A stretch of 64,000 nt of DNA from Astropecten irregularis (lineage: Eukaryota; Echinodermata; Asteroidea; Paxillosida; Astropectinidae). A program made the translations under genes and the position numbers. Below, in pieces: positions 1-64,000 of this stretch (positions within the stretch are counted from its first letter, which is position 1; each line of letters starts with the position of its first letter). The stretch lies in the NCBI GenBank assembly GCA_963971285.1, contig OZ020257.1, positions 13,778,602 to 13,842,601 of the forward strand, written 5' to 3'. The notes under the pieces are model-generated. The model was not told the DNA's origin and made no database searches. It was given only the letters and a program-made list of their open reading frames with translations.

Positions 1-610
1 AGATGTCTTAAGACGAAAAACCTTGGCGGGAAATTGTACGGATACAGAAAGATGAAGTTCAAAATGTTTATTTCAATAACATAACATTCATTGGCACTTT
101 ATCCTCGAACAAAATAATAAATAATATAGATATGGTTGGAGGCCTTTTCACACGACGCTAAACAAAACCTCTCAACCATTGAGAAATTCTCTCATGGTTG
201 CGAAATCTTACAAGTGTCATCGTGTGAAAGGCCAGGACAGCAATGCTTGAAAGTGACCAACGTCCCTGGTGAATCCTTGAGAGATTTTGACCGAGGTCCA
301 GACCCATGAGAGAATTTCTCAATAGTTGAGATTTTTTTTTTCGGCGTCGTGTGAAACACATTTTGTGTTTCGGACCGCAGACCAGAACCTTATGCCATGA
401 CAAAAACAACCATTGTCGCTGGTTCGAATCCACCCAAGCGCAATATGAATTAGTTAGGAAATAGTATTCATATCATATTCATGTCGAATTTAGTGTAAAT
501 GTTAACTACTTCTTGGTTATACTCTCACTCGGGAAAAATGGAAAAAGAATTGATGTGAAATGAATTACGTCATTAATAATGGTCAAGTTCATGTTTATTT
601 ATGATCTTAC
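1..610 (-). other. otp intron 3 (partial), with one foldback element
   Basis: Sequence 3' of the exon 3 donor. No homeodomain-end exon is found here. Apart from the foldback element at 139-356 it is AT-rich and unremarkable. Confidence 0.7.
139..356. mobile_element. Foldback element, TTTTCACACGACGC ends
   Basis: Left end TTTTCACACGACGC pairs with GCGTCGTGTGAAA at the right end. Inside, GAGAAATTCTCTCATGG and its inverted partner near 300-325 add further pairing. A diverged relative lies at 56449-56580 in an ipo11 intron (same internal text around CTCATGGTTGC). This is non-coding and MITE-like. Confidence 0.6.
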
Positions 611-3600
611 CTGAACACGTGACTCGGTGAGTCCCACGCGCATGGCTATTTCTTCCCTCATGAAGATGTCCGGATAGTGGGTCTTGGCGAAGTTCCGTTC
701 CAGCTCGTTCAACTGCGCAGGCGTGAAGCGTGTCCGATGTCGTTTCTGTTTGACCTTCGTGTAAACCACACGAAACGAGTTACAATGGTGAGTCATAATA
801 AATGTTGTAGTTTAAAGGTAATATCATACTTTGTGTTTTTGTCAAAGAAATACAGATTCATGGGCACAAATATCAAGAACGATACAGTAACAGTCATCTG
901 TGAAATTCCCAGTCCCATACGGTGCCCACTTTTTGAGAAAACAGTGAAAACGCCCACAGTATTTTGAAATCTGTTCCGTGACACTACACAAGATTTTTGA
1001 TCTTCCGATCCGATCAAAATTGTTTTGGTCATTGGTTTTTACTCTTTTCTTGACAAATACAGAATTTCAGGCAGAAAAATTGTGACGCTTTATTTCTATT
1101 TCATCACCGTCTTTATAATTCTGTAAGGTATAGGTAAATATGTGAAATTTTCCGTTTCAGTATATGTTACCAAAGTATGATAGTAAATCACTCTCTTCTA
1201 AATTATTCCTCGAGATGAAAAAGAAAAGCCATGAAATTTTGAGATTTGTACATGTAGTGTATCTCCCGCTGTATTGATGTAGGTCTAATGTCATTTTGTG
1301 GGATTTAGAACACTTTGAAAAGCACGAGTTGTTGATAAACACGTCAATTTGAGAAGTAGGCAGTATATTTCATCTGGTGTTTTCTCTTTGACCGCAGTTT
1401 GATCTTCCAACACTTCAATATTACTGAGATTGTTTTTCTTTGATTAACAAGATGAGTTCCCTTTAACAATCCCCGCCCTAAGATTGAACTTGATGTCATT
1501 ACAGAACACAACAGTCACACATTCATCCAAGCATAGGCCTACTTCCATGTTTTCCCAAAATTCTAAATAATCCTGATAGATTTTGTCCATCAGATCAAAC
1601 GAAAAATATTGATCCAGAATTGTTTGTGTTGTATATTTGTTTGAACATTGACCAGTCTTTTATTTGATATTAGTTTGTTTGTTTGTTTTCATCAAAGTAA
1701 AACATCAACGTCGGAACAAACATAACATATGCTCGATTAATTCTTTGCCATCCGCCTGTCAAACATGTATTATTGTCTAATTATCTTCGGTTCTTTTGAA
1801 ACAGACTTAAAATGACTAATTATTGGAAATTGCTTAAATCTATAATTACATTTCTATGTTTCATTGAATGTAAAGCACCAATGGTAATTTTGGTTTCAGC
1901 ACTGCATTGAAGTAGACCCAAGTCGGCAATCTGGAGATGAATTTCACAAGGGCACTAAGACTATTGTTTCCTATCTCGAGTTATGACGAGTTAGTCATCA
2001 TAACTTAGGACTACCTTTGTAAAATCATAATCGCAATAACCCTGAAAGACGCATCCGGTAGAATAAAAACAAACACTCTTATTGTCATGGTAATTACAAT
2101 AAATCTCAGTTAATTATCTCGGCCTGCGGATCTGGAATCACAAATAACACTCACACTCTGTTTACTGTACCTCCAACTTAGAAGGAAATGATCTATTTCG
2201 AGGAATGTTTTGAGTTTGCGGAATCCCGTGACGTCATTTTTTCTACTAAATAATCAAGGACTAGAATCCAATTTCAATTAACCCAAAATAACATCTATAC
2301 TATAAATATATACCAAGGACGAAAGCATAGAATGTTTTTCCCAACAGAAAAATTACTAAGCCGTCCTATTCTACTCAGTCCTGAAAAATGTAATTTCCCG
2401 AGCCTAATAATAGACAAGGAATAGTCGTTGAGAAATGCTCAAATGCAAAAGAAATTTAGACATAGATCGAATATCTTTAAAGTGCATTTCTCGAAGGATA
2501 GGCCTAAATATAAAAATGTATTTAAATATAGAGCTGTTCCTATTTCTGTCTTCAACTTCCGTTGTGCAAACAGGTAAGATTGATACTGCCTTGCCATGAT
2601 TTCCGGAGATATAACTCAGGCAAATCATAGATGTAATGTCATTTAGCCTGATAGTACATTTCAATAATACTCCCTTCATGCACACACAGCCAGTAATGGG
2701 TATTCCTATATACCGTAAACACATAACACCTCAGATTACTAGCACATTACCAATGCATCAACGTGAGTGAACAATCTCCCATATCACTCCCATGCAACAT
2801 TAAGCAAAGTCAGTCACATAATCATGCTCAATACATTGCCATTCATCTTCATGTGTTGACTCAATGAGGGCAGAACATGAACAGAATTTGACTGGAATTA
2901 AATCCCACATTTATGGATTACAGTAAACGACGCCCCACTATATCTCACCTATTTATACGGCATCTCTTATTAAATTTAGATTATTTATTAGCTGATGTTG
3001 CAAGCTTATTAAAAAAAAACACCGCGCCCCAATTTTTAAAAGCTCATGGTAATCATTTTTCATTAGAAGCATTTTGTTAAAAACTGAATCATTTCAGTTT
3101 TTAACAGATAAGGCATGATTCTGTGGCCGGGTGGTGATTTAACGAAGCCCTACGATCGATCGTAACTCGAGTTACGAAGAATAACCAATCGTATCCTACG
3201 TAGGGCTGCAATACATCATAAGTCCTACGATTGATAGTTAAGATGGGTTTGGTGAAACTGTAGGGGCCTTTTCGAAACGGAGGCTTTGAGTCAGCTAGAC
3301 TCTGGCACCGTTTTATGAATCCATTCTAAAATAACGGGTATCAAAATAGAGGCTTTTGGCTGCGATTCGGAAGTAGATTCTGTTTGAGAAAGAAAACCAG
3401 AGCTTCATCTTCAATGAAAACCCACAACCTATATTTTTCAGCATATTATTTTTCATTAAATTTTTCATTTATTTTCCACTTTCTCAGACGACAGTATATA
3501 TATTATGGATGACGGAACCAGAGCCTGAGCCTCTGTTTCAAAAAGGCCCCCCAAAATGTATTCGTATTTTGTGTTTCATGTCCACTACAAGTCATGTTTG

Positions 3601-6600
3601 GTTTGAGGCTGAAGTAGTCTTTTATGTCAGAGGCGCGCGGCGCTGGTCGGACTGATGTACACGTGGCTATAATCAACACGTGGCTCTATCATTGCCCTCA
3701 AGGATAAGTAGGCAGTGATGGACGGCCACAAAATGTCTAGAGACAATGGTATACCTCGTCACGCGTCACGCAATGATGAACCCCACGTTGTGTATAATTA
3801 CATCGTCCTATTCAATACCCCTTAGATGTAATTAGTGTTGGAACTTCTGATTTCTAGCCACGAGGATTGTTTGGGCTAATCACCCTTTCTGATTCCCACA
3901 GTGACGTGCATAATTTACTGGTCTGATTTTTTTTTATAACGTCAACTCTAGAGCTTAAAGGTAATTTCATATTTTTTTCCTCAAAGAAACGCAGATTTAT
4001 GGGCAGAAATATCAAGAAAATACAGTAGCAGTCATTTGTGAAATTTCCAGTCCCATACGGTGCCCATTCTTTGAGAAAACGTTGAAAAATGCCCACGGTA
4101 TATTTCAAATCTTTTTAGGAGTTTTGATATTCCGAAGATCAAACATTTTGGTCTTTGGTTTTACTCTTTTCTGGATAAAATACAACATTTCAACAGTGTG
4201 TTTCTACCATCGCCATCTATATACCCTGCAAGTTATAGGTAAATCTGTGAAGATTTCTGTTTCGGTATTATATGGTACCTTTGACTCAATTTCCCACCAA
4301 AGCACATATGAATTTTATGTTTATAATACAATACTATTGATTATGTGCCTGCTTCACCAAATTAGACAAATAAAATTGAATGAAAATATTTTAGCATTCA
4401 CGCTATACAAAGCAGGAATCATTAGTTTCGTTGTGATTGAAAACAATTTCTTTTCGACATAGTTATTTATTTTACATAATTTATTTTACATAATGCTTGA
4501 CAGAAAACGCGCTATAGAAGGTTTATCCATAGTTTTAAGTTTTAGCTTAATGAGATGAATACGACAATTAGGCCTATAGGTTTCATTTTGGCCAATCAAT
4601 TTTCAAACAGACGATCGTAAAATCATCTATTTTTCAGCAGACCTTGTATCAAAGTACAGTTATCTTAAAAGCAAAAATATGAGGAGGCTCCTTCGATAAT
4701 TAAACTACCATTCTGAGAAATTGTTTTGGAAATGAAAGCCCCAATAAAACCAGAGTTACCGTGGGCCAATTTCATATAGAGCTGCTAAGCACCAAAAACC
4801 TTGGTATTAATCAGTATGCCAGTCAAAACTCCTTGTAAATATTATGCTCAGCAAACAATGGCCAAATACAAGTCAAAAGCAGTAAACATCACACGAAAAT
4901 AATGGTTGGAAATCCTGTTAGATCAAATAGGACTTTTCATGCTTAAGCAAATTTTGTGCTTAAGCAGCTCTGTGAAATTGGCCCAAGACTGAACGGCACA
5001 CATTTTGTTTGCTTCAATAGTAACAATTTTAAAGTCTAGAGAAATAAATTCAGAGAAATTTTAACACGTTGTTGTTGTGGTTGTTGTTGTTTACTGAAAA
5101 ACATCAAAATCTTACTCCGGTGGGAATCAAACCTGCGACCTACTGCTTACTGGTGCATATATTCTACCAGGTAAGAACGATGATATTAGATAATTAATAT
5201 GTGTGTGTTTCGCCGTGGTATATGTGAAGATTTTGAGCGGGAAAAAACAAACAATATCACTTTTCATGTCATATTTTATATACACTCCACAATCGCCATT
5301 CATTCATTGATCAAGATTTAATCAAAATGACCTAATCAACACGTGAAAAAGAAGGATATTTGTGCTTATATGTGGAAATTTTGAGCGGGAAAACCAAACA
5401 ATTTCACTTTCCATGTCATATAAACTATCAACAATCACCATTCATTCATTTATCAATTTTTAATCGAACGGCAACACAAGGGTAATTGACTTTCTACTTT
5501 AAAACCATCTGCCTTTGATTAATTTTTGTGTTATGGTTAACATCTTACCTGTTTATCATCGTCGTTGGTTGAGACTCCGAGATTGGTGTGGCCGTCCACG
5601 TTAGGACTGCCCGTAGTCGTCGGGGTGCTACTCACTTCATTCCCGGTGACGGTACCGTACGAGAGCTTGTCCACGACTCGCCCGTGATGGGGATCGCAGT
5701 CATTTTTATTGGCTAGGAGAAAAAAGCAAAAATTGTCTGCTTAATTCATCTGTCAAATATTCTGCTTATAGTTCTTTGAGGGTTACTGAAGATTTGAATC
5801 TCATAATAATGGAAGTGGATGTTTCTATGGTCAGAAATTTCTAATTAACTGTTAGGTGCACAAACAGACTTAATCTGTGTTATTTAGCCTTCGATAAAGA
5901 TCGTGCTAGGATCGAAACGCGTCAGACCCTCCTAACGCCAAGCATTTCAACTGCTAATTCCTGAACATTCTGATGATTGTGTCCTTACTTTTATGATTAA
6001 GCCTTCCTTGAGTTAATAGGTGTACAAATAAACCTCATCTGTGTCAATATATACCCATTATGGTTGTAACGCTTTAACATACCAATGAGGAAAATCCCCG
6101 CCAACATTATTCGTGTTGTAAAAATAATAAGATCATCTTTATTCTGAGCTCTCATCATCTCAAATTACAAATGCTGTGAGCGCAAATAACTTTCTGTGTG
6201 AAACAACAACAACAGGACATTCTAAAAAAAAAAACACCTTAAAAGGAAACAGGTGTTATTGGAGAAATTTATAACAAAACTGTCTTCAACAATTTTCATG
6301 TCAAATCATCAATTTGAGTAAAATCGAGATGGAAACTTGGAACCAATTTCACGGAGCTGTTAAGTACAAAAATCACAGTCACAAGTGATACACAACATAT
6401 GTAAATTTGGTTGTTAATCCTGTTGTTATCAAGACAGAAATGTCATGCTTAGCAATTTTTTGTGCTAAGCAGGGCTATGAAATTGGGCCCTGCATCAGAC
6501 AACGATCGTCGTGTAAATAAAGATCTATCAAAAACACAAAAGACTCTGATTTTTTTTAGCGCAACAGAATTAAAATCACTGCCAAAGACGTTATACATAT

Positions 6601-7705
6601 AATATGTGCATATACAGTTAATTGATCATTTGCCTTAAATTGACAATTACGATTCTTTTCAAACAATGACAAATGACAATACATCTTTGTCTTTTGTCAA
6701 CGCGACGGTATATATACCTCTCTTGTCCAGGTCATTGTGAGCAGACAAGAGAAATTTCTCAATTCATGAATTTCGTCGTGATTGATAAAAATTATTCAAA
6801 CCATATTCATTTTATAACTGGAGATAATGATGCCAAATATTACACCATGCAACAAATACCCATTAAAGCAGAAATTCTTCATTAATCAAATCAAACAAAC
6901 TAATACGATGTAATGTACTCAATTTAGCAGAGAAATCGTTAATATTATGATAAACGATTTTTGTTGTTTTCAAAAATCAGTCAGTCAAAAATCAGTGACA
7001 TTTAGTAGGAGTGAGAACGTTTAAAACGAAGTATTATTAACGAAGTAGATGGTTGATGAGCAGTGTTTGTATAGAAAAATACAGATCATCAAAACGGTAA
7101 CCTAAATATTGTGGATTTGGTGAAAAATGTGTAGCTCAAATCATGGACATGGAAGGGTTAAACTCGATATGACTTTTTAATTAATTTACAACGCTGAACA
7201 GGCCCACGGCGGCCAAATAGCATAAACACATGGTATTCAACAGGTTGTATAAGTCATAGATAAATCAGTGAAATGTTAAACAAGAAATAATGATTCATTT
7301 TTCTTTGAATTTCGCACGGTTTTAAAAATCTACCATCGGTAATTTTGTTTAACTGTAATCAGAATATGTCAAATGAAGCCAAGAAGATATATTTCAAAAA
7401 TACTGAACAATTTCACGAATGCCGTTTGATAGGTTAAGGAAACTATTCCCTGAGTTCGAAGTGTGGAATCTGTTGGTGTAATGTCGGCCAAATACAAAGT
7501 TGAAAATTGGATGAAATATTACTGTGGAAGGAGAAAGCAATGCTTGGTACTTACAATGAGTGATGGGAGATGGTACCATCTTTCCGCTCAGTACAGAATG
7601 TGTCATGAGAGCATCTGAAGCCACATGCATGGAGGCAGCATGGTCCAGCACCCTCTCCATGTCCAATAACGATGTGTCCGGGGAGCTCAGCCGAAGTCCG
7701 TTCAT
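611..7705 (-). CDS. otp: orthopedia homeobox transcription factor (Otp), 5' three coding exons, 3' part outside window
   Basis: Coding exons, minus strand: exon 1 7705-7555, exon 2 5712-5549, exon 3 754-611 (459 nt, 153 codons). Splice phases agree: exon 1 ends phase 1 before GTAAGT, exon 2 starts after CCTAG and ends CAG|GTAAGA, exon 3 starts after GAAG and ends CAG|GTAAGA. Exon 3 encodes homeodomain positions 1-46 (residues 108-153) with R5, F8, L16 and F20; the stretch [20 protein letters not shown] is diagnostic of Otp among paired-class homeodomains. The intron between positions 46 and 47 is the usual paired-class site. The exon with WFQN, the helix-3 contacts and the OAR tail must lie left of position 1; it is not in 1-610. 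Otp is a nuclear DNA-binding factor that specifies neuroendocrine neurons in vertebrates and has a role in sea urchin oral ectoderm. The start at 7705 is the first ATG of the open frame; ATG at 7660 (residue 16) is an alternative. The N-terminal 105 residues are divergent and not recognised. Confidence 0.93.
811..1194. mobile_element. F2 MITE (AAAGGTANTATCATACTTTG ends)
   Basis: Both ends carry the F2 terminal inverted repeat (TTTAAAGGTAATATCATACT at left, ACCAAAGTATGATAGTA at right). The interior contains the family blocks GAAATTCCCAGTCCCATACG, an ATCTTCCGATC-type mini-palindrome and CAGAATTTCAGGC. Short open frames across it are family sequence, not genes. Confidence 0.85.
3133..3260. mobile_element. 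F3 foldback element with CGATCGATCG core
   Basis: About 130 bp that folds on itself: the left part has CTACGATCGATCGTAACTCG and the right part CCTACGATTGATAGTTAAGA. Four more copies lie at 10711-10852, 31862-32167 (interrupted), 38971-39102 and 44878-44966 (truncated). Confidence 0.8.
3263..3550. mobile_element. F4 foldback element with hexamer-rich ends
   Basis: Ends GGGGCCTTTTCGAAACGG and TGTTTCAAAAAGGCCCC are inverted. The interior has the family landmarks ATCAAAATAGAGGCTTTTGG and AGTAGATTCT. It abuts the F3 element at 3133-3260. Confidence 0.8.
3954..4283. mobile_element. F2 MITE
   Basis: Starts CTTAAAGGTAATTTCATA, contains CCAGTCCCATACGGTGCCCA and ATACCCTGCAAGTTATAGG, and ends near ATGGTACCTTT. 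The 126-codon open frame across it is spurious. Confidence 0.8.
4763..4984. mobile_element. F1 foldback MITE, subtype B (CTTAAGCA ends)
   Basis: Starts GGGCCAATTTCATATAGAGC and ends AGCAGCTCTGTGAAATTGG(CCC), forming a terminal inverted repeat of about 25 bp. The interior includes CAAGTCAAAAGCAGTAAACA, which is typical of subtype B. Confidence 0.85.
5886..5945. repeat. F9 repeat fragment (GATCGAAACGCGTCAGACCC)
   Basis: Short copy of a repeat that also occurs at 33930-33990, twice in inverted orientation at 49047-49250, and at 58395-58448. Confidence 0.7.
6341..6490. mobile_element. F1 foldback MITE, subtype A, internally deleted
   Basis: Begins AACCAATTTCACGGAGCTGT and ends GCTATGAAATTGGGCCC. 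It retains the subtype A block TCACAAGTGATACACAACA but lacks the AATAAAACAAACCACC segment. Confidence 0.75.
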
Positions 7706-8000
7706 TTGGTCGACTGATGAAGATCTAATCAGAGTTTGCCTTCAAAAGGTACTCCCAAAAAATCCCCCACACACACCACACACCACCACACACATCATCG
7801 TGCATCCAACACCAACATGACGTCAAGTAGCGTACGAGTAGTAGCGCTGATTTACGAGGCTGTGTCGACTTGTGTGATTGGTGCGTGGCTGGATCTAACG
7901 AACGATGTAATTGGCCGTTGGTGAGATAATTAGCGCGCGTAGAGGTTAGTACCGTGACCGGATTGGTTGAGATTCACGCGCTCTGTACAATAACGGCAAG
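7706..8000 (-). promoter_or_regulatory. Candidate otp promoter region
   Basis: Upstream of the otp start. On the otp strand there are CCAAT motifs (plus-strand ATTGG) near 7878, 7911 and 7963, and a perfect palindromic CRE, TGACGTCA, at 7818-7825, about 113 bp before the ATG. A CA-rich run lies at 7767-7796. The sequence is richer in CpG than the flanks. No TATA box is claimed and the transcription start is not defined. Confidence 0.5.
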
Positions 8001-9239
8001 TTGCGAGTAACAAGTGTACGTGTACGAGTGATATGACTGGCACGCAGGGCTGATGCCTGATGGGGCGTGATGTGATTATTCCTCCCATCATTGATGTCTA
8101 GAATATCTGGCCAACAAAGAGAATACCGGAGTAAATATCCCCAGTGGCTTTTGTTGTGTTTAGCTCGGGTAAACACAGCTCTGATCATAATTATTGTAAC
8201 AACCACTGTTTGCATCTATTCGTTTTTATAATTTAGCTCATTACGTGGGCATATTTGTTTTTCGACTTGGGTAACACAATAGCCGTCCGGAGCTTTATTG
8301 GGACGGGTATTGTCTCAGAGCGAGCAGACTTGTCCATGACTGGCCTGGCGATCGGGCAAATTGCCGGCGTACGGAAGCACAGCTCCCCGCTCGCTAAAAT
8401 AACAGACTCGCTGAATCCTCTAACGATCCAAATATCATACTCTAGTGTCATCAAGTGTTTGTAAGCCGCACGGCTGCGCTGCATTATCTTTCTTGACTGT
8501 CAAACACTGGCTACGTGGACTATAGGTCAACTGCCCCGGCCCCGGACCAGAAAATGACAACAACAACATTCATTAAAAACACTTTTAAAGGAAATTAAAA
8601 AATCCAGTTTAGCTAGGACAATGACTAGCGGTCGATTGTTGCTGGGTATGCAGCAGTCCGGTGGTTCTCATGTTGGAGGCTTTTGTTCACCATCCATACG
8701 TTTACATTAGATTTTCTGCATGAGCAAATTGCATTGAAATAGTTTCGCTCTATATCGAAGGAGAAACTCATCCATGTAACACAATTCTTTGTCTTAAAAA
8801 CGACAGACAACACTAAGGATGGGACTCGCAGAATGTACCATAACGGTCTATCTTAGGCGAGGTACATAGTCATTGTCTATTGCAAGTTGCAACATAACTG
8901 ATCAGTGATATTTTCAATCCTTTTAAGTAAGGCACAAAGGGTGGTGAATTTCCATCGCTAAACAGTGCCATTAATACCCTTCAAATTCGTGGAGAACATT
9001 TTCTCCACTAAAAAAAAGGACAAATTGAGAAGGAAAATCAATGAATCGTTTTCGAAGCAAATTTGCATGTTACATAAACAAATCGTCATCGTATTATTGA
9101 CTAACCCATGGATTATACGGCCTGATATTTTGATACAGCTTCATGGCGCATCCATGTTGTCACCTTCCTTGTATACCCTTCGGGAAAGATAGCACCAATT
9201 TGAAAAAGAATACGGGTACCAGACTATTTTGAATCTAAG

Positions 9240-9365
9240 GCCGTGTCCGAAACGGGCTTCCAGGGCTACGGCTAGATCTATTGTCTTGATGTCTCCACAT
9301 ATTTCCAACGGAGCGAAGACCTAGACCTAGCTCTAGACAACAGATTCGGATGCAGCCTAAGCCTC
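9240..9365. repeat. F7 repeat (GGCCGTGTCCGAAACGGGCT)
   Basis: About 125 bp closely matched by 55382-55505 inside the ipo11 AT-AC intron. Shared blocks include GTCTCCACATATTTCCAA and ACAGATTCGGATGCAGCC. Function unknown. Confidence 0.75.
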
Positions 9366-10710
9366 GGTTTGATTGCACTGCTTGGAATGTAGGATGGATG
9401 CACCCTGAATAAGCCCTATATTGAATTACTTTCTATTATCTTGAGTAAATTTTGTCTAAATGGAGGTTCGTCTAATTAATCTCTAAGAGTGATATTTTTA
9501 CTTATGCAGTGAATTTAACATTTTATGCATTTATCATTTTCATCCCTAATTTCATGAGAAATCCTAAGATTTAGATTTCCAAGACATATGCCTTGGTCAA
9601 CGGACCTTCCCTAAATAATAATCACATGATCTTCGGGTTGAATTTTATTGTTGACATTAAATGATATCACTTCTCATCGACCTTATAAACACCGTCATTT
9701 TTCTTTTCTGTCACATATTGTCATCCTCATTGTCACTATGTCATTGTCAGCATGTCATTGTCACCGACATTATAAAGATGACCTTCACTACTAAACACAA
9801 AGCACTGTTTGCATTTTAACCGCCCAGATAAGCCTGCTAGCCATTGACGATATATTATAAAGTCTGTCTTCGTCATATTATTCCCAGCTGTCAAACTGTC
9901 CACCATGTTGTTATATACTGTCATCTATATTTACCTTTTCATCATAATCATCATTAATTTTCTTGCTTGGCACGACTCAAGCAAGTAATTCAGAGAAATG
10001 AAACTGGGAAGTATTTAATCGGCACAAAATGGATTAGATTCATGGCTCTAATGTACGGTAATTTAATGAAGAAACATGGGAAACATTTTATGCAATTCAT
10101 TACGTATGTCTAACTAATTTATACACTTAGCGGTGACAAAGAATTGTCATCAGAGATTAATAGAATGCTTAAACCGTTGGTCTACATGGTGTAGAATATA
10201 GTGAGATATGGTTGATGCTGGAGACACATGTTACGTAACACGTGTGTATGAGGTGCACACTTCATAACGCCTGCTTGATGATGGGAATTTGACTAGGAAC
10301 ACACACACGCACCCGTACATGCACTGGAGTTTTACATAATTTAAGATTCAGCATTAAATTACACAAGCTTTCATTGTCAATCATCTCAGGAACAATTGGC
10401 TTTGTTGTTTAAAAACAAAGACGAAAAAAGAAAAAGTAAACAAAAAATGACAGAAAATGCTTGTTATTCTTAAACTTGCAATCAAATCACCACAAATTTT
10501 CGGATCCAAATATCAAATTGTCAAATTTTTATGAATTAAGCTAGACTGTTTGGATTTCTTTAAAAATGTGTTTTGAATTTTTATTTTCGTGCATTCTGAA
10601 CAAAAAACGAAGACTGGACTTGTATCCTGAGCAATTTTAGCAGGCAAGAATTATCGATGTTCGTATTTGAGTAATATCGAGACAATGGCTTGGGTTAGTA
10701 TAATATTGGT

Positions 10711-10852
10711 CAATTTTATCAAACTCATCGTAATTTACTATCAATCGTAGGACTTATGATGCATTGCCGCCCAACGTAAGATACAATGGGTTATCCTTCG
10801 TAACTCGAGTTACGATAGATCGTAAGGCTTCGTGAAATCGACTCCAGGTTTT
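10711..10852. mobile_element. F3 foldback element
   Basis: Opposite orientation to the 3133 copy: AAACTCATCGTAATTTACTA at left, then GATGCATTGC, ending GGCTTCGTGAAATCGAC. Confidence 0.8.
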
Positions 10853-12178
10853 GATATTTGTATCATTATTTCATTATCATATTTCATTTGGTGAGAATCT
10901 AATAACGTAATCAATACACATGCTGTGATGGCGTGTCAGTACAAGGCTTATTCGCATCATAAGCTTCCTGAGTAAGAAGTCGTCTTTCTTCTTTATTTTA
11001 AGACGTCCATCTAAGAATGGAACAAGAATCAAATAAGTTTCTCGCCTCACAATGATGATTCACTGTGAGAAGTCACGGACTCACGTATAACATTGAATTC
11101 TATACCCCCCAAAGAACAGGCTTGTGTATTATCAAAAAGCAGACGAGAAATTATGGCGGGAACCGACGGTGTTTTTTTTTCTCCCGCCAAGAAAACTGTC
11201 ATGCGTCATATACAGACGATGATATCTTCTTAACTTGTTTGCATGAAAACACGGCACGCGGGCTGAAAACGAATGCCAAGCCCGACCGGCCGACCCTCGT
11301 GTATAGAAGTTGGAAACCGTCACATTTGGTTAGGCTTGGGTCGTTAGCTATCGCCATCACTTTGTCGTTATGGCGACGGAGTCAGGTAAAAAAAAAGTCC
11401 ATCTTGTTGCTGTAGCATGATGGCCGTACCGTATACCGCGCCGTGCGCTGGGCACAGAGGCCGTTCCCATTTGTGCTGATTTCCCCTCCGTGTTGCTATT
11501 TATTAGCATGTTTATCAAGTCGTTTGTATTGGTGATCAGCGTATTGTATACGGCGTAGGTTGTCTGCTAGTGTGCCCCATCGTCTCTCTAGTCCTAATCG
11601 CTATTTCAAATTAGATATAAATTTCTGACTAACAAGACCCAAGTATTCGTTAACTAAAAGACGCATGGTGTACATTATGAATGGGAATTAGGATTCGATA
11701 GGGGGCATATTATTAATACAAGGTAGAATGCATCTTTATTATATTGTGTTTAAGTCCAGGTAATCTGTTTAAAATAACAGTCTTTCTTTACAATTAAAAT
11801 GATACTTACTCCTCCGCCTCAATAAAATTATTTGAAGAAATGATGTAGAATTAACACCAGTCAGTCATTAGTGTGAACTTAATAAGGCAAAGTATACTAA
11901 TGATCTATTATATAAATATAAAAGAAAATGTGATTTGCTACAAGTTATCCAACGAACCAACCAGCCAGCCAACAACAGACTAATAATAAAAACAACAAAC
12001 AAACAAATAAGTATTAAACAAACGAACAAACAAGTAACAAAATAGATCGAAAACCAAACACGCAAAATGAACCAAATGTCGAGAAACGCTCAGGAACAAA
12101 AGACAAACAAAATCATCTAAAATCGCTAGCAAAAAAAGGCAATTAAAGGTACAAGTATAGGATTGGTAACCAACCAGA

Positions 12179-12484
12179 ACAGAATATGTTCACTGATTTA
12201 CCTATTTGCAGTAGATGGACATAATAGAAACCCATTGCTAAAATATTTATCTTATTTCTGCCTGAAATGCTATTATTTATTTAGAAAAATTGCAGAACAA
12301 ACATTAACGTCTCGGCGAGATCCAACACATAATTCTTGATGTTTTATAAGAACAACTGAGTCGGGTTTTCGCCATTTTCTCGTGACCCAGATGCCCTATT
12401 GAGCTCGAATTGTCACAGGCTTTTTATTTCATGTACATGGTGGATTAGACAAAGTGTGGGTGTTGTTCTGTGACCTTTTATACC
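12179..12484. mobile_element. Diverged F2-family element
   Basis: Carries ATATGTTCACTGATTTACCT, TTCTGCCTGAAATG and the variant half ending in GGATTAGACAAAGTGTG plus GTGACCTTTTA. This variant half is also seen at 23001-23356 and 34058-34347. Confidence 0.65.
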
Positions 12485-12920
12485 AAATGTTGAAAACCTT
12501 AGTAAAATAGAAAACCACATGGTGGATATGTAGCCCACAAAACAGAACATTTTAGGCAAGCAAATACAACATCCCCTCGGGTTTACAATAAAATCCCCAA
12601 ATAAATGGATAAATAAGTGCAGAATGCACATGGGATGGCCGATGGCTTTTAGTAATACTCGATCAAAGCGACTGGAATTATACGGAGGATAATAAAGTCA
12701 CGAATGCCCTAGATGACCGCATCATTGTATGACCATACAGTGGCATGAACCTAGACATTACATAGGCACTATAACTACTGTCATGTTAGGTTTATCATAA
12801 AAGGGAATAACTATCTCATTTCTTCTTTTTCTACATTACGCCTACAATGCCAACAATAATGACGCACATTTCAAACACGCGTACAACACATTATGACTCC
12901 CTCGCACAAAATGACCATGT

Positions 12921-13163
12921 GCCAATTCCATGGAACTTCTAAGCACAAACATTTGCTTACCACAAAAATGTCTTGCCAAATAAAACAAACCACTCTAAAA
13001 ATTCTATGAAATATTCATATATAGTCAGTGAACAACAACCAAAGATTAATCACACGTGATATACAACACGTATACATTTTGATTGCTAATCCTGTTATTA
13101 TGACTACAGACATTTTATGGTTAGCAATTTGTTTGTGCTAAACAAGGTTGTGAAATTAGCCCC
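12921..13163. mobile_element. F1 foldback MITE, subtype A
   Basis: GCCAATTCCATGGAACTTCT at left and TTGTGAAATTAGCCCC at right; interior AATAAAACAAACCACTC and CACGTGATATACAACACG. Confidence 0.8.
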
Positions 13164-14180
13164 ATCAAGTTCTGATCATAATGTCCACGACCTTTTTCTA
13201 TCTAAATGATCGTCGCTTAAAAACTACAAGTGTTTCCTTAATTACCATTGTGATTATAGGATCCATTGATGTATCTATGTACTTCCCTTCAAACGCACAG
13301 TAGGCTCGATATCATCTGCGCCCACTGATGACGTCACACTATACCATTTGTTTTGATATAATTTGTAGAGTTATATATACATTAACCACACGGAAAAACC
13401 AATACAAATGATATGGGCTTAGACATAATCCTCATTATGTTATATTAGTTAAACTGACCTCGCTTTCAAATCCAGCTTTATAAGGATGACAGAGAAATGC
13501 TTCATGGTATTTTGAGAAAAGATAGAAATTGTAGAATAAAGGCAGCAGAATGCACTTTGAATCTTATTAATCAAAATAAATCAACCCAAAAGGGGTGAAA
13601 TAAGGTTAATATATACGTGAGCAATATAATTCGCACATTATTTTTGATTCAACCATTGTCAATAAACATTATGAAATCTATATGATCAGACACTAAAACA
13701 AATCAAAAGAACGAGAAGCAATGAAAGAAACTCAGCAAAATGTCCCATTGCTGGCTGTCATGATGACTAATGTGAACAGTTCATATGGTTTTGATTTGGG
13801 CCTCAAAGAAATGTAATTGTAGCTTGTGGCGTTTTATAGTCAGATAATCCGAGCACTCTGTAGTACCAGTGAGTGCCTAGCCTGCTATACCTACGCCCTG
13901 CTATATGGCTAAGACCTGCTATAACAGCCTGAGACCTGCTAGCTAAGAGCCTGTTGGCTCAGGCCTGGGGGATTAAGCCAGGAGCTTCATCAAAAGGAAA
14001 GTTGGCGTTGACCCTCAACAGACTGGGTTTACATCACATCCGATCTCCCTTCTCCATTACAAAATAAAACGCAGGTCGAGTGAGGGAGCGATGTAACTCG
14101 ATAACTGACAAATTCATAACGGATACTTGTCCATTTACTCGTCCGTATATAAATGCCGAGTTTCTGAAATTTAACAGATA

Positions 14181-14520
14181 AAATAGGAACCGAGAAGGAT
14201 ATCACGTGCGCGGAAGGAGTTGCTGTGTCCTCTAATCTTACCCGTTGGGGGCGCTGTGACCTTGAAGGCAGAAATCAGCGCCTCATGACAACTTAACTAT
14301 CAAACGGGGAGTGGTGGTCATGTTACCTGACCCACAGTGCACATTATTAACGGCAATAACGAGAACTTCAAACGAGTGCAGACTATAAACTGAGCCTTTC
14401 TGTGATTGGTCAGAAGTTGTTGTGACGTAATCAGGGCGCGGTTGAAGCGGTGTTTATTGGTTCATGCGCGCTGTTCCATGTCTCTGATTGGTCGATTCTT
14501 CAAAACTATGTTATTTCCTT
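14181..14520. promoter_or_regulatory. CCAAT-box cluster in the otp upstream region
   Basis: GC-richer block with three ATTGG motifs in about 100 bp (TGATTGGTCAGAAG, TTATTGGTTCATGCGCG, TGATTGGTCGATTC), plus GTGACGTAATC and GCGCGG between them. It resembles a promoter or enhancer, but no exon is seen on either side. Confidence 0.35.
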
Positions 14521-14899
14521 TAAAATGACAAATTGTCTTTTTGTCGATTTTATACGGTTATAGTTGAGGCCAGTCAAGAAACGAAAAAAAACTCCAGTTG
14601 TCAGGTTAGGCCAATCCGAGATTTGAAAATGATATAACACAACACGAATCAACTGAAGACAAGAAAAAAAAGAACTTTTCATCAGTTATATATTTTTACA
14701 TAATGGCATAAAAAGGAACAACTAATGAATACTTTATTCAATACACCTTCATAAAAACGCATTTTCATGACTTGATATTTTGAAAAATCGACGGTCAATT
14801 TCAATGAATCTGATTTAATATCCTTCTAAACATAGACTTTTAGTAGTATTTTTTATTTATTGGCTGAACATGATAAATCTAAAAAGTGTAAGGAAAGGA

Positions 14900-15850
14900 T
14901 TTTACGTCCTTCTTCACTTTAATAACAAAACAATTCTCAAATCTCGCCATACCCCCCCCCCCCCCACCACCTACGATACGGCCATCAAACAAGCCCCCCA
15001 CCCCCCACGTCTCTCTGTCAGTGTGTCTCCTCCGTGGAGGACCGTCACTGGCCCTTACCCCCGCATGCATCACCCGCTTGCATTAATACTGAACCTCAGC
15101 CGCATTAAACCCGCTATGGAGATCATCTTAGCCTCCCGCTACCTGTCAGCCTTAATCCCAGCCACCATCCATCGTTGAATTAGCCGACGCTCCCCGTCTC
15201 CCCCCCGTCCGTGTCTCTGCTTCTTTGCCCCGGCTAGCTCCCTATACTACAAAAACCCCGGACCACTCCTAGCGGCCGATGCACGCTCAACAACACCGTA
15301 CCGCCATCACGCCACTGAGAACGTGTTCTAATTTTAAAATCAATTTCTGTATACGAGGACACACGATTTTTTTTTTTGGGGGGGGTTTATAGTGACCGGA
15401 GCTTGAGCTTGAGAGAGGAATGGATGGAGAGAGAAAGTTGGTGGGTGACTGTAATCGAGGGAAAAAAAAGTTGAACAGCGTCAGGGAGACTAGTGAAGCA
15501 AGGAAGATACATGACTTCCCGTTGCTTATAAACTCACATCATATAAACCCGAGTTGGGTTGGGCCCTGGGGCGACGGTATACACCGTCCAAAGCGAGATG
15601 CCACTGCAATGTCGCTGCTACGACTGTATGCATGCAAATCGCCCTCATCTCCCTGACAAAAAAAAAAGACCAAGCCAAAAAAAAAACATCAACAACAGAA
15701 TCTGGACCCCCTCGTTCATTTCCGTGCTGGAGGAACTTGGTATAGCCACGGTCGTCCATCATGGCATCAATGGTACAATGATTATTGGCCCAAGGCCGGT
15801 AGATGGCTAGCCGTATACAGCACGTGGACCATACACACACCAACACCTAT
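14900..15850. other. GC-rich block with homopolymer tracts
   Basis: Contains a C-run (about 14950-14965), a T-run plus G-run at about 15368-15387, and A-runs near 15660-15690. Open frames here are low-complexity by-products. No recognisable protein. Confidence 0.4.
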
Positions 15851-16654
15851 ATCCCCTAAGGGCATCGGCAAGCTACCCGTTTCAATACCTTTATATGTTA
15901 GTTCAATCTTTCTATAGTATATAGCGACAAGCATTAGTAGAAATTTGACAAGAAGACTTTTGATTTTTCATCCTGCACTCATAATCATACACCAAGAACT
16001 CAATAGACATAATTACACTGGTACAAACAATTACATTTCGTACCAAATATTCATGTTGATGTTATTAATGTGTTAATCTTGTGATTTTGGTTGTAATCTT
16101 TGAGGGAGGGGGGGGGGCTCATGACAAAACCCCTGGGGTCACATAATGCCTGACCTACAGGCCCTAAATACTGGCACGGGATATGTTGGCCTATACAAGG
16201 TGCGTGCCTGCTCGGTCCATTTCAACAATACTCATTTTGGTTGTTCCCCCTAAGGGCACGGCACACGGGGCACTATCATCCTGCCTTTGACTTTCAACGA
16301 ACCTACCCCCTCCCCCCCCCCAGTTTTTTTTATTGGTTTTTCGGGATCAATTTGATTTTGGGCTTTGTGCCGGTAAATGATTTAAGCATGGACACGTGTT
16401 CGAGAAGTCAACCCAGTACAAGAAAAGTGCAATTTGTTTTTTTTTTGTATAAAGAACAAGTCGGGTATTTCGTTGTGGCATCCATTTTCAAGAATTATTA
16501 CTTGAGTTGTAAGTATATTTTCTTATCTTTTATTTTTTTTTCGTTTTGATGACGCAAAACAAGACCGATCATTGACCGATGCGATCTGAAAACTTATAGA
16601 TGGCACTCGTTGATATTAAGAAGATTTTGTAACAAATAGTAAATTTAATCATTA

Positions 16655-16800
16655 AATAACCACAAGGGAAACTGACTGAATTATATGTCACTGACTGGAG
16701 TGGGATTCGAACCGGCGATCTCCTGAATACCGTACATGCGCTCAGTACCAACTGAACTATTCAGCCCTACGTTGGTGGTGTCCATAATAGTCAATTATCT
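16655..16800 (-). mobile_element. S3 tRNA-derived SINE copy
   Basis: Read on the minus strand it has a box A-like TAGTTCAGTTGGT and a perfect box B GGTTCGAATCC at tRNA-like spacing, followed by ATCCCACTCCAGTCAGTGAC. Flanking text TAGTCAATTATCTTTG is shared with copies at 56060-56180 and 63276-63425, which marks a repeat family and not a functional tRNA. Confidence 0.7.
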
Positions 16801-17040
16801 TTGTATGTTTGGCAGTCAGAAGCCATGAAACCACGCACATTCAGCTATATCCCAAGGATCATTTCATCGATACTCGTAGCAAATATTAAATTTGTTATTT
16901 CAGAGAAAAGACAAACAGGTAATCAAGCAACATACAAGCTGGCAATTATTATACAAACAAACAAACATAATTAGCCCAAGAACAAAAGAAAAAGAGGGGA
17001 AAAGAAAAAACATTGACGTTCCTTTTGTGTAAGATAATCA

Positions 17041-17205
17041 CAGACATTTCGACCGAACCGGGATATAGAGGCATAGGTGGCAAGTGCGTTAGGCACTCGC
17101 TTCTCACCAATGTGGCCCGGGTTCGATCCCGGCTTGGGTCATATACGCGAGTAAAGTTGTTGATTCTTACAAGGTGTTTCCGCAAACCGATACACATACC
17201 AATTG
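17041..17205 (+). mobile_element. S2 tRNA-derived SINE copy, short
   Basis: GGTGGCAAGTGCGTTAGGCA, CTCACCAATGTGGCCCGGG and a box B GGTTCGATCCC match the S2 copies at 58050 and 58722. The downstream part (GGTGTTTCCGCAAACCGAT) instead matches the hairpin arms at 33221-33454. Confidence 0.7.
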
Positions 17206-18159
17206 TCACCATGCAAAGCCTCAAAATATTTCAGGAGAAATGCTGTTTAAATATATGCTTTACTGATTTTGTTATTGTTATTCGTTTCTTTTGAAAAACA
17301 TCACCAATCCTGGTCAAGTTCTTTTTGACTCAATCTGTATACTATCGGCTGAATCGCCACTCCCATTCCCCAAAGTCACAAGCCTGAGACTTCGTATACA
17401 TCGCCTCTTTCTTTAAAATATTCTACTCCATACATCTCGAAGTCTACTACACAATTGGCTACCACAGCCAAAGAGGAAATATGGAGTGATCCGTGGCAAT
17501 GGTAGACAGGAAACAGACGAACGGATGAAACTCATAGACACAGTATTCATTGCTAGTCGTTTACCAGTGATGGAATTTCGGTATTAAAACCAAGGGAAAC
17601 TGAACCAAAAGAAAAAACCTTTAAGAAGTTCGTCCCAGACAGGACGGCGACTTGTTCGGCGACAGTATGCCGGCAATTTCTCCTCGGAAAACATCTTGGC
17701 TGAGTTGATAGGAGCATATGCATTGGAAGGGGGAATAGAGAGGGGAGGGGGTTACGTGTGGAGGCATACAAAATACGAGGACTTTCCCAAGGTCATATAA
17801 TATATAATACACATGGGATGAGGAACATGAAGACAATAAGGATTTATTGAATGAGAACGAAATGAAACTCAGTTTCGCTATTGAAGATTGATGCTATACA
17901 AATGTCATATTATTGAAGAATACTCATTTCTGTTTTTTGATAAACCTGACTTTTTATCAGGTGGGTGTGAACTTTTATCGATTGTTGAGAAGGCCGGCAT
18001 GTTGGCGAGGACCACAGGGCGAAGTGTAGGGATATGGATAAGGTGTTAGGACAAGGGCGTGGTTATAAGGCGTGGTCGTGGGTGTGGTTCATAACAGAAC
18101 ACAGTCAGGAAGATCTCATCTCAGAGCTGTAAGGAAAACATCGAAATGGTGTACTTGGT

Positions 18160-18365
18160 TGCTGTGGCCTATATAGTGGTCTGGCCTGTCGTACTCAAGA
18201 TATTGTGGTCAATCTACATATTGTGGGTTCGAATCCAGCCCGTTGGCTAGTGGTGATTGTGTCCTTTCAGGAATGTAAATTATGGCCCGATGTTCAGGGA
18301 TAATCATCATGTATGTAAAGCACATAGAGAATCTTTGATTATTATGCGATATATGAGTAGATATT
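18160..18365 (+). mobile_element. S1 tRNA-derived SINE copy, internally deleted
   Basis: TGTGGCCTATATAGTGGTCT (box A region) and GTGGGTTCGAATCCAGCC (box B) are followed by GGAATGTAAATTATGGCCCG. The segment containing GGTGTAAATGGGTACCTG in the full copy at 49604 is missing. Confidence 0.75.
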
Positions 18366-18506
18366 ATACCATTATCAACCTCGATAATAGCAGATCAGTC
18401 TTACCCAGGTTAATAACAAGTCCAGTGTGAACACTGAACCGGGGTTAATCATGCCACACACTGGGGATGTGTGAACAGGGTATAGGCACCCCACCCTTAC
18501 CAACCT

Positions 18507-18748
18507 GGGGCCACTTTCATGGAACTAGTATAAGCACCAAAAAATTGCTTAGAACATGTTTTGTTAATAAAACAAAACCACCATTAAAAAATTCCATTTG
18601 ATATTCATGGTCAGTGAACAACATCCAAAGAACAATCACAAGTGATACACAACACTTTGGAAATTTGGTTGTTAATCCTGTTTTGATTAAGACAGAAATG
18701 TCATGCTTAGCAAGTCTTCGTGCTAAGCAGGGCCGTGAAATTGGCCCC
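18507..18748. mobile_element. F1 foldback MITE, subtype A
   Basis: Left GGGGCCACTTTCATGGAACT, right GGGCCGTGAAATTGGCCCC; interior CAATCACAAGTGATACACAA. Confidence 0.85.
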
Positions 18749-20755
18749 TTGTTGTTTCAAATTGGTATTTACAAAGTCTTAAGCAATTAGCTAATTTTGG
18801 CAGTTTCGGCTCTGAACACAATTATAATTGTTTCTAAAATCCATACAATGAAAGAATAGTACAATCGCTTACTTTGTTGAATCCATGCTGTAAAAGGAGA
18901 CCCAATGCAATATACAACAGAAGATGCATCTGGTCGCAAACCCGTGTTTTAATTTCGAAAAGTCAGTCTGGTGATATTCCCTTTGTATAACCGCCAGCCT
19001 ATTCAAACACTACACAAAAACATGATAAATGAGGGGTAGGGTGGTTGGGAACCATACCACGCATGTCATTACGTGATAGCCTGTCACTTCACATGAAAAC
19101 ATTCGTATGTTTTCATTAAGACAATAGTGTGTATGTACACGGCGTGGTATATTAATGCACCGTATAGAAGGAGCAGGCGTTTTGCCGTGCATGTGGAGTA
19201 CGTCTGCCGAACTCATTATTTCCACCGTATATACATGTGTTCTTGCCCAATGGCCCCTACATTGTTATCAATGCCTCTACATGAAAAATGACTTCATAAT
19301 GCCTAGCCATTTACAAGTCAGCCGGCTCATATAGGCCTACACACGAGCCATGCCCGTTCATGCATGGCCATGCCATAATATACAGTACAAATCTGTAAAC
19401 TCCTCACATTTATCACTAAACACGGGCAAATAAACAGTTAACATCAACAAGTAATGCAATATGTGAGCTTCGTTGCTATCAATCAAACCAAATCTCATTT
19501 AATTGAAATGTAGACAAAGGTATAATCGCAAATGAAACGTGTCTAGTAACGTGATTTATTTCAGCGCTGTTCTGGCTATAGCTTTGCGAGGGGATTTTCT
19601 GTCTTTTCATATTTCCATTCTTTGTATACTTTTATTGCTATTTTCTTAACTTGTTGTTGTTTTTTGGTTAATAATAAATGTCTCTGTATGTTATAATATT
19701 TTTTTTTTACAAAATGAATTCAGCGAGTTTTGATGCATATTTGGGTTGTTAAATTAATTGGTGAACTTAATCAAATAATCCCCGCCTTCACATTATGGAT
19801 TTAGCGCTCTGCTAAGCTTATCGCTAGGCTTATTTGTTGTTTTTAATTTCGTTGTTTTTTTTTACTCGAACTATATTTCAATAAAAAAAAACCACACGGA
19901 ACACGCAAGACGTGTTAATGAAAGACTGCGCTGCAAAAAGGAGTATAAGCAAAAGTCGAAAGGATTAAGTAACAAGGTTGAGCATTTTGAAGCTTAGAAA
20001 ATAACATCTTCTGTCTAAATAGTTTGCCTATAAACCAAGAATGTTCAGTCAGTGGTAATTCTAAACGAATTCGATTCTATCGGAGATGAAGATAGAACAC
20101 GACGTATAGTATAATCGAGTATTCGGAATCGGTCCAATTGGATTTAATAAGGATGCTAATAAATAATAACAATAATAATGAATGGGTATCGATTGGTGTA
20201 ATTGGGGAGACGATACCTGGATTCGATGGGGAGTCGGGAAAGCTTATAAGAGAAAGATAGAGAGAGAGAAAAAAGGAGAATGATAAACCAGGATGACAAT
20301 ATCTAGAAGTGACTGGTTAATCAGCATGCAAATAAAAGGAAATACGCTTGTCACATTACTGCTGATCAGATTTTAACCAAATGGCACAAAGTGGCTGGAT
20401 GATGAGGAGAAAGCAGGGAGCGGTTTTATCCACACAGTAACGTGTTGGCAATCAGCGCACTGAATGGAATCAGATGAGTTTGTTTAAAACCAAGGACGAG
20501 CAAGGCAGTCGCTTTCAGATCAGACAGAATTACGGGTCAAAAGGACACGATGAATCTAGATTTGATTTATATCCAAATATTAAAAACTCATGTCATATCT
20601 ATTTTGCTTCGGAGTCCATCTTGCCTGTTTTTCTTTTGCTTTTGTAATTAGAGACATAATTGTTCAACAAAGACAAATGGTCAGTTTCTTCGAGACCTGC
20701 TCAAGCTCATTGTTAATCACACCAAACAATACAAAATAAGATTGGGACTTTGCTT

Positions 20756-21111
<356 letters not shown>

Positions 21112-22370
21112 GCTGCTCCTGTTGTTCAGTCGTTGCTTGACCTTGCCCAGGAGGTAGCTAGCACTCTTGGCTGGCCTGGTAATGGCTCGTGCGTCACTTT
21201 CTCATTTTATAGAGGGTATAGTGAAACAGTCACTCCTATATCCAGCGAGCTGCCTGCACGCGTACCAATAATTTATTATTTCATAACTTGGAGATTGTTG
21301 TACATTCTATGACCGTAATTCAAGGAAGTTGTGATTTAGAATTTACGATTGGAGGAAAATGAAGAAATTTACGAGATTCTCTGAGTGTTTTTTTTTTCGT
21401 CCAGTGAGTCAGAGTGCAACGGGGAAAGCAAAGGCACGGAGCGACGGCGGCGGAGTGTTGGCTACCTCCACCGAGCGGCAAGCGCCAACCGGGGCAGAAT
21501 TTCATTAGTCGGCGCACTGAGTCGTCTCACGCTAAAACTAGCGTATTTCCTCCCCCTGGGGCGATATTCAACAACCGAGCCAAAAAAAAAGAGAAGGGAG
21601 GGGGGAAAACGGGGAGAGGGAGAGAGGGAAAACGAGATAGAAAAAAAAAGCAATGTTCCAAGATTGATATAGTGTATATTGGCATATCTAGGCGTAGTAT
21701 AGTGGTCTATGGATATAGGCGGTCTTCCGGCGTTTCATATCCAGTGCCAGTGTCACGCTAAAAGCCCCCCTTTCCGATAGACGAAAGAATCATGATATTT
21801 CCTGTTTGGCGGAAGAGACCCCCCGAGTCACACGGGAGAAAAAGTCACTTGGCACCGTAGGCTGGGCTCGCTGTGATCCGGTGCAGGCCATTGTCACGTC
21901 CGTGCCCGTGTGTATATTTTTTCTTCGTTCGTTCTTTTCTATAACCTTATCATTTTTTTTCTCGATACAGTAACAAATAATTTTCTCCCCCCGAAGTTAT
22001 ATGGATCAAAACAAGGAGCAATTCTTATAGAGGGGAATTATGGACAATCTGACAATGAATTCGATAAGAATTGAAAGGGAACAGAGTGTTATTAAAACTG
22101 TTTCTAGTAGTAGGGGGAAAGTCACACGGCCCTAAGGCTGCACATATCATATTCGGAATTTCTGTTTACATTAACAAATAGACACCCAGATATGGCTGTG
22201 AGACAGCTCCATGTTTTTATAAATTGATAATGCGATTATGGAAACCAAACGATAGGAGTTATTAGCAGATGAGCTTACAGGCAAGTCAACGAAAGGATAT
22301 TACATGACGTTAAGAGCAATACAACAACACTTGATTTTAATGCAACACTAAACACGGACTAAATCCCTCA
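21112..22370. other. Intergenic GC-rich island with homopolymer runs
   Basis: 21390-21640 is CpG-rich with a T-run (21389-21400), A-runs and GA-rich sequence; open frames here are low-complexity. 21640-22370 is ordinary AT-rich sequence. No gene recognised. Confidence 0.5.
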
Positions 22371-22371
22371 A

Positions 22372-22665
22372 TTTAAAGGTAATTTCATACTTTGGGTTAA
22401 GTCAAAGAAATACAGATTCATGGGCAAAAATACCTAGGAATATCTGTGAATTTCACAGTCCAAAACGATGCCCATTTTGGGATAAAACAGTGAATAAACG
22501 CCCAAGGTATTTTAAAAATCTGTTCACAGAATGTTTGATCTGCCGAAGATCAAAATTGTTGTGTCAATATTGGTTTTTACTCTTTTCTGGACAAATACAG
22601 CATTTCAGGCAGAAAACATTTTTTAACGATATGTTTCTATCATCACCATCTTTATACCATTACGA
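22372..22665. mobile_element. F2 MITE, right end missing
   Basis: Starts TTTAAAGGTAATTTCATACT; interior CTGCCGAAGATCAAAATTG and ACAGCATTTCAGGCAGAAAA; ends within CATCACCATCTTTATACC. Confidence 0.8.
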
Positions 22666-23000
22666 GTGGAATTTCCACTATTTTGCATTTAGTTCCCATT
22701 AGAACCGACATCAACCCAATGTGTTTACCTTGGTAACAGTAACTAATAGCGACATTGCTATCACCAAGGTGATCATCTGCTTTGGGCAACAAACTGATAT
22801 CAATTAATATCTGATACGATTAGTTTATAAATCAAACTCATCTTGGGGCTGATGTCAGATGGAAAACAAAACTTTGTCCTACATTCCACCAAGAGATTTA
22901 CAGCAAAATGGAATGCGTTTTCAATATGATATATTTTTACCCGAAAGCAGTATACTAGTGTGGATACGCGCATTTCGACTTTTTTTCAACTTACTAGATT

Positions 23001-23356
23001 GGTATAACATACCCAAACAGAAATGTTCACAGATTTACGCATAACGTTCAGGGTATGAATATGGTACTGGTAGAAACATACCGTTAAAATATTTCCGCCT
23101 GAAATGGTGTATTTATCCAGAAATTAGTCAAACAAAGACCGAAAACATTATTGATCTCGGGGTAAGATCAAAACCATTACTTATGTTTTACTAGAAAATA
23201 ATAAGTTGAGTCAGGATTTTGCTATTTTCATGGACTCAGATGTCCGATTGAGCTCCAATGTTCACAGGTTTATCATTTCATGCACATGCTGGATCAGACA
23301 AAGTGTGAGTGCTGTTCCGTGACCTTTTACCAATCATGCATTATACCTTTAACTTA
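23001..23356. mobile_element. F2-family element, variant half
   Basis: ACCCAAACAGAAATGTTCAC then TTTCCGCCTGAAATGGTGTA, followed by the variant half with GCTGGATCAGACAAAGTGTG, ending at ATACCTTTAA. Confidence 0.75.
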
Positions 23357-24420
23357 AGACTCATTACTATTCCGTGGACTCGTTGAGATGGGAGGCGATT
23401 TGGAATTCATGTAGACTGGGGGACGGAACATTACTTTAGCGGGGCTAATTAATGCCCGGGTACCTCGTCTCGGGGAATAATTACGGTCATATTCGGCTCT
23501 TACTCTCGGGTCCAACCGGAAGAGACAGCAAATTAAAAGCATTTCCGCACAAAGTAGAGATCCCAGCGTATCGGAGGAGGCAATGGGCCGAACGCAGTGC
23601 GTGTATACTCGCTACTAATGAAAGAAGCTTCTATACCTGTACAAGTACATTGGAGATGTAAATCGGTTTTTGTAAAAGCTCTTTCAGCAAACCACTCAGT
23701 TCGGGTAAAAATAAAACTAGTCCCTTTTTGGGATATGTGATGAGGCAAGCTTTTTTCTCTCATGATATATCCAATTCTAGGCAATCATCACTGATTAAAC
23801 TTGTCTTTTAATGTCGCAATCTCAATTATGGGATTTTAAAAATTAAGTTTCGTAATTTTTTGGATTGCCTTTAATTGCAGATCAAAAAGTTTAAGTTTGA
23901 AATTTTCTTAATTAGACATTAAAAGCGGATCGACTTGAGAGTATAATCTAGGCTATTTGGAAGATGTTGGAAAAATTCATAATTATTCGGAAACAATGAA
24001 GGATTAAGCATCTATTTTAATCATGGTTTGAATAAATTAAGGAAATAGTGGCATACTGACCTAAAAGACACAAATTCAGAAAAGGAATAACAAAATAACG
24101 AGAAGGGAACGTTTGGCAGAAAAATCCAGACATTTTGGGATTGTTTTAGGCACAAATCTCAATCGGTTTCGATGGCTGCCTGTCATCACATTACATCATA
24201 AATATGGTAATTCGACCTAAAACAAAGCAAAAACATGTGAATACACTACTGTACAATTATTACAAGATGACATATGTGAAATGTAGAGAAAACTTAGTAT
24301 TATTTTTTTCCCTTATTATTTTTTCTCCTTAAACATTTAAAATGAAAACATGTGTCTGTGTTTTGTTATCTCATAGGACACAAACCGTATAATAATATAT
24401 TATAGAACGGTTTAGTAATC
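23357..24420. other. Intergenic AT-rich DNA
   Basis: Slightly GC-richer at 23450-23620; otherwise AT-rich. No exon, repeat family or RNA gene recognised. Confidence 0.5.
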
Positions 24421-24423
24421 TTT

Positions 24424-25168
24424 CAGGCAGTGTCATACTTTGGTACAATTGATGGAGCAGCTGCGGTCTGTTCATAATTTGATTTGTCATGAAATAAAAG
24501 CAAATCTGCAAAATTTTCATCTCAATTGAATGAATTGATCATCGGAAACAGCAGAAAACTGCGAAAAATCATTGTAATTGTTATGCGAAATTGTTTAAGG
24601 TAATTATAATTGTGAGGTTTGATCTCGAAGATCAAAACTGTTTTCGGTCTTTTGTTTGACTCATTTCTGACTCATAAATACAGCATTTCAGGCGGAACAT
24701 TTTCGACGGTATGTTTGTACCAGTTCCATCTTCATACCCTGTAAGTTATACGTAAATCTGTGCAGATTTCGGGTTGGGTTTCTACCAAATTATGATATTA
24801 CCTTTAAAGGTAGTATCATACTTTGGTAAGAGACCAAAACAGAAATGTTCACATATTTACGTATAACTTACAGGGTATGAAGATGGTGGTGGTAGAAACC
24901 TACCGTGAAAATGTTTCCACCTGAAATGGTGTATTTATCAAGAAATGTGTAAAACAATGACCGAAAATCTTTTTGATCTTTTAAAAGATCAAAAATAAAA
25001 GAGAAAAGACTTAAGAAACACTGTGGCTGTTTTTCACTGTTTTCTCAAAAAGTGGGCAACGTATTGGACTGAAATTTTCACAGATGACTGTTATTGTATC
25101 TGTCTTGATATGTTTGCCCATGAATCTGTATTTCCTTGATAAAAACCAAAGTATGATACTACCTTTAA
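24424..25168. mobile_element. Two F2 MITEs joined tail to tail
   Basis: The first (24424-24808) ends TGATATTACCTTTAAAG and the second (24809-25168) starts GTAGTATCATACTTTGGTAA, so the junction is a shared inverted end. About 150 bp on each side form a long inverted repeat (both carry ACCCTGTAAGTTATACG or its complement). Confidence 0.85.
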
Positions 25169-25692
25169 TAATACAAAATAACAGAATACAAATTCTGTTC
25201 TACTACGATAGACGTTTGGTCCAATTAAGTTATTGAGATATCCTGTTGTATTCTAAGCATAAGATCACATCTTAGACCTGTATATCCCTCCTACTACCAT
25301 TATGCACTTGTATCTCTTGTATGGCTTCTGTAATACCTCCTTAACCCGTGCTGAACAATACATGTATATACCATGTAAAGAAAAACCAAATCAGCACATC
25401 CATTCATCGCTGATGATCTTGATAATTTTCATTTCCCCCCAAAATTGGGATGATTTCTTTTGCCTTTTCTTTGTTTTATGGTTCGAGGCAGATTTCGCTC
25501 TATAGATGTGATTCTTTTGTATTCCTTCAGTAATGTTGATGAGGTAATTAAAGCTTAGCTTAGCTGGGGAGAATTATTAGTTCTATCTGTGTGTGCACTC
25601 AATGAGACTTATTCCTGGGATAAAATTGGCACGGCGAGTCAAGTGTATTGTAATAGGAAGAAAATGAGTTCTGCCGTGGTTTATCTGTCGCA

Positions 25693-26158
25693 TTAAAGGT
25701 AATATTATACTTTGGTTTTTTTGTCAACGAAATGCAGATTCATGGTCACAAATATCAAGAAAGATACAGTAACAGTCATTTGCGAAATTCCCAGTCCCAT
25801 ACGGTGCCCACTTTTTGAGAAAACAGTGAAAACGGCCATGGTATTTGTTAGATATTATGAAATAATAAACCTGTGAAAATTTGAGCTCATGATATCGGAC
25901 ATCTGAGTCACGAGAAAATAGCGAAAACCTGACTCGATTTTTCTTTTAAAACACAAAGAATAGCCTCTAATCTTACTACATAAGATCACTTCTTTTCGGT
26001 CTTTGTTTGAATAATTTCTGGATAAATACACCATTTCAGGCGGAATTATTTTAACGGTATGTTTCTACCAGCACTATCTTCATATCCTGAACTGAGTTAT
26101 AGATAACTCTTTTTATTTTCTGTTTGGGTATGTTACCAATCCTGTACTGTACCTTTAA
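25693..26158. mobile_element. F2 MITE, long form
   Basis: Left ATTAAAGGTAATATTATACT; interior ATTCCCAGTCCCATACGGTG; right half with ACACCATTTCAGGCGGAA; ends TACTGTACCTTTAA. Confidence 0.85.
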
Positions 26159-26159
26159 T

Positions 26160-29100
26160 TAGGATAAACCCAACGATTAGTTCCTTGCAGATAACAAATT
26201 AATGAGCGTTGCTTCTATTCTTTAAGTGTGTGTTTGTTTGCCGAACAAATTAGCAATGTTTAGCGGTTAGTCTAAATAAGCAAAGTGTAAGAATTGACAA
26301 TTTAATGATATAAATGGAAACGTTTCTCATAATTACAATTATCTCCATGTATTTACTCTATGAAATATTGACACCGATATTGTGTGTACATTCAAGGCAT
26401 GCAGACCACCATAATCTCCAATGAAGATACTATATAAAGACTGCAATTTGGCCATCTCTTGCACGTTATTGCATTGAGTTCCCGGCCGTATATATGGTAT
26501 AGAACAACATCAGTATATATGGAACCCTTTATTAAAGTTAATTGTGTCCGATATTTTGCAATTAGAGGTTATTAATGGGTCCTTACAATGCAACGGTCTT
26601 GGTTGAAACTGTATTGTACCACAATCCACACTATAGAGGCCTTCTATTGCACATTATGAGCATCTCACTGCATTCTACAACACCAGAGCTAATGACCCGT
26701 TAAGCTTTAATAATAAAGAAAAGTCACCGGTTGGCTTCTTTGATAATGAAAATCGCCAGAGCTGCCGTTATAGTAGACCGAATCCTATGCCATGATCTCA
26801 TGTATATGATGATGCAATTTAAGAGCACAGATGACAGTGGGGGACACAGTAAAGCCGAACAATGCAACCACAGACCTGTCTCTTCTATATCGCTCCGAGA
26901 CACACAAGGCATAGATGGAGAGAGCAACAGCTTTGATTAAAAAATGCCCCCGACCGATCCGCTGGGTCGATGAAGATGAAAATGAAAAAAAAAAAAAAAG
27001 ACCCCAGGGATACGGTATAGAGACGGGAAGAAACCGGAAGTCTTATGACGTTATCGGCTTTAGAGAATCGCTGGGTGGCGTACATAAGCAGTATTTAATA
27101 TGCTCCTGACCCAAGGCTGAATAATGGACAATTGCTACACAGTATAAGAAACTGTTGCTGTTACTGACTCCAAAATGATTTCATATTCCCAAAACGATTG
27201 TAAACGAGATGGTGTAGAATTTGACCCTAGTTCAGCCGGTAATATTTCCCACTGGCTCCCTGAATTTGCATAGATCCAGCGGCAAATAATTATTAAAGGG
27301 CGAGGAAAAAAATTCAAAATTAATCTTTAAGTAAAAATTGATGATGGGCGATGTATACCATTGCTATTCTCGGAATTATCATGAAAAAAAGGAAGAGAAG
27401 AAATAACTTGAAATTTTTAAAGGCTGATTATAGGATATCACCAGTTTTATCAATCATTACTTAAAGCTATGTATGATGGAGGTACTAGGTGGTGACACCA
27501 TGTAATCTCTTCTGTGAGAGAGTGTGTGGTTCTGAGAAGAACCCTGGTTTAAACACCCGACGTTGCGAACAATGTGCTCTGTTCATCCTCAGGAGGGTGA
27601 CCCTGTTTTATCGTCCTAACATTCATTAAAACGAATCATAACATGGCTGCTTCACCACAAAAAAGGAAGGATTATAATATGCGGTAAAAACCTTTAGATT
27701 TGTAGAATGTCTATACTTTACACGCAATATAATGGCAAAAACAAAGATTGTGTACGAGGAGAAACGCCCGTATTTTCTTCTCTCCGCCTTGAAGTCAGTA
27801 CCGTGTCATCGCTTAGCAGATGCCGGGGACCTCAGCGCTCTATCCCTAGGGGGCGAGCCCTGTTCAAGCACCGCGAAAAAGCCCAATTTGCCGCTGCTTA
27901 AAAACATAATCCCACGCGCCCTCAAACGAACAAGCAGGCTGGTTCCAGAGAGCTCACTCACTGATATATTTATCTCCAAGACTTTTCTCAAGAATAAGAA
28001 CCTTTCTCTTTCGTTGTTGATTTTTTTTCTTTACTCCATCCGTCTGGTCTCGGCCACTAAAAAAAAAAGAGCCTGAGCCGCCGAGCCGTGTAAGATATGA
28101 GGATGTTGTGAGCAGCATAAGTGGCTATAAAACCAGGCAATGATTTACGGTCCTAGCTTGCTCGGAAAGAGCGCCGGTAACGGTGCAAAGAAAGCGAAAA
28201 AAAATACTGAGGGGGATGCGTTAAGTGGAATTTATCGGTGGTGATATTAATGGAAGGCTCGCATTAGAAGCCCGATCGTTACCCATCTGGGGGAGAGAAT
28301 CCTTTCACCTTAACTTTCAAGCTCTCCAATCTCAAGAAAAAAAAACACCTCTAAGAAATTATAAAGACAAGGAAATGGAAAAGAGCGGTAAGTGATACTG
28401 TGTATTGGTTGTTTGTCTTTCAAACATTGTGTTAATAACCGGAATCAGCCGATAAGCGTACGCTAACCACGCACCAAATTAGCGATGCGCGCCTTTTTTT
28501 TTACATCGTTTTTCCAACACAAATATCCACGTTATATTGTACTTTTCTACGCTGTGTTTATGCATGATTTTAGGAACACGTACATCTCGCTATCACTATG
28601 GCCTATAATCCGTCTACAAAGTATAAACAATTGCCAATTAGGCTATACTCTTTTGAAGAATATAATTAATCATCTACATCTTTGTTAATAAATCCATTTC
28701 CTGCCAGAAATCTTGATATTTGTTATAATGACGTCAGCTCGTTGTAACACCGCCCTCAAGTTGATGGAATTAATGAAGACAATTTCCCATACTAATTTGT
28801 GATTGGTCGTTTAGTATTGATGCAGTTTATGAATGGAATCGTTATGGTGACAAAAAGAGCCATTGCGATTTTAAGTAATCTTTAGCTTCCCCCGCGATCA
28901 TAAATTATAGCGTCAAATACAGATATAATACCATTTTGTATATTTCTCAAAAACATCCATTGCAGTTAACTTTCACACTGTAAAGACACAACAACTTAAG
29001 ACAAAATGGTTGAAATTGTAATAAATTGTTGTCCAAAATGCTGAGATGTTGACGCTGATGCAAAAGTTCATTAATGACACAGTCCATTGAGAAGGTTACG

Positions 29101-30198
29101 AATGTTAACCAAGCAAACAGTTTGCCACGTCAGGGAGTATACACAATATAATGACTGACACCAAAGTCGTGATCAACAACAGAAGTAAACTTCTGATTCC
29201 ATAAAGAAGAAGAAGGAGAAGAAGAAGAAGAAGAATATGAGTGCAAAGGTACACCAACTTTGAGTCTTTAGGGGTCACGGAGCCTTGTACAAGAAGGAGC
29301 AATTCGATACTGAGCCAGATAGGAGGACGAACAAAGAGAAAACAGAACGAGAAAGATGCTGATTGCAACTTTTGGAAACCAACAAAATATGAAAATCAAA
29401 CATGTCTGATTGTCAAGGTTCACCGGCGGTGTCAACTGATGGTTTCAAATTGCTTCCAATAATATCTGTGACTTGTTTATCGGCTCCATGCCCTTTACAG
29501 TCCTAGGACTCCTCTTAGATCGTTAGTGAAAGGAGTAAAATAGGCCAATCGTGTAATCGGATGATCTTGATAAACACTGTCATGAAAAGACCGATAGCCG
29601 ACAACAACCAAAATGAGGCGTATACTATTTGTCCGTGGGTACATCATTACAAAAAAGGCACCTTTTGTCTGGATTTTTCTTTCATCTCACCCTTGTCATC
29701 TTCTCGTCAGTTTGCCAATTTTTTTTTTCTGTGTGACTTCTCATCTAATGCCACGCAATCCTTGTGAATCCCACTCCTGACACCACTGAGGTCCTTTCTC
29801 CCCATCCATCCTATACATCCTCCCCCTTCTCCCTCTATCCTTCTATATCTCTATAGTCGTCCCTTTATTATTCACGCTGCTTATTATCACATCCTCGTGT
29901 TGCAGAAGATATCGATTTACCGAGATCCTGCCGCGGGCAACTGACAGTCCGACCGTGCATATCGCACTGAGTACGGCATCATAAAGCAAACGGCAGTCCT
30001 CACTGACTCATATACACGGTGATATTATTAGACTGTGACTGTGATCGGTTAGTCTGACACGCACTGTATGATGAAGTAGTTATCAAAGCAACAGGTCCAC
30101 ATGCAGCTATAGAGCTCTCTACACGCGCTGTCTGTGCGTTCGTCGCTTTGCTTGTGTGTCTGTCTATGTGTTCGCCACAGGACTCTACATCTCCAGAT
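26160..30198. other. Intergenic DNA with GC-richer patches, no gene recognised
   Basis: GC-richer patches at 26940-27080 and 27770-28330 contain A- or T-runs of eight or more. A 114-codon open frame at 27732-28076 has no recognisable domain. A repeat at 27459-27603 is shared with 31921-32093. TGACGTCA occurs at 28729-28736 with ATTGG at about 28803. A GAA-rich run lies at 29204-29235. The rest is AT-rich. Confidence 0.55.
27459..27603. repeat. F8 repeat copy
   Basis: Contains TGACACCATGTAATCTCTTC, GAGTGTGTGGTTCTGAGAAG and GTGCTCTGTTCATCCTCAGG. The reverse complement of this segment is inserted in an F3 element at 31921-32093. Confidence 0.75.
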
Positions 30199-30444
30199 GC
30201 CAATTTCATGGAGCTGTTAAGCACAAGAAAATGCTTAGCACAAAATGTCTGTCTCAATAAAAAAAAAAGAAACACCATTAAAAAATCCATTTGATATTCA
30301 TGGTCAGCGAACAACAGCCAAAGAACACTCACGAGTGATACACAACACATGGACATTTGGATGTTAATCCTGTTTTTATTAAGACAGAAATTCCATGGTT
30401 ACCAAATTGTTAATTGTGCTAAGCAGGGCCGTGAAATTAGCCCC
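30199..30444. mobile_element. F1 foldback MITE, subtype A
   Basis: Left GCCAATTTCATGGAGCTGTT, right GGCCGTGAAATTAGCCCC; interior TTGATATTCATGGTCAGCGA. Confidence 0.85.
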
Positions 30445-30887
30445 GGATTGAATAGTTATACCGGATCATTCCACCAGGTTGGGAAACGGTTTGTGTGGGT
30501 GCGTGTGGGGGCGTTGATTGTTATACTGATATCATTGCTAATATATTGTTCATATACATGAATGAACATTTGCAGTTTTAGTTGGAATCAATATATTTGG
30601 ACTTTAAATTGGAAAAAAATGACAGCAGTAATTAAGAGTCACAATCAAGGATAAAACACTAGTTCATTGACCAATGTTTGAACATGAGGTGACAAGTCAT
30701 TCCCCACCCAGGGGAAATGGCCCCACTGATATCCTCCTCCGACTGTACTATATTCTCTGAATTGAGGAGATGGCACTATGAATCCGAGACCATGACGCAT
30801 AAGAAATAGACACACGAAATCAAGAAAGTCGCCACTTTATCTGGGCATAAATTCAAACGAATGTGTCTCAGTCTTCATGAAATACCA

Positions 30888-31170
30888 GGGCCCAATTTCA
30901 TGGAACCCGTTACTCACTAAGCAGAAATTCTTTCAAACGATAGCAGACTCATAGTTTCTGCTTACGGTAAGCGTATTTCACATAGTTGTCTTTCGTGGTA
31001 TACGCTATGCAAGGACTTTTTGCAGAATGCACATGACAGCGCGTTTTTAGCCTAGAAATGCTTCGCTAACCGATTAAGCGCCGAAAGTCTTGCTTACGGA
31101 TTCCATGAAATAAATTTTACTGGTAGCAGTGCCCGTAAGCACAGAAATAGGCCGTAACAGATAACATGAA
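30888..31170. mobile_element. F1-like foldback, subtype C
   Basis: Starts GGGCCCAATTTCATGGAACC and shares CAAGGACTTTTTGCAGAATG-type text and GTAAGCACAGAAATAGGCCG with the copy at 59641-59892. Its ends resemble F1 but the interior differs. Confidence 0.7.
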
Positions 31171-31860
31171 TTTGGACCAATATGTTGTCTGTTATCAGGA
31201 CGGCATAATGGTTTATTGTCAAAAGGAGGAAAATAAAGAATTCAACATTTTTCTGAGAAGAACGCCTGATCGACATACAGTGAACTCGAATTGCGTTTTG
31301 GTCTTCACTGTAAAGTTTGTTAGCATTTCTTTATCATCCACTTCACCCTTGATGTTCTCCCACTAAGTTTCCCTGTAAACATATCTCATGTTTCATTTTT
31401 CCCTCTAATTTCGTCTGTTTGTCCGTCTCTGCATCTCACTTTTGTCATTCAGTCCGTTATGTTCAAATTATGCTCAAATATACGAAGTGGTTATTATTCA
31501 CAAACAGACCAGAGATCAAACAACAAAAGATACGACAACGGAATGCGACCAAAAAAAAACAGTTTCGTCTTACATTCATAACAGTATAATTAGCATATTG
31601 TGAAGTTGCATACGGTTTAATTCGAAAAATGCTACATGTATACATAAATTGATTCACTCCTGTATAGTGAAAATGTATCTTATGATTATCAAAGACAGCT
31701 ACTATAGCACTGAGATATATCTAAATGCTACACACACGCGCTCACGTGTATGAATAATCATTGCCACAACACGATCGTGTTTCTTGTTTATGGGGTATGG
31801 TGGTGGGGGTATGATGGCGTGTGTATGAGCGGAATGGCAAGGTTCGTTTAATGGCGATGG
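31171..31860. other. Intergenic AT-rich DNA
   Basis: No repeat or coding signal recognised. Confidence 0.4.
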
Positions 31861-31861
31861 G

Positions 31862-32167
31862 GTTGATTTCACCAAACTCATCGTAACTTACTACCAATCG
31901 TAGGGCTATATGATGCATTGCAGGATTTACAGCCATTCGATACTCTTCTGAAGACGAACAGAGCACACTGTTCGGAACGTCGAGATAATACCACCGGTTC
32001 TTCTCAGAACCACACACTCTCACAGAAGAGATTACATGGTGTCACCGCAAACCTACCTTCTTTTAGTACTTCCACCATGCATAGCTTTAAGTCTTACTTA
32101 GGATACGATGGGTTATCCTTCGTAAGTCGAGTTACGATCGATCGTATAGGTCTTCGTGAAATCGACC
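31862..32167. mobile_element. F3 foldback interrupted by an F8 insertion
   Basis: Left F3 part to GATGCATTGC (about 31919) and right part from TTAGGATACGATGGGTTATC (about 32098) together make one F3 element. The 31921-32093 segment between them is F8 in reverse orientation to 27459-27603. Confidence 0.8.
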
Positions 32168-32270
32168 CATGATTCGTCTTGCATGCATGAACCAGTGAGA
32201 TGTGGAAAGGATTAGACTATTTCTTCCTCAATGGTTCATGGGCAATAATTGACGGTGGTAATTAAAACTG

Positions 32271-32516
32271 GGGCCAATTTCATAGAGCTGCTTAAGCACC
32301 AACATTAATTTGATTAAGCACCAAAAACCTTGGTAAATAAAATCAGTATGCCAGCCAAATTTCTCCTTTTGAATGTTATGCACTACAATGGCCGAATACA
32401 AGTCAAAAGCAGTAAACATCACATAAAAATGTTGGTTGGCAATCCTGTTTGATCAAGGAAGACTTTTACATGCTTAAGCAAAATGTCTGTGCTTAAGCAG
32501 CTCCATGAAATTGGCC
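32271..32516. mobile_element. F1 foldback MITE, subtype B
   Basis: Left GGGCCAATTTCATAGAGCTG, right TAAGCAGCTCCATGAAATTG; interior AAGTCAAAAGCAGTAAACAT. Confidence 0.9.
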
Positions 32517-32550
32517 AAAGGTTGCAACTGCAGTGATCAGTTGCGTGGTG

Positions 32551-32694
32551 ATGGTCAGTGAATAACAGCCAAAAAACAATCACAAGACAGTGATACACAA
32601 CACATGGACATTTGGTTGTTAATACTGTTTTTATTAAGACAGAAACTTCATGTTTAGCAAATTGTTGTGCTAAGCAGGGCCGTGAAATTGGCCC
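32551..32694. mobile_element. F1 subtype A, right half only
   Basis: Starts within ATGGTCAGTGAATAACAGCC and ends GGCCGTGAAATTGGCCC. The left half is absent; it follows the intact subtype B copy by about 35 bp. Confidence 0.75.
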
Positions 32695-33073
32695 TGAATG
32701 AGACCACAGAGCAAGCGCAAGAGCAGAGCGAGAGACCGTATACGAATTTAAACATCTCGGTTAAAAATGATGAGCGGAGACGGGCCGCACTCTACGCCTG
32801 AGCTACGCCGGTAACGACCCGGGATATACCCTGCCCTGATCACGGTCTGATTGCTGACATAATGCCCAAATTGGATTACAGTTAGGCATGTCACACGTTT
32901 CACAATTCCCTTGGTATCTAGAGTTTTTTCTTGGGTTCGGTTGGCTGTATCAAGAGGCAACTGCTTTCCTCAACTATAACTACACCAAGCGTTTATTGGC
33001 ATGGCTTGGATAATGATGAAGTATAGCGTGCTAAAGTGAATTCAAGGAGGATTTGAGGCTTTGCATGATGGTG

Positions 33074-33221
33074 CCAATGGGAGACTTTTGAGAACCGGTC
33101 TTCAAGTCAACAGCGCACGCGCACGCACAACAGCGCAGGCGCAAAACAACACGCGCATGCTCACAATTGCGTGCGCGTGCGCTGTTGACTTGAAGACCGG
33201 TTCTCAAAAGTCTCCCATTGG
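33074..33221. mobile_element. F5 hairpin element, 54-bp perfect inverted arms
   Basis: Arms 33074-33127 and 33168-33221 appear perfectly complementary, with a 40-base loop. The outer arm reads CCAATGGGAGACTTTTGAGA and the inner arm is GCGC/GTGC-rich alternating purine-pyrimidine. A second, decayed copy is at 54531-54661. Confidence 0.9.
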
Positions 33222-33454
33222 TATGTGGATCGGTTTGCAGAAACACCATGTAAGAATCGTTCGTACTTTTGCACTTCTATATCGTTCGCACTTCTAGTAA
33301 GGTCTCAACGTTTCGACTAGACTGCTCTAGTCCTCATCACATCAGGAGGGCAGCCTAGTCGAAACGTTGAGACCTTACGAGAAGTGCGAACGAAATAGAA
33401 GTTCGAAAGTACGAACGATTCTTACATGGCGTTTCCTTAAACAGATCCACATAC
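33221..33454. mobile_element. F6 hairpin element, 104-bp inverted arms
   Basis: Left arm 33221-33324 and right arm 33351-33454 match with few differences (outer GTATGTGGAT, inner GGTCTCAACGTTTCGACTAG), with a 26-base loop. It directly abuts the F5 hairpin. Confidence 0.9.
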
Positions 33455-34057
33455 TGAATTCACTTCATCAGGTACGATGAGGTTTGATAACGAGTGCAGC
33501 ATCATTCTATACGCTCAATTATGTCAATGCTATACAATGTCGCGCACTCATGAACCTACACACTATAGATGAACTATGATTTGTAGTTCATGGCTTTGGT
33601 GCATTTTGTTCCAGCTATTGTCGTTTAAGTTGGCAGACAAAGACAGAATCGAGCTAGGAGTAGCACGCACACACGACTAGTCATTGTCCTAATACAATAC
33701 AGGCAATCATGATATATCATGTACTTCATTATGTGACGTGACAATACTTGCAGAATGACTGGAAAATCGCCAAGTGTCATCTACAGTTGTGTCATCTAGT
33801 TGCTATAGTTTAAATTTTCCAATTCACCCCTCTTTGTCTGACCACACTTACCTACCCCTACCCCCTCCTATTGTCCTGATCCTCTCATCCATTTATGTGT
33901 ATCTTTACTTCTATGTTCTTATCATGTAGCCTTCGATAAAGATCCTGCTATAGGATCGGAATGCATCAGGCCATCCTAACTCCATGCATTATTTCAAACA
34001 GGCAGAGGAAGATAGCACATTCGGTATCATAATACTGTTGGAAAATTCTATTCCGGC
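33455..34057. other. Intergenic, F9 fragment near the right end
   Basis: AT-rich, with an F9 repeat copy at 33930-33990 (TAGCCTTCGATAAAGATCCT). No gene recognised. Confidence 0.5.
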
Positions 34058-34347
34058 TTAAAGGTATACAGTACAGGAAAATACCTAAAGAGAAATGTCC
34101 ATATATGTGTGTATAACTTTCAGGATATGAAGATGGTGATGGTAGAAACATACCGTTAAAGTATTTCCGCTTGAAATCGAGGATGATTAAAATCATTCTT
34201 TATTTTTTATTAGAAAAATTGAGTCTGGTTTTCGCAATTTTCTCATGACTCAGATGCCCGATTGAGCTCAAATTAACACAGGTGTACTTAAGGTACATGC
34301 TGGATCAGACAAAGTGTAAGTGCTGTCTGTGACCTTTACATTTTAAC
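34058..34347. mobile_element. F2-family element, variant half
   Basis: Starts TTAAAGGTATACAGTACAGG, continues TATGAAGATGGTGATGGTAG, and carries GCTGGATCAGACAAAGTGTA then GTGACCTTTA. Confidence 0.8.
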
Positions 34348-35737
34348 CCCAATGGCAGTATAAATGTGACAGCCGAAAATCCACACATTTTGTGGTCTGT
34401 GCAGTATAAAGACGCGGTCATTTTATAGTATCATGCAAAATTTAATGGCTACAATTCGTGTTGCGTGCACTTTTGATGTCAAAATAAAAATAAATGGGGA
34501 GTTGGCCCAATTTTATTGCAGCCGTGTCTATGAGCGAGTTTGTTTATCATCCTCACGGAGCTTTTGACAAGTTAATGAACGATCTCAATATAAGCCATTT
34601 GATTAATGGACTGTATCAAGCTAACGTTCTAGTGGATTCCTCGCTTTGTAACGTATAAGACCAGCTAACATTTCCGCTTACCATTTTTAGTAAGCAAGAA
34701 AGTTTAAGCACAGTTAATTCTCTTATTTTCTAACTTGTCTTCTTCATCATTCTGTCTTAATTTATTCTATATCTGCTGATTTCAATGATTCTGTTTCGAC
34801 TGTTGTCCATCTTGGTGTTTTCTCCCCCTCGCCGTGATGCATCACTGTTCTTTCAACCCGTCCGGCCGATACTTTTTCATTATCTCCCCGGCACCCCAGG
34901 CGAACACGACACGGTCTAGCCGAGCGGTGCTTCGGCGTTCCGACCTCGGCATCGTGTTATCTCCTCCACAACCCCCAGTCCACCGGAAACCCGTGCACTA
35001 TGCGGGCCTCCAGCACCGCCGAAAAAAAAAACTGTTGCAAACACTCTGTGCTCTTGACTTCCCTTGGGCAAAGGAAAGAATGAGTTTCTTTCTTTCCCAT
35101 TTTTTGGTCGGATTTGTAATCAACAGGTATCCTGTGTTCTATCTGCCATTTGCTGGATATTTTCGCAATAAGAGGAGAAGATCGAGCCGTTCCCGGGGAT
35201 TTTAAATTGAAAGCCTGACACGCTTGGGTTTAATAGTTTATCATTATACAAAAAAAGGCGCGAAAAAAAATTTAAAGACAATGCTTGATTTAACCAGACA
35301 TATGGAAAATAGGATAAGAAAAAAAAGAATCAGTCAAACTGTGAAGTTTGATGATACAAACATTGTTTCCAACCAAGTCCAAGTAAATTTTTCGCGAGAT
35401 GAGAAGATTCATACATGCATGACGAGACTACGGTCTTTATATACCGCGGGTTGATAGTACCTATGCGCAGGTTCGCTAGTCACCTATACACTGCAGGTGG
35501 GTCGGCACAGAACCATTGGCTGCATATGGAGGCAAACCGGCTTAAAATACGTCATGCATATTGTAGTCACTCTGCTCATTCATAAATTTAAACGTGATTT
35601 GTTTTGAAACCATAATATAATTACGGTAAAATCCTTTCATCGTTTCATTCATCTTTCAAAATCGCTGATATATTATTCATGCCTTTGGGCAATGATTAAA
35701 GCACATTAGGAAAAACAATTAGAATAAAACTACAATC
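34348..35737. other. Intergenic with GC-rich island at 34820-35210
   Basis: The island is C/G-rich with several CpGs and an A-run (35023-35032). A 123-codon open frame (34834-35205) crosses it but shows no recognisable domain. The flanks are AT-rich. Confidence 0.45.
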
Positions 35738-36100
35738 TTAAAGGTGGCTTGATGATTTGTTTTGTTTTTTGGTCAAAGAAATGCAGATTCGTGGGCAAAA
35801 ATATCAAGACAGACACAGTAAAAGTCATCTGTGAAAATTTCAGTTCCATACGGTGCCCACTGTTTAAGAAAACAGTGAAAAACGCTCGCGGTATTTTAAA
35901 ATCTTTACACAGGGTCTCTCCGAGATCAAAACTGTTTTTGGTAATTAATTTTACTATTTTCTGGATAAATACAGCATTTCAGGCAGAACAATTTTTAACA
36001 GTATGTTTATACCATCACGATCTTTATACCCTGTAAGTTATAGGTAAATCTGTGAACATTTCTGTTTGGGTATGTTACCAATAATGTACTGTACCTTTAA
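35738..36100. mobile_element. F2 MITE
   Basis: Left TCTTAAAGGTGGCTTGATGA, interior TTTCAGTTCCATACGGTGCC and ACAGCATTTCAGGCAGAA, right TACTGTACCTTTAA. A further 60-bp end fragment lies at 36200-36262. Confidence 0.85.
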
Positions 36101-36262
36101 GTTAAAAAAAAAGCTAAATCGAAAATTGCGTGTCCACACTCGTACTGCTTTCGGGTATATAGATGTTGAAAACGAATTCCATCTTATCCATCTAAATGAA
36201 TTTCAAATCTGTGAAGATTTCTGTTTTTGTACATGCTACCAAAGTATAGGATAGTCACCTTA

Positions 36263-36955
36263 ACGCTCAAAGATCCGCACAGATTGAATGAAATGTGAGA
36301 AATTTACAAGGAAAATACAAATTAATATCTAAAAAAAATAATTATAATAAATAAATAAGTGCAAACAAATTCTGACACTGTACTGCTGGCGACTTCAAAG
36401 ACTACTGTTTGGGACATACAATGACATCATACTCAAGTCAGGAGTATGGCCATTCCAATAAACATAACAATGAAACCTTTCAAACCTATACACAAAAAAA
36501 AATTTGAAGTCATAATTTTCCAATTAAACGGACTAATTGAAGGTCAGCGATCCACAGACGTCCAATTTTGACCCCAAACAGAACCTTTTTCTTTCCGTTT
36601 TTTTCGCCCTGGGTACATTTTCATTTTGTTTAGGAGGCGCGTGTTACCAAGGTTTGGCTTTGATCGTTGAGCGGCCGTGTCCGTGCGGTTGACGGGGGAA
36701 GAAGCGACATACAACGGTGGCCCAAGGCCGAGAGAAAAGGCCTGAAACATGGGTAAATTGTTCTCTGTATGCAAGGCGTCTCGATATTACAGAGAATTTT
36801 AGAAACTACATGTACAAGCAACCGGATAAATAGCCCATTAAATTGTTTCCTTTTTAAGGACGCGCCATATAGGTATGAACAGAGTTTCTGTAGCCTACTG
36901 TCCTTGGTTACAAGGTTGATTTCTCCATCATTTCTGGACAGAGTCTCATAATGTA
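36263..36955. other. Intergenic, GC-richer patch 36540-36740
   Basis: The patch has a T-run followed by CGCCCTGGG and several CpGs. No gene recognised. Confidence 0.4.
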
Positions 36956-36956
36956 G

Positions 36957-37191
36957 GGGCCAATTTCACAGAGCTGCTTAAGCGAAAAAAAAAATTGCTT
37001 ACGCATGAAAAGTCTTCCTTTATCAAATATGATTACCGACCGCATTTTTATGTAACGTTTACTGCTTTCGACTTTTATTCGGTCATTGTTTGCTGAGCAT
37101 AACATTCACAAGGAGTTTTGTCATACCGATTTGGGTTTTTGGTGCCGTACGCAAATTCTGGTGCTTAAGCAGCTCTATATGAAATTGACCC
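36957..37191. mobile_element. F1 foldback MITE, subtype B, reverse orientation
   Basis: Left GGGCCAATTTCACAGAGCTG, right AGCAGCTCTATATGAAATTG; interior is the complement of subtype B (CATAACATTCACAAGGAGTT). Confidence 0.85.
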
Positions 37192-37907
37192 GTGTGCTAA
37201 TAAAGTTCTCAATTAAATACAAGAAATTAAACGTTGTGCATAATCTATAACCATATACAATCTAAACATACTGCTAATAATACTACACTAAAATAGGCCA
37301 TATTTGAAAAGGTTCTTATTAATATGACACTCAAGTTTATAAACATCCCAGTAGCCTTCAAAAATATCATACAGGCTACAATCATTGGGTTGAAATGGCC
37401 AGGGACTTTGGTGAGAAAGGATAATGGTGGACCGTTTGCCATCCAAGTCCCTAACCAGGGAATCAATACACTGGACGGCCGTCAATTTCGAATAACCTTC
37501 TCACTTCTATGCCAGGGGGAAAACGGTCGATTGTAACCGCCACACAACAAATAACAGAAAAACATACATGAGCGCCAAGAACAAAAAAGCGACTTTATTG
37601 CAGCAATAAAAGGTCCCTTTCAGTTTGTCATGAATAGAACGACGGCACTTACCCTCCCCTCACTGACCACGCCCACACACACTTACCCCTGTATACGTGC
37701 ACTTATACCAACTTATACAATATCTTCAAACAAGACAATAGGAATACTGCGAAATGTTAATTCGTTATGATACTACAATAAATGACATTCAAATCACATC
37801 CAAGTAAATATCATGTTCATAATATTGTTGCTTTGATTCATACATTAGTGTAATATGAACATAACGGAAATAATTTGTTTGGGAGATATGTGGATAATTA
37901 TGAAGCC
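37192..37907. other. Intergenic AT-rich DNA
   Basis: No coding signal or repeat family recognised. Confidence 0.4.
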
Positions 37908-38260
37908 TTTAAAGGTAGAATCATACTTTGGTTTTTATCAAAAAAGTACAGATTCATGGGCAAAAATATCAAGGAAGATACAGTCACAGTCATCTGCGAA
38001 AATTTTAGTCCCATACGGTGCCCACTTTTTGAGAAAACAGTGAAAAACAGCCACAGTATTTCTTATGTCTTTTCTCTTTTATTTTTGATCTTTTAAAAGA
38101 TCAAAAAGATTTTCGGTCGTTGCTTGACCAATTTCTGGATAAATACACCATTTTAGGCGGAAACATTTTAACAGTATGTTTCTACCACCACCATCTTCAT
38201 ACCCTGAAAGTAAATCTGTGAACATTTCTGTTTTGTTTGATAGTATGATACTACCTTTAA
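37908..38260. mobile_element. F2 MITE, near complete
   Basis: Left TTTAAAGGTAGAATCATACT, right TAGTATGATACTACCTTTAA; interior mini-palindrome TTGATCTTTTAAAAGATCAA. Confidence 0.9.
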
Positions 38261-40034
38261 ACTAAACGAAACTGATGAAACTTTATAGAAACACTGTTTC
38301 AAATTATGGATGGGAGTCATTAAAGCAATTTTCTCCCTTTTTTATGGGGGGGGGGGGGGGCATGAAGACAAAAAAAATCCATCATGGATCACATTGTCAT
38401 CCATAAACTCGAGCTATAAGCCAGTTCAGAAAGCAGTTTGAATTATTTACTCAATAAATAAACATAATCAATTTAGTGATAATTGAAGATCTGCCGATGT
38501 TCATATAATATCCGTGCATACAATTAGTGTATAACACTGCTTGAGTGCAAGACACTAAACAGCATCTTCACGTGGCAAATGAATAAGCGTAACGAGTACA
38601 GTAATCATAATGGGACTGCACATCACAACCTCCCAAAGCATAATGTATCGAAGACTCTGGTTTATATATACTTAATGTCCAGACCTAATGCTCCGAGCTA
38701 TAAACATAAACTATAAGCACACATTCGCACAATCATGTTTGATGTGTTGAATTAAATTTGCCCGCGATTTATTTGGCGCAATCCTCCCTATAATACACCC
38801 ATACACTTGGGCAGAGTAATCTTTCGTCAATTGCGCTAACAAGCACTAACAAATTTCATCAGTTAGTGCAGTTAAGGATGCCACATCAAGTTACGTAGCA
38901 CTCCCAGCCAGTGTGTAAACGCGTGATGGTGTTGCACTCAATTTACACACTTGCATAAGGTGTGTATACATTCACCAAACTCATCGTAGCTTACTATCAA
39001 TCGTATGACTTATGATGCATTGCATCCTATTATAGGATACGATGGGTTATCCTTCGTAAGTTGACTTACGATCGATCGTAGCTGCTTCGTGAAATCGACC
39101 CCAGGAATGTTGTGATGTTACGAGTTACGACTAGAAACAATCAAACACCTACAGCATGCAACGTATCAGCAATCTATAAACGAAGTTGCGAACCGCCTCA
39201 AGTTACAACGAATTCATGTTCGCGATATTATGACGAATTCTAAAGGCACGGACCCATGTAGATTCTAGCCTCGCTTTGAAGGCAACCTATCGCCCGACAG
39301 ACCCAAGATAAAATCAGTTTCATGACCAAAATTCCGGATAAAATCAATTATTTGTAATCCTGATTTATCAATTGTGAATCTTAACTGAGAACCCATACGA
39401 AGACGACTTTGAGTTCCCCACGCGGCAGTGTATGTGTGTGTTTTTTTTCCAACACTGAGATCATTTTACCAAAATCCCTGTAAAATATGACCATCGCTGG
39501 CTCTTTGGTAAAACGCACGTTCGCCATCTGAGAAATATAGACTGGTTCAAGTCCCCAAAGAATCTATATACCTTTCATTCATGTTATAGACATGGCTATC
39601 CCTTTCATCACCCTGCACTTAAACCATCCATTCTCATATCATTGCACTATCACCATGTATCTTGATTCCACGGCTGCTTTTGAAAATTTGTAGTTTTTTT
39701 TTTCTCGATTCCTTTTGGCCGTGATGATGCGAGCGAGCGCCGAACGGTCTTAAGTGGTTGTATGGCCCGGGATCGGACGCAATAACGAGTCCCCGTACGC
39801 GGTACCGGAGATATCGGTGCACAACATCACAAGACAACTGACGGGGGACCGTGTCTGATCGCCCGATGAAAGGTAGCTCGAGAACTAGTGAGCCTGCTTT
39901 GTCTCACCGTCATGGTCTGCTTAAAAACATCACAAAATACGGGACAAGGAATCCGATTATTCGACCCTTCAAAGTCAAGACGGCGAAACTGCAGATGAGT
40001 TTACAACATTTCAAATCTGAAAAACGACCTCTCG
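38261..40034. other. Intergenic with an F3 copy and one GC-rich patch
   Basis: G-run at about 38346-38360. F3 element at 38971-39102. 39690-39870 is CpG-rich next to a T-run. No gene recognised. Confidence 0.5.
38971..39102. mobile_element. F3 foldback element, intact
   Basis: TTCACCAAACTCATCGTAGC at left, GATGCATTGCATCCTATTAT in the middle, GTGAAATCGACC at right. It gives the uninterrupted sequence against which the 31862 copy can be compared. Confidence 0.85.
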
Positions 40035-40388
40035 TGTTAAAAGCTATTTTTATGTCACAGAAATGAAGATTCATGAACAAAAATATCAAGAAAGATACAG
40101 TAACAGTCATCTGTGAAATGCCCAGTCCCATGCGGTGCCCACTTTTTGAGTAAACAGTGAAAAAACGCCCACAGTATTTTCAAATTCTTTTCACAGGATT
40201 TTTGATGTTCAGAAGATCAAAATTATTTTTCTTTTTCTGGTAATTCTTTCCTAAATAAATACAGCATTTCAGGCGGAAATATGTTAACGGTATGTCTACC
40301 ATCACCATCTTCATACCCTTTAAATTATAGGTAAATCTGTGAAGATTTCTGTTTTGGTTTCCTACCAAAGTATGATAGTACCTTTAAA
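40035..40388. mobile_element. F2 MITE
   Basis: Left end weak; interior AAATGCCCAGTCCCATGCGG and ACAGCATTTCAGGCGGAAAT; right CCAAAGTATGATAGTACCTT. Confidence 0.85.
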
Positions 40389-40865
40389 CACACGCCATGA
40401 CCGGACATTTTGGCCTAATTAAAAAGAAGCTTCGAATAATTTTGTCCCACATAAATGAGTATTAACAAGCAAACGAGTGCAATCAAGTATACATCAGTTC
40501 CTTCCTATAGGTCCCTTCAAAATGACTAACTCGAGCTAATATTCTACACTGATTGCTGTCCGATCCAACATTGAGATACTTCCTACAAACCGACAGGATA
40601 AAATTGGAGCAAATTGCCAGAATTCCAAGAGGGAGGAGTGGTGTTATTATCTCTGGAATAAGCTGGACATCTAGGACTGTCTGATGTAAATAACCTCGGC
40701 AAAATTGGAGCAGACTCCTTGCTCTCATACAAGTTCCACAAACACCAATAGGCCTACATCATTTATAAACCTCATCTAATTTAGATTGTACAAGGAATTT
40801 TTAAAAAGTTGTGATTATTGAGTCAAAAGGTTTCAAAAAATTTCATACACCGACCGATCTGACTT
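40389..40865. other. Intergenic AT-rich DNA
   Basis: Nothing recognised. Confidence 0.4.
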
Positions 40866-41250
40866 AAATGTACAGTACTATCATACTTTGGCTGTTGTCA
40901 AAGAAATTCAGATTCATGGGCAAAAATACCAAGACAGATACAGCAACAGTCATCTGTGAAATTTCTAGTCCCATACGGTGCCCACTTTTTGAGTAAACAG
41001 TGAATAACGGCCACGGTATTATCAAACCTTCTCGCTGTTTTTTTTTTGTATCTTCCGAAGATCAAAATTTGTTTTTTTTTTTGTCATCGGTTTTACTCAT
41101 TTCTGGATAAATACATCATTTCAGGCGGGAAATTTGTAACGGTAATGTTTCTACCACAATCATACCCTGTAGCCCAAGTTATAGGTAAATCTGTGATGAT
41201 TCTGTTTTGGTTTCCTATACCAAAGTATGATACATGTAGTACCTTTAAAC
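40866..41250. mobile_element. F2 MITE
   Basis: Left AATGTACAGTACTATCATAC, interior TTCTAGTCCCATACGGTGCC, right CCAAAGTATGATACATGTAG then TACCTTTAAA. Confidence 0.85.
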
Positions 41251-41862
41251 AAAAGCAGCCGAGCTATAGGAGTAAGCAATCGGCACCTTAGTACTGGGCC
41301 TGGATCATTATCACCCTGTAATAAATCACAACAGGAGAGTATAATGGCCGGCGCTATCCAACCGCTAATGGATTTTCTTCTTTGAAAGAAAATATCTTAA
41401 GGAAACTTTTTGGGGGAGAGGATGATAGGAGCGAAATGATCACGGGCAAAACTGTGTTTTGAGTCGAGATGGGATTTCATGCTAGACAATAACGGCAGGT
41501 TTAGAACGACTACAATAGCCATTTTAATTCACGGTAATAAGAAAACATTAAGTTGTAAAATCATACACGACGTTTATATCGTCAGCCTACCGCAAGAGGG
41601 CGGTATGACACTAGATTACATGCACCAGGTGATCCCATAATTTGGAGGACAAAAATCGGTCAGCAAAATATTGGTCCCATTCATCAAGAAATATTATGCA
41701 CAGCAAAATGATGCAAAAACAAAAAGCACACTCATAATCACACATTAATAGGTAATTATTCAAGGGTCAATTCAGGTACATAAGTCACAAAGTGTCAGAT
41801 AATACGAAACATTTACAGATATTAAATACTTCCACATTTCAAGTCAATTTGAGACAATTAAG

Positions 41863-42325
41863 AAAAAAAAAAAAAAAAAAAAAAAAACGCAACACTTGTG
41901 TTGAGAACTATTATATGAAAATTTAAATGTTTATCACTTCAAGATTCAAATATGTGATACAGCTATGTCTTGGCTATCACCATGAAGAATTTGAGCAAAA
42001 CTGGACTAAAATTGAGTGAAAAAACTAAGATTGAATTACCCAACGTCAAAACCCGATATTCATCTTTCTTTCAAACACATTATATGTGTATTGACTACTA
42101 TGCGCGTTATCCTTGCAAATTTTGTTTTTAAGGAGTACTCTTTCAATTGGTCATATTTCCGCTAATTTCTGCCCAAATATGCTTAGATTGAATAGATTCT
42201 ACATGGTGATAGCCAGGACATGGTTGATAGCCATCACATATCTGAATCTTGAAGCGATAAACAGTTCACTCGAATTTTAACATAATGAGTCCCGACAGTG
42301 TTGTGTTTTTTCTGGGACACCCTGT
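41863..42325. mobile_element. Foldback element with mariner-like end and 25-A run
   Basis: The right end reads TTCTGGGACACCCTGTATAT. Arms of about 130 bp pair (CACTTCAAGATTCAAATATG at left, CATATCTGAATCTTGAAGCG at right, plus GGCTATCACCATG and CATGGTGATAGCC). The outer left end is replaced by a run of 25 A (41863-41887). Confidence 0.7.
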
Positions 42326-43190
42326 ATATATGATAATATATATATATGTGCACAAACATAATGAAAGTATGACATAATTATATGAAAGAGCTAGAGGATT
42401 CAACAGTCAGGACCTGTCTACTGCTCTAGCCACTGAATCAAAGGTGCCACGGGAAATCGTAAACCATCAAAGCCAAAGATAGTGTTTGTCTTCTTCTTCA
42501 GGAGCTTTGAGTCTCTTTAGCAGCAGATATAACCAGATCTTTACACCTGTTCTCCTAATTAATTAAGCAGGTGATGCATAGTGAACTTGTGTTTACTAAC
42601 AAGCTGTTACAAAAAATCATGATCCAGCACAATCATTATACTGGCTACTAAATTCCAAGGCACAAAGCAATTAATGAAGTAAAATGCCAAAACACAGGAT
42701 ATAGATTTAATATAGAATCGAAACTTGCTACACATCATACAGACAAATTATCTATCCATCTATCAGGTCATGTACCCCCATCAGGGGACATACCCCCATC
42801 AGGGGTCATATCCCAATCAGGGCCATATCCCTATCAGGGGTCATTAAAGTGACTTAGGACTGCATACAAAATACATGTACAAACAAAAGCCCATAACAAT
42901 GATTTCTATGATACAAACATAATAATGATTATATCCCATTCATGGATAAATTTACAATTTCTTCACAATTATCAAACACACATACTTCATATGAATGCAA
43001 AAACAAAGTAAATTTGAATGTCATCGATCCCCCATGAGAGCTTCACTTTAAAAATCAAAGTGAATTTGACATCAGTTCAGGAGCAACATTCAGCCTGGCC
43101 ATTGGATTCCCACAAGTAGCAGCCAATCAAACTGAAGCAAAGCATTTTCACAAGAGGGCGCTACAACTACCTTCCAGCCCAATAGTCTGG
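42326..43190. other. Intergenic 3' of tbca, one tandem repeat
   Basis: Contains the CCCCCATCAGGGG tandem repeat (42768-42844). Otherwise AT-rich with no coding signal. Confidence 0.5.
42768..42844. repeat. Tandem repeat of CATACCCCCATCAGGGGT
   Basis: Four imperfect units of about 18-20 bp, each built on the near-palindrome CCCCCATCAGGGG. Confidence 0.85.
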
Positions 43191-43433
43191 GGGCCTTTCT
43201 CAAACCTCCGCTCCGGCTCGGGCTTCTTCTCTGTCATCTATATGTTGATAATATAGCCTGTGGTTTTTCATTGAAGCTGAAGCTCTGTTTTGTTTTTCAA
43301 ACCAGAGAATCTACTTCTGAACAGCAGCAGAAACCTTCATTTTGATACAAGTTATTTGAGAATGGATTCACAAAATGGAGCCTGAGCTGGAGCTGGAGCC
43401 GGAGCCGAGCTTTGAGAAAGGCCATTGGTTACA
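43191..43433. mobile_element. F4 foldback element
   Basis: Left GGGCCTTTCTCAAACCTCCG with CCGGCTC-type hexamers; right GAGCCGAGCTTTGAGAAAGG. Interior TTTTTCATTGAAGCTGAAGC. Confidence 0.9.
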
Positions 43434-43908
43434 GGAATGTAGGACCATGTCTATGTCCAGAAACTAGCAGGGAACTCGCCCAGCAGCAAGCAGACGATCA
43501 TATAAAGCACACAGACAGACGATGAAGCGGATGTCCAAATCTAGAAACAAGCTGCTGATGCTAAACAAGCTGGAGTGCCAAATGATGTCATACTGATGTC
43601 AACCCTAGCGTACGTGACCGTCAGGACAACTTGTCGTTAGCCTATTGATGCTGCAACGACAATACACAGCTCATGACATCATGTCGGGTGACATAATCTA
43701 ATCATAACATGAACTATGAAAGTCGTTTCACCACGAAGACTCTCGTCTGGATTCACAATTTAATAAATTCTTGTTCATCGGTTGAATTTCTCTCGCAACA
43801 TTCCCTTTGCATTCGTAATCACATGAAGTATGATCTCAGGTTGAGATTCAAAAACTCTGTTAAAGTTCTTGCCCCAAAGTCAATGACCAGGAACAAGGAC
43901 ATGAGAGG

Positions 43909-45918
43909 TTAAACATTGGGGTCGACTTCCGCGATGAGAGTCGCCGCAGTCTTGTACTCTTCCTCTTCGGCAACTTCCTCAGAAGTATCCTAGCAACAAC
44001 AACAACAAAAATCATCAATGTTCCTTGACAGAGCCAAACAAAAAATTAAGAAAGAAGAAAAGGAGAACAGAAATGAAGTGGAACTCGAACCTGAGACCCT
44101 TGGAACACAGTACAAGCTGTGTACTCCCTTGGGCTTCTAGCTTTCTAGCAATACTGTGCTGTCACTTAAGACCTGGGGCCAATTTCAAGGCCCTGCTAGC
44201 ACGAACTTTTGCTGACCATGACATTTCTGTCTTAATAAAAACAGGATTAACAATCAAATTTCAATGTGTTGTATCGTTTGTGGTCGTTCTTTGCTGTTGT
44301 TCGCTGACCATGAATATCAAATGCAATTTGTAATGCTGGTTTGTTTTATTGAGCGGGACAATTTGTACAAAGCAATTTTTTGAGCTTACTGCTTAATACT
44401 TAATAATAGCTCCATGAAATTGGACCTAGATGATACAGGAGCACCTGAATACAAGCCAATACAAGCCACCTGCAACCTGTTGTCCCCTACACACTAAATG
44501 GTCAACAGGTGCACTAACATTATAACTCATCTTAGGAATTTCTCAATTTGCTGGTCTCACTGAGAGTGCCATACAGCACATTGATCATTATCATCATAAT
44601 GGTCACAGCACTGCACGGTCACTCTGCAGTATATTGGATGTTTTCCTGGGTAAACATAGTAACGGTAAAATGAAAGATTATTACTTACGAGCAGATTCTT
44701 CAAGTCTGTGAATGCCGTCTGTATCCGTCTCTTACAATCTGGAATCATCATCTTGGATTCTTGAAGAACCTCAATCTGGATTTGGCGAAAGAGAAGGGCG
44801 TTGAATGTTAGATCATAAGCTTGGACTTGATGCAAGTTAAATGCAGGCAAATACCTGTGTCCCATTGCCAAGAGGTCGAATTCACGATGCCCTGCGATCG
44901 ATCGCAACTCGAGTTACGAAGGATGACCCATCATATCCTATGTAGGGCTGCAATGCATCACAAGTCAGAGCTTCAGTTTCAATGAAAAACCACAACAATG
45001 TTCAGCAAATGGAATACAGATGAAGCCGGAACCTAAGCGGGGTTAGGGAAAGGTGTACAACGGCAGATTGAATGTACACATATTCCCACCATGATTATGA
45101 CCCTCCATCTTGTAAACACGCCCATTGTAAATCCTTTTCACCTGTTTCTTGACTTCATATTCATCTTTGGCCTCTGCCTTCATTTGTTCCACTTTTTTCT
45201 CCTGATCCACAACCTCCTTCTCGTACATGGCTTTCTCCTTTACGAGTCTGCAAATTAAAATAGCCAAGGAATGTGGATTGGTAAAAAGGGTGAATACAGT
45301 ACAAACAACCAGTATTGAAAATGTAAAATTGGAACCGTCATCAATAACTTTCACCAAAAAATTTTGGAAAGAATTCCATAGAAGGCCATTACGGAAAAAG
45401 GGTTATGACATGTATAAACACTGGGGTGACATAACTGAAGAAAAAGAAGAAGAAGAAATTTACGGGTGTTTTTGACCTATAGGTAACTATGAATATGATA
45501 CACTTCGAATGCAGCAAAAATACCCACAGCTCCGTTGGTCCCATAGGTTTATGTTTGTGCACAAGCCACAAGTGATGGACGTACGTCAGTGGAATTCTTC
45601 CCATAATTTTAGTCAATTAAAATGGAGATCTAGGCCTATCCATTTTTGTTTCAACCTAACAGGCCTATTTGTAAAGACTGGCCATGAGTTGAGCTGTATA
45701 TAAATGGAAAAAAAATGGAGGTCATCAGTGATATTCTTCGACGAATCCAGGACTGAAAATGAAAGTTGTTTGCAAACTACATGTTTATCACGAAACAGAT
45801 GAAGTTAGGGCCTACGTTTAAAACCGGTTGCCACCCCAAGCTGGGTAGTTTTTCGTTACCTTTTCAGAACGCCGCTCTTTATCTTAATGTTACGAATACG
45901 TGGGTCTTGTGCAGCCAT
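43909..45918 (-). CDS. tbca: Tubulin-specific chaperone A (tubulin cofactor A), complete
   Basis: Coding exons, minus strand: 45918-45860, 45247-45142, 44775-44689, 43989-43909 (333 nt, 110 aa, TAA stop at 43911-43909). Splice phases agree: exon 1 ends AAAG|GTAACG (phase 2), exon 2 starts TGCAG|A and ends AACAG|GTGAAA, exon 3 starts TCCAG|ATT and ends CTC|GTAAGT, exon 4 starts CTAG|GAT. The start MAAQDPRIRNIKIKSGVLKR matches the TBCA N-terminus. LVKEKAMYEKEVVDQEKK (residues 21-38) and VLQESKMMIPDCKRR (58-72) are family signatures. The protein is a three-helix bundle that captures beta-tubulin during alpha/beta dimer assembly in the cytosol; its length is close to human TBCA (108 aa). It ends with an acidic EEVAEEEEYK tail. 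It is divergent from ipo11 and on the same strand as otp. Confidence 0.97.
44175..44426. mobile_element. F1 foldback MITE, subtype A, in tbca intron 3
   Basis: Left GGGGCCAATTTCAAGGCCCT, right AGCTCCATGAAATTGGACC. It lies between tbca exons 4 and 3, in reverse orientation relative to the 30199 copy. Confidence 0.8.
44878..44966. mobile_element. F3 foldback, truncated, in tbca intron 2
   Basis: TTCACGATGCCCTGCGATCG through GGCTGCAATGCATCACAAGT. The right third of the element is missing. Confidence 0.75.
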
Positions 45919-46216
45919 GGTTACCTCACTGTTTTTTCTCTTATACTGTCTAAGAATACCACACAAAAAGCAGCACAAATGGCACTTTTTTAACAGCCAA
46001 AATGTTTCTGTATCGAGTCGAATCTAAGTTATGCAATGAGCAATGGGCGTTCAAATTTGCATGCAGCAACATTTAGGTGAAGAGCGCCATCAGCGTTGTA
46101 TTTCTCCAAACTGAATTATCCTGGACTATAGAGGTCGCTATTATTAAAATTAAAAATGGCGACGACCATGCATGATGAAAGTCGAACGAAGATGAAATAA
46201 TTGGTGAAGAAAGAAG
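45919..46216 (+). promoter_or_regulatory. Divergent tbca/ipo11 promoter and probable ipo11 non-coding exon 1
   Basis: Only about 230 bp separate the tbca start from AAAAATGGCGACGAC at about 46154, which resembles the YY1-type element found just downstream of many housekeeping starts. A consensus donor AAG|GTAAAT follows at 46216/46217. The matching acceptor, TTTTTTGCAG at 47395, begins the exon that holds the ipo11 ATG. The small frame starting at ATGGCGACG stops after 14 codons. Confidence 0.5.
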
Positions 46217-47395
46217 GTAAATTGTACACGTTTAAAAACATATTTGTGTAAATTAAGTTTCAAATGTGTGCCCATGGGTACTGATTGCAAATACTTGGTT
46301 GAAGGAATTGCACTTGACTTTTGAAAACCTCTGATAAAAGTGATAAATCATAAAATGAAAATTAGTTTCTTGCGTAGGAACTAGGATCGCCCGACTAGGA
46401 AATTATTTTCTGTGCCCCCTCCCTCCCCACGGCCACACTTGTTGTACTTCGAAGTTCGAGTCCCATGATGGTAACCCTATAAAGGGAATAAAAACAACTT
46501 AATAGTTTCTACTGTTCCAAAATGATACTTTTTACTTTCACTCAGCAAATGTTCCTGAGTCCTAGATCCCCAGATAGAAGAATTTTGTGCAACATTTCAG
46601 AGTAAAAATATAATTTTTTTACCTGTTTGTTGCAAACTTCAAAACAGCCCGTCGACCAATTTGTCTGGTCTGGCTAGTCAAGTTTAGTCTGGTACCTACA
46701 ACCAACGTATTGAAAGTCCACACAATGAGAGCAGACACTAGACCATATTTTCGTCTGCGTCCGTTACGTGCATTCATTACCGTTTTTACCCCATAATTTC
46801 CCTCAAAAATCAAAGCCCTGCCCTCTTTCCACAAATTTAACCTTGTTAATATTATTGAAGAGGACACCACGAACGTATATTTAGGTACTTAGTTTCTTTA
46901 TAAAAAGTTGTTTTATTATAGGTATCGGACCTGCTTGTAAACCGTTACCCCCATGCAAATGTACCCAGCTTCTACAGTTAAATAACTCATACATTAATTT
47001 TGGCTCTTCATCTGTTGGGTCTGGTTACCAGACTAACCAGAGTGGACTAAAATGTACACGCCTCTCTCTAGCCATGATAGCGCGATACTTTTTGCCATCT
47101 TTAATACTTTTTGCCATCTTTAATAATAATAGACTGGTTTCCAGTCTACTGTATAATGTACAGTTCAGGCACCGGTATTGAAAGTAGGAATTGGATGATA
47201 GAGGGCGTTTATGATACAGTTTTGTTGAATTCGTAGATACATTGCAACACCCACACTTAGTCTGACAGACTCCCAACTCTCCAAAGATAAAGTGACACTG
47301 ACAGACATTGTACATTTTGACAAATTTTGAGACGTCATAGGCCCTACTGCATAATTCTTTGCTTTATTAACATGTTCGTACAATATTTTTTGCAG
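46217..47395 (+). other. Probable ipo11 5' UTR intron
   Basis: AT-rich, no exon or known repeat family recognised. A 19-bp direct repeat (ATACTTTTTGCCATCTTTA) occurs twice in tandem at about 47085-47125. The 83-codon minus-strand frame at 46619-46870 has no recognisable domain. Confidence 0.45.
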
Positions 47396-47479
47396 GTTAT
47401 TCCACCGAGTGAAAGCGCCATTTAGTTTGGTTTTTTGGGGCTGCCATCTCGCCCTTTTGTCCGTCTTGGTACAACAAGT
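47396..47479 (+). other. ipo11 5' UTR in the start-codon exon
   Basis: Follows a TTTTTTGCAG acceptor and reads through CCACCGAGTGAAAGCGCC to the ATG at 47480. An in-frame upstream ATG at 47435 would only add 15 residues not seen in the family. Confidence 0.5.
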
Positions 47480-50400
47480 ATGGACTCCACTGTGGTTTCC
47501 ACGGTGTTGGATGCCCTGACCCGCGCATCTAGCCAAGACACAGCAGTCCTCAAGCCAGCGGAGCAGCAACTCAGTTCCTGGGAGACACAGCCAGGGTTCT
47601 ACTCTGTCCTTCAGACCATCTTCTCAAATTATTGCCTTGATGTCAACGTCAGGTGGCTGGCTGTGGTCTACTTCAAGAATGGCATTGAACGCTACTGGCG
47701 AAAGACAGCACCAAAGTAAATAGTCCCATGTCTCTGTCTTTCATTCATGAGATAAATTGATAGCCAGGTGCATTTTATTTATATCTGTGGTCTGTGAATA
47801 TAAAAAGTAAAAGTCCATGTCTCACAACCCTAGAGTAAGACAGGCAAGACCAGGGGCCTGAAGACTCTTTGCCTGGGGAGGCAACTCAATGTCTTCGGTA
47901 CTGGGTCTCTAAAGAGGATCCTTGGGTACCACTGGGTAGACCATGTGTCTAACGAGAGGTTACTGATGGAGAGTCAGATGAGACCCTTATTACCTGCATG
48001 ATGCGTGAGTGCCAGATGTGACTGTACGGTCATGTGGCTAGATTCCCTGCTAGCGATCCTGCCAATCAAATTCTCTCTATGAGAGAACCTACTGGTATGA
48101 CTCGTCCGGTAGGGCGTCCGCATGACACGTGGTTGTGTCAGATGGATCGTTATTTTGCTGAGATGGGGATGGGTCGCGTGGCTGCCTGGGGGATGGCTAT
48201 CAGGAGACCGAAGGAGTACCGCTCGAAGGTAGATGCAGCAATTCGTTGCCGTGGCGCATGTTCCCACTGATTAATTGATTGATTGTGAATATCGGTACAT
48301 CTTACAATTTCTCTTAATAGGTTCCACCCAATTGTAGAAAAGTGTTGTGAGTTGAAAGTTAGTGTGGTTTATGTTATAACATGATTTTTTTTTTTTTTTT
48401 TTTAGTGCCATATCAGAGTCAGAAAAGTCAAAAATCCGGGCGCAGCTGATCTCCAACTTCCAAGAGCCAATTGGACCAGTAGCTACCCAGCTGGCTGTGC
48501 TGATCAGCAGACTGGCTCGCTCCGATTGCCCCCGCAACTGGCCTGAACTCATACCCACACTCCTAGCAGCCATCAGGAGACCAGAACATCTTGAACAACA
48601 GAGGGCGCTGTTGACGTTCCACCACGTCATCAAGACACTGGCTGGAAAGAGGCTAGGACCGGATAGGAAGCTATTCCAAGAGGTATGTATTGCCCATTTT
48701 GTTGGAGACTGTTTTGTTCTGTAATAGTTCAAATCCTATGAAAAGTAAACAGGGAAGGATATTGCAGTTTGAGGTATATCACCCCAAATCAATGACTTTG
48801 CATGACTTTGTGTTTGCATAAACAGCTTACAGCTACTACGTTTAACTTCCTGTTGGAGTTATGGAATACTCACACAGAAGGCTTCTTACACCACGCAGCA
48901 CAAGAAGACCAACACAACATGGCTGTCCTTCTAGAGCTCAGCACTTTGTCTCTTAAAGGTTGGTCTTGATTCTTGAATCCCTATTCCTACTCAGAATCCA
49001 CTTGTGAGTTCCTGCACGTTGAACAGCTAGCTCTACCATCCTGATTACTTGGAGTTAGGAGGGCCTGACGCGTTTCAGTCCTACCAGAATCTTTATCGAT
49101 GGCTAAATGACAAGAGGACAAGAACATGCAAGTAAAGATACACATAAATGGATGAGAGGATCGGAACAAAATAGGGGGAGACCCTCTTGTCATTTCCTTT
49201 GGTAAAGATCCTGCTAGGATCGAAACACGTCAGACCCTCCTAACTCAGCATTAATTATAAATTTCAGGTCATTATTTTGGCTGATGACCAGTTTGCAGCA
49301 GTTTATTACTTGTATACTGATTTCTTGTATTCATTTCATTTGCATTCCAGTTCTTCGTAAGCAGCTTATCTATGGCATAGTGGAGCCAGACAAAAACACT
49401 GATGCAATGGTAAGTAAAAAATGATGAATTTTCCTTAAATTTTATCCAATATCCTCAAATTGCCTTCACTTAAATGACATCTTCAAATTTGCTTCGTTGT
49501 CTTGCAGATGCTGTTGCAACTAGTCTTGCAGAGAATAAGGCCCATTCTTGAAATCCGTAAGTTCATCAAAGTCTTAAGAACAATTTGATAGTATTTGTGG
49601 AGTACTGTGGCCTAGTGGTCTGGCGTGTTGAACTCAAAGTCTTGAGGTCAGTCTATGGATTGTGGGTTCGAATCCAGCCATAGGTTAATGGTGCTTGCGT
49701 CCTTGGGCAAGACGCTCTGTCACATATTGCTCCTCTTCACCCAGGTGTAAATGGGTACCTGCGAGGGTAGAGATGGCTTTGTGGTTTGATTAGCCTCTGT
49801 GCACTGAATACGGTAGCCGGGGCTGTATACTCCCCAGGGAGTTTAGATGGTTTCAGGAATGTAAATTATGGCCCGATGACCAGGGATAATAATAAAGTTG
49901 TAATGCGCAGTAGAGTATATTCATATAGTAGCTGCGCAATATAAATGTCCCATATTATTATTATTATTATTTTGTTTTATCAAAGATGATGATTCAAAGT
50001 CAAACTTGCCCAGATAAACTTCTGTCGTTAGTCTAGCATTTGATGAGAACATGCTTGTTCAAGATCAGACTGATGTAGTCATACACTGTTTGTTCAAAAT
50101 CAGACTGATGTAGTCATACACTGTTTGTTCATAATGAGACTGATGTAGTCATACGTTGCTGTTCATCTCTCAACAGGAGGTCAGTTACAGCCATCCAACC
50201 ATCTAAGAGAAAAGCTGGAGAAGAATATTCTGCTTCTGATGAAAACAGTAAGTGTGTCCTCCGTTCGGTGATTGTTCCCTTGGTGCTCAAACATTGCTAA
50301 TGGCCTTCACAGCCAATTCACTATCTCTTAACCTAAGATGACCATATTTTGTTGAGATGATCCAGGGACAGTGATCCGTGTCCTGGGGGAGGGGTATCAT

Positions 50401-53209
50401 TTTGAAAAATTTTTTAATCCAGTTGGAGCCTACATGCAAAATGGTGGCATCTATGGACATCTTGTCCAGTTGACATGAGTGGGTTACATACTTACATGTC
50501 TTAGGCGGTTGTCTTCGCATACTTCTCTGAAGAATGGATCTTCTTCAGCACAGCATTTTGTCGAATTGGGGACATTTTCGGGGACAATTTTTCATCGGGG
50601 ACGGCACTGTCAAATCGGGGACTGTCCCCGGAAATCGGGGACGTCTGGTCACCTTATCTTAACCGTCACCTTCCCTCAGTCCTTGGAGCTCAGTGTTATC
50701 TGCGTTTTCTTATCGTTTGAATCTTGTCAAGAGGTTACTCTCTGAATGCTTGACTGCTGATCTAAATCTTTCATTTGTCTGTTCTAGCTCCTGGACACGC
50801 AGGATACCTTTCCTCTGTCGTACGTTGCCTTCATCCCTCGGTCCTTGGAGCTCAGTGTTACCTACGTCTTCTTATCCTTTGAATCTTGTCAAGAGATTAC
50901 TCTCTGAATGCTTGATTGATGATCCAATCTTTCATTTGTCTGTTCTAGCTCCTGGACACGCAGGATACGTTTCCTCTGTCATACGTTGCCTTCATTCCTC
51001 GGTCCTTGGAGCTCAGTGTTACCTACGTCTTCTTATTGTTTGAATCTTGTCAAGAGATAACTCTCTGAATGCTTAAATGATGATCCAATCTTTCATTTGT
51101 CTGTTCTAGCTCCTGGACACGCAGGATACGTTTCCTCAGTCCTTGGAGCTCGGCGTTACCTACGTCTTCTTATCCTTTGAATCTTCTCAAGAGATAACTC
51201 TCTGAATGCTTGACTGATGATCCAATCTTTCATTTGTCCATTCCAGCTCTTGGACACGCAGGATACGTTTCCTCTGTCGTACGTTGCCTTCATCCCTCGG
51301 TCCTTGGAGCTCAGCGTTACCTACGTCTTCACGGAGGCTGGCAAGGGGCTCCTGTTTGAACGCTTCATCGTCTTCAACATGAACCTCATCAAGAGCATCA
51401 TCAAGTGCGACTACTATCGCGTGTCAAAGGTCATCGAAGATACCAAAGAGCAAGGGGCAATTGATGCTCACAAGGTCAGAGTTCACATGAATATTCATGT
51501 GACGTTAGACTTTAATTTCCTGGTGTACCGTTGGATCCTTCCTAAAACTGACACCGTTCAGTCCTATGCTGTATCTCTCTGGTACATTCTTGGAACTTGG
51601 GGCCTTTCTCAAAGCTCGGCTCTTGATCAGGCTCAGGCTCAAGCTCCACTTCATGCATCCATTTTGAAATAACGCATATCAAAATAGAGTCTTTTGGCTG
51701 CGTTTCAGAAGTAGATTCTCTGGTTTGAAAAGCAATACAGAGCTTCAGCTTCAATGAAAAACCACAACCTATATTGTCACCATATTGATGACAGAGAAGG
51801 AGCTGAAGCCTGAGCTGGAGCTGAGCTTTGAGAAAAAACCCTTGATCTGCATATAAAGTCACAGTGTCCAGGATTATATGTTGAATGGATTTCATGATAT
51901 TTTGTTTGTGTGATTGTAATTTTTTTCTGGTGTAGGCCAAGAATGAGTTCTTCACTGAGACTACATTAAGGGAAATGTGCCATCGGTTGTTGTCACAGTA
52001 CTTTCTACTAACACAAGAGGTATGTGACTTGAATTATTCTTAATAATCAGCTGCTATCTATTAATATATACCAACAGACCAGGGGCCAATTTCATAAAAC
52101 TGTTAAGCACAAAAATTTGCTTAGCACAAAAATGTCTTGCCCAATAAAAGAAACCACCATTGAAAATTCCATTTGATCTTCATGGTCAGCGAACAACAGC
52201 CAAAGAACAATCACAAGTGATACACAACACGTGGACATAACCCTGTTTTTATTAAGACAGAAATGTCATGCTTAGCAATTTTTTGTGCTTAACAGTTTTA
52301 TGAAATTGGCCCCTGGGGCAATTTCATAGAGCTGCTTAAGCACCCAAGTTTGCTTAAGCACTAAATAAAATCTGTATGTCAGCTAAAACTCCTTGTGAAT
52401 GTTATGCTCAGCAAACAATGGCCGAATACAAGTCAAAAGCAATAAACATCACATGAAAATTTGGTTATACATCTTGTTTGATCAGGGAAGAGTTTGACTG
52501 ATACGAGTCTACTGCGCCTACTTTTGAATTTTTGTTTCAAAGCCATAGTTCATCATTTCACTGTGACACTTTGTTCTGTTTGGCACTGTGACTGTATTTT
52601 GACGTCTTTTTGTCGTTACTTGTTGTTACAGGACTTGGAAATGTGGGAGAATGATCCTGAGGGTTTTACCATTGATGAAGGAGGGGAGTCCTGGAAATTC
52701 ACACTGAGGGTGAGTTATTGAGCAGTTATAAATCAGACATTGCTTCAGCAAAAGGAAATACCACAGTTGCTGGTTCCACTGAAGGCATCTCACATAGAAT
52801 CAAGAGATTTTAACAGGTCCCTGGTTCGAATCCCGCTCCAGTAATTGTATCTTTGTTCATTTTTCTATTATATATATATCACAGTAAAAGAAAAACATTT
52901 GTAACTTGTAGTTGGTGATGGAGGCCATTTTGATGGCCAAATTATTTGTCCTAAACAGGATACCGGCCAAACTGTTATTTGTTTTGTAATATTATTTATG
53001 ACTGGTTCCCAACCTCTTTCTCTTTTCATCGCAGCCATGTACGGAGGTCTTATTCTTAGCCATGTTCCATGCATACAGGGATGTCTTTACTAATGTACTC
53101 CTTCAGATGGTACAGAGTGTTCAAGGTAAAAACCAGACAAAAAACCAAATGCTCATTTGAAATCAAGGGCCTTTTCCAAACCTCGGCTCTGCCTCTGGCT
53201 CTTGCTTCG

Positions 53210-53300
<91 letters not shown>

Positions 53301-56300
53301 CTCAAGACAAGAACCAAATACTCATTTGAAATCAAGGCCCTTCTCCAAACCTCGGCTCTGGCTCCGGCTGTGTCTTTGACTCAGGCTATGGCTCTGGCTC
53401 CGGCTCCGGCTCCAGCTCCAGCTCCATTTTCCTAATCCATTCTTTAATAATGGGATATCAAAATAGAGGCTTTTGGCTTCTGTTCAGAAGAAGATTCTCT
53501 GGTTTGAAAAAGAAAACCTCAACCTACATTTTCAGTATATGATGACAGAGAATGAAGCTGGAGCCGGAGCAGAGGTTTGGAAAATGCCCTAAAACTGCAG
53601 TAATATTTCTTCATGTACTGTTAAACATCTCCTTGACATTGTCTGTTCAGGTATCGTGGAGCCAACCAACATGGATATGCTGCTACAGAAAGAAGCAGGT
53701 AATGTTTAATACCCTTACTTCATTTCACATTCAAACTCAGCCTCTAAAAAAAAGTCCTCTCATTTTGGGCTTTCACTATTTGACAGCAGGGCCAATTTCA
53801 TGGAGCTGCTAAGCACAAAAGAATTGCTTAGCACAAAAATATCAGTAGTAAAACAAACCACCATTAAAAATTCCATTTTATATTCATGGCCAGCGAACAA
53901 CAGCCAAAGAACAATCGCAAGTGATACACAATGCATGGAAATTTGATTGTTAACCCTGTTTTTTATTAAGACGGGAATTTCATGCTTAGCAAATGTTTGT
54001 GCTAAGCAGGGCCATGAAGTTTTCCTTGTTTTCAAGTTACTCTTATTGGCGGTTGTTGGTTTTTTCTTGCAGTATACAATGCCATGGGTCTAGCAGCATT
54101 TGAACTGTTCGATGAGGTGGATTTTGATCAGTGGTTTAGTAATCATCTGCTAGGGGAGCTCAATGACAAACATCCTAGGTGAGTCATCATTTATCCCTCT
54201 ATATCTTCATCTAGCTCTTGGGCCTTTCTCAAAGTTCGGCTCCGGCTCCGGCTCCGGCTCAGGCTCCGGCTTTGTCATCTGTCATTCATATGCTGAAATT
54301 GAAAATATAGGTTGTGGTTTTTCATTGAAGCTGAAGCTCTGTTTTCCTTTTTCAAACCAGAGAATCTACTTCAAAACCACAGCCAAAAGCCTCTATTTTG
54401 ATACCCGTTATTTCAGAATGGATTCACGAAATCAAGCAGGAGCCTGAGCCAGAGCACAGGATTATGTCCAAATTGTTCCTCCAATTATTCTAGAACCAGC
54501 TCATTACCATCCGAGTCAACGTACATTAATGGGAGACTTTTGAGAACCGGTCTTCAGTCAACAGTGCACGCGTAAACCATGCTTGCGCAACTGTGAGCAT
54601 GCGCGTGTTGTTTTGCGTGCGCGTGCGCTGTTGACTTGAAGACCGGTTCTCCAAAGTCTCCAATTGTGCCAACCGTACAGGCCTCAAATCTCATTACAAT
54701 CTATAATGGTCTTGTTCCCTGACTCCTTCAATTGCCTCCTAGATACAAGGTCATCAGGAGACGGGTGATCTGGTTGATCGGCCAGTGGCTTGGCGTTAAG
54801 CTCTCCCCTAGCCTACATCCCACGGTCTACCAGGCGGTCCTACCCCTACTAGCCGAGAACGAAGACTTAGTGGTCAGGATTACAGCGGCTCAGACTCTCA
54901 AAATTGATATCCTTTTATTGAATAGACACTTTCAGTGCTTCTGTGTTTGACCGGGGTCTTGTATTGAGTTAGCTGGGCCCAATTAAAATTTCCGGTGGGG
55001 AAAACCGGGAGATGTTGTCCATGCCATTAATATTCTTCTAAGTTCCTGTTCCTTTCAGGAATAAATCGCGCGCCACGTACCGAGCTTGAGTTGTAGTGCA
55101 TGTAGATGGTAAAACACCACCGCAGTTTCTTTTTTATCAAAAGAGGGCGCCATTCAAGAACTTGTGTTCGGATTGCAGTATATCACAGGAAATCTCACAA
55201 GCTTGTATTTTTGAATCCTTCCAGACGACAAATCAACATTCTTCCTAAATTGGACACCCTCGAGTCTGGAGTCTAAGTCATCGATGTTGAGTTTGTAATA
55301 GCCCAGACGAAGGCCATTGTTTGTCAAATCATGGAAAAATAGTAGCATCTTCCATCTCATCTCTTCGCTCCTTTTATGTATTAGGCCGTGTCCAAAACGG
55401 GCTTCCAGAGCTATGGCTAGGTGTATTGTCTCGGTGTCTCCACATATTTCCAATGGAGCAAAGGCCTAGATCTAACTCTAGATAACAGATTCGGATGCAG
55501 CCCAACAAGCTGACCTTAAGAGCCTAAATTTCAAAGCAGTATTTACTGTTTCCTCCTTAATGTCTCGCACCGGTGGATGATTTTGAGTTCAAGAAGGACA
55601 ACTTCCTTCCGGTAAGTACCAATGAAACAGGTTTTTAAAGGTAGTATCATACTTTGGTAAGAAACCCAAACAGAAATCTTCACAGATTTACTTTTAACTC
55701 ACAGGGTATGAAGATGGTGGAGGTAGAAACGTACCGTTAAAATTTTTCCCCCATAAATGGTGTATTTATCCAGAAATTAGTAAAACAACCACCGAAAATC
55801 TTTTTGATATTTTAAAAGATCAAAAATAAAAGACTTAAGAAATACTGTGGCCGTTTTTCACTGTTTTCTCAAAATGTATGGGACTGAAATTTTCACAGAT
55901 GACTGTTATTGTATCTACCTTGATATTTTTGCCCATGAATCTGCATTTCTTTGACAAAAGCCAAAGTATGATATTACCTTTAAACATCCTGACAGGTTTC
56001 ATATAAGTTTCTAGTCTAATGTCAATAATATGGTAAATCATTGAAAAGTAAACAAAGAAAAATTGACTGGAGCGGGATTCGAACCAGCAGCCTGCGGAAT
56101 ACCATACCAGCGCACTTACCAACTGAGCTACTCAGCCCTATGTTGGTGGTGTCCCTAACGGTAATAGTCAATTATCTATTTTCCTTTATTTCAAAGATTG
56201 AATGATACAAATTTGATGATGAATGTTAACAGGTGTGTATTTGGTTTATATTTGGTTGCAGTATTTGGAGTCTAGCTTTGCTCTCCTCTTCCAGTTGTTA

Positions 56301-59300
56301 AAACAAGTCTCAGAGTGCGACACCAAGGTAATAGTGGTCTCTAAAGGCCTTTTCATCTTGAATATTAAATGATTTTGGTCGAGAAATAGATAATATGCAA
56401 ATTAGGCTTGTCTTTTACCGACGTGGATGAGCTCTGTATACTCAGTGCTTGTGGCCTTTTCATACAAATAAAAAAAACTCACAAGGCTTGTGAATTTTTC
56501 TCATGGTTGCCAAATCTTTAAAAAGTGTCATCTTGTGAAAGGACACCAAGGCTTGAATGTTGATTGGTTCGGCTGATAGTATTTTAAATTAGTCTGTATA
56601 CTTGGGGTGGCATGGCCTAGTGGTCTGGCGTGTCATATCTATAGATTGTGGGTTCAAGTCCAGCCATGGGATGTGGTGCTTGCGTCTTTGGGCAAGACGC
56701 TTTGTCACATATTGCTCCTCTTCATCCAGGTGTAAATGGGTACCTGTGAGGGTAGAGATGGCTTTGTGCTTGATTAGCCTTTGTGCGTTTATACCAGCCA
56801 GGGCTGTATACTCCCCAGGGAGTTGAGATGGTTGCAGGAATGTAAATGTAGAAAAATTACCAATGACCCTATAAATGATTGATTATTATGTATATTTCTT
56901 CTTAGATGCATATTCTGCATGTATTGTCTTTCATCATTGAGAGAGTAGAAGCGCAGGTAAGATAATATCTTATTTCATCTTTGTTCACACATTATTTATT
57001 GCTTTGAAAAAAAATCTTTAAACTTTGCACTCCTTTGTACACAGGTTCTGATTAAAGGTGCTATCATACTTTGGTAGGAAACCAAAACAGAAATGTTCAC
57101 AGATTTACCCATAACTTTCAGGATATGAAGATGGTGATGGTAGAAACATACTGTTACATTTGTTTCTGCCTGAAATAATGTATTTGTCCAGAAATGATTA
57201 AAACAAAAGACTGGAAACAGTTTTGATCTCTGAGATCAAAGGCTCACTATAACAATTACCATACAATTTCACGTAACAATTGCAACAGGTTTTTGCTGTT
57301 TTCTACTGTTTCCAATGATCAATTGAACTGAAAATTTCACAGGTTTTGTTTTTATTTCATGACCAATTGAATTATGAACAGTCCGCAGCTGTTCTGTCAA
57401 CTTTACCAAAGTATGATAGTGCCTTTAAGTGTGCATACATGTATACTAGTCAAGAGCACTTTGGAGAACCAGGAGTCATATTTGCCTCTTGATAGCCCAG
57501 ATAGGCCAGTCCAAAAGAAGCAACTTAACTTGTCTGTATGAAACTGTGAAGTGACTTGTGATGTTTGATAAGGGGAAAGCAGTTTAGCTAGTCGAGCAAT
57601 AACTGAGCACATCTCATCAGAAATACTCCTCAGTATGACTGTCAAGAAGAAAGTTAATACTAAAGCCATGATTCGATTTCAAGTTTATATCATCTCTGCT
57701 TATCTACTGATTATTTTTGAACGTGTAGATCAGGCCGTATGCCTCCAGCTTAGCTCAGTACCTCCCCCTTTTGTGGGAGGAGTCAGTGGAACACAACATG
57801 CTAAGATGTGCAATCCTCTCTACGTTGGTTCACCTTGTACAGGTAAGATAATTAGCATAAAATACATTTACATATCAATTTGCATATATTATTTAACGTA
57901 CATATATTTGCATATTTTAAATTATTTGAACATGTGTATGCAAATGTATGCATAAATTGTATCTGGAGTTTGCATACTTTCTGTTCACCTAATATTCATT
58001 TGGATGAATGATAATTTTAGGTCGTCATGAAATAGAATGGAATTTGTTTTTCGGGGCATATGTAGAAAGTGCGCTATTAGCCACTCGCCTCTCACCAATG
58101 TGGCCTGGGTTTGATCCCGGCTTGGGTCATATGTGAGTAGAGTTGTGCGTTGGCTCACTTCTCTCCTATACTACAAGGGTTTTTCTCCGGGTTCTCCGGT
58201 TTTCCTCCCTCCACAAAAATCAAACTCTTTCAATCTCAGGCTGTGCTCCATGATTGTAATGAGTTGCTGGTGTGACTGGCAGCCAAGGGCGCCCATGAAA
58301 GCTGGCAACTCGATCACGTTGTAGCTGCATCCTTCGCAATTCAGCACCCGAGCTGCGAGTAAGGATGATCAGCCTCAAAAATTATTATAATTTATTGGAG
58401 TTAGGAGGGCCTGACGTGTTTCGATCCTCGCAGGATCTTTCTCAAAGGTTTATTACTTGTATTATTATCATTGTTATAATTAGAATAACGAGACTTTGAT
58501 TTTGTTTTTGTACCTTGCAGGGTCTGGGGTCATTGAGTGTACAGTTGTATCCTTTCCTGCTTCCTATTATCCAATTCAGTACCGATGTCTCACAACCTCC
58601 ACATGTGTATCTACTTGACGATGGTATAGATCTATGGTAGGTCGTCTTACATGTACAACTACTCAATTTGATCAACAATGTCTTGAATAGACCGATCCAT
58701 TAAGCCCCGCCCCATTTTGCATTGACCAATCACTCGCCTCTCACCAATGTGTCCCGGGTTCGAAACCGGCCTGGGTCATATGTGAGTAGAGTTGTGCGTT
58801 GGTTCTCTCCTATGCTTACGAGGGTTTTTCTTCAGGTGATCCGGTTTTCCTCCCTCCACAAAAATCAAACACTTTTGATCTCAGGCTGTACTCCGTGATC
58901 ATATATGGGTTGATGTGGCTGGCAGCCAAGGGCGCCTATGAAAGCCTGCTACTCGGTCACGTTGAAGTCGCATCCTTCGCAATTCAGCACCCCAGCTGCC
59001 AGTAAGGATGATTAGCCTCCCAAATTATTATTATTATTATTTTTACAGGCGCGAAAATCTGATCACCATTTGCAGCAGCCATATTGGTGATCTCATGCTA
59101 GCTCAAATATCTGCTATGCCAATAAGCCATTTGCGAGTTAAAGGTACAGGATTGGTAACATTTACCCAAACAGAAATGTCCACAGAATGAAACAAATTGA
59201 TCATTCCTAAGAGGAGTTATGTCTATTTTAATGAAGGTACTAATTTTGCAAGCTGTCCATGGAATACTAGACAAAACAAAGTAAACATTTTAGCTGTGTA

Positions 59301-62300
59301 TGTAGCTAAAATTACTGTTTTATACCTCTTGCTATTTACTCAGATATTTAGATTAAGAACTTTCAGCATTTACAATCCACAGACAGCTTGCAAAATGTTT
59401 GTTTGTTTGAGTGTTTATTTCTTTATTTGTTTGTTTATTTTAGGTTTGAGACGATCCAGAATGCACCTGCAATGACCAAAGACCTTCTGCATCTATTTGG
59501 CAACATGCCAGCGTTGCTAGAGTTGGGATCGGAGAATCTGAAGACTTGTTTTCAGATCATCACGGCATACGTACTTCTCGGGCCAAATGAATTTATGCAG
59601 GTATGGAGCAAAGAACGCAACTTTCAAATCAGGGCAATATGTCATGGAATCCGTTACCGTTAGCAAAACTTCCTCGCTTACGATAGCAGGTTTTTAACTT
59701 ACGGTTAGCATATTTCACAAGGGAGCTGTCTTTCTTGCTATGCTAAGCAAGGACTTTCTGCAGAATGCATATGACTGTGCATTAGCAGAAAATAATCACA
59801 GTTACCCTCGAAATTCCATGAAATAGATTTCGTGCATAGCAGTGTCCGTAAGCACAAAAATAGGCCATAAAGGGTTCCATGAAATAGGGCCCAGACCAGA
59901 CACAGTGATATCGTCAAAACACTCCCTAATTATCCAAAGAACTATTTTATATTTCGAAGACCTTTATCTTCATTTGATTCCAGAGGCATTACCACCCTCT
60001 ATTACTTGTTTATTGTTGTTTGTTGTTTACTAGAATTACTCCGCTGCTGTATTTTCTGGTTGTGTTAGTCTCCTTGATAATGTCAGACCGGAAGGAATCG
60101 TTATCGTCATGAAGGTAGGTAGGCACAGGTTTCTTTATTTAGAAGTTTATTCAAGTATTGCCCCAAAACGAAAAGCCTAATCCCACTCTTTGCAGTACTC
60201 CTGTGGCAATTTAATTATGTCTGGCTGCAGACCAGTAAATAATTTCCCATAGGCTCCAATGCAAAATGGCCAATTAAAAAAATTATTAAAAATACAATCA
60301 AGCCATACACCAATATGAAGCTGAAATCTTCCATTTTCATTTTCTTTTCAATTTTCTATAGGGTACTCGATGACTTTTTTAGAAAAGACCATCCAAAGAA
60401 AAATGACTAACAAATGTACCCCTCCACTACATGGCAAAAGTAGAGCAACTTTCAAAAATCCAAGCAGCTCAAATGTGAAAGTCCAAACTCTAGTGACCGG
60501 GTTCCATCCATTTTCTTTACAAGACTTCCCAACTAGGGCTCAGCAAATGCTCTTATTAACAACATTTTGAGGGTTTACTAAATATGAATGAGCTCCGCGG
60601 ACTGATCTGGACGTATTTACCGGTCTGCTTCCGTCTTGGAACCAAGTTGGACCATCTCAGAAGCTTTGCCTTGATGTATTTTTCTGCTTTGCGTTCACAG
60701 CTTGTGGAGACGATATTTAAGATGTTCCCCATCGAGGGGCCCCAGATTTTCAGACAGCTTCTTCCAAAGATATTCCAGAGAATATTGGACAAGGAGGTAA
60801 CAAAAACTTAATTCGATTATCTTGCCAGCAAGGTCATTTCACCCAGCTTAGCACGAAAATTTGCTAACCATGAAATTTGTGTCTCAATTAAAACAGGAAT
60901 AACAACCAAATTTCCACGTTGTGTGTATCACTTGTGATTGTTCTTTGGCTGTTGTTCGCTGACCACGAATATCAAATTTAAATTTTTGAATGGTGGTTTG
61001 TTTTATTGAGCAAGAAATTTTGTGCTAAGGAAAATTTGTTTGTGCTCAACAGCTCCATGAAATTGGCCAACAGGCTACCAGTCTCTTTTCGGGGAAGTGG
61101 TTCTCTGGCCCCCTCGAGAGTTAACCTTCCTGTGGTCTTCGACAGGTCTAACTGTTTGTTTCCTATTAACAGGAGTACCCGACAGTGATGTCCATGTATC
61201 TCTCCGTCATCGCTAGGATCATCCTCAAGAACCAAAGCTTCTTCTTTACCTTCATCCAGCAGTATAGCCACTCCGTTAACAAGCAGGTGGGTACCGCTGC
61301 TCAGACAGTGTGTCTAACGAGATGTCTATTAACTCAGGGAGAGTCAGATGAGACCTACTATCTGTGTGATATGTGAGCACCAGATGCGACTGCACGGTCA
61401 TGTGTGGCTAGATTCCCTGCAAGTGATCCTGCCAGGCGAATTCTCTCTACGAGAGAACCTACTGGTAGGACTCGCCCAGTAGGGCGTCCACATGACATGT
61501 GGTTGCATCAGATGGATCGTTATTTCGCTGAGATGGGTATGGGTTGTGTAGTTGCCTGGGGGTGGCTATCAGGAGACCGAAGGAGTACCACTCAAAGGTA
61601 GTTGCAGCAACGCGCTGCCATGGCGCATGCTCCCACTGATTGATTGAGTGGGTACTGAAGAATCACCACACCTTGCCTGAATGAATGTGTCAAAACAGCG
61701 AAGAGCTTGTGTCAAGGATTACCATAATGTGACAAGGGATTTATTGTCTTGTCTTGTCTTTCTGCATTCCAGCCGGATGACGTCTTGAGCGAGCTGCTCG
61801 TAGTCTGGTCAGAGAAGATGGATTGGATCACCCAGGCTGAGAGACGGAAGCTGAGTGCTCTGGCCCTCATGGCACTGCTCCCATCCAACTCCAGGTATGA
61901 AAGGAAGACTCTCTTGGACTGGATGTCCTGGATCATCCAAGAGGGAGACGGAAGCTGAATGGCTTCAGTATCTCCCATCAACCTCGTTATCCCTCCCTTG
62001 TCCGATGTCCATCAGCCTCCAACTTTAATACCTAGGCTGTCATGCTCTTCTGTCTGTGCCCAACTCTCAAAAAGACCCCAAACTTTCTTGACGTCTAGTC
62101 GATAAGCATCCTTTCCCACCACAAAGCCTCATAGCACATGTTTATAATGCCCTTTCTTACTCATCTGAGACCTAGGAGGTCACCCGCTTCCAAGAAACGT
62201 TATCTTGAGCATATCCGCTCATAAATTGGCAGGCCCTTTTCCAGCTGGAACCGCCAATGGAGTGCCCCAATTAAAATGATACGAGAAGCCATTTCCCTAC

Positions 62301-63677
62301 AGATATGTCAGTCCTGTTCCTTCTCTCCATGTTTTCTCAGGGTTGTCAAGGAGAAGTTTCCCGATGTGGTGTACGCCGTCCTAGAGGTCCTCCACGACGT
62401 CTGCAGGGAAGAGAACGGGACGCAAGTGGAGTAAGACGGAGATGCCATCGAACAAACATTAACCCTCAATCTTTAACCCTCTATCTACTCATGATTCTTG
62501 CACATTACCGTCCAGATAACACTTACAAAGATAAATGATTATTTTCCCCTATTCCTGTGACTTGGGGCCATTTTCATAGAGCTGCTAAGCACCAAAAACC
62601 TTGGTCAGTATTAAAATCAGTATGCCATCCAAAACTCCTTGTGAATGTTATGCTCAGCAAACCAATTACCAAATAAAAGTCAAAAGCAGTAAACATCACA
62701 TGAAAATTTGGTTGGTAATCCTGTTTGATGAAACATAAAGAATGGTTTTGATCTTACCACGAGATCAAAACTGTTTTCAGTCTTTGTTCTACTAATTTCT
62801 GGATGAATACACCATTTCCGGTGGAAATATTTTAACTGTATGTTTCTACCAGCACCATCTTCATACCCTGAAAGTTCTACGTAAATCTGTGAACATTTCT
62901 GTTTGGGTATGTTACCAATCCTGTACTGTACCTTTAAACTGGTGGATATTCAACTTCTGAATACTGAATCAAGCTTCTCTTGATGTTGTTCGTTTTAGTT
63001 ACCTGGTCATGGGAGATAGGGAAGACCTAGAGGATGAATACGAGACCGAGAATGACAAGAGGAAAAGACGGGTAAGTCTACCACACTGGAAGAGAAGCTG
63101 AATTGCTATCATATAGATACACTGTAACCTCTGACCTCTGACCTATGACCCATGACCCTCACAAACAAAGAAATTATACAATTATTATAAATATTTAATT
63201 GGAGGGTGAGTAGAATAACTGAACCAGAACTTGAAGCAGAAATCTTGTGCCAATGCTCTACAATTTACCTACCAACTATCTTTGCTCAGGGTGCCAGTCT
63301 GAAGCCATATAACCCATTAACTGCCATACCAGTGCTCTACCATCTGAGCTATCCAGCCCTATGATGGGGCCTCCCTATAGTCAACTTAACTATCTTTGCT
63401 CAGGGTGCCAGTCAGAAGCCATATAACAAACAAGTTAAACCAATTCTGGGATCACAGCCAAGGATGCACGATGTCGATATTGAAGTGTTTTGTGCTTGTT
63501 TCTGTTGTCTCTCTACAGCTATCCCTGAAGGACCCTGTTCACTGCATGTCATTGAGGGATTATGCCATCCTACAATTCACCGAGTTTGAGCGCATCCACG
63601 GAACCACCACATTCACTACGCTCATGGAATCCATAGACCTTGAGGTCAGACAACAATTACAGAACTTCTTTAAGTAA
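47480..63677 (+). CDS. ipo11: Importin-11, complete, 26 coding exons, 967 aa
   Basis: Karyopherin-beta family nuclear import receptor; human importin-11 carries cargoes such as UBE2E3, RPL12 and PTEN and binds RanGTP. Coding exons: 47480-47715, 48406-48682, 48826-48958, 49351-49409, 49508-49556, 50177-50247, 51247-51474, 51936-52019, 52632-52709, 53035-53125, 53651-53698, 54073-54178, 54743-54906, 55571-55611, 56262-56327, 56906-56956, 57729-57842, 58521-58636, 59444-59600, 60034-60114, 60701-60796, 61173-61286, 61773-61894, 62341-62430, 62999-63071, 63519-63677. Phases join without a break to 2904 nt; human IPO11 is 975 aa. The importin-beta N-terminal domain is at about residues 29-101 ([34 protein letters not shown]). 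HEAT repeats follow, with family-specific [26 protein letters not shown] (494-505), [21 protein letters not shown] and [16 protein letters not shown]. The C-terminus has an acidic/basic linker ([18 protein letters not shown]) and KDPVHCMSL. All introns are GT-AG except intron 13 (AT-AC). The start ATG is the first to match the family N-terminus. Confidence 0.97.
47860..48275 (+). pseudogene. Decayed non-LTR retrotransposon 3' end (ipo11 intron 1)
   Basis: The frame at 48034-48270 encodes [27 protein letters not shown] and [13 protein letters not shown], the C-terminal signature of LINE reverse-transcriptase polyproteins in invertebrates. Upstream, [19 protein letters not shown] is readable in another frame, so the copy is frameshifted. 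It is dead and 5'-truncated. Confidence 0.8.
49047..49250. mobile_element. F9 inverted pair (ipo11 intron 3)
   Basis: Left arm GGAGTTAGGAGGGCCTGACG and right arm CGTCAGACCCTCCTAACTC, with GAATCTTTATCGATGG and GGTAAAGATCC as inner partners. This is a complete foldback form of the fragments at 5886, 33930 and 58395. Confidence 0.75.
49604..49972 (+). mobile_element. S1 tRNA-derived SINE, full copy (ipo11 intron 5)
   Basis: Box A region TGTGGCCTAGTGGTCTGGCG, box B GGTTCGAATCCAGCC, body GGTGTAAATGGGTACCTGCG and CTGTATACTCCCCAGGGAGT, tail GCGCAATATAAATGTCCCAT followed by (ATT)n. The tail repeat is typical of LINE-mobilised SINEs. Confidence 0.9.
50055..50165. repeat. Three tandem 35-36 bp repeats (ipo11 intron 5)
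   Basis: Units begin TGTTCAAGATCAGACTGATG and include TAGTCATACACTGTT. The array ends 11 bp before the exon 6 acceptor. Confidence 0.9.
50665..51246 (+). repeat. Tandem array of partial ipo11 exon 7 copies
   Basis: Three partial copies start at 50788, 50949 and 51110 (spacing 161 and 161 bp), preceded by a fragment at about 50665. Each has a TGTTCTAG acceptor, the first 28 codons of exon 7 (starting CTCCTGGACACGCAGGATAC, ending TACGTCTTC), then a 77-bp tail with an in-frame TGA. The third copy and the fragment lack the same 24 bp (8 codons). The genuine exon starts at 51247 and continues with ACGGAGGCTGGC. Confidence 0.95.
51599..51841. mobile_element. F4 foldback element (ipo11 intron 7)
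   Basis: Left GGGGCCTTTCTCAAAGCTCG, right GGAGCTGAGCTTTGAGAAAA; interior AGCTTCAGCTTCAATGAAAA. Confidence 0.9.
52082..52313. mobile_element. F1 foldback MITE, subtype A (ipo11 intron 8)
   Basis: Left GGGGCCAATTTCATAAAACT, right AGTTTTATGAAATTGGCCC; followed within 2 bp by a truncated subtype B copy (52315-52493). Confidence 0.9.
52315..52493. mobile_element. F1 subtype B, right end missing
   Basis: Starts GGGGCAATTTCATAGAGCTG, retains ACAAGTCAAAAGCAATAAAC, and stops after TTGTTTGATCAGGGAAGA. Confidence 0.85.
52811..52845 (+). repeat. S3 SINE box B fragment (ipo11 intron 9)
   Basis: CTGGTTCGAATCCCGCTCCA matches the box B end of the S3 family; box A is not present nearby. Confidence 0.5.
53168..53589. 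mobile_element. F4 foldback with expanded (GGCTCT)n end (ipo11 intron 10)
   Basis: Left end GGCCTTTTCCAAACCTCGG, then a (GGCTCT)n run at about 53209-53303 (about 16 units). The left end text is then repeated at 53336 onward, followed by the interior ATCAAAATAGAGGCTTTTGG and right end AGCAGAGGTTTGGAAAATGC. The Ala-Leu and Gln-Ser open frames are artefacts of the hexamer. Confidence 0.9.
53789..54022. mobile_element. F1 foldback MITE, subtype A (ipo11 intron 11)
   Basis: Left GGGCCAATTTCATGGAGCTG, right CTAAGCAGGGCCATGAAG. It ends about 50 bp before exon 12. Confidence 0.9.
54230..54459. mobile_element. F4 foldback element (ipo11 intron 12)
   Basis: GGGCCTTTCTCAAAGTTCGG and a short CCGGCT hexamer run at left; GGAGCCTGAGCCAGAGCACA at right. 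Confidence 0.85.
54531..54661. mobile_element. F5 hairpin element, second copy (ipo11 intron 12)
   Basis: Left GGGAGACTTTTGAGAACCGG, right GACCGGTTCTCCAAAGTCTC. The arms have a few mismatches and one deleted base compared with 33074-33221. Confidence 0.9.
54907..55570 (+). other. U12-type AT-AC intron (ipo11 intron 13)
   Basis: The donor ATATCCTTTT at 54907 fits the U12 consensus, the branch site TCCTTAAT at 55554-55561 is 10-11 nt from the 3' end, and the intron ends CGCAC. Joining ATTG to CGGTGGATGAT restores the importin-11 frame (QTLKIAVDDFEF). No GT-AG alternative restores it. Confidence 0.93.
55382..55505. repeat. F7 repeat (inside the AT-AC intron)
   Basis: Second copy of the 9240-9365 repeat: GGCCGTGTCCAAAACGGGCT through TAACAGATTCGGATGCAGCC. 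Confidence 0.75.
55633..55984. mobile_element. F2 MITE (ipo11 intron 14)
   Basis: Left TTTAAAGGTAGTATCATACT, right AAGTATGATATTACCTTTAA. It begins only about 21 bp after the exon 14 donor. Confidence 0.9.
56060..56180 (-). mobile_element. S3 tRNA-derived SINE copy (ipo11 intron 14)
   Basis: Minus strand box A GTAGCTCAGTTGGTAAG and box B GGTTCGAATCCCGC. The repeated flank GGACACCACCAACATAGG marks it as a SINE. Confidence 0.75.
56449..56580. repeat. Relative of the 139-356 foldback (ipo11 intron 15)
   Basis: GTGGCCTTTTCATACAAATA, CTCATGGTTGCCAAATC, TGTCATCTTGTGAAAGG match the left half of the otp-intron element. Confidence 0.6.
56604..56850 (+). mobile_element. S1 tRNA-derived SINE, 3'-truncated (ipo11 intron 15)
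   Basis: TGGCATGGCCTAGTGGTCTG, GTGGGTTCAAGTCCAGCC, then CCAGGTGTAAATGGGTACCT and CTCCCCAGGGAGTTGAGATG as in 49604. Confidence 0.85.
57052..57428. mobile_element. F2 MITE, variant right half (ipo11 intron 16)
   Basis: Left ATTAAAGGTGCTATCATACT, right CCAAAGTATGATAGTGCCTT. The right half (CAGTCCGCAGCTGTTC) is shared with 24424-24640. Confidence 0.85.
58050..58390 (+). mobile_element. S2 tRNA-derived SINE (ipo11 intron 17)
   Basis: CACTCGCCTCTCACCAATGT, box B-like GGTTTGATCCCGGC, body GGTTTTCCTCCCTCCACAAA and CCAAGGGCGCCCATGAAAGC, end GTAAGGATGATCAGCC followed by an ATT-rich tail. Confidence 0.85.
58395..58448. repeat. F9 repeat fragment (ipo11 intron 17)
   Basis: GGAGTTAGGAGGGCCTGACG then GTTTCGATCCTCGCAGGATC. 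Confidence 0.75.
58722..59048 (+). mobile_element. S2 tRNA-derived SINE, second copy (ipo11 intron 18)
   Basis: Same blocks as 58050-58390, box B GGTTCGAAACCGGCC, ending in (ATT)n at about 59025. Direct orientation relative to the first copy. Confidence 0.85.
59139..59188. repeat. F2 end fragment (ipo11 intron 18)
   Basis: TTAAAGGTACAGGATTGGTA and ACCCAAACAGAAATGTCCAC only. Confidence 0.7.
59641..59892. mobile_element. F1-like foldback, subtype C (ipo11 intron 19)
   Basis: TCATGGAATCCGTTACCGTT at left, GGGTTCCATGAAATAGGGCC at right. Shares its interior with 30888-31170. Confidence 0.75.
60840..61068. mobile_element. F1 foldback MITE, subtype A, reverse orientation (ipo11 intron 21)
   Basis: Left end shortened (CAGCTTAGCACGAAAATTTG), right AGCTCCATGAAATTGGCC. 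Confidence 0.85.
61288..61645 (+). pseudogene. Decayed LINE 3' end, second copy (ipo11 intron 22)
   Basis: Encodes [29 protein letters not shown] and a broken C-terminal frame (61404-61601). Similarity to the 47860 copy begins at GGGTACC, essentially at the exon 22 donor. Confidence 0.8.
62564..62938. mobile_element. F1 subtype B and F2 halves fused (ipo11 intron 24)
   Basis: 62564-62729 is the left part of F1 subtype B (GGGGCCATTTTCATAGAGCT). It is followed directly by the right half of an F2 element from GATCTTACCACGAGATC to CTGTACCTTTAAA. Both outer ends remain and both inner ends are lost. Confidence 0.8.
63276..63425 (-). mobile_element. S3 SINE fragment with duplicated flank (ipo11 intron 25)
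   Basis: The minus strand contains box A-like GATAGCTCAGATGGTAGAG. A segment of about 37 bp (ACTATCTTTGCTCAGGGTGC onward to GCCATATAAC) stands on both sides. Confidence 0.65.
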
Positions 63678-64000
63678 ACGTAAACATATCCATATTCAAA
63701 CCTTAGAGGGCTTACCGGTAATTAATGCAGATATGGATGAACAATTTCCTGTTGTTTCTTTAAAAAAAAAAAACGTTCAAAACAAAGAAGATGAAACCAA
63801 TTACAGTTGAATCCCGTTACAATGAACATTTGGCTATACCGTACAGTGTGAGGGTCTGATTTCTCGAAACAAGGGGTGTGGAGGCATTTATTGCTACCTT
63901 GATTTGGACTAGGTACCCATTCCAGTCTTATTTGTACTGTGAAGAGACCATCAGTCTTGTTTCAGTGTGATGGACTGGTTTCTCCACACCATAGGGGTGG
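63678..64000 (+). other. ipo11 3' UTR or downstream, incomplete
   Basis: Follows the TAA at 63675-63677. No AATAAA signal is seen before the window ends; an A-run lies at about 63763-63774. Confidence 0.5.

Follow-up and report, generated by a model that had tools for sequence, protein, structure and literature searches.

When the 3' end of an intron and the beginning of the following exon are repeated in tandem, one must ask whether the additional acceptors have been put to use by the gene or are simply carried along with it. The question arises at exon 7 of an importin-11 gene in the echinoderm Astropecten irregularis, where a series of incomplete exon copies, here called decoys, stands immediately upstream of the true exon. 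The first-pass annotation of this locus offered three readings of the decoys, namely a dosage switch ('poison' exon ends), alternative last exons, and neutral tandem expansion. Throughout, the window is the whole 64,000-nt stretch of DNA that was analyzed, and all positions without a contig name refer to it.

Gene Model

Judging from the translation of its first exons, the gene is importin-11 (Kap120). These exons match the importin-beta N-terminal domain (IBN_N, E 3.7e-19), and their best match among solved structures is yeast KAP120 (E 2.2e-26), with a karyopherin as the runner-up (9.4e-8); we take Kap120 to be the counterpart of importin-11. Exons 6-8, when searched alone, gave no significant match, and they are presumed to belong to importin-11 on the basis of their order, their frame, and the human protein. 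The exons were modeled by hand (Table 1), exon 5 being the least sure, and all residue numbers given below depend on this model, in which 275 codons lie ahead of exon 7. The introns flanking exon 7 are 999 and 461 nt long.

Table 1. Importin-11 exons, components of the tandem array, and a neighboring repeat in the window
Feature	Position	Strand	Remarks
Importin-11 exon	47480-47715		Hand-made model
Importin-11 exon	48406-48682		Hand-made model
Importin-11 exon	48826-48958		Hand-made model
Importin-11 exon	49351-49409		Hand-made model
Importin-11 exon 5	49508-49556		Hand-made model; least sure exon
35-bp tandem array	50055-50154	+	2.9 copies, just 5' of exon 6 (Tandem Repeats Finder)
Importin-11 exon 6	50177-50247	+	Alternative start 50180; ends in phase 0, then GTAAGT
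Importin-11 intron 6	50248-51246		999 nt; 3' end is the tandem array
U0	50668-50709	+	Truncated, diverged piece of exon 7 that has no acceptor of its own; left edge ~50668-50674
T1	50710-50787	+	Intron 6 tail copy with decoy 1 acceptor CTAG; one additional base
Decoy 1	50788-50871	+	First 84 nt of exon 7, 28 codons
T2	50872-50948	+	Intron tail copy: 11 codons, TGA 50905, decoy 2 acceptor
Decoy 2	50949-51032	+	First 84 nt of exon 7, 28 codons
T3	51033-51109	+	Intron tail copy: TGA 51066, decoy 3 acceptor
Decoy 3	51110-51169	+	Start of exon 7 minus 24 bp in frame; 60 nt, 20 codons
T4	51170-51246	+	Intron tail copy: TGA 51203, true acceptor CCAG
True exon 7	51247-51474	+	228 nt, 76 codons; donor GTCAGA
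Importin-11 exon 8	51936-52019	+	

Anatomy of the Array

Tandem Repeats Finder reports a 161-bp period at 50672-51141 (2.9 copies, score 812, 93% matches), overlapped in part by a register of 137 bp (50995-51278), while a repeat search returns four copies with spacings of 161, 161, and 137 and an ungapped identity to the reference copy of 63-100%. In each array unit, ~77 nt from the 3' end of intron 6, acceptor included, precede the 84 nt with which exon 7 opens. Exon 7 itself forms the last unit and is intact at the array end, being open across its 228 nt with both acceptor and donor present. A search of the 475.7-Mb, 168-contig assembly that skipped very common words matched the array sequence at a single place, and a dispersed repeat was rejected on that ground.

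Both repeat methods, together with translation, bear out the first-pass layout of three units, at 50788, 50949, and 51110, and a fragment ahead of the true exon 7. Some details need amending. A fourth copy of the intron tail (T1) stands between the fragment and decoy 1, and the 28 exon 7 codons credited to every unit are present in copies 1 and 2 but not in copy 3, which keeps 20 codons owing to the one internal deletion; translation and alignment confirm that this deletion is exactly 24 bp. The 11 further codons to a TGA can be read in all three copies as described; they are duplicated intron 6 and no added sequence. As both these codons and the stop were copied along with the start of the exon, their presence in every copy needs no selection. 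The preservation of frame in all copies is likewise true and trivial, because every acceptor meets exon 6 at the identical exon base. The only real test of frame is the single 24-bp deletion, which would be in frame one time in three by chance.

The fragment U0 shares a CCTCAGTCC stretch with decoy 3, and its alignment extends furthest to the left (50668) against copy 3. One might then take it for a truncated derivative of copy 3, but the copy 2 unit aligns with the higher score (165 vs 158 for copy 3) and copy 1 is the nearest over 38 nt, with four differences as against five from the true exon and six from copy 3. These comparisons point to different parent units, and a derivation from copy 3 was therefore not adopted.

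Splice Signals

Splice sites were scored with a matrix of base frequencies that is not trained on echinoderm sites. Each of the three decoy acceptors scores 2.9, compared with 3.5 for true exon 7 and 7.0 for exon 8, on an acceptor matrix so unspecific that, among 52 AGs examined, those at 50680 in U0 and at 50554 reach 3.1 and 2.7. Branch-site candidates of the form yUnAy occur at -28 to -35 in three of the tails; T3, the tail that precedes decoy 3, is without them.

The first-pass annotation saw no evident donor in the decoys, and our scan is in agreement: the best score between 50788 and 51246 is -2.2, which is not plausible beside the 2.9-5.0 of three true donors. The highest donor-like score in T1 (-0.5 at 50734) lies upstream of all decoys. 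Mutually exclusive tandem exons were considered and rejected, since by this matrix the copies have no plausible donor.

Predicted Outcome of Decoy Splicing

When exon 6 is joined in translation to decoys 1, 2, and 3, a TGA is reached after 39, 39, and 31 codons, which in the hand-made model truncates the protein at residue 314 (decoys 1 and 2) or 306 (decoy 3). From these stops to the exon 7/8 junction there are 570, 409, and 272 nt. Under the nonsense-mediated decay rule, a stop more than ~55 nt upstream of a later junction marks the transcript for destruction; because the decoy stops are 272-570 nt ahead of such a junction, decoy-spliced transcripts are likely substrates. The earlier expectation of an importin-11 cut at about residue 310, or of mRNA decay, is thus upheld as a prediction.

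How often a decoy would be chosen is a separate matter. Were its acceptor to pair with the exon 7 donor, the resulting exon would measure 687, 526, or 365 nt, as opposed to 228 nt for the true exon. According to a survey of alternative splice sites, exons flanked by large introns favor the sites that are closest to each other across the exon, and of competing 3' sites at least 20 nt apart the upstream one is preferred overall, significantly more weakly for long introns (PMC9225289). The first rule would favor 51247 if introns of 999 and 461 nt count as large. Some use of the decoy acceptors is nevertheless quite possible, given the overall preference for upstream 3' sites.

Sequence Divergence Between Copies

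The intron tails differ from one another at 5-9 of 77 positions. A hand count across the copies of the 11 tail codons gives three nonsynonymous and two synonymous changes; on this count the tail peptide shows no sign of constraint and appears to drift neutrally. Against a neutral reading of the array, the three decoy acceptors are identical over their last 23 nt in T1-T3 (P 0.06).

The exon-derived parts behave differently depending on which copies are compared. Between decoys 1 and 2 and the true exon, all five differing sites are synonymous (neutral P 0.001-0.004 for a transition bias of 1 to 6), although this subset was picked for the test after the data had been seen. With copy 3 and U0 added, 6 of 10 changes, counted by hand, are synonymous and P rises to 0.02-0.07; the amino-acid changes are in copy 3 and U0, and copy 3 also carries the deletion. 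Selection could be acting on the decoy copies. We did not, however, adopt selection on the decoy codons as an explanation, as the pattern of five in five in the subset gives way to 6 of 10 over all copies. We read the synonymous-only differences as a sign that copies 1 and 2 arose recently from the functional exon 7, itself the last unit of the array.

Explanations for the Array

Most probably the array is a neutral intragenic repeat, a 'mirage' in the sense introduced below, with splicing that is mostly normal. Slippage or unequal crossing-over would have built it, the additional acceptors arising as by-products. We infer that most pre-mRNAs keep joining exon 6 to 51247, because this acceptor lies closest to the donor of exon 7 and none of the decoys outscores it; leaky use of the decoys would feed nonsense-mediated decay. 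The array probably does no harm, and the chance that it influences the amount of protein is small. Among the three readings offered at first pass, neutral tandem expansion is the best supported, by the match to amphioxus mirages and by the neutral changes in the tails.

Taken by itself, the array most likely reflects nothing more than the usual turnover of tandem repeats, which are common in this genome: a sample of 130 kb in 13 stretches contains seven distinct arrays with a period of at least 30, counted irrespective of exons and found in 6 of the 13 stretches, and two of the seven are satellite filling a whole 10 kb. The adjacent intron, too, has its own array, with a period of 35 bp.

Regulated unproductive splicing, in which the decoys purposely send importin-11 mRNA to decay and their number sets the dosage, we regard as unlikely. 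It would accommodate three decoy acceptors that score almost as high as the true one, but the scores are unspecific, as the AGs in U0 and further upstream attest. That every decoy reaches a stop well before the next junction is also in keeping with it; decoy 3, though, is without branch-site candidates in the interval where the other tails have them. The synonymous-only differences of decoys 1 and 2 from exon 7 could be counted on its side as well, yet they suit recent descent better, as the amino acids of a poison exon are irrelevant, and decoy 3 and U0 do show amino-acid changes. The dosage switch of the first-pass annotation is possible in itself and goes unsupported, since the exon-length argument does not favor the decoys. 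It is quite unlikely, too, that the decoys constitute a copy-number-tuned brake, each diverting transcripts to decay, with an array length that varies among individuals by unequal crossing-over and a dosage that follows, though nearly identical acceptors and decoys 1 and 2 that depart from exon 7 only synonymously would be compatible with it.

An assembly artefact, whereby a single exon 7 copy was multiplied in assembly, might be suspected of an array seen at one place only, in one assembly. We hold this to be very unlikely, because the pairwise tail differences, together with the 24-bp deletion and a one-base insertion, are unlike copies of the same reads, and because the array totals only about 660 bp.

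Alternative last exons, by which a transcript ends in a decoy tail and yields a stable importin-11 of 306-314 residues, are scarcely credible, for although the frame is open to a stop with no plausible donor, the canonical poly(A) signals AATAAA and ATTAAA are absent from 50701-51500 and the tail peptide varies between copies.

Comparison with Known Systems

The neutral tandem array proposed here has counterparts in lancelets. Mirages are tandem repeats across an intron-exon boundary in amphioxus genes (PMC3087553). In the globin gene BflGb6, units of 150-160 bp, 81-100% identical and numbering six or three per haplotype, consist of the 3' end of an intron together with the 5' portion of the exon after it; many keep their splice signals, and RT-PCR suggested regular splicing (PMC3087553). 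The importin-11 repeats run head to tail, and their unit spans the intron-exon boundary of a coding gene. The anatomy is that of BflGb6, and the unit is of similar size (161 vs 150-160 bp); here, in contrast, the host is an echinoderm, the gene is importin-11, and the array is known from the DNA of one assembly alone.

Further lancelet cases are PGBD5 and the Adh (Adh3) and TnC mirages, whose tandem copies likewise take in splice sites (PMC3902484). The PGBD5 units of 60 and 108 bp, in a region whose splicing is described as unconfirmed by cDNA, differ from ours in size, gene, and phylum; the authors of that study suggest that tandem splice-site copies in lancelets leave accurate splicing undisturbed (PMC3902484).

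An intron can also be gained when coding sequence that carries a proto-splice site is duplicated in tandem, and there, too, duplication within a gene multiplies splice signals (PMC2891723). In the importin-11 array, by contrast, an existing acceptor was copied and there is no new intron, because the copies are without a plausible donor.

Poison exons and unproductive splicing introduce a premature stop, and use of a decoy would do the same, at the distances from the exon 7/8 junction given above. Unlike poison exons, the decoys have no plausible donors and hence are not cassette exons.

Among the matches listed in our search of the open-license literature, no echinoderm mirage was found. As far as its sequence indicates, the importin-11 array would be a new mirage outside the cephalochordates, and it would extend to echinoderms a phenomenon that the literature searched describes only from lancelets. 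If its copy number varies among individuals, these would form a natural series for the study of splicing choice among four similar acceptors.

Other Features of the Window and Assembly

Elsewhere in the window, positions 31991-32035 (+) match the histone 3' UTR stem-loop family (36.1 bits, E 7.9e-07). An Rfam tRNA match at 56064-56137 (-), with 33.2 bits vs a gathering score of 29, received no call from ARAGORN and is possibly a tRNA-derived SINE. A 48-nt inverted repeat (52079-52126 and 52269-52316, 96% complementary, 142 nt between the arms) has similar sequence again at 53789-54003, and it probably represents a small inverted-repeat mobile element. Arrays of GGCTCT-type hexamers are clustered within 1.1 kb, at 53185-53303, 53353-53425, and 54237-54271.

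In the assembly at large, a COX1-like sequence with seven TGA codons (C25:9951047-9952018) is likely a nuclear insertion of mitochondrial DNA, and a COX1 that is open in the standard code (contig C131:32162-33484) is likely a bacterial contaminant. A lancelet origin of the DNA, considered because mirages are described from lancelets, was set aside: translated with code table 9, the mitochondrial COX1 yields the conserved stretches STNHKDIG, DRNVNTTFFDP, and YTLWNT, pointing to an echinoderm. Code table 9 is used by echinoderms and by flatworms too; the mitochondrial COX1 on contig C168 reads sensibly under it, with AAA as Asn.
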